NCBI GenBank assembly: GCA_018820315.1
Contig: JAHJOQ010000056.1
Location: 1 to 45,040 of the forward strand
DNA from: Candidatus Zixiibacteriota bacterium
GTDB lineage: Bacteria; Zixibacteria; MSB-5A5; JAABVY01; JAHJOQ01
Length of the DNA: 45,040 bases
Reading direction: 5' to 3'
The notes beneath the pieces are model-generated. The model did no database searches. It worked only from the letters and a program-made list of their open reading frames with translations, and had not been told where the DNA came from. Position numbers and translations under genes: made by a program. Each line of letters opens with the position of its first letter. Position 1 is the first letter of the stretch. Shown here piece by piece: positions 1-45,040 of this stretch.

Positions 1-330
1 GGAGCAACTCACAAGAATGCCGTTTGGTGACAACAGCTGCATCGCTATGCGGTTGATATCTTTGTAGCCTCTGCACGCCTTCACTATAGCTGTCTTGCTC
101 TTGCAGAATGCGGGAGGATCGAGGATAATCATATCGAATCGTTCCCCGGCGTCCGCCATCTCGCGCAGTATCTCAAACGCATCGCCGGTCATCACATTCA
201 CTTGCTCCGAGCCGCGACGGTTAAGTGCTACATTGATCTCGAACTGCGCAACAGCCGCCTCTGAGATTTCGACCGCAGTCAGCGAATCACACCCGCCATC
301 GAGCGCCGTCAGGAGTCCTTCCTGACGGCT
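1..330 (-). pseudogene. 5'-truncated RlmI-type rRNA methyltransferase fragment
   Basis: The minus strand is open for 110 codons and leaves the window at its left edge. It reads like the catalytic part of the class I SAM-dependent methyltransferases of the RlmI (YccW) family, which methylate a cytosine in 23S rRNA. The acidic motif (TAVEIS, near codons 14-19) that follows SAM motif I and the family signature ILDPPAFCKSK are both visible, followed by RGYKDIN and GILVSCS. There is no start codon. The frame is blocked by a TAG at 331-333 and upstream lies only repeat DNA. The N-terminal PUA region and glycine-rich motif I are missing. The break falls in a palindrome (301-332) resembling other intergenic repeats here, so I infer disruption by repeat insertion or deletion. 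The 3' end is unseen, so decay is inferred from the 5' side alone. Confidence 0.6.
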
Positions 331-1065
331 CTATTCATAACGGAAAAGAAGGGATTCCTTCCCGCGCGTTGCGCTGTACAAGATCCCAACAGCCCGAAGA
401 GCTGTCATTCCGATGCAAATCGGAATCCAGTCAGGACATTCTCTGGATACCGACTTTCGTCGGCATGACAACGCCTCCGGCGTTGCAAGTCAAGATGTCA
501 AAACCACAGAGGGGTTGACCACATTTCCTCGCTTAGGCAACAGCGCGTTGCGGTGTGCAAGATCCCAACAGCCCGAAGAGCTGTCATTCCGATGCAAATC
601 GGAATCCAGTCTTGGCACCTTCTTGATACCGACTTTCGGGCCTGTTGAAAAACCCTGAATGACGTCATCATTGCGAGCGAAGCATGGCAATCTCCGCGTT
701 CCACAATAGCCTTGATTGACATAAAGATCGCCACGCCGCTTCGCTCCTCGCGATGACGACGTGCCTCGGTCCGTGACTTTTTCATCAGGCTCTTTCGTCG
801 GCATGACAACGCCTGCGGCGTTGTGAGTGGTGACTGAATATGCAGACGACGTAGGGAAGAATCATCAGGATCGCCGTCGTACGAAAGATGTCAAAACCTC
901 AGGGGTCTTGATCTACATTGCTTTGCGCAACTATGTGAATCGTGCAGGAAGGGATTCCTGCCCGCGCGTCAAAGGGGTTCCGTCCCGCGCACCAACGCAA
1001 GATAGGAGATCCTGTCAATGGTACCGTAAACCGCGATCAGAGATCGCGGCCACATATCGAGCTTA
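331..1065. repeat. Cluster of palindromic intergenic repeats
   Basis: No gene is credible here; the short open frames run through palindromes. Visible elements: a duplicated block of about 70 bp (364-432 and 543-611), each containing the perfect hairpin ATTCCGAT-GCAA-ATCGGAAT (408-427, 586-605). A 29-bp element with a GCC/GGC hairpin occurs at 457-485 and 795-823 with one mismatch. A family built on AAGGGATTCCTT followed by CCCGCGCG lies at 346-368 and 935-968. The palindrome CCGCGATC-AGA-GATCGCGG lies at 1031-1050. Members of the last two families recur near 11350-11383 and 40162-40255, so these are dispersed genomic repeats (REP or MITE-like), not local noise. Confidence 0.8.
661..761. repeat. 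Imperfect palindromic element, CGTCATTGCGAGC type
   Basis: About 100 bp with complementary ends: it opens with GACGTCATCATTGCGAGCG and closes with TTCGCTCCTCGCGATGACG, with GGCAATCTC / GATCGCC as inner arms. The whole element could fold into one long imperfect hairpin. A second copy of the same architecture lies at 40279-40384. Similar CGTCATTGCGAG repeats are widespread in bacterial genomes. They are non-coding and probably MITE-like, but no transposase is visible here. Confidence 0.7.
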
Positions 1066-1068
1066 ATA

Positions 1069-4000
1069 TCAATCTGCTTCGCTACCGACAATCCAGAAAT
1101 CGCGCGGGTAGAGTCGGTAGACATCGGTCTTACCTTCGGTACCGCTCAAATACTCCTCGAATGACTGGAATTGCGTCTCAGGGCCAATGATGAAGTAGAC
1201 CGCGTCGGTTGCCGTGCGACCCGGAGGATCGAGACCCGGAACAACTTCACCATAAGTAGCCAACATCCGCGACTGTATCCTGTCATACAAATCGGGTGCC
1301 TTGCTGAGTTCGAGGACGCTCTCTCTGAATCTCTTCACAACCTCAGGTGTCAAGCCATCTGCAAGATCGGTCGCCATCGCCGTTCCGCGATCTTCATAAT
1401 TGGATGCTGCCCGTGAACTTCTAAAGACCTGTGCGACCGCATAATTCGCAAGACTCGGATCGTTCGGCGCATTCTTCAATTCATCGGCGACAAACTGAAT
1501 TGTCTGTGCGAGGTCGGGACACCGCTCGGCATAGTAGCTCATAAGTCCACTTGCTGAATTTGTTCCGATCCCATTCGAATAGGCAAGTCCGGCTCCCCAT
1601 GTCTTCATGAACATACTGTGCGCGCCACCGCCGGCATAGAGCTGAGCTGCAAGGAAATCGAGCAGCGACTCATCGTCGAAATCGAGATAACCCGCGCTCC
1701 TTGCACTGTTCAGGAATACACCGTTCTGAGTGTTCTCATTGATGAGTCCAACATATACCGGATCCAGAGCTTTGGGATTGCGCTCAGCCAGACGCGACTT
1801 CACGAGCGGCTCATCGCTGTAATGCACTACGGCAGACGCTGCATTCGACAGACCCGATACGGTCTCCTCAATTTTCGGCAAGAGAGTTTGAGCAATACTG
1901 CTGTTGAGAATCGCATACGAACGGACGTTATCCTGCCTGCGGATGAATTCCATCATGTTCTTTAGGTCGGTCAGCGCCTTCTCCGGAGGAACACTCAAGT
2001 CTGCATCGATCTGCCTGCATATATAGTCAAGGTCAGCACCGAGAGTGGCATCCGGCACTTCATGCAAATTCTGCGTCAGATCTTTGACTGCTTCTGATGC
2101 TAGTATCCTCGCATCCGGCGTCAAGGCGTCGAACTTCTCACGCAGAGCGTTGTCCGCTTTTGGAGTTTCTGCAGTCACATCCGACAGCAATACTTCAGCG
2201 CCCGCACGATCGGAGACGACAAGCACTGCCCCGAGATCAGACAGAAAACCGGAGACTTCGTTATTCACCGATGCACTTCCAGCCTCTTTCAGCATCCAGC
2301 GCACTCGCTGCAAAGCGTGATTCTGTGTTAGAAAACACCCTGCACTCATCAGTAGCGGGTTCGATTGCTTGCGATATGCGGCTGCAGGACCGCTGACCCA
2401 TCTCTCCTCGCTTCCTTTCATGGTATTGCGGGAATTGCTGAGACGAAGGTCTATCGCATCTCTAATGCGTGGCAGATTCTCTATGCGCCAATCCGGATTG
2501 AGTAGCACGAGTTTCATCCATTCGATTGCTCTCTCAGATTCCTTCATATCAGATCCGGCAGCAGCGATCACTAGCTCCGCGCGATCAAATGCATATCTTG
2601 TAGAATAACTTGCATTGACCCACAGTATCTCCTGACGTATTCTTTCGCTCATTTCGTCGTATGCAATTGGGACACCATTCTCGATCACGCCAACTTCATT
2701 TAAGAACGTCGGCAGAGCCGGCACATAGACAAGATACTCTTCCGGAACGACCTCCATCCCAAACACAAGGCCTGCATTAGTGCCGGTCATCGTCTCGAAT
2801 GTAGATACAACCATCTGACCACCGCCAGGCATTTTGCTGACTGTGTAATTCAACTGCCCGTCCAGCGCCATCGGTGGCTGCTCGACAAATGTAGGCATGT
2901 CAATCTTCTTCGCATCTTCTTCGATTTCAGCAGTCTTCGCGTCATAATCGGCTTTGCACAGACTGATTGCCTCCTGATCCGAGCTGACGCCATACTTCGT
3001 CTTCAGGCCATCGACATACTCGGCTATGCGTGCTTGCTTCGTCTGCTTGTCCTTCTCGAGAAGCTCAGGATTTGCGACTGCCGCTATAGCATACGGCTCA
3101 AACTCCAGCAGCTTGCACTTGTCGATATACTCTTTCCAGAAGTTCCTTCCCGATTTGATGAGATTCTCGGCGAATTCGGTTTCCTGCTTCTGCATCAAGT
3201 CCTTCCTGAAGCCGTCGGTGGTCTGAAGACGCTTGAGAAGGTCGGCCCATTCATTGCCGATACTCCGATATCCGAATCTCGGCGGAGTCGAAACGAATTT
3301 CCTCGTGTAGCGTTTGCTCTCGGCGATTCTATTGAGCACGCGATCATTGAAGCTCTTCAATTCCTCGGAACCGTCGGCGAAATTCGCAATCTTTTCGAGC
3401 TCTGCCCGAACAACCGACCTCACGGAATCTATCGTATTTTCATTTAGCGATTCACGGCTTACATTCGAGAACCAGAGATAAATGGGCAGTCCGAAATCAA
3501 ACGCAAATCCGACATAGATACCGTTCGTGCCGATATCCATCACGCGCGTCTGTGAATCAATAAACTTCTTGTGCAGATTAGAGGTCTGTCCCGATGCGAG
3601 GTTATCGAGAAGGAGGTCAGCAACACGCTTTTCATTGTTGTCGAACTTTTGAGTCGGAGGCCATGCGAATGTGAGTATTCCCGGCTCATTCTCATTGAGA
3701 TGCGGAAATTCGATGAACTTCGTAGTCCCTGCCGGGGCAGGTTTAGGTGCGGGAAGATTATCCTCGGCTAAGCCTGGGTTTGGTCCCGGCTCTGCATTGG
3801 GGTCAAGCTTTTCGAGAATATCCGACGTTTTCCGGAGGAAGTCCTCGAGACCATATTCATCCGGCAGACATACGATCATGCCCATGTTCGAAAGCAAATA
3901 TGATTCACCGTGGAATTTGCGAAGATCTTCGGGAATCTGACTGCGTATCCCCTCCGGAGTCCCGCCAGATTCGTTGGAGCAGGGATGCCCTTTTCCGTAC

Positions 4001-4638
4001 ATAAGAATGGCAAGATCATACCACAATATCGTTCCTGCACGCTCGAATGTGCTGACCATCTCGGTGTAGACAGTGCCCTTCTCCTCGAGGCTGAGGGTAC
4101 TAGTCTCCGGATCATCTACGACACCCATGTTGCAGACTTCACGCCTGATTTCCTCGTCGGAGAAGTTCGGATACAGCATTGCGTCGAGCTTGGCCTCGAG
4201 CAGTTCGTAGAACACATCACCACCGGCAGTCGTGTTGAAATGATAGTCCGTGTGGAGCGTGTATGTCCCGGCGGAACTGCTGCCGAGCGACATGTTCTCC
4301 AGCGAGGAAACATAACGTCCCTTGTTGCCCTTGCCGAGAAGGAGATGCTCGCAGGTGTGCGGCTCTCCTTTATCGGAGTCCGGAAAGCTGTTGAACCACA
4401 TGTATGCCTGCGGGACCGATTGAATCCGCAGGACATCAAGGATCATCCCGGAGGGGACGTGATGGAATCTCGCGCCAATGGCGATAGCGGCGTCGTTGTC
4501 ATACAGATTATCAACTGCGAAAGCAGCGATTTCCTGATTCGGCTGCAGTGCCTCAAGAGCTTCGTCGGCGAAAACAGCAGTGCAGGTCAGGAGCACGATT
4601 GTGATGGCGAGCACCATCGAGATTGTGCGCTTTGTCAT
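1069..4638 (-). CDS. Secreted M16 family zinc metallopeptidase, presequence-protease-like
   Basis: A 1189-residue protein with an N-terminal signal peptide (residues 1-24, cut predicted after VFA). Residues 94-98, HTCEH, form the inverted zinc motif HxxEH of the M16 (pitrilysin/insulinase) family. The distal glutamate is probably E167 in IRREVCN. The stretch around residues 57-175 resembles M16C presequence proteases, which are clam-shaped enzymes degrading unfolded peptides. The protein is longer than typical PreP (about 1000 residues), and the second half should be the non-catalytic M16 repeats. The start is supported by GAGGTGA eight bases upstream. It is transcribed alone, toward the repeat cluster. 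I infer export to the periplasm or outside and a peptide-scavenging or quality-control role; the substrate is unknown. Confidence 0.85.
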   Translation of the reverse strand: MTKRTISMVLAITIVLLTCTAVFADEALEALQPNQEIAAFAVDNLYDNDAAIAIGARFHHVPSGMILDVLRIQSVPQAYMWFNSFPDSDKGEPHTCEHLLLGKGNKGRYVSSLENMSLGSSSAGTYTLHTDYHFNTTAGGDVFYELLEAKLDAMLYPNFSDEEIRREVCNMGVVDDPETSTLSLEEKGTVYTEMVSTFERAGTILWYDLAILMYGKGHPCSNESGGTPEGIRSQIPEDLRKFHGESYLLSNMGMIVCLPDEYGLEDFLRKTSDILEKLDPNAEPGPNPGLAEDNLPAPKPAPAGTTKFIEFPHLNENEPGILTFAWPPTQKFDNNEKRVADLLLDNLASGQTSNLHKKFIDSQTRVMDIGTNGIYVGFAFDFGLPIYLWFSNVSRESLNENTIDSVRSVVRAELEKIANFADGSEELKSFNDRVLNRIAESKRYTRKFVSTPPRFGYRSIGNEWADLLKRLQTTDGFRKDLMQKQETEFAENLIKSGRNFWKEYIDKCKLLEFEPYAIAAVANPELLEKDKQTKQARIAEYVDGLKTKYGVSSDQEAISLCKADYDAKTAEIEEDAKKIDMPTFVEQPPMALDGQLNYTVSKMPGGGQMVVSTFETMTGTNAGLVFGMEVVPEEYLVYVPALPTFLNEVGVIENGVPIAYDEMSERIRQEILWVNASYSTRYAFDRAELVIAAAGSDMKESERAIEWMKLVLLNPDWRIENLPRIRDAIDLRLSNSRNTMKGSEERWVSGPAAAYRKQSNPLLMSAGCFLTQNHALQRVRWMLKEAGSASVNNEVSGFLSDLGAVLVVSDRAGAEVLLSDVTAETPKADNALREKFDALTPDARILASEAVKDLTQNLHEVPDATLGADLDYICRQIDADLSVPPEKALTDLKNMMEFIRRQDNVRSYAILNSSIAQTLLPKIEETVSGLSNAASAVVHYSDEPLVKSRLAERNPKALDPVYVGLINENTQNGVFLNSARSAGYLDFDDESLLDFLAAQLYAGGGAHSMFMKTWGAGLAYSNGIGTNSASGLMSYYAERCPDLAQTIQFVADELKNAPNDPSLANYAVAQVFRSSRAASNYEDRGTAMATDLADGLTPEVVKRFRESVLELSKAPDLYDRIQSRMLATYGEVVPGLDPPGRTATDAVYFIIGPETQFQSFEEYLSGTEGKTDVYRLYPRDFWIVGSEAD

Positions 4639-5320
4639 TTGTTCACCTCATTGAATTTTGATTATCTCAGAAATGGGTGAGCTCCAAGTCATCCCATATC
4701 CTGGATGGTGGCTCATAGGATGCAGAAAGAATCCTCGAATGTTACTTCATCTATACAAGTTGATACGATACACAGAATTGCGTTGTTTCACAACAGGAAA
4801 GTGATCCGGGAGTGCAATGAGAGAATCCACACCTGGGCATGATGGATTAAAGAAATTAATGATAATTTGGCATACGAAAACGGTTGCCTGGAGGGCATCC
4901 TGATTGTATTTTGGTCATGAACGGTGAGAGAGGCGATCGTTTGAAATTCTAACAATTTTCTGATGAAGGTCGCCCCTAGCAGGTTGAACCAGACGCCGTG
5001 ACCTCCTTTTGGAGTAGCGTCTCCTAAACACCGCGGAGGCTGTAAAAACCCTTTACCGTGACTGTAAGGTGTTATTCCAAACGGCCACAAGCCTCTCTCC
5101 CTTCTGATTATATCTGGCAGGCAATTCTCTCATTTCGCAGGGCGGCTATATTAATGACTCCTTCCGCGGTAGCTATTCCACAACAACTGCCCGCGGGAAC
5201 TTGAGATTATTGATCGACGCAGAGGCGTTGGCTTCAAGTAAAGCCTCTGCAATCTGAAAACTGTATTGCTAATCAATCACAACGGGCGAGACTTACGGGG
5301 TAAAATGTGGAGGTGTAATC
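4639..5320. other. Divergent intergenic region without a recognised gene
   Basis: This 682-bp gap separates the divergent M16 peptidase and patatin genes and should contain both promoters, though I could not identify convincing -35/-10 pairs. A perfect 8-bp inverted repeat (GCAGAGGC / GCCTCTGC, 5219-5226 and 5243-5250) lies about 70 bp before the patatin start. A 100-codon minus-strand frame at 4788-5090 has no ribosome site and no recognisable family, and I do not call it. Confidence 0.5.
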
Positions 5321-6346
5321 ATGGGAAAGACCGCAATTGTTATGTCTGGAGGCGGTGCGAAGGGTGCTTTTGAACTGGGCGCTGCACATTATCTCATCAA
5401 AGACAAGGAGATCGATCCGGAAGTCATTGTCGGAGTGTCGACCGGCAATCTCAATGCCGCAATGCTGGCGCAGGGCAAAGGATATGTGGGTCTCGTCGGC
5501 CAATTGTATGAGCTCGAAAACATCTGGTTCTCTATCGATGAGAATGAAGATGTGTACTATGAACGCTTCGGCGGTATGGTCGGACTCTTGTTAAAAGCCG
5601 ACAGCATCTACTCGAACAAACCGCTCTGGAAACTCATCAAGGAAAATGTCGACCCGTTCAAGCTCAAAGACTCTGGTCGGATTCTCCGCATCGGTGTCGT
5701 AGGGCTGATGGGGGGTGAGTACTATGCGGTGAGTGGCAGGTATGAGAGAATCCTGGACATGATCAGGGCTTCGGCCGCAATCCCGGTCTATTTCAATCCG
5801 GTCGATATTGACACGGAGCGCTGGGTGGACGGAGGGGTTAGAAACATAACTCCGTTGGCTTCGGCATTTGCGGCTCTGGCAGAAACGGGTGAGAGCGCAG
5901 ATTCTACTGTGGATGATCCGGACACGATCTACGTCATTCTCGCCAGCCCCCTCGAGACAAAAAAGATCACTGACGAAAGTAAACTCGACAGCGGAATTGA
6001 AATACTATCAAGATCCATTGAATTGCTGACAGACGAGATATACCGCAACGATCTGGAAACTGCGATAAGTATCAACGAAGCGGTGAAGTACTATCACAAG
6101 CTGAAGAGCATGCACCAAAACCTCCCGCCTGGTTTCCCGTTCGCCGACCATCGAAACGCCAATATCGTTCTCATAGCGCCCGAAATTCTCCACATGGGAT
6201 CGCTCGAGTTCGATCGTGTTAAAATCAAGAAGGCGTTCGAGGCAGGCAAGAAGAGGGCTGAGGAGGCATTGACGGCAGCAGAGCAGGCGGACGGATCAAA
6301 CGTCACCCCGAAAATGTTGCAGAGGACGATTAAGGTCATCAAGTAA
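5321..6346 (+). CDS. Patatin-like phospholipase
   Basis: A 341-residue protein of the patatin-like phospholipase family, serine acyl-hydrolases that use a Ser-Asp dyad. The oxyanion-hole loop GGGAKG is at residues 10-15, the nucleophile elbow GVSTG is at 38-42 (Ser40), and the catalytic Asp is in VDGG (Asp170). No signal peptide is visible and the fold starts at residue 3, so it is probably cytoplasmic or peripherally membrane-bound. A strong ribosome site, GGAGGTG, precedes the ATG. It stands alone between divergent neighbours. The family acts on membrane phospholipids or other acyl esters; the natural substrate cannot be read from sequence. Confidence 0.88.
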   Translation: MGKTAIVMSGGGAKGAFELGAAHYLIKDKEIDPEVIVGVSTGNLNAAMLAQGKGYVGLVGQLYELENIWFSIDENEDVYYERFGGMVGLLLKADSIYSNKPLWKLIKENVDPFKLKDSGRILRIGVVGLMGGEYYAVSGRYERILDMIRASAAIPVYFNPVDIDTERWVDGGVRNITPLASAFAALAETGESADSTVDDPDTIYVILASPLETKKITDESKLDSGIEILSRSIELLTDEIYRNDLETAISINEAVKYYHKLKSMHQNLPPGFPFADHRNANIVLIAPEILHMGSLEFDRVKIKKAFEAGKKRAEEALTAAEQADGSNVTPKMLQRTIKVIK

Positions 6347-6541
6347 TCCGAAGTATCTTCATAGTGCGTCGCTGCTTTGATTGGAGTAGAATGGCTCCGG
6401 ATCGACACGAGCGGAACCATTGTGGCCGGTGAACGACCCAACACACCAGCGAATAGCGATTATTGTCGGAACACATGACCCACCACCGACCCCTGTCATC
6501 GAGTTCTGCTGATAGGTGAGTATCGCGGTTCAGGAGAGCGC

Positions 6542-7507
6542 TCAGCTGCCTTCAGGCACGCCTGGACCCAATTCCTTGGCGAACTGCTCAAGAAAATGCG
6601 CATCAAATACGTGCTTATTCTCAAACATCCATTTCAGTACAGGGTAGGTTTCCTCGGCGGCCCGATATACCCGCTGCGTGGTCATCGCATCAAAGACATC
6701 GGCAATCGATACGATCTTACTGTACCGATGAATGTATGAGGAACCAATACTGTTCGGATAGCCGGACCCGTCTTCCCGTTCGTGATGCTGGATTATGGGG
6801 GCGCATGATTCTTCAGATATAATGTCTGTTTTCTTGATGATATCAAATCCGTACTGGGGGTGTTTTCGGATCATTTCCATCTCAAGAGGCGTCAGTATTC
6901 CTCTTTTATTCAGGACTGAATCGGGTATTCTGCTCTTGCCAATATCATGCAGCATAGCACCTGTGCCGAGCTGGTGAAGTTCATCGGCACTTGTAATCCC
7001 GACTGCCTGGGCGAGCGCAATCGAGTAAGTGCAGACATTGACACAGTGTGTGTAAGTGCAGTAATCTGTAGACATGACCTTCAGCAGACTGCGAAACGCA
7101 TCCCGTCTGGAGAGTACGAATGAGACTGTCGATTCCACCATAGCCTGACTGCGCTTGATGTTTTCCCCCCGAGTCGGGTTGTTCAGAACCTCTTCGACCA
7201 GGTATTTTGCGCTATCGTAAAAGATTCCTGCCCTGGTCGTTTCCTCAATTGAGGCATCGCTCAAAATCGTTGTCAGGTTGGATTCCACATATTTCTGATA
7301 GACGTGACGGTCAGAGTTGGGGACATATAATCTGGGAACGCCATTCTCGATCAGTGTCTTACGAACGTTCTCAGTGAATGGCAATCTTTTCGATCTATAC
7401 AGCACATAGGTTCCGTCGTGGAGCGTGTACAGATCAAAATCGAGAACGCTGTCAATCCTGAGCGATTCTAGGTAGATTGTCAGATAACCGCCGTGCTGCA
7501 TCTTCAT
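6542..7507 (-). CDS. HD-GYP domain protein, probable cyclic-di-GMP phosphodiesterase
   Basis: A 321-residue protein whose C-terminal half is an HD-GYP domain. HDIGK (187-191) is the metal-binding HD motif and HHEREDGSGYP (241-251) contains the defining GYP triplet. His154 in YTHCVNV also fits the family. HD-GYP enzymes hydrolyse the second messenger c-di-GMP to pGpG or GMP. The N-terminal 120 residues, with a VYVPNSD-like segment, resemble the DUF3391-like domain often placed before HD-GYP, but that match is only impressionistic. No transmembrane segment or receiver domain is seen, so the input signal is unknown. No strong ribosome site precedes the first ATG, and MQHGG two codons later is an alternative start. 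Confidence 0.88.
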   Translation of the reverse strand: MKMQHGGYLTIYLESLRIDSVLDFDLYTLHDGTYVLYRSKRLPFTENVRKTLIENGVPRLYVPNSDRHVYQKYVESNLTTILSDASIEETTRAGIFYDSAKYLVEEVLNNPTRGENIKRSQAMVESTVSFVLSRRDAFRSLLKVMSTDYCTYTHCVNVCTYSIALAQAVGITSADELHQLGTGAMLHDIGKSRIPDSVLNKRGILTPLEMEMIRKHPQYGFDIIKKTDIISEESCAPIIQHHEREDGSGYPNSIGSSYIHRYSKIVSIADVFDAMTTQRVYRAAEETYPVLKWMFENKHVFDAHFLEQFAKELGPGVPEGS

Positions 7508-7579
7508 TCGCTGTGCTCTGGTTGTTCGTTAGACTTAGGATCTTTGCTCTGACTATATACAAGGCGAGAACAATCGTCA

Positions 7580-7627
7580 ATATAAAAAGTAAATGCTCCG
7601 ACTTCACTACTCTGCTGAGTCGGGGAG
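7580..7627 (-). terminator. Probable intrinsic terminator before the HD-GYP gene
   Basis: Read on the minus strand, CTCCCCGACT pairs with AGTCGGAG across a 14-15 nt loop (7596-7627) and is followed by a T-rich tract ACTTTTTATATT. It lies about 70 bp beyond the stop of the dockerin gene, so it should end that transcript before the HD-GYP gene. Confidence 0.5.
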
Positions 7628-7694
7628 GTCGGGGTAATACAGATATTTCTTACACCTGACTCTGATCACGGTAAGCTGACCAAAAGAGCCGACA

Positions 7695-9101
7695 TCAAAG
7701 CGCGCAGGGCGTGGGGCCGCTTGAGAATATGTAGGCAATCAGATAGACAGCGTCGTCGATGTCGATCGCACCTGAGCAGTCTGCATCACCCGATTCGAGC
7801 GGATCGGGGGCGGGACCGCTGGCGAAAATATACTGTATAAGAAACACAACATCGTCGATATCAACAGCTCCATTACCGTCGGCATCTCCCGCCACATATG
7901 TCTGCAGATCGACATAAACCGAATCGATATCTGTCGTCACCGTTGCCGCACCATCAGAGAATTCGAAATAGTAGTCGTACCATCCGCCTGATGTGACCGT
8001 GACTTCAGTTTCGAACAGTGTGCCGGATGCGTAATCTTTCACACATGCGCTCATAGGGTGGAGATCAAGTTCGACATGAAAGTCTCTTATGACTGCGAGA
8101 TGATTGTCGGTGTCAGTGTACGTAACCGATGCTGAGATCAACCTTCCCTCTCCCGCAACGGCTGACGCACCTGACAGTGTCGGAGCGTTATTGGACGAAT
8201 AGTCGGAGAGATTCGATTGAGGCTGAAAGATAGCGATCTTCCCCCAGTCATTAGTCGCCATACCCGACAGGCTCTGTGTGGCTGTCACCGGTGCAAGGAC
8301 TATGAGATTCGAAGGAGGCGGCCAGTCGGACCATCCCGGCTGCGCTGTCAGGTCGGAGATATTACACGACATCGAAAGAGCGTTTCCGGAAATATTCGTT
8401 GTGATGTTTCCAATTTGAGAGAATGAGCTGTCGGCGGGATCGATCTTATAGAGTCCTGGGCCGATCAACAACGGCACGCTGGCGTAAACAAATGCGTACG
8501 CGATAGAATCGGTGGCATCGGGATCGATTATTCCGACGGAGTACACAAAGAAGGTGAATCCGGAGCTGGTCGGGAATCCTCCACCATTGTTCTCGAACCT
8601 TACGTAGAGCTTAGTGTCGGAATAACTGCCGTAGCAGTGTGTTATATCGAGATAGCTCGCTGATGTACCCTCGGCGTCACCGGTGGGATCAGCGCCGAGA
8701 TCGGCGAGCAGATATGACGGCACCGGAAATGTACCACCAATGTTTTTCGGAGACTGTGTCACCACCACCGTATCCAGCTCCGATCTGTTGTACCATTCGA
8801 ACTGCGAGGTGGTCGTGACATATTCGGCGGTAGCTGAATATGTGTAGACAGAACATACCTGATACAGCTCAGTCATTTCTGCTAGATTCCATGCGTTCAC
8901 AGCCGGATCGCGATAGATTATCTGGTGCACAATCGAGAACTCATCTGCGAGTGAATCGGCAACATCGAAGTCGAACTGGACATTGTCACCGGCCGCGCTG
9001 GAAAATGTCGGCGCGAATGGATCTGAGAAAGTCTGAGAGAAAGCGTTTCCACCCGTGAATATGCAAAGCAGAATAAATGAGAATATCAGAGCTCGTTTCA
9101 T
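7695..9101 (-). CDS. Secreted protein with C-terminal dockerin-like repeats
   Basis: A 468-residue exported protein starting at ATG 9101, chosen over an upstream ATG because GAGGAG sits just before it and a signal peptide follows directly (MKRALIFSFILLCIFTGGNAFS). The middle is beta-rich, low in Lys/Arg, and has no family I can name. The last 70 residues hold two dockerin-type calcium loops, GDADGNGAVDIDDVVFLI and GDADCSGAIDIDDAVYLI, each followed by a helix ending in SGPxP. Dockerins bind cohesin domains, but free-standing dockerin tails like these are common in FCB-group secretomes where no cellulosome exists. A cohesin-like domain does occur in the protein at 31517-32971. The role may be surface attachment or assembly. 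Confidence 0.8.
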   Translation of the reverse strand: MKRALIFSFILLCIFTGGNAFSQTFSDPFAPTFSSAAGDNVQFDFDVADSLADEFSIVHQIIYRDPAVNAWNLAEMTELYQVCSVYTYSATAEYVTTTSQFEWYNRSELDTVVVTQSPKNIGGTFPVPSYLLADLGADPTGDAEGTSASYLDITHCYGSYSDTKLYVRFENNGGGFPTSSGFTFFVYSVGIIDPDATDSIAYAFVYASVPLLIGPGLYKIDPADSSFSQIGNITTNISGNALSMSCNISDLTAQPGWSDWPPPSNLIVLAPVTATQSLSGMATNDWGKIAIFQPQSNLSDYSSNNAPTLSGASAVAGEGRLISASVTYTDTDNHLAVIRDFHVELDLHPMSACVKDYASGTLFETEVTVTSGGWYDYYFEFSDGAATVTTDIDSVYVDLQTYVAGDADGNGAVDIDDVVFLIQYIFASGPAPDPLESGDADCSGAIDIDDAVYLIAYIFSSGPTPCAL

Positions 9102-9146
9102 GGTAATATCTCCTCGGCATTCGAAATAGTGAGACCGTATAGTTTC

Positions 9147-9174
9147 AATATATCCCGAATCGGTGATCATGCAA
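9147..9174 (-). promoter_or_regulatory. Sigma-70-like promoter of the dockerin gene
   Basis: On the minus strand, TTGCAT (9174-9169) is followed after 16 bp by TATATT (9152-9147). Transcription would begin near 9140, about 40 nt before the ATG at 9101. Confidence 0.5.
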
Positions 9175-9194
9175 GCCGAAGCTCGGTATCATGC

Positions 9195-9222
9195 AAAAAA
9201 AGAGCCAGCTCGGGTTGCACGA
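9195..9222. repeat. 28-bp repeat, left copy
   Basis: Twenty-eight bases, A-tract then GAGCCAGCTCGGGTTGCACG plus A, match 11071-11098 with a single mismatch. This copy lies 12 bp beyond the stop of the membrane protein gene at 9234-9656. Here the partner arm that makes the right-hand copy a full terminator hairpin is absent, so it looks like half of that element. The two copies bracket the small accessory island. Confidence 0.7.
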
Positions 9223-9233
9223 ATTCCACTTCA

Positions 9234-9656
9234 TTACTTCCTGCTTCGACTTCTAAGGCGCCTCAAGCATCTTACACCAAACCAAACGAAGTTCAATATA
9301 ACGGCCACAGCTAACGGGAACTTCAAGTCACTAAACTCCAAGTCACCAAGACTATCGACCTTAAGGACACAAGTCACAAAAGCGAGAAACGTCAAGGCTG
9401 TTGCCATAAACTCAGGCTGATTAACAAATGCCACTACCAAATCCCAAGGAGTTCGGCCCGTCACCTCCGGCACAGGGCCACCCTGATCCTTTTCTGATGC
9501 CCCCTGCTCTCTATAGTCTTCTTGTTGATCCGGTGTACCGGTGCTCGCAACTTCTGCTGTACTATCTTTTTTAGCAATGAGAGAAGCTGGCGGGTCAGTG
9601 TGGTCCCTTAGATCTGGCGCATCGTCCAACTCAATTACTAAGCGTTTTATCGCCAT
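9234..9656 (-). CDS. Small membrane protein, second gene of a two-gene unit
   Basis: A 140-residue protein from ATG 9656, chosen because it lies just 2 bp after the stop codon of the preceding gene (TAACCATGG), typical of translational coupling. An ATG further upstream would overlap that gene by 43 bp. Residues 1-75 are polar and rich in Asp, Glu, Gln and Pro (probably a cytoplasmic linker). Two hydrophobic segments follow (about residues 84-101, FMATALTFLAFVTCVLKV, and 112-131), ending in a basic tail RRLRSRSRK. I recognise no domain. Its function is probably tied to the gene upstream, for example anchoring it to the inner membrane; that is inference. Confidence 0.7.
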   Translation of the reverse strand: MAIKRLVIELDDAPDLRDHTDPPASLIAKKDSTAEVASTGTPDQQEDYREQGASEKDQGGPVPEVTGRTPWDLVVAFVNQPEFMATALTFLAFVTCVLKVDSLGDLEFSDLKFPLAVAVILNFVWFGVRCLRRLRSRSRK

Positions 9657-9658
9657 GG

Positions 9659-10363
9659 TTATAGCCCGACTCCGGAAGCAATCTGTTCCGCCTTGCACCA
9701 TGAGAGCTCAATCGCTTTCTTCAGCAATTGAGGAATGTCGGATGCCGCTAAGCCGTCACTCTTGAAATAGTCGATGTCAAGATACAGACCGCACTGATTG
9801 AAGCGATCAGATTCAAATTGGAAGTACCGCCCGGCTTCATCCTTGTGTATCGGTCCCCCTGAAACCCGGACGTCAAAAACATCTTCTCTTAACTCGATTG
9901 TAAACTGAAAATCTGTTTCCTCCCCAATCAGCGATCTAGCTTTGTCAGAAAAAAGAGTCTCAAATGAGGCTTTATTGATCGCTTCAAAGGAGTGCTCCGA
10001 CGGCACGAAGATCTTTGTTCTTGCCCCGAAGCGAGTTGGCGTCGGAATTTTGAATTGATCGTATTCTTGCAGCGATTTCCAGAAGCGTGATGCGCGATCT
10101 GCGAAATAGTTGCGTGTTGCCGGATCCAAAGTGACGTAGCCGGCGCTCTTATAGCCGACGAAAGCTCCCTCCCGCTTAACACCTTCTGAATCGTCACGGA
10201 AATTGACAACGTTCGAATCGATCTTCCAGTGGGGGAAAAGGTTCCTGCGTCTGACATAGTCGGCGATGCGTCCCCGTACGTCTAAGAAACTGCCTAAGGC
10301 GGCATAACGAACCTCCAAGACGTGTTCAGCTAACATCTTTCCGTCTGCTTTGGCTTTTGTCAT
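9659..10363 (-). CDS. Hypothetical protein, possibly TIGR04255-like
   Basis: A 234-residue soluble protein with no signal peptide or membrane segment. The start has a good ribosome site (AAGGAG, 7 nt before ATG). The order of features, an N-terminal EVRYAAL strand, a central RFGARTKIFVP strand, and a C-terminal LYLDIDYFKSDG followed by a helix ending LSWCKAEQIA, resembles the TIGR04255 family of uncharacterised proteins, but I cannot verify this by alignment. It is co-transcribed with the membrane protein gene immediately after it. A promoter is visible about 175 bp upstream. Its location between two copies of a 28-bp repeat suggests accessory cargo. Confidence 0.7.
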   Translation of the reverse strand: MTKAKADGKMLAEHVLEVRYAALGSFLDVRGRIADYVRRRNLFPHWKIDSNVVNFRDDSEGVKREGAFVGYKSAGYVTLDPATRNYFADRASRFWKSLQEYDQFKIPTPTRFGARTKIFVPSEHSFEAINKASFETLFSDKARSLIGEETDFQFTIELREDVFDVRVSGGPIHKDEAGRYFQFESDRFNQCGLYLDIDYFKSDGLAASDIPQLLKKAIELSWCKAEQIASGVGL

Positions 10364-10536
10364 GATTCATCTCCTTGGAGAGCAGGACCAGTTCTAATCT
10401 TGCAGGCGTTTCCCCTGCGCCCTATGCTGCGGCTTCAAGACTCGCATGAACCTCGTGCGAATCGAGACAGCATCAATATTAGCTTGCCGCCCTCACCTTC
10501 TAACAAGTCTGACATTTTATATGCTGGGCTAATTCT

Positions 10537-10564
10537 AATATAGCGTGATGCAACTCTTTTGCAA
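10537..10564 (-). promoter_or_regulatory. Sigma-70-like promoter for the two-gene unknown unit
   Basis: On the minus strand, TTGCAA (10564-10559), a 16-bp spacer, then TATATT (10542-10537). The start would fall near 10530, leaving a leader of about 165 nt. The rest of the 10364-10788 gap holds no gene I can support; a 26-codon frame in the leader has no ribosome site. Confidence 0.45.
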
Positions 10565-10788
10565 GGCTAAGCTGGGCTAGCACAATAAAAAAACGACTAT
10601 GACTTTGGATTTCGGACTGCTGATCTAATCACCGTGCTTAAAGAGCGGATTGAGGCGTTGAAGACTTCTATACTTGATGAAGGCTCGTACGCGATAGCCT
10701 GCACCGCAGACATCAACGCCGGATCGCGGCAGCTCACCAAGGAATCAAGAGACGTCATCCGGAATCCTGGACCCAAGATTAGGCAGAA

Positions 10789-10911
10789 TCATCGCAGCAA
10801 GTAATCAAGTAGCTTGCCAGCCACAACAGCGACAGCTGCTCCACCGATTGCCCCAACAAAGATCGCCAATGCTTTAAGTATACCATCAGAAGTAGGTTTT
10901 GCAAGACCCAT
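10789..10911 (-). CDS. Small hydrophobic membrane peptide, 40 residues
   Basis: A short gene encoding 40 residues, MGLAKPTSDGILKALAIF and onward, ending KLLDYLLR. Residues 12-32 form one continuous Ala/Gly/Val/Ile-rich membrane-spanning stretch (FVGAIGGAAVAVVAG), bounded by Lys14 and by Lys33 and the terminal Arg. Coding support comes from an excellent ribosome site (GGAGGTGA, 4 nt before ATG) and a palindrome 30 bp further upstream. It lies in the same orientation as the two unknown genes that follow it but is separated from them by 425 bp. Small single-helix proteins of this kind include type I toxins, bacteriocin-like peptides and regulators of membrane complexes. I cannot choose among these. 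Confidence 0.6.
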   Translation of the reverse strand: MGLAKPTSDGILKALAIFVGAIGGAAVAVVAGKLLDYLLR

Positions 10912-10942
10912 TTCTCACCTCCACCATATAATTCGGCAGAGG

Positions 10943-10961
10943 CTGTTCAAAACATGAACAG
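10943..10961. promoter_or_regulatory. Operator-like palindrome upstream of the 40-residue peptide gene
   Basis: CTGTTCA-AAACA-TGAACAG is a perfect 7-bp inverted repeat with a 5-bp spacer. A further TGAACA half-site lies about 25 bp upstream. It is placed where a repressor controlling the small gene would bind. The spacing (CTGT-N11-ACAG) does not fit the proteobacterial LexA box. Confidence 0.5.
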
Positions 10962-11070
10962 TTTCATGAAGCTGCTCAATATCTGAACAATCTTATAATG
11001 AAATTGGGAAAAGAAAGTCAACAAAACGGTACATCCCCGATGTGGGATTGTTCTATGCAATAGTTCCCAC

Positions 11071-11107
11071 AAAAAAGGAGCCAGCTCGGGTTGCACGAGC
11101 TGACTCC
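11071..11107 (-). terminator. Intrinsic terminator containing the right copy of the 28-bp repeat
   Basis: On the minus strand a 12-bp stem with one mismatch (GGAGTCAGCTCG / CGAGCTGGCTCC) and a 7-nt loop is followed directly by TTTTTT. It is well formed for terminating leftward transcription, for example read-through from the gene at 11524-12720. Bases 11071-11098 are the second copy of the repeat at 9195-9222. Confidence 0.7.
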
Positions 11108-11299
11108 AGATCCAGTCCTAATCGCCCTGGGGATAGGGCATTGGTAAGGCAAGTGCAGAGGAATGTGCACTGTGATTATATTATACTTAATTACTCTTAT
11201 TTGTCAAGCCAAAACATCCAATTGTCCACATGAATTGAGAATTCTTGTGCAGCCTCAATCGATGACTGCGGCTGGTTGAATTGCCTCTTCAGGAAGAGT

Positions 11300-11523
11300 C
11301 GATTAAGTCCACATGAACCGCGCTGTCAGGAACCCTCCCTGACAGCTAAGTGAATCGTGCAGGAAGGGATTCCTGCCCGCGCGGAAATCCTTGTGAAGCC
11401 TCAAATTCCAGTGGTTGGTGTACGTCCGCGTGAACCAACTTCTGAACGAAAGAAATAGGCAGGATCACTCCGTCACGCACTGCGTGACTACGGATCGCTG
11501 CCCTACAAAAGACCGGAGGGATA
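11300..11523. repeat. Palindromic intergenic repeats right of the accessory island
   Basis: The gap 10912-11523 holds no further gene. Visible here are CTGTCAGG / CCTGACAG (about 11322-11345), a 34-base block at 11350-11383 identical to 935-968, and the palindrome GTCACGCA-C-TGCGTGAC (11472-11488) nested in a larger one whose outer arms are GGCAGGATC and GATCGCTGCC. These belong to the same dispersed families as in 331-1065. Confidence 0.7.
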
Positions 11524-12720
11524 TCAGCTTCTTAGTTGTTGAGACAGATGATGGAGGAAAAGGCCGACATCGGTGACGACACCGACTGCCTGTGATGAGC
11601 CTCTATCGCTCAGCTTCGTGACAACCGAGGGGTTAATGTCTACGATGATGGTTTTCGCCTTCGATGGCAGCATGTTGCCGACGGCTATCGAATGCAGCAT
11701 GGTTGAGAGCATCAGTACAACATCGATGTCCTGCAGCGCCTCGGCGTACTTCTCCTGTGCCAGGTTCATGTCAGTGATTACTTCAGGCAGCGGACCATCA
11801 TCGCGAATCGATCCGGCCAGAACAAATGGGACATTATGCTTGACGCATGAGTACATGATCCCCGATTTGAGCACCCCCGATTCCACAGCCGCTGCAATCG
11901 ATCCGGCGCGATAGATTGTGTTGATGGCTCTAATGTGATTTCTGTGGCCGTCGCTGACCGGAAGGCCGTTGTCGAGGTGGATTCCGAGCGATGTGCCGTA
12001 GAGCGACTGTTCGATGTCATGAACCGCTAGCGCATTGCCCGACAATACGAGATCGATATGACCATTTTCTATCAAGCTGCAGAGAGCATGTGACGAGCCG
12101 GTGTGAACGACGACCGGGCCGGCAACTATGGCGGTCTTGACATCGGGCGGTGATATGATCTGCGCTACACGCCTGACAGCCAGCTCGACCCGCCTTTCGG
12201 ATGATATCTCGCTGGTCATGAATGCGAAATCGGATCTGTCTCTATCGCGAAATTGCGGGAGAACGCGGACTCCTTCGACACCACAGACGATCATGTCTCC
12301 CCGCTTCACATCGCGAAGTTTGCGGCAGACCGGGCCATTATCGCTGATGACAATCACAGCATCCATTCTCTGATTCCGGACATTAACCCAGGCATCATTG
12401 GAGAATACCTTCGTTACATGGTTTGTGGTCGAGTAGAAGTCATTAGGAACGACACTGTCCGCCTCAGCCGGCAGTACGCTGATTTCGTGTGGTGAGTCGA
12501 GGAAACAGCCGAGAGAGCTTAGCCGCGGGAGCAGCGAGCCGATTTTCTCAGCTTCTCCGGTTATCTCGATTTTTGCCAGCGATGGGTCGAGATTCGTCTT
12601 ACCCATGTCAAAGGAGACAATCTTGAACTGAGCCTCAGATTTTATGACCGTATCGAGGATTTCGGACATGATGCCGGAATCAATTATATGCCCTTCAACG
12701 ACAACAACTTCTCGACGCAT
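11524..12720 (-). CDS. TIGR00300 (LOR/SDH conserved region) family protein, possible ornithine cyclodeaminase type
   Basis: A 398-residue protein matching, as I recognise it, the TIGR00300 family: an N-terminal ACT-like segment (VVVEGHIIDSGIMSEILD...), then a middle domain, then a C-terminal half with ADLVLSGNALAVHD-like features and VVTDVGLFLHHL at the end. Here the clear landmarks are IDLVLSGNALAVHDIE, NHIRAINTIYRAGSI and IIVDINPSVVTKLSDRG. The family includes an archaeal alternative ornithine cyclodeaminase and the C-terminal part of cyanobacterial arginine-degrading enzymes, so an NAD-dependent step in ornithine/proline metabolism is plausible but unproven. GGGAGAG precedes the ATG. It is transcribed alone, with no arginine or proline genes beside it. 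Confidence 0.65.
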   Translation of the reverse strand: MRREVVVVEGHIIDSGIMSEILDTVIKSEAQFKIVSFDMGKTNLDPSLAKIEITGEAEKIGSLLPRLSSLGCFLDSPHEISVLPAEADSVVPNDFYSTTNHVTKVFSNDAWVNVRNQRMDAVIVISDNGPVCRKLRDVKRGDMIVCGVEGVRVLPQFRDRDRSDFAFMTSEISSERRVELAVRRVAQIISPPDVKTAIVAGPVVVHTGSSHALCSLIENGHIDLVLSGNALAVHDIEQSLYGTSLGIHLDNGLPVSDGHRNHIRAINTIYRAGSIAAAVESGVLKSGIMYSCVKHNVPFVLAGSIRDDGPLPEVITDMNLAQEKYAEALQDIDVVLMLSTMLHSIAVGNMLPSKAKTIIVDINPSVVTKLSDRGSSQAVGVVTDVGLFLHHLSQQLRS

Positions 12721-13026
12721 GCATCTCTCCCATGGTGACTATGTATCTATCGGATGCCCTTCCTATAGTGTATCGGCAAATTAACCGCATGTATGAGAGG
12801 ATGCAGGGTAGTCACTTGCGACCACTGCGCCACCGCATTTGCACCCTTCATTGGTCGAAGATACTTCTTGACAGAACTTGAATCAGGCCATAATATTAAA
12901 GTAGTAACTGACGTTACCCCCTCTTTACTCGCCGTCGAGCAGACAGCATTAAACGAGTTATGTCCAGATGCGTCTTATTATTCGGTTAGATAATAGTGTG
13001 CTTTTCCATATCAAGGAGTGTGTGTT
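12721..13026. other. Divergent intergenic region
   Basis: This is a 306-bp spacer between the TIGR00300 gene and the sigma-54 activator operon. I see no gene and no sigma-54 consensus (GG-N10-GC in a TGGCAC/TTGC context) on the plus strand, so the activator operon is probably not itself sigma-54 dependent. Confidence 0.4.
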
Positions 13027-13362
13027 ATGAAAGCCAGCAAAGTGATGGTTCTGGTTGTGTGTCTGGCGTTCCTTCTTGGAGCAGTCCCGTCGTCGATTGC
13101 CTGGGATGGACGCGTAGTTCCTCTGATCTCGACTCCTGATGTCGATGATCCGGAGCCGATCACCGAGGGTGATCCGTGGGATGACAACGATGACGGCGGT
13201 CCTGATGGTGCAAACATCGGACCGAATATCATCATCGTCAATCAGCTCGGGCTGCCATGGTGGTTCACGAAGTATCATGTCGTGATTTCCAAGGTCAAAC
13301 CGGCAAACGTTGACGCGACCGACCGAAAGGTAATTAGGAAAAAAACCACCACAAGCAAGTAG
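13027..13362 (+). CDS. Small secreted acidic protein, co-transcribed with a sigma-54 activator
   Basis: A 111-residue protein. ATG 13027 is chosen over an in-frame GTG at 13018 because AAGGAG (13013-13018) then has normal spacing. Residues 1-26 are a signal peptide (MKASKVMVLVVCLAFLLGAV, cut near SSIAWD). The mature part is acidic in the middle (DDPEPITEGDPWDDNDDGG), contains a PNIIIVNQLGLPWWF segment, and ends in a basic tail RKVIRKKTTTSK. No family is recognised. Its stop lies 8 bp before the regulator gene, so the two form an operon. A secreted small protein paired with a TPR-type regulator could be a signal or its target. That is inference. Confidence 0.75.
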   Translation: MKASKVMVLVVCLAFLLGAVPSSIAWDGRVVPLISTPDVDDPEPITEGDPWDDNDDGGPDGANIGPNIIIVNQLGLPWWFTKYHVVISKVKPANVDATDRKVIRKKTTTSK

Positions 13363-13370
13363 TTAGGTAT

Positions 13371-15596
13371 ATGTCCACACCAGATAGCCCAAAATTCAGA
13401 GCGGAGCTTCTGCAGTTAGAGCTGTATAGCTCCAATCGTGATCTGAAAAAGGCTGCGGCTAAAGTCGTGGATCTCGAATCGGCGTATCCGAATCTGTCGC
13501 ACAATTCACCGCGCTTCTTGCTTTTGAAGGCCACTCTGTTCAATCAGACAGGCGACTATATGGAGGCAATTTCGACAGCTTCTAAAGCATACGATCTTGT
13601 CAGGGATACCTCAGATCACGAACTCCTTGCTCTTGTCCAGACTGAGCTCGCGAGAGCCAGTCAGTACTTAGGAGATACAGATCGCAGCGAACGCGAGTAT
13701 AGGGATGTTGCGGCTACTTACCGACGCTGCGGAAATACTTTAGGAATCATAGACACGCTCAACAAGATAGCAGGCATCCGCTATCTCAGGGCCGACTATG
13801 ACGAAGCCTGCAGCCTGCTCGGTGAAGCGGGCAGATGTGCTGAAGAGCTCGGCGATGAGTTACGCCTGGCCAGAATCAGCGGTAACCTTGGACGAATTGC
13901 GATCCGTCAGGGAAAATTCCACGATGCTGTCGATAAGCTGTCTGTTTCCATCGAGAAGCATGGCAAGCTCGGCAATCATGTAAGTCTTGCGCGATCATTC
14001 CTATCCCTCGCGCTTGTTGAGATTCGCCTGGCGAATTTCGACTCTGCGAGGCGCAATCTCAAGAAGGCTCTGTTGATTATCCGCGAGCAGACGCTGCGGC
14101 GCGAACTTGCGATCTATTTCGAGTACAAGGGAGAACTGCTTCTGGCGCAGGGAAATCTCGACAAAGCGCTGAGTGCGGCAAACAACGCAATCGAGGCGGG
14201 TTCCGCAGTGGCTGCCGAAGGCGACCTCCTCAGTCAATCGGAGCGGTTGAAAGGTCAGATTCTCTTCAAGCTGCGCCGTATTGATGAGGCAGAGGAATCA
14301 GCGAACAAGGCTCTGCATGTTGCGGAGAGAATCGACGAAAAGCTCGAAATCGCCGAGAGCGTCAAGCTTCTCGCTGAGATTTCTGACGCAAAACGTTGTG
14401 AGACCGACAGTAAACAGCAGTTGGAGTATTCAGTTGCATTGCTGCGCAGTCTCGGCACAATCTATGAGCTTGCCGATTGTTTTCGGCGAGCATGCGAATT
14501 GAGTTGGGTGGATGTGTCCGCCAAGGCTCATTATCAGCAGACTGCAATCGAGCTGTACAGTACGATTGGACTCGACTTGGATATGTTCAGGAAACCTGAG
14601 GCGATTGAGGCGGCTCCTCAGAACAGACATATATATATTGTCACAGGAGCTACTGGCGAATCGGTGCGGATTGCGACGGCGAACCGCCAGATGCGCTCGA
14701 TATTGAGGGTCGTCAATCACTGCAAGGATTCCGACATTCCGATTCTGATTACCGGCGAGACAGGGACCGGCAAGGACCTCCTTGCGAAATATATCCACCA
14801 TTCGTCGATAAGATCGGGGGAACCGTTTATCCCGGTCAACTGCTCCGCGATACCGAAAGATCTCGCGGAGAGCGAATTGTTCGGGCATGTCAAGGGATCA
14901 TTCACTAATGCTGTCGAGGATAAGCAGGGACTTGTGTCAGCTGCCGATGGTGGCACCCTGTTCCTGAATGAAATCGGTGAGCTTCAGAAATCGCTCCAGG
15001 CGAAACTGCTTGGCTGTCTGGAAGAAAAACGAGTGGCAAGAATCGGTGACACAGTCGCCCACCCAGTCAATTTCAGATTGATCACCGCGACCAACCGCGA
15101 TTTGGAGGAAGATGTCTCCGAAGGCGCGTTCCGTCAGGATCTTTACTTCAGGATAGCGGTGATGACTCTCGAACTTCCCCCCCTCCGACAGAGAGGCGAG
15201 GATCTGGTGGAACTGATCAAGTTCTTCCTCTGCGAAAATGGAATCCGTCTCGGTGATGTGAATGGGATTTTCGATCATCAGAGTATCCCGAATATTCTCG
15301 GGTATGGCTGGCCCGGCAACATACGCGAACTGAGGAACGAGATTCAGCTCTGCGCGCTGGAGTATCCCGGAGATCCTGTCGGCGTTGTGACATCGCTCGA
15401 AGCCAGACTCTCCAAGCCGATCGATTCGAAAGGCATCGAATCGGCAAGTGGCCTTTCCCGGCAACTCGCTGAATTCGAACGGAACCGTATAAGAGAGGCG
15501 CTAAAGTTGACAGATGGCGTCATCCGCAGAGCCGCGCAGATCCTGCAGATTCCGGAGGCGACACTGCGCTCCAAGATGAGAAGACACGATATGTGA
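13371..15596 (+). CDS. TPR-domain sigma-54-dependent transcriptional activator
   Basis: A 741-residue regulator. Residues 1 to about 400 are tetratricopeptide-type helical repeats (for example DYDEACSLLGEAGRCAEEL and FDSARRNLKKALLII), replacing the usual receiver or GAF sensor. Residues about 425-655 form the AAA+ domain that remodels sigma-54 RNA polymerase: Walker A GETGTGKD (about 460), the sigma-54 contact loop GSFTNA (about 507), Walker B TLFLNEIGEL (about 529) and the arginine-finger region FRQDLYFRI (about 588). Residues about 697-741 form a Fis-type helix-turn-helix. Two key motifs differ from consensus: the loop is GSFTNA rather than GAFTGA, and Walker B has Asn where Asp is normal. 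A near-perfect sigma-54 promoter lies 235 bp downstream. Translation is probably coupled to the gene before. Confidence 0.88.
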   Translation: MSTPDSPKFRAELLQLELYSSNRDLKKAAAKVVDLESAYPNLSHNSPRFLLLKATLFNQTGDYMEAISTASKAYDLVRDTSDHELLALVQTELARASQYLGDTDRSEREYRDVAATYRRCGNTLGIIDTLNKIAGIRYLRADYDEACSLLGEAGRCAEELGDELRLARISGNLGRIAIRQGKFHDAVDKLSVSIEKHGKLGNHVSLARSFLSLALVEIRLANFDSARRNLKKALLIIREQTLRRELAIYFEYKGELLLAQGNLDKALSAANNAIEAGSAVAAEGDLLSQSERLKGQILFKLRRIDEAEESANKALHVAERIDEKLEIAESVKLLAEISDAKRCETDSKQQLEYSVALLRSLGTIYELADCFRRACELSWVDVSAKAHYQQTAIELYSTIGLDLDMFRKPEAIEAAPQNRHIYIVTGATGESVRIATANRQMRSILRVVNHCKDSDIPILITGETGTGKDLLAKYIHHSSIRSGEPFIPVNCSAIPKDLAESELFGHVKGSFTNAVEDKQGLVSAADGGTLFLNEIGELQKSLQAKLLGCLEEKRVARIGDTVAHPVNFRLITATNRDLEEDVSEGAFRQDLYFRIAVMTLELPPLRQRGEDLVELIKFFLCENGIRLGDVNGIFDHQSIPNILGYGWPGNIRELRNEIQLCALEYPGDPVGVVTSLEARLSKPIDSKGIESASGLSRQLAEFERNRIREALKLTDGVIRRAAQILQIPEATLRSKMRRHDM

Positions 15597-15651
15597 TGCG
15601 TATAATCGAATAACTACCCCCACGTCTTGCGCGTGCATTTAAACGCAAGTG

Positions 15652-15690
15652 ATACAGCCGGTTATCATAGGATACCGGCTGTATTCGTTT
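15652..15690 (+). terminator. Intrinsic terminator of the sigma-54 activator operon
   Basis: ATACAGCCGGT (15652-15662) pairs perfectly with ACCGGCTGTAT (15674-15684), followed by TCGTTTGTTG. It lies 56 bp past the activator stop codon and insulates the downstream sigma-54 promoter. Confidence 0.75.
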
Positions 15691-15828
15691 GTTGTGGAGC
15701 ATATTCTGCGCTTCGGACTTTTGCGGTACATGCGACGGCAATAGCCGCCGAACATCCACATTGTGTGTAATCAGTTTATAGACAGCGAGTTACAGCCATT
15801 GAATCCGAGTGAAAGCCCGACAGCCTCT

Positions 15829-15844
15829 TTGGCACAACTGTTGC
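15829..15844 (+). promoter_or_regulatory. Sigma-54 (-24/-12) promoter
   Basis: TTGGCACAACTGTTGC matches the sigma-54 consensus TGGCAC-N5-TTGC, with GG (15831-15832) and GC (15843-15844) separated by exactly 10 bp. Transcription should start near 15856. The activator encoded immediately upstream is the obvious candidate regulator. The intervening 15690-15828 DNA would carry any enhancer sites, and a CGGC-AATA-GCCG hairpin-like repeat is visible there. Confidence 0.75.
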
Positions 15845-15855
15845 GTAAGAGAAGG

Positions 15856-15980
15856 TCGGCATATACATAGAAGTAAGTCTCTGGTTGGCTCGGTTTGGGC
15901 AAGCTGAACTGGATCTTGCTATCAAGCTATGGTTTTGGGCGGTCCCTATCTACTGCGGCAGGTAGATAGGGACTTTTGTA
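15856..15980 (+). ncRNA. Predicted sigma-54-driven short transcript (sRNA or tiny peptide mRNA)
   Basis: This stretch runs from the predicted sigma-54 start to a strong terminator, about 125 nt, and contains no conventional gene. A TTG-started frame of 26 codons (15884-15964) ends inside the terminator stem but has only a poor ribosome site (GAAGTAAG), so a regulatory RNA is the simpler reading. No known RNA family is recognised. Boundaries are inferred from promoter and terminator only. Confidence 0.5.
15942..15978 (+). terminator. Strong intrinsic terminator ending the sigma-54 transcript
   Basis: A perfect 12-bp stem, GTCCCTATCTAC (15942-15953) with GTAGATAGGGAC (15962-15973), with an 8-nt loop, followed by TTTTG. 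No upstream protein gene lacks its own terminator, so this one serves the short transcript. Confidence 0.8.
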
Positions 15981-16147
15981 TGCCCGGTTATAATGACTCG
16001 AAATCTTGAGTTTTGTGCAATCAGGTAAATGTCTTTCTTAGAGAATCGTGAAGATTCACTCTCCGGAATTAATATTTGCATTTAGCTCCAAAATGCTTAT
16101 CTTCGCCGCAATTAACCAAGCACCAAATAGCAATGGAGGAAAATCGA

Positions 16148-16660
16148 ATGAGGACACTAATTTCTATTCTTGCTATCCTGCTCCTGATATTCGCGGCAGG
16201 ATGTGGCGGCGATGCTGAAGAGACTCCCGAATCCAAAATGGAAGAGGCGGTTCAGCCGAAAACCACACCCCCACCGGCATCACAACCTGCAGCAGCCGGT
16301 ATTACGATGGCAATCGGTGATACTGTCACGACCGCGAGTGGTCTGAAGTATGTCGACATAACAGTTGGCGATGGACCATCACCGACCAACGGCCAGATGT
16401 GCGAGATGCACTACACCGGCTGGCTGACAAACGGCACCAAGTTTGACTCCTCGCGCGACAGAGGCCAGACATTCCAGTTCCCGATCGGTAAAGGTAGTGT
16501 AATTAAGGGATGGGATGAAGGCATAGCGTCGATGAAAGTTGGCGGCCAGAGAATGCTGATTATCCCATCCGACCTCGCCTATGGTCCCGGCGGCCGACCG
16601 CCTGTAATTCCGCCGAAATCGACACTAATTTTCGATGTCGCGCTGATCGGCGTTAAGTAG
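16148..16660 (+). CDS. FKBP-type peptidyl-prolyl cis-trans isomerase lipoprotein
   Basis: A 170-residue protein from ATG 16148, with TGGAGG eight bases before. Residues 1-19 are a lipoprotein signal with lipobox FAAGC (Cys19), then a Pro/Ala/Gln linker to about residue 55. Residues about 57-170 are one FKBP domain: MHYTGWLTNGTKFDSS, FPIGKGSVIKGWDEG, and the C-terminal AYGPGGRPPVIPPKSTLIFDV. Catalytic-pocket aromatic residues of FKBPs are present (Tyr in HYTG, Phe in KFDSS, Trp in KGWDEG, Tyr in AYG). It should accelerate proline isomerisation during folding of exported proteins, anchored to a membrane on the periplasmic side. It is a single gene. Confidence 0.92.
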   Translation: MRTLISILAILLLIFAAGCGGDAEETPESKMEEAVQPKTTPPPASQPAAAGITMAIGDTVTTASGLKYVDITVGDGPSPTNGQMCEMHYTGWLTNGTKFDSSRDRGQTFQFPIGKGSVIKGWDEGIASMKVGGQRMLIIPSDLAYGPGGRPPVIPPKSTLIFDVALIGVK

Positions 16661-16765
16661 AATATCTGTTCTCGAATATTGAGCGGGCCACGATTGCGCT
16701 TTAGCGCAGTCTGGCCTGCCTTTCTTTGGCATGTGTATCAATCCCGTTGAAGTCGAGTCTTGTAG

Positions 16766-16999
16766 GGTGGAACATGTTCCACCGATTCTTCTGGCACACT
16801 TCTGCCTTAGCGTTCACCGCAATTCTCCGAAGCTCGGGCTTGTAGGCGAATGAACGATGAGGATCAACAAGGTGGTGGAACACGTTCCACCGACTCTTTT
16901 AGCACACTTCTGCCACAGCGTTCACCGCAATTCTCCGATGCCCGGACTTGTAGGCGGATGAACGATGAGGATCAACAAGATGGTGGAACGCGTTCCACC
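16766..16999. repeat. 108-bp tandem repeat with perfect palindromes, two copies plus a partial third
   Basis: Units start at 16766, 16874 and 16982, a period of exactly 108 bp. Each starts with an 18-bp palindrome, GGTGGAACATGTTCCACC, GGTGGAACACGTTCCACC or GGTGGAACGCGTTCCACC, and the third copy is little more than the palindrome. The gap 16661-17077 otherwise holds nothing recognisable. Because 108 is divisible by three, the repeat is open in frame with purL, but the purL start at 17078 makes translation of it unlikely. Confidence 0.85.
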
Positions 17000-17077
17000 C
17001 TGCAAGACCCCCTGCCGCTGAAATCTCCCTTGACTGATCGGTTCAAACACCTTTATTGCTCTCTTTCAGGAGGTGGT

Positions 17078-19318
17078 ATGGCTGAGCCGAAAGTCGATCT
17101 CGAACTCGCAATAGAACACGGACTATCCGAAGACGAATACGATTGGATTCTCAGGATTCTCGGGCGGACGCCTACCTACACCGAACTCGGTATATTCTCA
17201 GTCATGTGGTCGGAGCATTGCTCGTATAAGAACTCAATCGCGCTCCTGAAGACTCTCCCCCGCGAAGGCTCTGCGCTCCTGACCAAGGCAGGCGAAGAAA
17301 ACGCCGGAGCTATCGACATCGGGGACGGCCTCGCGGTTGTATTTAAGATCGAATCGCACAATCACCCCACAGCAGTCGAGCCATACCAGGCCGCAGCCAC
17401 CGGTGTCGGCGGGATTTTGCGCGACATATTCACAATGGGTGCACGCCCGATCGCGTGTCTTAACTCGCTTCGTTTCGGGCATCTCGATCAGCCGAGGGCG
17501 CGGTATCTATTTAACGGAGCGGTCAAAGGTATCGGCGACTACGGAAATTCGTTCGGTGTGCCGACAGTCGGCGGTGAGGTCTATTTCGAGGACTGCTACG
17601 CTGGAAATCCACTCGTCAACGCAATGGCTGTCGGGATTGTCAAGACCGATGGTCTTATCAGCGCAACTGCCAAGGGCGCCGGCAATCCTGTGTATATCGT
17701 CGGTTCATCGACAGGCCGCGACGGCGTCCACGGAGCGACATATGCATCTGAAGGAATATCTGAGGCAACGGAATCAAAGAGACCGTCGGTGCAAATCGGC
17801 GATCCATTTATGGAGAAGCTCCTTCTCGAAGCGACACTCGAAATAATCAGAGAGGACCTGATCGTAGGGGTGCAGGATATGGGCGCGGCGGGGATCACCT
17901 GCTGCACGACCGAAATGTCTGCGCGCGGAAAGTCGGGCATGGATATCGATCTGACCAAAGTGCCGGTGCGCGAAGACAATATGACACCGTACGAGATAAT
18001 GCTCTCCGAATCTCAGGAGCGGATGCTGGTATGCGTGAAGAAGGGGAACGAGAATAGCGTGCAGGAAATTTTCAAGAAGTGGGGACTGCATGCAGTGCAG
18101 ATCGGTACTGTCATTGATGAGGATAGGCTTATCGTTCGCAATAATGGACAGGTCGTCGCTGACATGCCGGCAGATATTCTCGTGCTTGGCGGAGGAGCTC
18201 CGATATACAAGCGCGAGACGAAATGTCCGTCGTACCTCGATGAACTCAATAAACTTGACATACAAGATATTGCCGTTCCGAACGATCTCGATGATTCGAT
18301 GATTAAGCTGATCGGATCTCCGTGTATTGCCGACCGTAGCTGGATATATCACCAGTACGATCAGACAGTCAGAACGAACACCGCTGTCGCTCCGGGGTCC
18401 GATGCTGCTGTGATGAGAATTCGAAAGACAAAGAAGGCTCTTGCATTGACGACCGACTGCAATGGACGGTACTGCTATCTCAATCCGAGGCGCGGCGCTG
18501 AGATCGCTGTATCCGAGGCTGCGCGCAATATCACCGCATCTGGCGGACGGCCTGTTGCGATCACCAACTGCCTCAATTTCGGGAATCCGTACAAGCCGGA
18601 AATGTACTGGAATTTCACGGAGGCTGTCGGTGGAATGGGTGAGGCATGCAGAGTCTTCGAAACACCGGTGACTGGCGGCAATGTCTCATTCTACAACGAA
18701 GACCAGATCACCAATCGTGCAGTATTCCCGACACCGGTAATCGGAATGCTCGGGATCATCGACGACATCGCGCATATCACGACACAGCATTTCAAGGATG
18801 ATGGTGATATCATATTGCTGATTGGCGAGACACACGAAGAACTCGGCGGATCGGAGTATCTGAAAATCGTCCACGGCAAAATCTGCGGCGACTGCCCGCA
18901 GCTCGACCTGCAGCATGAAAAGCTCGTACAGGATGCAGTCAGGAACTTGATTACATCCGGGCTATTGAAATCATGTCATGATCTATCCGAAGGCGGGCTT
19001 GCGGTAGGACTTGCAGAATGCTGCATCACTGATCGCGAGAATCAGATCGGCTGCAACGTGAAACTCGAATCTGATCTTCGCCACGACATTCTGCTCTTTG
19101 CGGAGTCGCAATCGAGGTTCATCGTGACGGTGACCGCGAAGGATGTTGGCAGGGCATCGAAGCAGTTGCGCGATGCAGGAATAACGTTCGCACAAATCGG
19201 AAGTGTCGGCGGAGACAGGCTGAAGATCAATTCAATGATTGATTGTTCGCTAACTGATCTGTCAGCGGCATATTTCGCCACGCTCCACGACTTTATGGAT
19301 CGCCCAATCGAAGTGTAG
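17078..19318 (+). CDS. purL: Phosphoribosylformylglycinamidine synthase subunit PurL
   Basis: A 746-residue protein, the length of the small (PurLQS-type) PurL. It performs the ATP-dependent amination of FGAR to FGAM in purine synthesis, using ammonia from the separate PurQ subunit with PurS; neither is in the window. Landmarks: [14 protein letters not shown] near the N-terminus, [21 protein letters not shown] (ATP/metal site), and [12 protein letters not shown]. The start is ATG 17078, preceded by AGGAGGTGGT. An in-frame ATG at 16850 would add 76 residues read from the tandem repeat and is rejected. It converges on the SLOG gene with only 3 bp between stop codons and no terminator visible. 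Confidence 0.95.
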
Positions 19319-19321
19319 AGG

Positions 19322-20407
19322 TCATTCTTCGTTTGTAAGTGCGACCACCTCACAAGAAGTCAGTTCTCTAACTTCATTGATTTCGGAGCCCTTCCGAACG
19401 ATGATCTTTGCCTTGTCTGCAGGCAACTCGCTCAGATCAATATCGCCGTGGAATCTCCATTCCTGTTCCGGCTCCCAGTTGCCCGATTTCTCACCTTTAT
19501 TCTGGAAGTATGGCTTGTCGCAATCTCGCATGTTCTGAAAGATATTTGGAGTGGCATAGATTACGGGTCTGATTCCAATCGATTCGGCGAAATTCCTCTC
19601 AATTGCAATTCCATACGGTTCGAAATTCCAGCGAACAAACCGCGCGCGCCATTTCATGAGGGTTACGGCGTCTGCCGGATGGCGCTCTGTCAGCGAGACG
19701 ACTTCGTAGCCCCCCTGAATGCGTTCTCCTGTGCCGAAGATTTTGCTGGTTTGCAGGATATTCTTGAGAGAGTTCAGTGCGCGATGAGAATAACTGCCTG
19801 CAGATGCTATCATTTCATCATAGTAGTCGAACGACTTCTGATTTGGCCAGGGACCATCGAAACTTCGAGTCCAGTGTGTTAGATAGTCCCACGATTCATG
19901 CTTCGAGATAACGATGCTGGATTTGTCTGGCGGATTGTAGAGTCGGCGCGAGGATTTCGTGTACGGAGTCGAGAATGTGTGATCTGTGACCGCATCACAC
20001 CTTGCGTGACCAGCAATCATCATCGCAAGGTTGCCTTCGGGATTCACAGATACCGGCAAAACCAGATCAGCGTTCCCGATTGCAGTACGATCTCTGTCGA
20101 GCCACCAGTCTTTCGATGATTTTCCGGATGATTCGACGGCACTGATCCGGGTTATCGAGTTGTTGAGGTCAAAAGATTCAAGTAGCTCATTAGGCGAGCC
20201 GCTCATCGACGATGGCACGATCAGATCGAGCGGGACTTCCAGTTTGCTAGCCAGATATGTCACCAGTTCGTATGTGTTCATACCGACGCTTGATATCAGT
20301 CCGAATCCCTCGCACGCGGCATAATTGGCGGCGGCGATGGTATTCACCACCCACGCATCTGATCCGGTCGGTTGTTTGGATTGACGGGAGTTAAGAATAA
20401 GCGCCAC
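19322..20407 (-). CDS. DprA-like (SLOG) Rossmann protein with DUF2971-like C-terminus
   Basis: About 361 residues. Residues 3-130 look like a DprA/LOG (SLOG superfamily) Rossmann fold: LILNSRQSK, then GLISSVGMNTYELVTYLA (where DprA has its SGxAxGID helix start), DLIVPS, and RDRTAIGNADLVLPVSVNPEGNL, paralleling RNRIIAGLSDxxLVVEAxxxSG in DprA. Residues about 235-350 resemble DUF2971: MKWRARFVRWNFEPYGIAI, PVIYA and WEPEQEWRF. SLOG domains are known or proposed to sense nucleotides and NAD-like ligands in conflict systems. It is transcribed in the same direction as the DUF262 and HEPN genes, 110 bp after them. The GTG start at 20407 is uncertain. The frame continues upstream to a CTG with a better ribosome site (GAGGGG), and the conserved strand would favour an earlier start. 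Confidence 0.55.
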   Translation of the reverse strand: MALILNSRQSKQPTGSDAWVVNTIAAANYAACEGFGLISSVGMNTYELVTYLASKLEVPLDLIVPSSMSGSPNELLESFDLNNSITRISAVESSGKSSKDWWLDRDRTAIGNADLVLPVSVNPEGNLAMMIAGHARCDAVTDHTFSTPYTKSSRRLYNPPDKSSIVISKHESWDYLTHWTRSFDGPWPNQKSFDYYDEMIASAGSYSHRALNSLKNILQTSKIFGTGERIQGGYEVVSLTERHPADAVTLMKWRARFVRWNFEPYGIAIERNFAESIGIRPVIYATPNIFQNMRDCDKPYFQNKGEKSGNWEPEQEWRFHGDIDLSELPADKAKIIVRKGSEINEVRELTSCEVVALTNEE

Positions 20408-20517
20408 CTTCTGACAGCGCTCATCCTGTATGCTCGAAGTATTCAGTTGTGCACCCCTCTTTGTGTGCTTGTCAAGTTACAAGATGAAGGGCCATCGAAA
20501 ACGAGCATGGCAGATGG

Positions 20518-20979
20518 CTAATGACACTGACCCTCACAAATATCTATGAACTTAATTGCCCTCTGATAATAGTCATAGATCCGGGCATACGTAATACTCA
20601 CGTCCTCACCATGAGATATTCTATTCCTATTGGCAACGATGCTATCAACCGCATCCTTTAGTTCTCCCTCTGTTTGCCTTTCAATTGCAGCTTCCCATTC
20701 GCGGCTGAACAGCCCAATCAGCTTAAGTATCTTCCCCATCTTTGGATTTCGGAACTCCCGCAGTTTGCCATCTATAAAATTCGCTACAGTTGGAGAGGAC
20801 TGCTCGTGTGCGTGCTTTATCAATATTTCTCTGATGCCAATCTCTAGAAAGCCGGACACAAGAACACAAAGGTACCGAGCCCAGTGCGACTGCAGCTCAA
20901 TTTGCTCAGATAGCAGTCCAATTTGTCCGAATAGATGGTCTAGCCTTTTTTGATAGAGAACAATTTTAATGTTGTTCAT
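20518..20979 (-). CDS. HEPN-domain protein, MAE_28990/MAE_18760-like, probable RNase effector
   Basis: A 153-residue, mostly helical protein. It carries the HEPN RNase signature R-x4-H at Arg118-His123 (VANRNRISHG), followed by a helix YARIYDYYQRAIKFID. The N-terminal part (SHWARYLCVLVSGFLEIGIREIL) fits the MAE_28990/MAE_18760-like HEPN group. HEPN proteins with this motif are usually metal-independent RNases acting in toxin-antitoxin and abortive phage defence. It overlaps the preceding DUF262 gene by 4 bp (ATGA), so the two are made together. The intact motif suggests an active nuclease. Codon use looks more A/T-rich than the surrounding core genes, consistent with transfer. Confidence 0.7.
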   Translation of the reverse strand: MNNIKIVLYQKRLDHLFGQIGLLSEQIELQSHWARYLCVLVSGFLEIGIREILIKHAHEQSSPTVANFIDGKLREFRNPKMGKILKLIGLFSREWEAAIERQTEGELKDAVDSIVANRNRISHGEDVSITYARIYDYYQRAIKFIDICEGQCH

Positions 20980-22055
20980 CTTACGTTCTCAAATGCAGTA
21001 GTAGCCAGAGAAATCCTCTTATAGACGATGGTTTCATCAGCAGTACCAGTGTGAGTAGCACCGAGAAAATCTCGGTCATTCAACAAGGCTTCATAACTTT
21101 CTCTTACAGCATCCATGTCTTCGATATTACCGGCTTCGAGTCTTCTTGCTATTCCCGTCATGATTGCATCAAAGACAGCCGCATTGAGCGCTCTAAGAGG
21201 CTTAAAGGCCCTGTCACCGATCGATTCGTTAACTAGCTGAACAGTATTGGAAAAGACTTCTGTTAGTTTTTCCGCTGACTGCAACTTCAGACTCTTATTC
21301 TTAGCCATGTATGAGTTGAGGAAATCTTTCATCGGTCTAGAATAGTTCTCGATATCAAACAACATCGCAAAAAAGCGCAGTATCAATTCCTGATCTCTCA
21401 TGCGGCTGCTTACATTGCCATAGACTAAACGCCAGAACTTATTCTGATTGAGTTCATCCAATAATCGATTAAACTCCCCGTGGTACATGCATGCTCTGAT
21501 TTCTTGAGGATGCAGGTGTGTTCCTCCCGTGTTCAAGCGTTCAAAAATATGATAGATACTGCTGTCGTCTTCGGAAGGTTCGTCCTGCTTTACGATAGTT
21601 GCATGTAGAATAGAGTCGTCCAATCGACGTCGGTCTTCATCTTTCAACTTCTTGTATGTCATGCCTCGAAGCTGTTTTTGAACATTCGTGAGTTCGAATT
21701 CTCGCCCAGTATGTGCAAAAATGCCTTCGTAGAAATATTGGAGGGTGCGAAGTCTCTGCTGTCCATCAATGACCAAAAGGTGCTGGGTCTCTTTTTCCTT
21801 AGACAAGAAAATACCCGGTACCGGTAGACCAAGTAGAAGAGATTCAACGAATCGTGATGCCTGATTAATGTTCCAAACGAATCCACGTTGGAAGGTGGGT
21901 ACCAAGATGCTTTCGTTAGCAATCCGTTTTACCAATCCGTCTATTGGATAGTCCGCCCCATAACTGGTGATCGCATACTTGAAGAGCAGGACTTCAGACT
22001 CATCACCTAGCTCGTCCTCAATCTCTTCGTCTTCGAGTTCGAAATCATTCTTCAT
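20976..22055 (-). CDS. DUF262 domain protein (ParB/Srx-like NTPase/nuclease fold)
   Basis: A 359-residue protein. After an acidic N-terminus (residues 6-20), the DUF262 core shows VPTFQRGFVW (52-61), SLLLGLPVPGIFL (72-84), VIDGQQRLRTL (95-105) and FERLNTGGTHLHPQEIRACMY. In the modification-dependent restriction enzyme GmrSD, this ParB/sulfiredoxin-like domain binds NTP and carries out nucleotide-dependent functions. Here the C-terminal DUF1524 HNH nuclease is missing, and the HEPN protein encoded immediately downstream may supply the nuclease instead. The start has a GGGGAG ribosome site. It is first in the minus-strand cluster and separated from hutH by 151 bp. Confidence 0.8.
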   Translation of the reverse strand: MKNDFELEDEEIEDELGDESEVLLFKYAITSYGADYPIDGLVKRIANESILVPTFQRGFVWNINQASRFVESLLLGLPVPGIFLSKEKETQHLLVIDGQQRLRTLQYFYEGIFAHTGREFELTNVQKQLRGMTYKKLKDEDRRRLDDSILHATIVKQDEPSEDDSSIYHIFERLNTGGTHLHPQEIRACMYHGEFNRLLDELNQNKFWRLVYGNVSSRMRDQELILRFFAMLFDIENYSRPMKDFLNSYMAKNKSLKLQSAEKLTEVFSNTVQLVNESIGDRAFKPLRALNAAVFDAIMTGIARRLEAGNIEDMDAVRESYEALLNDRDFLGATHTGTADETIVYKRISLATTAFENVR

Positions 22056-22160
22056 CTCTGCTCCCCTGAAATCACATTACTCATACTGAGACTACAAGCT
22101 CACCGCTACAAATATAGTAAATTGACATCGCAATTCCAATACATGAAAATGAACTCAAGC

Positions 22161-22183
22161 GTCGAATCCGCAAGGGATTCGAC
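22161..22183. repeat. Perfect intergenic hairpin
   Basis: GTCGAATCC-GCAAG-GGATTCGAC is a 9-bp perfect stem between hutH and the DUF262 gene. It has no T-tract on either strand, so it is more likely a REP-type element or RNA stabiliser than an intrinsic terminator. Confidence 0.5.
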
Positions 22184-22206
22184 CTACATTTTCAATGCAG
22201 CGATCC

Positions 22207-23736
22207 TCATTTCAGCTTGCCGACTGCAGATTCAGCGGCTTCGAGGATCTTACCGGTTCGCACCAACTCGGCCATCTTGTTGATATCGTCATACAGCGGC
22301 CGGTCTTCTTTCATATACTTCACATGCTCACGGATCAGTTCATAAACAGCGTTAGAGCCTCTGCTCAGCTTGAGCGGTTTTCTGAAATCCGCCGCCTGCG
22401 CTCCGCAGAGCAATTCAATGCCGACCACTCCGCAGGCATTGTCGATAATCTGGCGCGTCTTGATCGCGCTGGTCATGCCCATCGACACGAAATCTTCCTG
22501 ATCCGCGGCGGCTGGAATCGACCCGGTCGCGGCCGGGTGCGAAAGGACGCGATTCTCGCATATAAGAGCGCCCTGTGTATACTGAGTCAGCATCATGCCG
22601 GAGAACATACCGGCACCTTCGGTGAGGAATGCAGGTAATCCGACTGACAGATTCTTGTTGAGCAGTCTATTCGTGCGCCTTTCCGATATGACGGCAATCG
22701 TTGTCACCGACATCCCGATAAATTCGAGTGGGAATGCTATCGGTGTGCCCTGGAAATTCGCGCCGGTCAAGACAACGCCGTCGCCCTCATCCGGGAAGAA
22801 GATCGGATTGTCACCGACGCCGTTGAGCTCGGTTTCGATCATTTCGCGGCAGAATCGATATGTATCCTTGGCGGTGCCGAGGACCTGCGGGGTCGAGCGC
22901 ATGGAATAGGCATCCTGGACTTTCTTATCTTTCTGAGCGAGAATTTCGCTGTCGGCGGAAAGTCTCCGGATGTTTTCGGCACACTCGATCGCGCCTCTAT
23001 ATCCCCTGATTTTGTGCAGCCGCTCGTCGTACGCAAGCATATTAGCTTTCAACCCTTCGAGAGTCATAACCGCGGCGATTTCGGCTGTCTTTGTGAATGT
23101 GTCCGCATCGAGAAGCTGCAACGATGCCATGCCGGTAATCACATTGGAACCGTTGATCGACGCGAGACCATCGCGAGCCTCGAACACGACCGGCTCGATA
23201 CCGGCCTTCTGCAGCGCAATCTTGCTCGGCAGCCGCTCGCCCTTGTAGAACGCTTCTCCTTCGCCGATCAGTACCAGTGCCATCTGCGACATGGGCGAAA
23301 GATCGCCGCAGGCCCCAACAGAGCCTTTCTGACACATGACTGGAGTGACACCTTTGTTCAGGAGATCACGCATTGTTTCGACGATTACAGGGCGGCATCC
23401 GGAATGCCCCTGAGAAAGAACATTTATCCGCGATAGGATTGCTGCACGCACAATCTCCTCAGCCATCGGTTCGCCGTAACCGGCGGCATGGCTGTATACG
23501 ATATATTTCTGGAATGCCTTGATTTGCTCCGGCGGCAGAAAGACCTCGGATAGCTCGCCGATACCGGTCGTGATGCCATACATGACAGCATGTTCGGCAA
23601 TTTTCTTGTCGACGAATGAGCGGCAGTGTCGGATTCTGTCAAATGCGGCGTCGGATACAGTGACTTGCTCTCTCTGTCTCGCAACCCGCAGTACACCCTC
23701 TATCGCTAATCTGCCATTACCTATAGTAAGCGCCAT
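22207..23736 (-). CDS. hutH: Histidine ammonia-lyase family enzyme with Cys in the MIO triad
   Basis: A 509-residue protein from ATG 23736 (GGAGGT just upstream); longer in-frame starts run through the divergent lpxC promoter and are rejected. The family removes ammonia from aromatic amino acids using the MIO prosthetic group built from Ala-Ser-Gly. Numbering is largely collinear with Pseudomonas HAL: Tyr53, His83 (YSHAAG), Asn195 and Glu414 (QEDFVSMG) all fall at the expected positions. The triad is Ala142-Cys143-Gly144 (GSVGACGDLSP), with Cys replacing Ser143. His83 and Glu414 favour histidine as substrate (giving urocanate), but the usual NFH is NFQ here, QEDH is QEDF, and no hutU/hutI genes adjoin. 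An aromatic lyase or aminomutase of another specificity remains possible. Confidence 0.8.
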   Translation of the reverse strand: MALTIGNGRLAIEGVLRVARQREQVTVSDAAFDRIRHCRSFVDKKIAEHAVMYGITTGIGELSEVFLPPEQIKAFQKYIVYSHAAGYGEPMAEEIVRAAILSRINVLSQGHSGCRPVIVETMRDLLNKGVTPVMCQKGSVGACGDLSPMSQMALVLIGEGEAFYKGERLPSKIALQKAGIEPVVFEARDGLASINGSNVITGMASLQLLDADTFTKTAEIAAVMTLEGLKANMLAYDERLHKIRGYRGAIECAENIRRLSADSEILAQKDKKVQDAYSMRSTPQVLGTAKDTYRFCREMIETELNGVGDNPIFFPDEGDGVVLTGANFQGTPIAFPLEFIGMSVTTIAVISERRTNRLLNKNLSVGLPAFLTEGAGMFSGMMLTQYTQGALICENRVLSHPAATGSIPAAADQEDFVSMGMTSAIKTRQIIDNACGVVGIELLCGAQAADFRKPLKLSRGSNAVYELIREHVKYMKEDRPLYDDINKMAELVRTGKILEAAESAVGKLK

Positions 23737-23835
23737 TGATACCTCCTGAAATTCAGTTGCCAAAGATAACAAGAAGCGGCAGAAATCCAAGCTGATTTTG
23801 CCGTTTGGGGCGCCAGATCGAGGATCAGAAAACGG

Positions 23836-23864
23836 TTTACAAACCGGTGTGTGTGTGTTATACT
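23836..23864 (+). promoter_or_regulatory. Sigma-70 promoter of lpxC-fabZ with a very short leader
   Basis: TTTACA (23836-23841), a 17-bp spacer containing a GT repeat, and TATACT (23859-23864). The predicted start near 23871 leaves only about 8 nt before the ATG at 23879, and no Shine-Dalgarno sequence is present. Confidence 0.65.
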
Positions 23865-23878
23865 CCTGCCGATTTGTC

Positions 23879-25276
23879 ATGAATGAAAAACAACGGACCA
23901 TAAAGAATCCGGTTTCCCTGGAGGGAATCGGCCTGCACACCGGTTGCAGGTCTAGAATCACCTTCAAACCGGCCCCAATTGACCACGGCATAAAGTTCGT
24001 GCGGGCGGATATAGACACCCGTCCGGAGATTCCCGCGCTCGTTGACCACGTCGTCGAATTGAATCGTGGGACTACGCTCGCGATCAACGGTGTCAGGGTC
24101 TACACTGTGGAACATGTACTTGCGGCGATTTCCGGTCTCGAGATCGACAATATCATCTGCGAACTGGACAATGTCGAACCGCCGGTGTTTGATGGCTCAA
24201 TCGAACCGTATGTCGACAAGCTGCAGGCCGCTGGACTGGTCGATCAGGAGGCCGAACGGCGGATTTTCATTATGGATGAGTTGATGGCGCATTCCGAGCC
24301 GGATCGCAAAGTCGATATTGTTGTGACACCCTCGGATGATGTCAGAATCACATTCATGATTGACTATGCAAACCCTGCCCTCGGGACGCAGTACACGTCG
24401 CTGGTATCGCTCAAGGATGAGTTCGTGGATGAATTCGCGCCTGCGCGCACTTTCTGCTTCCTGTCGGAAGTTGAGGATATGAAGTCGCAGGGAATTATCA
24501 AGGGAGGGGGGCTGGACACGGCGATTGTGATTGTAGACAAAGAGCTGACCCCGGATGTGGTTAGACGATTCAAGGATGAGTTCAACATTTCTGAGGATAT
24601 CACAGTCGGTGAGAGCGGCATTCTTAACGATAAGAAGCTGAGATTCCCCAACGAACCGGTTCGTCATAAAGCTATCGATCTGCTTGGAGATATGACCCTG
24701 GTCGGCGTGCCGGTAAGGGCGCATTTCCTGGCGGCTCGTTCCGGTCATGCTGCGAATGTCGCCGTCGCTAAGAAGATCAGGGCACTCTATCAAAAGCGGC
24801 TGCTATCAGAAAAGTATGGCAAGAACGGTATAAAGAAGGGCTACCTGCTCGATATCAATGCTGTCATGGAGCTTCTTCCGCACCGATATCCATTTCTACT
24901 GATAGACAGGATCATCGACCTGGAGCCGGAAAAGCGTGTGATTGCGATCAAAAATGTTACAATCAATGAGCCATTCTTCCAGGGGCATTTCCCGGGACAT
25001 CCCATCATGCCGGGGGTGCTGATAGTCGAGGCCATGGCGCAGGCTGGCGGTTTCATGCTGCTTAATGCGGTCGGGAAGCCGGGTGAAAAAGTGGTTCTCT
25101 TCATGGGAATGGACGGCGTACGGTTCAGAAAGCCGGTCACTCCGGGGGATCAGCTCCGATTCGAAGTAGATTTCCTGACTTTCAAGCGGAACATGTGCAA
25201 AATGTCGGGGAAGGCTTTTGTAGAGGGAAAACTGGTGGCCGAGGCGACCATGATGGCCGCGGTTGTAGACAAATAG
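23879..25276 (+). CDS. lpxC/fabZ: Bifunctional LpxC deacetylase / FabZ dehydratase
   Basis: A 465-residue fusion. Residues 1 to about 305 are LpxC, the zinc deacetylase that commits UDP-acyl-GlcNAc to lipid A. Ligands are His79 (VEHVLAA), His263 and Asp267 (HKAIDLLGD), with catalytic His290 in RSGHAAN. Residues about 325-465 are FabZ, the 3-hydroxyacyl-ACP dehydratase: LPHRYPFLLID, GHFPGHPIMPGVL with His370, and Glu384 in VEAMAQ. The fusion is characteristic of Bacteroidetes, Chlorobi and related FCB bacteria, and it balances lipid A against phospholipid synthesis, since both domains compete for hydroxyacyl-ACP. ATG 23879 is chosen because LpxC homology begins right after it. lpxA follows with no gap. 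Confidence 0.95.
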   Translation: MNEKQRTIKNPVSLEGIGLHTGCRSRITFKPAPIDHGIKFVRADIDTRPEIPALVDHVVELNRGTTLAINGVRVYTVEHVLAAISGLEIDNIICELDNVEPPVFDGSIEPYVDKLQAAGLVDQEAERRIFIMDELMAHSEPDRKVDIVVTPSDDVRITFMIDYANPALGTQYTSLVSLKDEFVDEFAPARTFCFLSEVEDMKSQGIIKGGGLDTAIVIVDKELTPDVVRRFKDEFNISEDITVGESGILNDKKLRFPNEPVRHKAIDLLGDMTLVGVPVRAHFLAARSGHAANVAVAKKIRALYQKRLLSEKYGKNGIKKGYLLDINAVMELLPHRYPFLLIDRIIDLEPEKRVIAIKNVTINEPFFQGHFPGHPIMPGVLIVEAMAQAGGFMLLNAVGKPGEKVVLFMGMDGVRFRKPVTPGDQLRFEVDFLTFKRNMCKMSGKAFVEGKLVAEATMMAAVVDK

Positions 25277-26059
25277 ATGTCAGAGACAATAATCCATTCC
25301 ACAGCGATAGTTGATCCGAAGGCCGAATTAGGGGCGGGTGTTTCTATCGGAGCGCATTCAATCATTGAGTCCAACGTCAGCATCGGTGACGGAACTCAGA
25401 TTGCGTCGAATGCACTGATCGCATGGGGCGCGCATATCGGCAAGAATGTGAGAGTCCATCATGGCGCTGTCATTGGGACTGTTCCGCAGGATCTGAAATT
25501 TGGCGGCGAGGAAACCACCGCTGAGATCGGTGACAATACCGTTATCCGCGAGTACGTTACCGTCAATCGCGGTACTCACGACAAATGGAAAACAGTTGTC
25601 GGTTCAGATTGCCTATTAATGGCATATTCCCATGTCGCGCATGACTGTCAGGTTGGCGACAAGGTGATTATGGCGAATTCGGTCAATCTCGGAGGACATG
25701 TGCAGATTGGCGAGCAGGTTATTGTCGGAGGGATTGTGCCGGTGCACCAGTTCACAAGAATCGGCAAACATGCAATCATCGGTGGCGGATTCAGGGTAGT
25801 GCAGGATGTCTGCCCGTACGCTCTCGCTGCCGGCAATCCCCTAAGAATAGTCGGTCTCAATCATGTAGGACTCAGCAGGCGCAACTTCCCGAAAGAAACA
25901 CTTAAAGTCCTCAAGAATGTCTACAAGATCATATTCTTCTCAAAACTAAATACTTCGCAGGCGCTCAAGCGCATCGAAGACGAAATCGAAATGATCCCCG
26001 AAGTCATAGACATCATCGATTTCATCAAATCCTCCAAGCGTGGGATTGTGAAGGCGTAG
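25277..26059 (+). CDS. lpxA: Acyl-ACP:UDP-N-acetylglucosamine O-acyltransferase LpxA
   Basis: A 260-residue protein catalysing the first step of lipid A synthesis, transfer of 3-hydroxyacyl from ACP to UDP-GlcNAc. The N-terminal two thirds is a left-handed beta-helix built of hexapeptide repeats (ELGAGVSIGAHSII, NVSIGDGTQIASNALI and so on). HVAHDCQVG carries the catalytic His122, and RIVGLNHVGLSRRNF is the typical C-terminal helix region. Its ATG abuts the lpxC-fabZ stop codon, so the two are translated in tandem. The product of this enzyme is the substrate of the LpxC half of the neighbour. Length is normal. Confidence 0.95.
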   Translation: MSETIIHSTAIVDPKAELGAGVSIGAHSIIESNVSIGDGTQIASNALIAWGAHIGKNVRVHHGAVIGTVPQDLKFGGEETTAEIGDNTVIREYVTVNRGTHDKWKTVVGSDCLLMAYSHVAHDCQVGDKVIMANSVNLGGHVQIGEQVIVGGIVPVHQFTRIGKHAIIGGGFRVVQDVCPYALAAGNPLRIVGLNHVGLSRRNFPKETLKVLKNVYKIIFFSKLNTSQALKRIEDEIEMIPEVIDIIDFIKSSKRGIVKA

Positions 26060-26201
26060 GTAATTCAGTCGATCAGGCAAGGCAGGGGTAATTCACTCTA
26101 ACGACACCCGCTAATTTTCTTAATCCTTTGTATATCAGTCAATTAACGTCCTTTCAACACCTTCGACAGGTGCTTCTTTGTCAGCTCAAAGCCCATACCG
26201 A
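26060..26201. other. Spacer between lpxA and the Fic operator region
   Basis: No gene is supported. A short minus-strand frame ending in a Lys-rich stretch (about 20-30 codons, stop near 26146) overlaps the first operator copy; it has no ribosome site. Confidence 0.3.
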
Positions 26202-26242
26202 ACATGTATACAATATGTAAAGTATATGTAAACACTTTACAT
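26202..26242. promoter_or_regulatory. 41-bp operator repeat, copy 1
   Basis: The repeat begins ACATGTATAC and ends with the perfect palindrome ATGTAAA-CAC-TTTACAT (26226-26242). It matches copy 2 at 26300-26340 at all but about six positions, with a repeat spacing of 98 bp. The palindrome is the shape of a binding site for a dimeric regulator. Confidence 0.65.
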
Positions 26243-26299
26243 GTTGTGGATTCTATAGTATATAGTGTATTGATTGTTGACATATACGCACAGCATTGG

Positions 26300-26340
26300 A
26301 CATGTATACTATATGCATACTAAATGTAAACACTTTACAT
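26300..26340. promoter_or_regulatory. 41-bp operator repeat, copy 2
   Basis: Second copy of the same repeat, ending in the identical 17-bp palindrome at 26324-26340, about 90 bp before the Fic start. A TTGACA (26277-26282) and a TATACT (26305-26310) lie in or next to it, but their 22-bp spacing is too wide to call one promoter. Binding here would probably block transcription of the Fic gene. Confidence 0.6.
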
Positions 26341-26427
26341 ATTAGAATCTCGCCCGATCTACCCACAATAAGTGAAAGTAAGATCGCAAGGAGGCAGAGT
26401 GCAGGGCAAGAAAAGGAGCCAATCCAA

Positions 26428-27762
26428 ATGGATATATTCGAACTGAAGAAACCAGACATAACCGGAAAAATGGATAAAGCGATCGGCCTGCTCGATCCCA
26501 AAGAGAACATCGCGGAGTACATTGAGAACATCAGCACCCCGGAGTACCTATATTGGGACAAAGTCCGCCACAAGCCCCGCCCAAAGGGCATATCGCCTGA
26601 GGAATTCTGGGCTTTGATAAAATTCCTAAGACAAATGTCACCTAATAGAGTCAGCACAGCAGTGGCAGATGAAAAGGGGAGTCACTTCTCCTGGCAACAG
26701 ACACCTGGCCTAGACTATTTCCTGCATGAAATCGACATGCAACTGGGTGGTTTCATCGAATCGAGCATAGTAGATGATCAGACGGCTCGCCAAAGATACA
26801 TTTCAAGGGGAATTATGGAGGAAGCTATAGCATCGTCTCAACTCGAAGGTGCAAACACTACTCGGAAAGCCGCCAAGCAAATGCTCTTAGAGAAAAAGAA
26901 GCCAAGAAACAAATCAGAGCAGATGATCTTAAACAACTACAATGGAATGGTCGCCGTCGAAGAATCATTTCAATATCAACCGCTGAGTATGGAGCGACTA
27001 TTCGATCTGCATGTGATACTTGCCAAAGACACAATGAACATCAGCGAAATTGGCAGGCTCCGAAAGGACAATGACGAAGTTGTTGTGGTCGACCGCACCA
27101 CCGACGTGATCTATCACATACCACCATCGGAAGCATTTCTGAGGGACGAATTAAAGAAACTCATTTCCTATGCAAACGATGAGTTGGCCAAAGACAAATT
27201 TGTCCACCCTGTCATCAAAGCAATCATCCTTCACTTCTGGGTAGCGTATCTACACCCATTCACGGATGGGAACGGCAGACTGGCCAGGCTGATCTTCTAC
27301 TGGTATCTCCTCAAGAAACAGTATTGGGCGTTTTCTTACTTGAATCTCTCACGAGTTATCAAGAAATCACCGGCCCAGTACCGGGACGCGTATATCTATA
27401 CCGAGCAGGATGACAACGACCTCACGTACTTCATTGACTATGTGATCCGGAAAATCCAGCAGGCAAAGCGCGAGTTTGAGCGGTATGTCGAACGTAAAAC
27501 GGATGAGAACAGAGGAATGGCTGAAACGGCTCGATTGAAATACAAACTGAATGACCGTCAGATTCAGCTCATGCGCCATCTGCACAAGAATCCGGGAAGT
27601 GTAACCACAATCAAAGTCCATTCTCACATTTACAAGATTACGAGACTGACTGCGCGCAAAGATCTTGAGGCTCTCCAGGAGATGAGGTTCCTGGTATCTC
27701 ATAAGAGCGGAAGAGAGCGACCCTTTACCGCAACCGCAAAATCATTGGAGCTCTTCAAATAG
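26428..27762 (+). CDS. Fic family protein with N-terminal inhibitory motif and C-terminal winged helix
   Basis: A 444-residue protein. The Fic active site HPFTDGNGRLAR (276-287) is intact. Such enzymes usually transfer AMP from ATP to Ser/Thr/Tyr of target proteins. SSQLEGAN (136-143) matches the inhibitory helix motif (S/T)xxxE(G/N) placed N-terminally (class II), so the protein should be self-inhibited. The C-terminal 80 residues (LNDRQIQLMRHL, ITRLTARKDLEALQEMRFL) look like a winged helix-turn-helix, suggesting DNA binding and possible autoregulation through the two palindromes upstream. ATG 26428 has AAGGAG ten bases before; a frame opening at 26296 would read the operator. Targets are unknown. 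Single gene. Confidence 0.88.
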   Translation: MDIFELKKPDITGKMDKAIGLLDPKENIAEYIENISTPEYLYWDKVRHKPRPKGISPEEFWALIKFLRQMSPNRVSTAVADEKGSHFSWQQTPGLDYFLHEIDMQLGGFIESSIVDDQTARQRYISRGIMEEAIASSQLEGANTTRKAAKQMLLEKKKPRNKSEQMILNNYNGMVAVEESFQYQPLSMERLFDLHVILAKDTMNISEIGRLRKDNDEVVVVDRTTDVIYHIPPSEAFLRDELKKLISYANDELAKDKFVHPVIKAIILHFWVAYLHPFTDGNGRLARLIFYWYLLKKQYWAFSYLNLSRVIKKSPAQYRDAYIYTEQDDNDLTYFIDYVIRKIQQAKREFERYVERKTDENRGMAETARLKYKLNDRQIQLMRHLHKNPGSVTTIKVHSHIYKITRLTARKDLEALQEMRFLVSHKSGRERPFTATAKSLELFK

Positions 27763-27932
27763 GAGCATCCATCAGTCGTAGACCGCGTGGATCGCACCTT
27801 GAGCTGATATTACATGAGCCATAATTTGCTGCATTCAGAGGCAGCAGACCGCTTGAATGCGCGACATCCCTTGTAAAATCGAGCAAAACTGTTTATATTA
27901 ACGCACTTTATCGCGAATGCGGCGTACTATCT

Positions 27933-29219
27933 ATGATGAAAGCTTCGTTACATACTCTCGGGTGCCGACTCAATCAGTCGGAGACCGCCATTATCGCCAA
28001 GACTCTCGCCGACCGGGGATTCGAGATTGTCGATTGGGGCGAACCGGCTGATCTGACTGTCATCAACACATGCACAGTCACCGAGCAGGCAGATTCCAAA
28101 TGTCGACAGGCTGTCCGGCAGGCGATTCGCAAGAATCCTGACGCGTTTGTCGCTGTCGTCGGATGCTATTCACAGATGGCTGCTGATATCATCAGTCATA
28201 TCGAAGGTGTCGATCTCATCGTAGGCAATGAGCAGAAACTCCGAGTCACGGATTACATAAACGGTCTCAAGAAAAACGAGACGCCCATCGTGATTCATTC
28301 GACCAAGATGTCCACTGATGATTTCACAATAGAGTCTGTCGGTATTTATGAGAATCACACTCGCGCGAATCTCAAACTGCAGGATGGCTGCGATTTTGTC
28401 TGCTCGTTCTGTATCATCCCGCGCGCACGCGGAAGATCGCGGAGCCGGAAATATTCTGATGTTATTGCTGAGGCTGAGAAGCTCGCATCAATGGGATTCC
28501 GGGAGATTGTGCTGACCGGTGTGAACATTGGGACATATCAGAGTGATGACCACAGCTTTCTTGATGTCATCAGAAATCTTGAAGGTATTGATGGCATTGA
28601 CCGAATACGTATCAGTTCGATCGAGTTGACGACTATCAAAAAAGACCTTGTGGAATACATGGCGACATCGAAAAAGCTCTGCAGCCATCTGCATATACCG
28701 CTGCAGAGTGGTGATGATAGTATTCTCGACGCTATGCGGCGCAAGCATGCTGCGAAGGACTTTGCCGACTTTGTCGAATGGAGTGTGAACAGTGTGCCCG
28801 GTATCGGAATCGGGACCGACATCATGGTAGGATTCCCGGGCGAGACAGATGACCAGTTCAAGAACACAAAGAAATTCCTCGCCGATTTGCCGATAGAGTA
28901 TTTCCATGTTTTTGTCTACTCTGATCGTGCCGATACACCAGCATCACGCTTGCCGAATAAGGTCGATCACCAAATCAAGAAGCTGCGCAGCAGGATCCTG
29001 ATCGAAATGGGCGATAGAAAGAAACATGCTTTCTGCGAGAGGTACATTGGGAAACAGGTAGATGTACTATTCGAGACAGCAGCCGAAAATGTTTGGACCG
29101 GACATGCAGACAACTATATGCGAGTGCATGCGACGAGTGATTCGAACCTAAGGAATGAGATTCGGACGGTGGTGCCTGATAGAATCGAAGGGGGCACGTT
29201 GATCGGGGAAATCGTATGA
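27933..29219 (+). CDS. mtaB: tRNA t6A37 methylthiotransferase MtaB
   Basis: A 428-residue radical SAM methylthiotransferase. The N-terminal UPF0004 domain supplies the auxiliary [4Fe-4S] cluster (Cys11 in TLGCRLNQSE, Cys47 in NTCTVT, Cys78 in VGCYS). The radical SAM CxxxCxxC is Cys153/157/160 (CDFVCSFC), and a TRAM-like segment ends the protein. TLGCRLNQSET and TCTVTEQADSKCRQ separate it from MiaB and point to MtaB, which converts t6A37 to ms2t6A37 in tRNAs reading ANN codons. ATG 27936 is an equally possible start. The stop overlaps the miaB start by 4 bp (ATGA), so the two paralogues are coupled. Confidence 0.9.
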   Translation: MMKASLHTLGCRLNQSETAIIAKTLADRGFEIVDWGEPADLTVINTCTVTEQADSKCRQAVRQAIRKNPDAFVAVVGCYSQMAADIISHIEGVDLIVGNEQKLRVTDYINGLKKNETPIVIHSTKMSTDDFTIESVGIYENHTRANLKLQDGCDFVCSFCIIPRARGRSRSRKYSDVIAEAEKLASMGFREIVLTGVNIGTYQSDDHSFLDVIRNLEGIDGIDRIRISSIELTTIKKDLVEYMATSKKLCSHLHIPLQSGDDSILDAMRRKHAAKDFADFVEWSVNSVPGIGIGTDIMVGFPGETDDQFKNTKKFLADLPIEYFHVFVYSDRADTPASRLPNKVDHQIKKLRSRILIEMGDRKKHAFCERYIGKQVDVLFETAAENVWTGHADNYMRVHATSDSNLRNEIRTVVPDRIEGGTLIGEIV

Positions 29220-30520
29220 AGTCCGTGTACATCGAGACATACGGCTGCCAGATGAACGAGTACGACACTGAGATCGTGAAGTCGATCCTGCAGGAGAATG
29301 ATTACTCCATTGCGGAAGCTCCGGAGTCGGCGTCGATCATTTTGCTGAACACCTGCTCGGTGCGCGAAAACGCTCACCAAAGAGTTCTCAACCGTATCGA
29401 AACGCTCAAACATCTCAAGAAAAAGAACAATGGCTTAGTGCTCGGCGTAATCGGGTGCATGGCGCAGAATCTCAAGAGTGAACTTCTGGAAGAAGGAATC
29501 GGAGTCGATATTATTGCCGGACCTGATACATACAGACGGCTCCCCGATCTGATCTCCCGATTCGAAGAGACCGGGCATAAGGACTTCGAGCTGAAGCATT
29601 CGCGAGAAGAAACCTACAGCGATGTCTTTCCCGTTCATGACGAGGGCGCAAATGCATGGATAGCGGTTATGCGGGGGTGTGACAATGTCTGTACGTTTTG
29701 TGTCGTCCCCGCAACGCGCGGCCGAGAACGGAGCCGCGACCCAAAGAGTGTCGTGGATGAAGCGAGAAGGCTGGCCGACGAGGGGTTCAAGCAGGTGACG
29801 CTGCTCGGCCAGAATGTGAACTCCTACAAGTATGATGGATGCGACTTCGCGGACTTGATCGAAATGGTAAGCGAGGTTGACGGCATCAGGCGAATCCGAT
29901 TCACCTCGCCGCATCCGAAAGACTTCCCTCCCAAGTTGATTCAGGTAGTAAGCGATAATCCGAAAGCATGCAAGCATATTCATCTGCCCCTTCAGGCGGG
30001 GAGTGATCGAATTCTCGAAATGATGAATCGCACATATACACGTCAGCATTTTCTCGACCTGGTGGATATTATCAGGAGAATAATCCCTGATGTTGCGCTG
30101 ACAACGGATATTATCGTTGGTTTCCCCACCGAGACCGAAGAGGAGTTTCTGGAGACACTTGAAGTCGTCGAGGAAGTCGGTTTCGATTCTGCGTTTATGT
30201 TCAAGTATTCGGAGCGGAAGGATACTGTCGCGGAGCGCAAATTCCCGGATGATGTTTCTGAAGAGGACAAGACATCGAGAATCACGCGACTTGTAGACAT
30301 ACAGAGGCGAATATCGTTTGCGAAGAACGCTGTCGAGCTTGGCAAGACATTGGAGGTTCTTGTTGAGGGACGCGCCAAGAAGCCGAATCAGCTTCTTGGA
30401 CGGAACGATAGCAACAAAATCGTTGTTTTCCCCGACAACGGCGCTAAACCGGGCGATTTTGTCAATGTCAGGGTCTATGAGGCTACGCCGAACACGCTAA
30501 TCGGAGAGGTTGTCCAATAG
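29216..30520 (+). CDS. miaB: tRNA i6A37 methylthiotransferase MiaB
   Basis: A 434-residue radical SAM enzyme that adds the 2-methylthio group to i6A37 in tRNAs reading UNN codons. Auxiliary-cluster cysteines are Cys11 (ETYGCQMNEYDTE), Cys47 (NTCSVRENA) and Cys81 (IGCMAQ). The radical SAM cysteines are 155/159/162 (CDNVCTFC), followed by VVPATRGRERSRDP. A C-terminal TRAM domain is present (EVLVEGRAKK... GRNDSNKIVVFP). It is the second gene of the operon, overlapping mtaB by 4 bp and separated from ctaB by one base. Its substrate-making partner miaA is not in the window. Confidence 0.95.
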   Translation: MKSVYIETYGCQMNEYDTEIVKSILQENDYSIAEAPESASIILLNTCSVRENAHQRVLNRIETLKHLKKKNNGLVLGVIGCMAQNLKSELLEEGIGVDIIAGPDTYRRLPDLISRFEETGHKDFELKHSREETYSDVFPVHDEGANAWIAVMRGCDNVCTFCVVPATRGRERSRDPKSVVDEARRLADEGFKQVTLLGQNVNSYKYDGCDFADLIEMVSEVDGIRRIRFTSPHPKDFPPKLIQVVSDNPKACKHIHLPLQAGSDRILEMMNRTYTRQHFLDLVDIIRRIIPDVALTTDIIVGFPTETEEEFLETLEVVEEVGFDSAFMFKYSERKDTVAERKFPDDVSEEDKTSRITRLVDIQRRISFAKNAVELGKTLEVLVEGRAKKPNQLLGRNDSNKIVVFPDNGAKPGDFVNVRVYEATPNTLIGEVVQ

Positions 30521-30521
30521 C

Positions 30522-31484
30522 ATGGCACTTCAATTCCAGCAGCCAGCAATCGGATCGGATGAGTCTGCCAATTATCGCGTGGCGCGCCCAGTGACAGACT
30601 ATGTGCAGCTCACCAAGCCGCGCGTGATGTTGTTAGTTGTATTCACCGGTGCAACATCGTTGTTCATCGAGGGAAGTCTTCTGGCTGATCCGGTCAGATT
30701 CGCACTTGTGCTGCTCGGGCTCTATTTGACCGGTGGTGCTGCGAACGCGTTCAATCAATATTTCGAGAGAGACATCGACGGTCGCATGGCCAGAACAAAG
30801 CACCGTCGTCCGTTGCCGTCTGGTCGGCTCAGACCGCTTGATGCACTCATGTTTGCCTTTCTGATAGGCATAGCGGGAGTGCTGGTTCTTGGATTTGTTT
30901 TCAACTGGCTGTCGGCGCTTATTTCGCTCGGTACGATCCTGTTTTACAGCCTATTCTATACGCTGCTGCTGAAACCGAACACACCGTACAACATCGTGAT
31001 CGGCGGTGCAGCGGGATCGATGGCGCCGGTGATCGCGTGGGCTGCCGCGGCGGGATCGCTTTCCATGACACCGTGGATGCTCTTCCTGATCGTTTTCCTC
31101 TGGACTCCGCCACATTTCTGGGCGCTTGCGGTCAGCTTCAAGGATGATTACGAAACGGTTGACCTTCCGATGTTGCCGGTAGTCAAGGGAGTCGACCGAA
31201 CAATGCTGCAGATTGTCTGGTACAGTCTTGCTCTTGTAGCTGCGAGTATTCTTCCGGCACTCACCGAACTCGGGTTGCTATATATTGCTGCGGCAATTGT
31301 TCTGGGCGCTCTGTTCATCCGCAAGGCGATTGCTGCAAAGGCGGTCCAATCACGAGATGTAGTGTGGGGACTTTTTGGTTATTCGATCATCTATCTCTTC
31401 GGACTATTCTCGGCGATGATGGTTGATCTATTTCTTTCGCCCAAACTATCGTCGCTGATAGCCACAATTCTCAGCTTCAATTAA
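30522..31484 (+). CDS. ctaB: Protoheme IX farnesyltransferase (heme O synthase)
   Basis: A 320-residue polytopic inner-membrane prenyltransferase of the UbiA superfamily, making heme O from protoheme for terminal oxidases. The aspartate-rich signature NQYFERDIDGRMARTKHRRP and the following LPSGRL are diagnostic for CtaB/CyoE. The second Asp region DDYETVDLPMLPVV is present, with about eight to nine hydrophobic segments. ATG 30522 is preferred (GGAGAGG about 12 nt upstream); a TTG at 30510 would overlap miaB. No oxidase subunits or ctaA adjoin, so its placement behind two tRNA-modifying genes is unusual. Confidence 0.93.
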   Translation: MALQFQQPAIGSDESANYRVARPVTDYVQLTKPRVMLLVVFTGATSLFIEGSLLADPVRFALVLLGLYLTGGAANAFNQYFERDIDGRMARTKHRRPLPSGRLRPLDALMFAFLIGIAGVLVLGFVFNWLSALISLGTILFYSLFYTLLLKPNTPYNIVIGGAAGSMAPVIAWAAAAGSLSMTPWMLFLIVFLWTPPHFWALAVSFKDDYETVDLPMLPVVKGVDRTMLQIVWYSLALVAASILPALTELGLLYIAAAIVLGALFIRKAIAAKAVQSRDVVWGLFGYSIIYLFGLFSAMMVDLFLSPKLSSLIATILSFN

Positions 31485-31516
31485 TAGCAACTCTCCGCGA
31501 TAAGCCGAATCGCCGA

Positions 31517-32971
31517 TCAACATCCTCCCGGTGGCGGCCCATCCCCAAAGAGATACTTGATCAGATATACTACATCATCTATGTCCACCACATCATCGCA
31601 ATCGGCGTCAACGAATTCGGCGGGTGATGGCAAAGCTCCGTTCGCAAATATGTAATTCAGCATGTCTACGACAAAGAATATGCTGACATCAGTTCCCGGA
31701 ATTGAGATTGAAACGTCGAACGAAGAGTTCTCATAATCAGCTGTGTATGCAAATTGCAGCACGCCCGACGCACCGAAAGTAAGTATGGGACCGTTTCCAA
31801 TTGTCGTCTCTGCATCCACAGGCGGGATGACTACCCTCGTTTCGTTCGACACTGAATCGTAGTTGTAGGCAATCTCGAAATCGGGCACAAGAACTGTCGG
31901 AACTATGCTGTCGCTGAAAATGAGATACGCGCCGGCAAGGGGAACATCGGAAAACAGTACGCTCACGCTATCAGGATCGTGCTGCACGAACATGACAGGA
32001 TACTTGGCGACTTGATCACTTTTCGGATATGGTAACGCATCGCCGATGATAATCCGCCACAAGTAGACAAAATCGCGGTAACTGAGCACAATTCCATCGT
32101 TGTTGATATCAGATGTGGCTATTTGAGCGTCGACATTTATAGTGAATGCCGAAAGTCCGAAAAGTAAGTAGTTCTCATATATAACGAAGTCTGCAATTTC
32201 GTTGGGGATACCGTTCAGGTTGAGGTCACCTTTGCGGTCAATAGAATCGCTGCAAATGATATCGATGCCGCCGCCATAGAAGTCCGCAAGGCGCGTGACA
32301 TCACTGCCGACCGGATATTCACTCAGGCATGAATCAGGTGTACCGGCGTATGAAGGGAGGGTGTCGACCATCGGTAGCCCCATATAGCCGTTAGCCCAGT
32401 CCCACACAAAAACGTAATCAGAGACGATATACTCCGATACGTCCTTCAATGTCAGATAGTTATCCTGGCATTCCTGCCAGTAGAATTGTAACGGGAAAGA
32501 CGTACAGTCATTCTCCGGATTAACGATCACTGCGAAGCTTAGATTGGCCAGCCTTCCGGAGAAGCCCTCCAAATAGCAATTGGGCTCACCCGGAATGCCT
32601 GCCGCATCTGCAGTTGCCGTTAGCAAGATCAGGTTGCTCCCCGGTTCGCTGAACGTGAACGACTCCCACGCGCAATCTTCAAGCAGATCACTGGGTGAAG
32701 CACCGTTGAATATCAGAGCATCTTCTGGGTATTGGATCAGAAGGCTGATATGATCAAGCTCTCTCACTGAGTCGGGATTGTTAAGATTCACATGGACGAT
32801 GATCGTGTCACCCAGCAAGATTCCATAAGCAAGATCGATGGATACTTCGATTGGATCAATCGCCTGAGCTGGCGATACCCCAGGTTTGCAGAACAGAATC
32901 ATCAGAATGACGATACTCAGCTTGACGATTCCCGGCAGATGGAAAGACTCTCTGGGATCGGCTGAGAACAT
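31517..32971 (-). CDS. Secreted cohesin-like/dockerin-like protein
   Basis: A 484-residue exported protein. ATG 32971 is chosen for the GGGAGG before it and the signal peptide after it (hydrophobic core KLSIVILMILF, cut near SPAQA). Residues about 38-170 resemble a cohesin-type beta-sandwich (EVSIDLAYGILLGDTIIVHV, LLIQYPEDALIFNG). The middle carries dockerin-like calcium loops separated by linkers (KGDLNLNGIPNEIADFVIY and TSDINNDGIVLSYRDFVYL). The C-terminus has a further, more typical loop VDADCDDVVDIDDVVYLIKYLF ahead of a Gly/Pro-rich end. Carrying both partner folds in one chain suggests self-assembly at the surface, but this is inference. A consensus promoter lies upstream. It converges on ctaB. 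Confidence 0.7.
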   Translation of the reverse strand: MFSADPRESFHLPGIVKLSIVILMILFCKPGVSPAQAIDPIEVSIDLAYGILLGDTIIVHVNLNNPDSVRELDHISLLIQYPEDALIFNGASPSDLLEDCAWESFTFSEPGSNLILLTATADAAGIPGEPNCYLEGFSGRLANLSFAVIVNPENDCTSFPLQFYWQECQDNYLTLKDVSEYIVSDYVFVWDWANGYMGLPMVDTLPSYAGTPDSCLSEYPVGSDVTRLADFYGGGIDIICSDSIDRKGDLNLNGIPNEIADFVIYENYLLFGLSAFTINVDAQIATSDINNDGIVLSYRDFVYLWRIIIGDALPYPKSDQVAKYPVMFVQHDPDSVSVLFSDVPLAGAYLIFSDSIVPTVLVPDFEIAYNYDSVSNETRVVIPPVDAETTIGNGPILTFGASGVLQFAYTADYENSSFDVSISIPGTDVSIFFVVDMLNYIFANGALPSPAEFVDADCDDVVDIDDVVYLIKYLFGDGPPPGGC

Positions 32972-33073
32972 AACTACCTCCCGCGTTAAGCGATATTCTA
33001 GAGTGGCCAATGGCCGAATAGTCACTACTGATTATAAGGCGATGTGAAAGAATGGACACAAGCCGCTATAACA

Positions 33074-33101
33074 ATTATAGCTCTTTTCTGATATCTGTCA
33101 A
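33074..33101 (-). promoter_or_regulatory. Consensus sigma-70 promoter of the cohesin/dockerin gene
   Basis: On the minus strand, TTGACA (33101-33096), a 16-bp spacer, then TATAAT (33079-33074): both hexamers are perfect. Initiation near 33067 gives a leader of about 95 nt. Within the same 310-bp divergent gap no comparable promoter is visible for the plus-strand lipoprotein gene. Confidence 0.7.
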
Positions 33102-33281
33102 GGGGGATAGTGCATTGTCAATTTGGGTTTCTTGTGCCAGCCATACCCTTGTCTGACCTGCAACTCACAATCTCTATTGCATTACTGACGAATCCTGCTA
33201 TCTTTAATGGTGAATAGGCCCCCACCGCAAAACCGAACGAAACATATCGAGATGCGTCATTTCTGATATGAGGCATTTGTG

Positions 33282-35660
33282 ATGAGATTCCGGATCAAGC
33301 AAGCAGTCCTTATAGGCGTGGTCACCCTTGTGGTTATCTGGGGATGTTCGGAGAAAGTATCTGAGCCCCCGGAGGACACAAGCAATAGAGAGGTGACCCT
33401 TCAACGAATTCTCGATTTCCAGACCGAAATGGGAAGCTTGCTGCACTCTCTGCTTGACCAGATGGATACGGTTCTGGCTAAACAGTTGGTGCTCACCGCA
33501 ATTCTAAAGGAGCCGTCACTTGTCGCGAAGGCTGTTATCAATAGCCAGGGGATCGCCATCGAGTATACATCGGGTCACATTGGCGGAATCATGATAGACG
33601 CCGAAGACATGGCGAATGCGCATGAACAGTCGGGAGCTCGGAAAGAATCAATCTCTACAATATCATTGGAAACCCGCGACATGCCCCTCTCTCGAAAATC
33701 CGCATTCCTATGCCCGATATATTCCGATCGAAAAGATTTTGCCGATGCGGTCATTTCGGCAGCCAACGAAAATCTCTGGAAAGCTGGATTCGATGAATTC
33801 GAGCTGTATCTCGACGACAACTGCGGACTCGATCGCTTCGCCGATATTGAAGGTTATGGCGTTGTGCACATCTATTCACACAGCTTCGCCTGGCCCGCAA
33901 AAGACAGGATTGAAAATATCTTCCTGATGACTGGTGACACAGCGAGTTTGGAACTGGATCAGATATATGCAGATGAACTATCCTCGGCGAAGATATGTCT
34001 CATCTACATACCGGGAAAGGGAAACACAATCTTTGTCTCTCCCCGGTTTATTTCGAGTCACAACGACTTCAGCAATGACCTTTCGATAATCTATCTCGGT
34101 TTCGGTTACGGTTTCCTCGGCAAGTGGCCGCTGGAGATGAGATACAATGCCAAGGCAGGTGCAATCATCAGTTATGACTGGAGAGTGTTTGCAGAAAGGA
34201 ACAGAGACTGGGCATGCGGATTTTATGAGGTAATGACGGACACAAGCCGGTTCAAGGACATGTCCATCAAGGACTGGTATGAATCTATTGAGACTCGCTA
34301 TTTAGATTCACTCGAAACGCTGCCCCCTCTCCCCCGCTGGACAGCAATCAGATACCACGGCATTTCAGATTTGTCCTTCTGGAAAGCCCTGCGGCTGATA
34401 TCGGTCTCCCCGCTACTGGGCAAAATCGGAGCCGAAGTCGAGCTTCGCGGCATAGGCTTCGGTAATATCCAGGGAGAGAGTTCCGCATCATTTGCCGGGG
34501 TCGATGCGCAGGCTATTTCATGGTCGGATACACTCATCAAGACAACAGTACCTGTTGGGGGAAGAACGGGCGGAGTGACTGTCGGTGTGGGCGGCACAGA
34601 GACCAATCCCGTCACTTTCGTTGTCAACGAGATCACTGATATAGTGCCGGGCAGTGGTGCATATGGCGACACTGTGAAGATATCCGGGTATGGTTTCGGG
34701 ACTCATCAGAATGGCAATAGCGTATTGCTGGGGCAGGATATAGTTGACATTGTCGACTGGACCGATTCGGATGTTTTTTTCAGGATACCGGACGGTTCTG
34801 TGACGGGGCAGGTCTTTGCGCGGCTGTATGACCAGATCACAAGGAAGATTTTACTGGAAGTATATGGAATTACAGCGGTTTCTCCGGCGCATGCAACATT
34901 TGGAAGTTATTTCACGATTCAGGGAAGCGAACTCGATCATCATTATTATGAACATGGAATAACCTTCAATGGCGTGCCAGTGGTGCAGATATACAATTGG
35001 GGTGATAACGAAATCCGTGGACTTATACCGGTAGGGTCGTCATCGGGAGGTGTAGTCGTCACTATAGATGGAGAGAGCACGAAAGGGTATCCGATTGCTA
35101 TCACCGGCATCAACGACATCCAGCCGAGATGGGGCGGTGAACAGTGCATGAGGACGATTCATGGTACAGGGTTCGGTGAAATGGCGGAGACGATTCTGTT
35201 CGGTGATCTAATGGCAACAGATATTCTATCATGGAATGACAGTCTTATCGAGCTGAGATCACCACTCACCGCTAAGTCTGGATCTGTAAGAGTTGGGCTT
35301 CCCGAAATAGTCTCCAACGGAATAGCTGTGAGTATCATGAATATCGATAAGCTGGTTCCCGCGTGGGGATTTCCGGGCGATACCATATCAATCTATGGCG
35401 AGAGTTTCCGCGAATACAAGATTACCGATAGCGTTATGTTCGGCGAGGATCCCGGAGCAATAATATATTGGTCCGACACTATGGTGAATGCGATCGCACC
35501 ACCACAAGTCACCACAGGAGATGTTCGATTGCATGTACTTGGACAGGTCAGCAACGGTGTCTTGTTTACTGTTGCCAGACCGCCGGCTATGGGCTATCTC
35601 CGAGACGAATCGCTCGATAAAGTCTGCATTTTGCCTGCGAAATTAGTCTGGACATATTGA
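33282..35660 (+). CDS. TIG-repeat lipoprotein with N-terminal degenerate caspase-fold/C25-like domain
   Basis: A 792-residue lipoprotein from ATG 33282 (lipobox VVIWGC). Residues about 30-370 are a domain with GVVHIYSHSF (about 193), a nonstandard IYLGFGYGFLG (about 272) and NAKAGAIISYDWRVF. The layout parallels clan CD (gingipain/CHAT-like) peptidase domains, where a His after a strand and a Cys after NAC-type strands form the dyad. Here the His is kept and the Cys position reads Gly, so it would be inactive. Residues about 376-770 hold five IPT/TIG immunoglobulin-like domains, each with GxxVxIxGxGF and a WSDTLIxxxVP strand. It is the first of three tandem paralogous lipoprotein genes. The function may be surface adhesion or binding. 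Confidence 0.7.
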   Translation: MRFRIKQAVLIGVVTLVVIWGCSEKVSEPPEDTSNREVTLQRILDFQTEMGSLLHSLLDQMDTVLAKQLVLTAILKEPSLVAKAVINSQGIAIEYTSGHIGGIMIDAEDMANAHEQSGARKESISTISLETRDMPLSRKSAFLCPIYSDRKDFADAVISAANENLWKAGFDEFELYLDDNCGLDRFADIEGYGVVHIYSHSFAWPAKDRIENIFLMTGDTASLELDQIYADELSSAKICLIYIPGKGNTIFVSPRFISSHNDFSNDLSIIYLGFGYGFLGKWPLEMRYNAKAGAIISYDWRVFAERNRDWACGFYEVMTDTSRFKDMSIKDWYESIETRYLDSLETLPPLPRWTAIRYHGISDLSFWKALRLISVSPLLGKIGAEVELRGIGFGNIQGESSASFAGVDAQAISWSDTLIKTTVPVGGRTGGVTVGVGGTETNPVTFVVNEITDIVPGSGAYGDTVKISGYGFGTHQNGNSVLLGQDIVDIVDWTDSDVFFRIPDGSVTGQVFARLYDQITRKILLEVYGITAVSPAHATFGSYFTIQGSELDHHYYEHGITFNGVPVVQIYNWGDNEIRGLIPVGSSSGGVVVTIDGESTKGYPIAITGINDIQPRWGGEQCMRTIHGTGFGEMAETILFGDLMATDILSWNDSLIELRSPLTAKSGSVRVGLPEIVSNGIAVSIMNIDKLVPAWGFPGDTISIYGESFREYKITDSVMFGEDPGAIIYWSDTMVNAIAPPQVTTGDVRLHVLGQVSNGVLFTVARPPAMGYLRDESLDKVCILPAKLVWTY

Positions 35661-35711
35661 GGAGTCTTCGTGAATTGTACATACAAGCATGCGTTCGTAA
35701 AGGGGTAGAAT

Positions 35712-38087
35712 ATGAAGCGTATAGCCTTCCTCACCGCACTGATCGCAATTGTAATCTGGGCATGTTCCGACAAGGGATCAGAGCCTAATGTACCACCGCC
35801 AGCCGACATCCCTCCCGGCGCGCCGGTGATCGACAGCCTCAGCACTGACCGCGGCTATGTCAATGACACTCTCGAAGTCTACGGAAAGAGCTTCGGAGAG
35901 ACTCAGGACTCATCGAGATCGGTCGCATTTCGCGGCGCGGATGGTGATGTCATCTCCTGGACAGACACGGAGATCAGTGTTCGCATACCCGAGGGCGCGA
36001 AGACCGGTGATGTATCGGTCAAAGTCGATACGTTGACAAGCAATAGTGTCGCATTCATAGTCTACGGCATCAATCATATTGAGCTGAACTCGGGTGGAAT
36101 AGGAACTGAGGTCCGGATTTACGGAATCCGCTTCGGCTATCATCAGTATGGCAAGGGGGTGACATTCAACGGCGTACAGGCGGATGAGTCGTACTGGTCC
36201 GATACGCTCATAATAACCACCGTACCTTCGCAAGCAAGGACCGGTCAAGTGAAGATAGAGATGTTGAATCGTGATTACGATGGTGGCCTGTTCCGCGTCA
36301 TCGGTGAGCTGCGGATAGAGGAGCTGCGACCATCGACCGGCACGTTCGGCACGCAGCTCGAGATCATCGGGGATTTCTTCGGCGAAACGCAGGGGTCCAG
36401 CAGAGTCAGTCTTAACGGGGTGAATCCGGACATACTGTCATGGTCGGATGGACGAATCGTGACCACATACCCGTTAGGCTGCACCTCCGGAGAACTGACC
36501 GTCACGGTAGATGGTGAAGTCAGCAATGCGATGCCATACTCTGTGTTCGGCATAACGTCAATTAGCCCGAACTGGGGTGCTCCGGGTGACACGATAACGG
36601 TCTCCGGAACCGGCTTCGGCGACATGCAGGGCTCAAACTCCGTGGAGATTGACGGAGTCGAGGTTCCTGTCATTGAATGGACGCCCGAGCAGATCGTATG
36701 CGAACTTTCGACGGAGTCCATGAGGGGGACGCTGGCGGTCTCTATTGGCGGTATGTTGAGCAATGGCGTTCAAATCTATGTTTTCTACGTCGATCGCATG
36801 GAACCGGTCGAGGGTCCTGTTGAGACGGAAGTCAGCATTTACGGGCGCGGTTTTGGCGATAGTCAAGGGTATCATAATTACGTCTCGTTTGCCGGAACCA
36901 GAGCGAATACGCTGCAATGGTCAGACTCTCAGATAGTTGTTCAAGTTCCTTACTGGAGCACAACCGGCGATGTGCTGGTCAAGCTGTTTGGTCACCCAAT
37001 CAGCGCCGGTACTTTCACTGTCGATTGTCTATTTGCGGTCACTGGAGTGGAGCCGGACTGGGGTCCTCCGGGAACGATGGTCACCATCACGGGCAGTGGT
37101 TTCGGGATAAACCAGGGAAGTAGTAGAGTCCGATTCGGTAATACGCCCGCCTCGGTGATCTCGTGGGATGATACGGAGATAGTGGTCAGTGTACCGAATA
37201 TTGATAAATCCGGGGTAGTCAGCGTATCCGCAGCGAATTGCACAAGCAGTGGGATCCTATTCAATGTCTATCGTGCTCTCGATCTTGTCCCCGATGTCGG
37301 CCTTCCCGGCGACACATTGGCAATTCTCGGCAGTGGATTCGGGGAATCAGAAGCGGGAAGCGAAGTCCTCTTCGGTGAACTGACGCCTGAGATTGCCGAG
37401 TGGACTGATTCGCTCATAAGGATCATTGTGCCGGCGGAGGCGTCTGACTGCAATGTGACTGTGTTAGTCAACGGCATCTCATCACCCAGTTTCGACTTCT
37501 GGCTCTCTACAACATCAGATGTGACCGGATTCATAAAGGCATGCAACGTCATGGATGTATCGTTTTCGTTTTACGGCCGAATCTACTCAACATGGAGATA
37601 TGCGCTAATCCACCTGCCTGTCAACGAACCGGGTACGATAACATGGGAAGAAGAACGAGTCATTGCACATGAGACTGGTCCAGGCAATGGGACTGAGGGA
37701 TATTCTTACATTGACTTTGATGGATCATTAAGCTTCTCGGAAAATCGCATCGACAGCCTGTTCTGCAAGTACTTCTATCATGAGCTATGGTATGGACCGA
37801 TAATGGGAGGTTACGAGAGAGACTATTCATTCATGCTGCGCGATATCCCACTCAGTCTCAACTCCATTGCGGATTCTCAGCTGGTCAGGTTTTCGCTAGA
37901 GGGGTCTGCGGCTGAGGAGCACGTGGAAAATGTCCGAATGTATTATCGCGGTTTCATCGACAACAGCCATGACGAATTTGGAGACGGCTACTTCGGGTGG
38001 GGTGATTGGTACTCGATCCTGAGGGACATCGACTGGGATAACGAGACATATCCACCGAGAATTTCAGTGACTTTTCGGAAGGAATAA
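35712..38087 (+). CDS. Seven-TIG-domain lipoprotein
   Basis: A 791-residue lipoprotein with signal MKRIAFLTALIAIVIWAC and lipobox WAC (Cys18), sharing the motif CSDKGSEP with the remnant after it and CSEKVSEP with the gene before it. Residues about 40-605 are seven IPT/TIG domains of roughly 80 residues, recognisable from repeats such as GDTLEVYGKSFGETQ, GDTITVSGTGFGDMQG and GTMVTITGSGFGINQG, each followed by ISWTDTEI-type strands. The last 185 residues are a different beta-rich domain ending DWDNETYPPRISVTF. TIG domains serve as rigid Ig-like spacers in surface proteins. It lies 51 bp after the first lipoprotein gene, so the two probably form an operon. Confidence 0.8.
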   Translation: MKRIAFLTALIAIVIWACSDKGSEPNVPPPADIPPGAPVIDSLSTDRGYVNDTLEVYGKSFGETQDSSRSVAFRGADGDVISWTDTEISVRIPEGAKTGDVSVKVDTLTSNSVAFIVYGINHIELNSGGIGTEVRIYGIRFGYHQYGKGVTFNGVQADESYWSDTLIITTVPSQARTGQVKIEMLNRDYDGGLFRVIGELRIEELRPSTGTFGTQLEIIGDFFGETQGSSRVSLNGVNPDILSWSDGRIVTTYPLGCTSGELTVTVDGEVSNAMPYSVFGITSISPNWGAPGDTITVSGTGFGDMQGSNSVEIDGVEVPVIEWTPEQIVCELSTESMRGTLAVSIGGMLSNGVQIYVFYVDRMEPVEGPVETEVSIYGRGFGDSQGYHNYVSFAGTRANTLQWSDSQIVVQVPYWSTTGDVLVKLFGHPISAGTFTVDCLFAVTGVEPDWGPPGTMVTITGSGFGINQGSSRVRFGNTPASVISWDDTEIVVSVPNIDKSGVVSVSAANCTSSGILFNVYRALDLVPDVGLPGDTLAILGSGFGESEAGSEVLFGELTPEIAEWTDSLIRIIVPAEASDCNVTVLVNGISSPSFDFWLSTTSDVTGFIKACNVMDVSFSFYGRIYSTWRYALIHLPVNEPGTITWEEERVIAHETGPGNGTEGYSYIDFDGSLSFSENRIDSLFCKYFYHELWYGPIMGGYERDYSFMLRDIPLSLNSIADSQLVRFSLEGSAAEEHVENVRMYYRGFIDNSHDEFGDGYFGWGDWYSILRDIDWDNETYPPRISVTFRKE

Positions 38088-38099
38088 GGGGATGGGGAT

Positions 38100-38337
38100 A
38101 TGAGACGCGCATTCGTAACAATCGCTTTGATCGCTGTTGCGGTCTGGGCGTGCTCCGATAAAGGCTCGGAGCCGATAGACAAACCGCCGACCGCCAATCC
38201 TCCCGGATGCTACGTGTGACTCGCAGCGCTAGGCAGATGTGATGTCAACGCAATACACCGAGCAGCTTATCGACACTGACTGGCAAAACGAGCAATATCC
38301 GCCCGAAATCAAGATAACTCTGGAGTATCGACCATAG
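38100..38337 (+). pseudogene. Third TIG lipoprotein paralogue collapsed by internal deletion
   Basis: An ATG at 38100 opens a 39-codon frame encoding a lipoprotein signal (MRRAFVTIALIAVAVWACSD) and the same KGSEP sequence as the gene before, stopping at TGA 38217-38219. Shortly after, in another frame (38242-38337), DTDWQNEQYPPEIKITL reproduces the C-terminal end of the 791-residue neighbour (DIDWDNETYPPRISVTF), including a stop at the matching place. Both ends of a full paralogue are therefore present with about 2 kb lost between. A signal peptide and short tail could still be made, but I judge it a remnant. Confidence 0.75.
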
Positions 38338-38592
38338 GCCTGCAGATCGCACGACAGGCGGAAGTTGCTTCTCGTAACTCCCATAAGGTCAAGAGATTCA
38401 ACTTTTTTGTTGATTTTTGTGGAGCTTCATGTTAAGTTCCAGTCCAAATTTTGCGACATGTGCGCAGATGCAAGTGCATTTGTGCCGGAAATAGAAAATA
38501 AGAATAAGGAACATTTCGGGGAGAAGAGAGCGTCTGCCATTAGTTGACGGCTGCTTCTGTCTCCCGCCGCACACTGAAACAGGAGGTTAGTT
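38338..38592 (+). promoter_or_regulatory. Upstream region of the OmpA-family gene
   Basis: A weak promoter-like pair, TTGATT and TTAAGT about 16 bp apart near 38412-38440, would give a leader of roughly 140 nt. AGGAGG at 38581-38586 is an ideal ribosome site placed 6 nt before the TTG start. Nothing else is recognised. Confidence 0.35.
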
Positions 38593-40077
38593 TTGCAGAA
38601 AAGGTTTACCACAGCATTAGTTCTTCTGCTGGTCCTGCTGCTGGCGGTTCCCGCATTCGCCGCAGTGACGACCGGCAAGGTCGGACTCGCACCCCGTGCG
38701 GGGTTTTTCCTGACCGGAGGAGAGTGGAAAATTGGTCCTATGTTTGGTGCCGATATCAAATTCGGACTACACCAGCACTGGGCTGTCGGAGTTAGCGGCA
38801 TGTATGGCCCGACCAAAGGCGGGATGTTTGACATGACCGGGGACCTGCCGACAATAGTTGCGGCAGACGAAGATGACAATAAGCTCAGAATCAGGCACCA
38901 TATCGTCGAGCTCGCAGGCTTCTACAACATCAATCCGGTGAAAGAAGCAGTCTTCTATCTGACTGCGGGAATCGGTGTTGATACGTGGCGTGTTCGCGAC
39001 AACAATGGCGACAAGGTCTATGTCTCCGATCTGAATGGCGAGAGCTTTGAATTCCGCGATCAGCAGTTGACACTCATGTTCGGTGCCGGGATTGAATACT
39101 TCCCTATCGAGGAGTTCTCGTTTGGCGGTACTCTCCGTTATCATGTGCTGACCGGTGCGTTCTCTCAATTCAAGGATGACCGCGACGTCGGCGGATCTGA
39201 CGGCCTCGACAACCCATCGGGTGTATTGGAGCTGGGAGTAATGCTCACGGCATATCTCGGATCATGCAAGGATGGCGACAGGGACGGCGTCTGTGACGAT
39301 GACGACTTATGCCCCGAAACGCCATATGGCTGTATCGTAGACTCGACCGGTTGCGAGATCGATTCCGATGGCGATGGAGTCTGCGACGGCATTGATACAT
39401 GTGCCGCCACTCCGCCCGGCTGCACTGTCGATGCCTACGGCTGCCAGAAGGATGGCGACGGTGACGGTGTCTGCGACGGCGTAGACAAGTGTCCGAATAC
39501 TCCGAAGGAAGCAAAGGTTGATGCAGATGGCTGCCCGGTGGATACAGACAGAGATGGTATCCCGGATTATCTGGACACCTGCCCCGGTACTCTGTCGGGA
39601 TGTGTTGTTGATCAGAACGGCTGCCCGGTTGACTCGGATCGCGACGGTGTCTGCGATGGTATCGATGAGTGCCCCGGAGATCCGAATAACGTTCTGGAAG
39701 TCGATTCGAGAGGCTGTCCAACTGCTTTCCACATCGAGCCGGAACTGATTCTGGTCGGTGTTGTATTCCCGGTGAACGCTGCGAATCTGGATGACCAGGC
39801 GAAAGCCTATCTCGACGGCGTTGTGAAGTCGCTTCAGGCGCTGCCCCATGTTAAGGTTGAAGTCCAGGGACATACTGATATCAGCGGCAGTCGTGACAAG
39901 AACATGACTCTGTCGACAAAGCGCGCTCAGTCGGTTGCTGACTACTTCATATCGAAAGGTATCGACAAAACTCGCTTAGTCGTAAAGGGTTATGGTCCTG
40001 ACAAACCGAAATTCGACAATGGCGCCGCAGATGGTCGCAAGAAGAACAGACGCGTAGAATTGAAACGTCTAAATTAG
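38593..40077 (+). CDS. OmpA-family outer-membrane protein with thrombospondin type-3 repeats
   Basis: A 494-residue protein starting at TTG 38593; AGGAGG six bases before it and a signal peptide right after it (MQKRFTTALVLLLVLLLAVP, cut AFA) fix this start. Residues about 24-215 look like an 8-strand OmpA beta-barrel (alternating strands, Gly/aromatic rich). Residues about 218-375 are calcium-binding TSP3 repeats (DGDRDGVCDDDDLCP, DSDGDGVCDGIDTC, DTDRDGIPDYLDTCP and others) with paired cysteines. Residues about 385-494 are an OmpA_C peptidoglycan-binding domain (VEVQGHTDISGS, LSTKRAQSVADYF, GRKKNRRVELK). It should tether the outer membrane to peptidoglycan. A strong terminator follows. Confidence 0.93.
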   Translation: MQKRFTTALVLLLVLLLAVPAFAAVTTGKVGLAPRAGFFLTGGEWKIGPMFGADIKFGLHQHWAVGVSGMYGPTKGGMFDMTGDLPTIVAADEDDNKLRIRHHIVELAGFYNINPVKEAVFYLTAGIGVDTWRVRDNNGDKVYVSDLNGESFEFRDQQLTLMFGAGIEYFPIEEFSFGGTLRYHVLTGAFSQFKDDRDVGGSDGLDNPSGVLELGVMLTAYLGSCKDGDRDGVCDDDDLCPETPYGCIVDSTGCEIDSDGDGVCDGIDTCAATPPGCTVDAYGCQKDGDGDGVCDGVDKCPNTPKEAKVDADGCPVDTDRDGIPDYLDTCPGTLSGCVVDQNGCPVDSDRDGVCDGIDECPGDPNNVLEVDSRGCPTAFHIEPELILVGVVFPVNAANLDDQAKAYLDGVVKSLQALPHVKVEVQGHTDISGSRDKNMTLSTKRAQSVADYFISKGIDKTRLVVKGYGPDKPKFDNGAADGRKKNRRVELKRLN

Positions 40078-40100
40078 AAGAGATGCATCTTGATAATAGA

Positions 40101-40128
40101 GGCGCCGGTATTCCGGCGCCTTTTCTAT
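40101..40128 (+). terminator. Intrinsic terminator of the OmpA-family gene
   Basis: GGCGCCGG-TATT-CCGGCGCC, a perfect 8-bp G/C stem with a 4-nt loop, followed by TTTTCTATTT, 24 bp past the stop codon. Confidence 0.9.
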
Positions 40129-40134
40129 TTGCAG

Positions 40135-40440
40135 GAGCCCCCACCCCAAGGCGTATAGTAGCCGTGATCTCTGATCGCGGCCTGTCTGCCCCATCAGGCT
40201 GGAAGGAAAGGGTTCCTTCCAGCGCGTTTAAGGAGAGTGTTCCTTCCGCCGCGTTTCTTCCTGTGATGATTGACACTCCGTCATCGCGGGGAGCGAGACT
40301 TCGAATGACCTGGCGATCTCAATTCGGGCATTCGATGGCTATGCTGCGAGATTGCCACGCTCCCGCTGGTCGCTCGCAATGACGCGATTTGGCGGCACAT
40401 GACCAGCCACGCGATCAAATTCCCACACTTACTGGAAAGA
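40135..40440. repeat. Palindromic intergenic repeats, right cluster
   Basis: It contains CCGTGATC-TCT-GATCGCGG (40162-40180, matching the element at 1031-1050), two AAGG-GTTCC-TTCC / GTTCCTTCC elements with GCGCG tails (about 40199-40255), and the CGTCATCGCGG...CGCAATGACG palindrome at 40279-40384. All families also occur in 331-1065, about 40 kb away. I see no gene here. Confidence 0.7.
40279..40384. repeat. Second CGTCATTGCGAGC-type palindromic element
   Basis: About 106 bp beginning CGTCATCGCGGGGAGCGAGA and ending GGTCGCTCGCAATGACG, with inner arms GGCGATCTC and GAGATTGCC. It has the same plan as the element at 661-761. Confidence 0.7.
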
Positions 40441-40465
40441 TGGGCTAGTAAAGTAGATTTTTGAC

Positions 40466-40508
40466 TTGACTTTTTCGGAACCAATCGAATTAAACGTAGG
40501 TTACGTTT
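40466..40508 (+). promoter_or_regulatory. Promoter-like site with a 17-bp operator palindrome upstream of pntAA
   Basis: AAACGTA-GGT-TACGTTT (40492-40508) is a perfect 7-bp inverted repeat with a 3-bp spacer. It overlaps the downstream edge of a promoter-like pair, TTGACT (40466-40471) and ATTAAA (40489-40494) with a 17-bp spacer. It lies 218 bp before the pntAA start, with no gene between. A dimeric repressor bound here would block transcription of the pnt operon. Confidence 0.5.
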
Positions 40509-40725
40509 ATCTGAGTTTAGATTATTCCAGCAAGTCGGGGAATTGATGACAGAAACTGCAGCTCTAAACATCGCTAAATCGGACATAATGGGTCTACACA
40601 GGACCTTTGTTTCTGGACAGGGTCGGACTGTCAGCGACCATCGACGCGACAATCTTCATAGGGGCTGAATGCGAATACAGCAGAATTTAGTATGATATCG
40701 TGCGAACGGGAGGCAATCAGATTTC

Positions 40726-41925
40726 ATGACAAATGATGCAAAACCACTTTCTGTCGGAGTACCGAAGGAGACATTCCCTGACGAGCGCCGTGTGGCAGTC
40801 GTCCCCGATATTGTCCCGCAGTTCGTCAAATCCGGTATGAAAGTGATACTCGAATCGGGGGCAGGTATAGAATCCGGCATCACAGATGCCGCATTCAGAG
40901 ACAGGGGAGCTGTGATCGAATCCGATCGATCGGAGGTGTTCGAACATAGCGATATCATCCTCCAGGTGCGTGGATATGGAGCAAATCCTGATAGAGGCAG
41001 GTCTGATCTCGAATTTATGCGCAAGGGACAATCGATTATCGGACTGTTTGAACCACTGACATCAATCCACCAAATCAAGGATATCGCTGATCTCGGAGTC
41101 AACCTTTTCGCAGTCGAAATGATGCCTCGCATCACTCGCGCTCAGAGCATGGACACACTCTCATCGATGGCCACAATCGCGGGTTACAAAGCCGTGCTTA
41201 TGGCTGCGAATGCGCTGCCTAAGATGTTCCCGATGCTGATGACAGCGGCAGGTACGATCGCGCCGGCTCGCGTGTTCATTGTCGGTGCCGGAGTCGCCGG
41301 TTTAATGGCAATTGCTTCCGCGAAGAGACTCGGCGCCGTTGTCAGCGCGTACGACGTCCGCCCGGCGGTAAAAGAGCAGGTGCAGAGCCTGGGTGCAGAA
41401 TTCCTCGAAATCGAGCTTGCGGCTGCAGATTCGGAAGACAAGGGAGGCTACGCTAAAGAAATGGATGAAGAGTTCTATCGCAAGCAACGTGAAATGATGA
41501 CGAAGGTGGTTGCCGCAAGCGATGTAGTGATCACGACGGCTGCTGTTCCCGGAAAGAAAGCACCGGTACTCATCACGTCGGATATGGTTAAGGGCATGTC
41601 ACCCGGATCGGTGATTGTCGATCTCGCTGCCGAACGCGGAGGCAACTGCGAGCTGACCAAACAGGGTGAGCAGGTTGTGGTGGATGGAGTGCTGATCCTG
41701 GGACCTGCCAATGTGCCATCAACAGTGCCGTTTCACGCCAGTCAGATGTACTCCAAGAATCTTCTGACGTTTCTGAAACATCTCGTTAAGGATGGCCAAT
41801 TACAGTTTGATATGGAAGATGAAATCACTCGGGGAACACTCATGACCCGTGGCGGTGATGTAGTTCATCCCGGCATACGCGAAATGCTCGGTCTCGAGCC
41901 GATCACGCAAGGGAGGGAAGGCTGA
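40726..41925 (+). CDS. pntAA: Proton-translocating NAD(P) transhydrogenase alpha-1 subunit, NAD-binding
   Basis: A 399-residue soluble subunit (domain I) that binds NAD(H) in the enzyme passing hydride between NADH and NADP+ while moving protons across the inner membrane. Landmarks: SVGVPKETFPDERRVAVVP at the N-terminus, shared with alanine dehydrogenase; the Rossmann loop VGAGVAGLMAIASAKRLGA (about 184-202); AYDVRPAVKEQ; and the mobile-loop region. GGGAGG precedes the ATG. The alpha chain is split here into AA and AB, as in Rhodospirillum and many other bacteria. The stop overlaps the pntAB start by one base (TGATG). Confidence 0.94.
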   Translation: MTNDAKPLSVGVPKETFPDERRVAVVPDIVPQFVKSGMKVILESGAGIESGITDAAFRDRGAVIESDRSEVFEHSDIILQVRGYGANPDRGRSDLEFMRKGQSIIGLFEPLTSIHQIKDIADLGVNLFAVEMMPRITRAQSMDTLSSMATIAGYKAVLMAANALPKMFPMLMTAAGTIAPARVFIVGAGVAGLMAIASAKRLGAVVSAYDVRPAVKEQVQSLGAEFLEIELAAADSEDKGGYAKEMDEEFYRKQREMMTKVVAASDVVITTAAVPGKKAPVLITSDMVKGMSPGSVIVDLAAERGGNCELTKQGEQVVVDGVLILGPANVPSTVPFHASQMYSKNLLTFLKHLVKDGQLQFDMEDEITRGTLMTRGGDVVHPGIREMLGLEPITQGREG

Positions 41926-42218
41926 TGGATACGTTTGTTATGATTCTAACCGTTTTCATCTTGGCGATATTCATCGGCTTTGAGGTGATCACCAAGGTTC
42001 CTCCGACACTGCACACACCGTTGATGTCGGGATCGAATGCAATATCGGGCATTACGATCATCGGTGCGTTGGTGCTCGCTGGACAGATCGGCATCAGCCC
42101 GCTCGCCAAAGGTCTTGCTTTTGTCGCCGTGATTTTCGCTGCCATCAACGTTGTCGGCGGTTTTCTCGTGACTGACCGCATGCTGAAGATGTTCAAGAAG
42201 AAGGATTTATCATGCTGA
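41925..42218 (+). CDS. pntAB: NAD(P) transhydrogenase alpha-2 subunit, membrane part
   Basis: A 97-residue membrane protein with about three hydrophobic segments (FVMILTVFILAIFIGFEVI, an ISGITIIGALVLAG segment, and LAFVAVIFAAINVVGGFLV) and the conserved family segment KVPPTLHTPLMSGSNAISGI. It forms part of the proton channel with PntB. It overlaps pntAA by one base and pntB by 7 bp, so the three subunits are translationally linked. Confidence 0.94.
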   Translation: MDTFVMILTVFILAIFIGFEVITKVPPTLHTPLMSGSNAISGITIIGALVLAGQIGISPLAKGLAFVAVIFAAINVVGGFLVTDRMLKMFKKKDLSC

Positions 42219-43771
42219 ATCAGAATATTGTGAATTTAGTGTATCTTCTTGCTGCGGTTTTGATGATAGTCGGCCTCAAAGGTCTCGCACATCCGCGGAG
42301 CGCGGTCAGGGGAAATCGTATGGCCGCCGTTGGAATGCTGGCTGCAATAGCAGCTACACTCCTGAGCGGCAAGCTGGAGTGGCACTATATTGTGCTCGGA
42401 ATTATCATCGGAAGCATTATCGGTGCGATTGCCGCAATTAAGGTCAAAATGACTGCTATGCCGGAGATGGTCGGTCTTTTCAACGGTTTCGGTGGCGGAG
42501 CTTCGGTCTTAGTAGCCGGTTCAGCACTGGTTGCCGCGATGCACTATGCTGCGGGGCAAGATGCCTCAACTCAAATGAAAGTCGCAACTGCGGCATCGGG
42601 TATAATCGGATCAGTGACCTTCTTCGGAAGCTACGTTGCATTCGGAAAGCTGGCGGAATTCCTCGCAGTCAAATGGAAGCTTCATGCCTGGCAGAAACTC
42701 GTCAAATACGGTTTCTCATTGGTAGTTATTGGCGGCACTGTCTGGTTTGGTGTGATTTCGATTGATATAGCCGGTCTGCCGCTGTCGGCAGGAGTAATGC
42801 TGTCGGGAATCCTTATAGGCGGATTGCTGCTCAATAAGAAAGACCGTTTCCCGGGAATGAATGCACTCAAGTGGCTGGTAGCTGTAGCCTCCCTGGTATT
42901 CGGGATTCTCGCCGTACTGAATCCTGAGAATCTTATGTTTTTCTGGGTCATGGTCGGAGTAGCCGGAGTCCTCGGTGTGTTGCTGACAATCTCTATCGGT
43001 GGCGCTGACATGCCGGTTGTGATTGCACTGCTGAATTCATATTCCGGATTAGCTGCAGCGGCTACCGGTTTTGTGATCGACAACAATGTGCTGATTATCG
43101 CTGGATCTCTCGTAGGGGCGTCGGGAATAATTCTGACCAACATTATGTGCAAGGCTATGAATCGCTCGCTGGCGAATGTTCTCTTCGGGGTGATGGGTCC
43201 GACGAGTGAAACGCCGGATGCAGACGACGTCTATGGTGGCAAGATCAAGGCAACGTCCGCTGAGGAAATCGCGATGCTCTTCGATGGAGCTCGCAGGGTA
43301 GCAATCGTACCGGGATATGGTATGGCTGTCGCGCAGGCTCAGCACACCGTGCGCGATCTCGCTGATTTGCTTGAGAAGAAAGGCATTCAGGTCGATTACG
43401 CGATACATCCGGTGGCAGGGCGCATGCCGGGGCATATGAATGTGCTTCTGGCGGAAGCTGATGTCGATTATGACAAACTAAAAGAGATGGATGAAATAAA
43501 TCCGACGATGGCTCAAGTTGATGTTGCGATCGTAATCGGCGCAAACGACGTCGTCAATCCGGTGGCGCGCACCGATCCGAAATCCCCGATCGCGGGAATG
43601 CCGATAATCGATGTCGACAAGGCGCGGACGGTTGTGGTTATCAAGAGAAGCCTAAGCCCCGGATTCGCAGGAATTCCGAACCCGTTGTTTGCAAACGACA
43701 ACACGCTAATGTTCTTCAATGACGGCAAGAAAGCTATACTCGAAATCATTGCAGCAGTCAAAGAATCGTAG
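42212..43771 (+). CDS. pntB: NAD(P) transhydrogenase beta subunit, NADP-binding
   Basis: A 519-residue subunit. The N-terminal 270 or so residues are membrane helices of the proton channel, with a conserved MPEMVGLFNGFGGGAS region. Residues about 340-519 form domain III, which binds NADP(H): IVPGYGMAVAQAQH, HPVAGRMPGHMNVLLAEA, IGANDVVNPVA, MPIIDVDKA and GFAGIPNPLF are classic. It completes the pnt operon. A possible ammonia-lyase gene begins only 13 bp downstream. Confidence 0.95.
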   Translation: MLNQNIVNLVYLLAAVLMIVGLKGLAHPRSAVRGNRMAAVGMLAAIAATLLSGKLEWHYIVLGIIIGSIIGAIAAIKVKMTAMPEMVGLFNGFGGGASVLVAGSALVAAMHYAAGQDASTQMKVATAASGIIGSVTFFGSYVAFGKLAEFLAVKWKLHAWQKLVKYGFSLVVIGGTVWFGVISIDIAGLPLSAGVMLSGILIGGLLLNKKDRFPGMNALKWLVAVASLVFGILAVLNPENLMFFWVMVGVAGVLGVLLTISIGGADMPVVIALLNSYSGLAAAATGFVIDNNVLIIAGSLVGASGIILTNIMCKAMNRSLANVLFGVMGPTSETPDADDVYGGKIKATSAEEIAMLFDGARRVAIVPGYGMAVAQAQHTVRDLADLLEKKGIQVDYAIHPVAGRMPGHMNVLLAEADVDYDKLKEMDEINPTMAQVDVAIVIGANDVVNPVARTDPKSPIAGMPIIDVDKARTVVVIKRSLSPGFAGIPNPLFANDNTLMFFNDGKKAILEIIAAVKES

Positions 43772-43784
43772 GTGAGTACATAAC

Positions 43785-45040
43785 ATGTCAGAGCACAGAA
43801 CAGAAAAGGATTCGCTGGGAGAGGTCAAGGTCCCGAAGGACGCATACTGGGGAGCGCAGACGCAACGAGCGATCGGCAATTTCCCGGTAAGCGGACACAA
43901 ACCGCATCCCGGATTCGTTTGGGCAGGCGCAGCGATCAAACGCGCCGCCGCAATGGTGCATAAAGACTTGGGACTTCTTCCAAAAGAAAACGCCGACGCT
44001 ATCATTCAGGCTGCAACGGAGATAATGAATGGCGAGATGACGAACCAGTTCGTGGTCGATGTCTATCAGGCGGGCGCAGGGACAAGCCACCACATGAATC
44101 TCAATGAAGTGATAGCCAACCGCGCACTCGAAATTTTCGGCAAGCAGCGCACGGACTACTCGGTCATTAATCCTAATGATCATGTCAACATGGCACAGTC
44201 GACCAACGATGTCATCCCGACATCGATCCGGATATTCATCCTCAAAGACAGTGTCGCGCTGCTTGATATACTCGACAGAGTCGAGAGGGGATTTCGTGAC
44301 AAGGCGAAAGAATTCGACAAGATACTGAAATCCGGCAGGACGCATCTTCAGGATGCTGTGCCGGTACGACTTGGGCAGGAGTTCGGTGGCTATGCGGAGA
44401 CGATCAAGCGTGGCCGCGAGAAAATCTCCGCCGCGCGCGACGCGCTCTGCGAAATCGGACTTGGCGGGAGCGCTGCGGGTACCGGACTGAATGTGCATCC
44501 GGAATATAGAACACGTGTTGCGAAAGCCCTTGCGGAAATCACGGGCTTTCCGATCAAACCGACAAACGATTACTTCTGGGCGATGCAATCGATGGCGCAG
44601 GTTGCCGACTATTCCGCGTCGCTCCGGAATTTTGCGATTGAATTGTCTCGAATAATGAACGATCTGCGGCTGCTGTCATCGGGGCCGACAACGGGCATCG
44701 CAGAAATTATCCTTCCACCGGTTCAGCCGGGATCGTCCATTATGCCGGGCAAAGTCAACCCAGTGATGGCTGAAATGATGAACATGATCTGTTTCAGTGT
44801 GATTGGGTTTCATGAATCGGTAGCATGGGCGGCGGGCGCCGGTCAGCTCGAACTCAATGTCATGATGCCGCTGATGGCGTATGCCGTCGGCGAGCAGATG
44901 AAGATTCTCACAGGCGGACTCGATGCATTTTTGACAAGATGCCTTACGGGTATCAAACCGAACGAGGCTGCTTGTCGTGTGTTTCTAGGGAAGAGCCTCG
45001 GTCTCGTGACAGCGCTCAATCCGATTATCGGATATATGAA
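43785..45040 (+). CDS. Aspartase/fumarase superfamily enzyme, aspartase-like, 3' end outside the window
   Basis: 418 codons are visible from ATG 43785, running off the right edge (family length about 465). The superfamily signature GSSIMPGKVNPVMAEM is intact. Several choices favour aspartate ammonia-lyase over class II fumarase: DVYQAGAGTS (fumarases have GSGTQ), GRTHLQDAVP (fumarases often DATP), and AGQLELNVMMP (fumarases GNFELNVFKP). NEVIANRALEIFG and TALNPIIGYM are shared by both. The enzyme would reversibly convert aspartate to fumarate and ammonia, or malate to fumarate. It follows pntB by 13 bp and has no obvious terminator before it, so it may be co-transcribed. A fumarase assignment is the main alternative. 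Confidence 0.8.
   Translation, partial: MSEHRTEKDSLGEVKVPKDAYWGAQTQRAIGNFPVSGHKPHPGFVWAGAAIKRAAAMVHKDLGLLPKENADAIIQAATEIMNGEMTNQFVVDVYQAGAGTSHHMNLNEVIANRALEIFGKQRTDYSVINPNDHVNMAQSTNDVIPTSIRIFILKDSVALLDILDRVERGFRDKAKEFDKILKSGRTHLQDAVPVRLGQEFGGYAETIKRGREKISAARDALCEIGLGGSAAGTGLNVHPEYRTRVAKALAEITGFPIKPTNDYFWAMQSMAQVADYSASLRNFAIELSRIMNDLRLLSSGPTTGIAEIILPPVQPGSSIMPGKVNPVMAEMMNMICFSVIGFHESVAWAAGAGQLELNVMMPLMAYAVGEQMKILTGGLDAFLTRCLTGIKPNEAACRVFLGKSLGLVTALNPIIGYM

Follow-up and report, generated by a model that had tools for sequence, protein, structure and literature searches.

The question raised by this locus is what a sigma-54 promoter serves when it stands immediately behind the gene of a sigma-54 activator and no ordinary gene separates it from the strong terminator hairpin that follows. 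The window, meaning the whole stretch of 45,040 nucleotides analysed here, is contig C56 of a 3.78-Mb Zixibacteria genome in 173 contigs (G000). We propose, with a probability of about 0.78, that positions 15829-15980 constitute a gene for a sigma-54-dependent small non-coding RNA, which would be the dedicated output of the TPR/AAA+ activator encoded upstream. The basis of the whole analysis is comparative sequence, in which the promoter, a candidate enhancer, the terminator, their conservation, the lack of an open reading frame and the single copy can all be read; the closest relatives number only 13. These 13 genomes (G000-G007, G011, G020, G026, G042, and G052, several of them incomplete MAGs) provide eight loci from the same order, four from the source genome's own family (f1) and four from its sister family (f2), together with four loci from the family f6 and one from f16 (G052). 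The activator was traced through 132 genomes of the class, and a DNA search for the stretch 15829-15980, covering 58 relatives, returned strong matches in exactly three other f1 genomes (E 1e-18 to 1e-26).

The activator operon is headed by a putative sigma-70-like promoter, TTGACA-N17-TAATAT (12868..12896, forward strand), which recurs in f1 and f2. The leader common to these two families presumably starts with GTAACTGAC at about position 12904 of the forward strand, and the long 5' leader (12904-13026) is conserved between them; f2 also has a palindrome resembling an enhancer, located 217-283 nt ahead of where the operon starts. The first gene (13027..13362, forward strand) encodes a small exported protein of 111 aa from its ATG, consisting of a signal peptide, an acidic GDPWDDNDDG motif, a hydrophobic stretch, and a basic tail, for which no Pfam or NCBIfam match was found. 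Such a gene stands before the activator in every relative and before nearly all activators of the paralogous family. Exported proteins of about 95-132 aa with the same layout, the acidic motif being HPWQDD, GDPWDD, or HPWGGD, form a Zixibacteria-wide family encoded directly upstream of TPR-sigma54 activators; the members tested gave no Pfam and no convincing NCBIfam match. The activator itself (741 aa; 13371..15596, forward strand) is composed, according to Pfam, of a TPR superhelix (residues 1-400), a sigma-54 AAA+ domain (436-605), and an HTH_8 domain (699-738). The TPR part was predicted by AF2 with a pLDDT of 89, and the predicted fold resembles LGN, MalT domain III (TM 0.75), and Rap (best TM values 0.71-0.74, by target length). 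In the activators of f1, f2, and f6 the GAFTGA motif, present in its usual form in most paralogous activators, is replaced by GAFTNA or GSFTNA, and the Walker B DE by NE. These substitutions were counted against the proposed reading, as they bear on the ATPase and on the contact with sigma-54. Behind the activator a terminator-like hairpin with a weak U-tract (15652..15684, forward strand) recurs in all f1 genomes with a different sequence, and some read-through past it is possible. The placement of the promoter between two terminators, claimed in the first-pass annotation, thus holds for the hairpins at 15652-15684 and 15941-15974, with the reservation that the first has a weak U-tract.

The promoter is TTGGCACAACTGTTGC (15829..15844, forward strand), whose exact GG-N10-GC spacing, reported initially, was borne out; it is the only zero-mismatch TGGCAC-N5-TTGC among the 45,040 bases of the window, and a -24/-12 element of this sort is what sigma-54 sRNA genes of the CrcZ, GlmY, and Qrr kind carry. 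Genome-wide, near-consensus TGGCAY-N5-TTGC sites number 34 versus 9 for the backwards control. A GG-N10-GC site lies 210-252 nt past the activator stop in 13/13 closest loci (f1, f2, f6, f16), and beyond it in the f2, f6, and f16 relatives comes a short stretch and then a strong hairpin. The tree groups f1, f2, and f6 in a single clade (support 1.0), and the site was present in all of its members examined there; G011, which a filter removed from the tree, carries the site too, and G052, which also has it, is placed outside the clade. G022, another genome not in the clade, has no site, and its next gene begins 28 nt past the stop. The finding of rpoN in 11 of the 13 genomes was counted in favour of a sigma-54-dependent sRNA. 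Relatives having the activator and lacking both promoter and terminator had been named in advance as evidence against the proposal, and a conservation search in relatives had been suggested; in the clade the opposite was found, with every genome keeping the activator, the candidate enhancer, the promoter, the short RNA, and the strong hairpin even as the following gene varies.

The proposed dependence on the neighbouring activator is supported by a candidate enhancer (UAS), GCATATTCTGCG (15699..15710, no strand assigned), located 103 nt past the activator stop. From its first base to the GG of the -24 element is 132 nt, a distance matching the sites 100-200 bp upstream of sRNA genes of the CrcZ, GlmY, and Qrr kind. 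Each of the eight genomes of f1 and f2 has the palindrome GCADWWWYTGCG 95-103 nt past the activator stop, and in f6 a similar palindrome, of the GTGAGATTTCACGCG type, occupies the same place. The automatic listing of inverted repeats was noisy, and from it we retained only the motif whose position is constant across several families. The combination of this enhancer, a spacer of N98-126, and the sigma-54 site occurs once per genome in 8/8 f1 and f2 genomes, only at this locus, with 0 occurrences of the backwards control. Because these loci themselves supplied the pattern, its recovery there is built in, and the information lies in its absence everywhere else. Judged by sequence, the locus would be a private activator-target pair, and the original suggestion of an activator with a dedicated target is supported by the site in 13/13 loci and the unique enhancer-promoter combination in 8/8 genomes. 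Several genomes also show a possible second site, half-similar, near the activator stop codon.

The predicted sRNA is about 125 nt long (15856..15980, forward strand), its start being placed about 11 nt past the -12 GC, and it consists of an imperfect 5' hairpin in the body, a G/U-rich single-stranded linker, and a terminator. The 13-base linker AUGGUUUUGGGCG (15929-15941) is identical in 4/4 f1 genomes. The strong terminator hairpin (15941..15974, forward strand) has 14 counted pairs followed by the U-tract TTTTGT, and its helix is retained through compensatory changes. The covariance check proposed at the outset gave such pair changes in three families, 3 in f1, 9 in f2, and 2 in f6. All four f1 genomes share one gene order, in which the small exported protein and the activator are followed by the hairpin, the sigma-54 promoter, the RNA with its strong hairpin, and the FKBP lipoprotein. 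RNA identity within f1 is 62-74%, versus 57-66% for the activator coding sequence, and the flanks are less well kept, with 39-49% for the spacer before the RNA and 18-53% for the stretch after it. Of the four f2 RNAs, the f1 covariance model recovers three where they had been predicted, with weak scores (E 0.006, 0.014, and 0.14), and the f6 model matches one f1 RNA (E 0.008); these weak cross-family matches suggest that the RNAs of f1, f2, and f6 are probably homologous and quick to change. The remaining weak model matches (E 0.0006-0.03) are to distant families, and three of the five span only part of the model. The RNA is present in one copy per genome; the covariance-model search found no second copies in the class and no strong-score match outside the family. 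Two observations were counted against the proposed reading: between families the RNA sequence is barely alignable, and the RNA body folds at shuffle level (z 0.08), the exceptional stability belonging to the terminator alone. The final hairpins of f6 and f16 are without a good U-tract, so that the description as a terminator-bounded transcript of about 125 nt is strict, as a prediction, only in f1 and f2; with this limit, the sequence is that of a short, terminated, non-coding transcript. No conserved ORF was seen between promoter and terminator, where the first-pass annotation had noted no ordinary gene.

The conserved stretch could also be explained without a free-standing sRNA. The short RNA might be the leader of the FKBP lipoprotein gene (16148-16660), with the terminator as its attenuator; FKBP is indeed the next gene in 4/4 f1 genomes, and f8 relatives have a similar arrangement of promoter, RNA, and hairpin before shell-protein genes. 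However, FKBP owns a sigma-70-like promoter, TTGCAT-N16-TATCTT (16076..16103, forward strand), whose box is kept in 4/4 f1 genomes, 44-47 nt ahead of the start codon, and the stretch between RNA and FKBP is unconserved (18-53%). Moreover, the gene beyond the RNA varies by family, being FKBP, other genes followed by LpxC, or a convergent gene, and f2 and f6 keep promoter and RNA though the next gene is another one or faces the opposite way, all of which makes an FKBP leader very unlikely. Between FKBP and the FGAM synthase-like gene, a tandem 108-bp repeat (16766-16981) with 90% identity was observed, each copy of which begins with a palindrome of the GGTGGAAC(A)(T/C)GTTCCACC type; a third palindrome is located at 16982-16999. 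A transcript coding for a tiny peptide, the other possibility raised initially beside an sRNA, is hardly credible: the f1 genomes share AUGGUUUUGGGC without change, and the window has an open TTG frame of 26 codons, but frames shift among relatives, start codons are not conserved, the AUG frame passes through the terminator stem, no Shine-Dalgarno sequence precedes the shared AUG, and no peptide is shared in f2 or f6. With neither a conserved frame nor a ribosome site, the peptide was rejected, and of the two original options the sRNA is the one that the sequence favours.

It may further be asked whether the RNA matters at all, or is a by-product of DNA conserved merely as an enhancer and promoter platform, serving for example as a decoy or in autoregulation of the activator. 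The fast divergence of the RNA between families while promoter and enhancer persist would fit such a platform, as would the extra palindrome upstream of the f2 operon; yet no other stretch of the locus is as well conserved within f1 as the RNA, which also has compensatory changes, and we consider this explanation unlikely. More weight, though still of a doubtful kind, can be given to an RNA that titrates an RNA-binding protein such as CsrA instead of pairing. CsrA was found in 13/13 genomes and Hfq in none of the 13; the G-rich linker and G-rich terminator loops recur across families otherwise differing in sequence; and f2 RNAs have 2-4 GGA motifs versus about 1-2 in shuffles. In f1, by contrast, the 2-3 GGA motifs compare with 1.8-2.8 in shuffles, showing no enrichment, so a CsrA sponge is unsupported there, and a sponge of the CsrB/RsmZ type, marked by enriched GGA, was rejected.

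The mechanism that we favour for the sRNA gene can be outlined as follows. In enhancer-binding proteins the AAA+ domain works on the sigma-54 polymerase from upstream sites. Here, the TPR domain would receive a signal, and we hypothesise, as one possibility, that its ligand is the exported HPW/DPW protein encoded in the same operon, or a derivative of that protein. The activator would bind the palindrome at 15699-15710, probably together with the second, weaker site near the stop codon, and contact the sigma-54 polymerase at 15829-15844, and the promoter would then release an RNA of about 125 nt with its end at 15975-15980. We infer transcription, activator binding, and the trans action of the RNA from this arrangement, and our view of the signal and the targets is a guess. 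The RNA would most likely act by base pairing via the G/U-rich linker AUGGUUUUGGGCG, without Hfq, and the combination of 5' hairpin, G/U-rich linker, and terminator suits a pairing sRNA. In four genomes, near-complements of the invariant 13-mer add 0-3 sites per genome, a number similar to that of the control, and a trans target recognised by near-perfect complementarity to it was rejected at these counts. Pairing of the RNA with the operon leader (z -1.4 to +0.6 against shuffles) is not consistently above expectation and that with the FKBP leader (z -2.7, 0, 0, and +2.3) is inconsistent; both autoregulatory operon-leader pairing and FKBP-leader pairing were rejected for lack of a consistent excess over shuffles.

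The logic of a sigma-54 sRNA gene beside the gene of its activator is already known. In Pseudomonas and Azotobacter, the sRNA gene crcZ lies directly downstream of cbrAB as a separate unit with a CbrB-driven sigma-N promoter and conserved synteny (PMC8871633). The predicted Zixibacteria sRNA gene is likewise a separate unit that comes right after the gene of a sigma-54 activator; however, CbrB is a two-component regulator and CrcZ binds the Crc/Hfq complex, whereas here a TPR sensor is encoded and no Hfq was found. In Enterobacteria, GlmY adjoins the sigma-54 activator operon qseEGF/glrKQR, has several UAS, and its signalling requires the lipoprotein QseG (PMC6075780), which resembles the present locus in that the sRNA gene stands beside an activator whose operon also encodes an exported protein, although GlmY sits upstream of the operon and QseF is phosphorylated by a kinase. 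The Qrr1 promoter of Vibrionaceae (TGGCA-N7-TGC), served by LuxO/SypG, has two UAS upstream and an sRNA output (PMC10162802); a sigma-54 promoter, an upstream UAS (here a candidate), and an sRNA output are thus shared, but the Qrr1 activators are two-component proteins in a quorum-sensing circuit. The window RNA has no Rfam match at E<=1, and hence none to the CrcZ, GlmY/GlmZ, or Qrr models: with no sequence relation to GlmY or Qrr1, and no Hfq in 13/13 genomes for a CrcZ-like action through Hfq-Crc, it is outside the three families. The claim that no family matches therefore stands for the sequence, though not for the general kind, and the locus is best explained as analogous to CrcZ/CbrB and GlmY/QseF while unrelated in sequence. 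A Rfam gathering search of 20 related loci returned a cobalamin riboswitch only (L072, 44-246, minus strand), upstream of a paralogous activator locus. The pairing of a TPR receptor with a small exported protein encoded next to it, and the predicted Rap-like fold, also recall the RRNPP receptors (Rap, PlcR); unlike them, the Zixibacteria TPR is fused to a sigma-54 AAA+ domain, and peptide maturation and binding are a conjecture here. In the open-access literature searched, nothing was found on sigma-54 in Zixibacteria, and the one paper that combines Zixibacteria with small RNA is, judged by title and abstract, on another subject.

This locus is one member of a wider paralogous family whose parts are a small HPW/DPW exported protein, a TPR-sigma54 activator, and a downstream sigma-54 promoter. 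The paralogous activators, five more of which are encoded in the source genome, have 720-880 aa and often a sigma-54 site 157-500 nt downstream; among 47 TPR-activator loci, 37 sites have the canonical spacing, compared with 7 when the spacing is shortened by one base and 3 when it is lengthened by one. Several paralogs are without the site, and the downstream outputs vary, including other RNAs, a radical-SAM protein, lipoproteins, and microcompartment shell genes. In three loci of the source genome (L098, G000:C124; L101, G000:C153; L102, G000:C127), about 150-200 nt right after the sigma-54 promoter are highly conserved (CAGCCACU...AGUGGCUG, ...CCGGGUUC...GAGCCCGG...), with no Rfam match. 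At another (L100, G000:C60), whose activator has its own small exported protein, the sigma-54 site lies 213 nt past the activator stop and upstream of a radical-SAM gene, and this locus is possibly a peptide-modification system. In the f8 loci L085, L087, L089, and L090, the activator is followed by a sigma-54 site, an RNA of about 100 nt with the terminator loop CGAGGGGAG, and BMC-type shell genes, the shell proteins being Pfam-confirmed in L087. We tentatively propose that the Zixibacteria modules are parallel private RRNPP-like signalling channels, of which this clade's would have as its only output a fast-evolving, Hfq-free, trans-acting sRNA.

The literature examples found (CrcZ, GlmY, and Qrr) come from gamma-proteobacteria and have two-component activators, and CrcZ acts through Hfq. 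The Zixibacteria locus would place the same circuit logic in an uncultivated phylum where the sensor is a TPR domain, Hfq was not detected, and the RNAs are unrelated in sequence, which suggests either an independent invention or an old circuit in which the RNA has been turned over. The unique pair of enhancer and promoter offers a clean means to single out the sigma-54 targets private to orphan activators, and the existence of paralogs indicates a family of activator/private-promoter modules.
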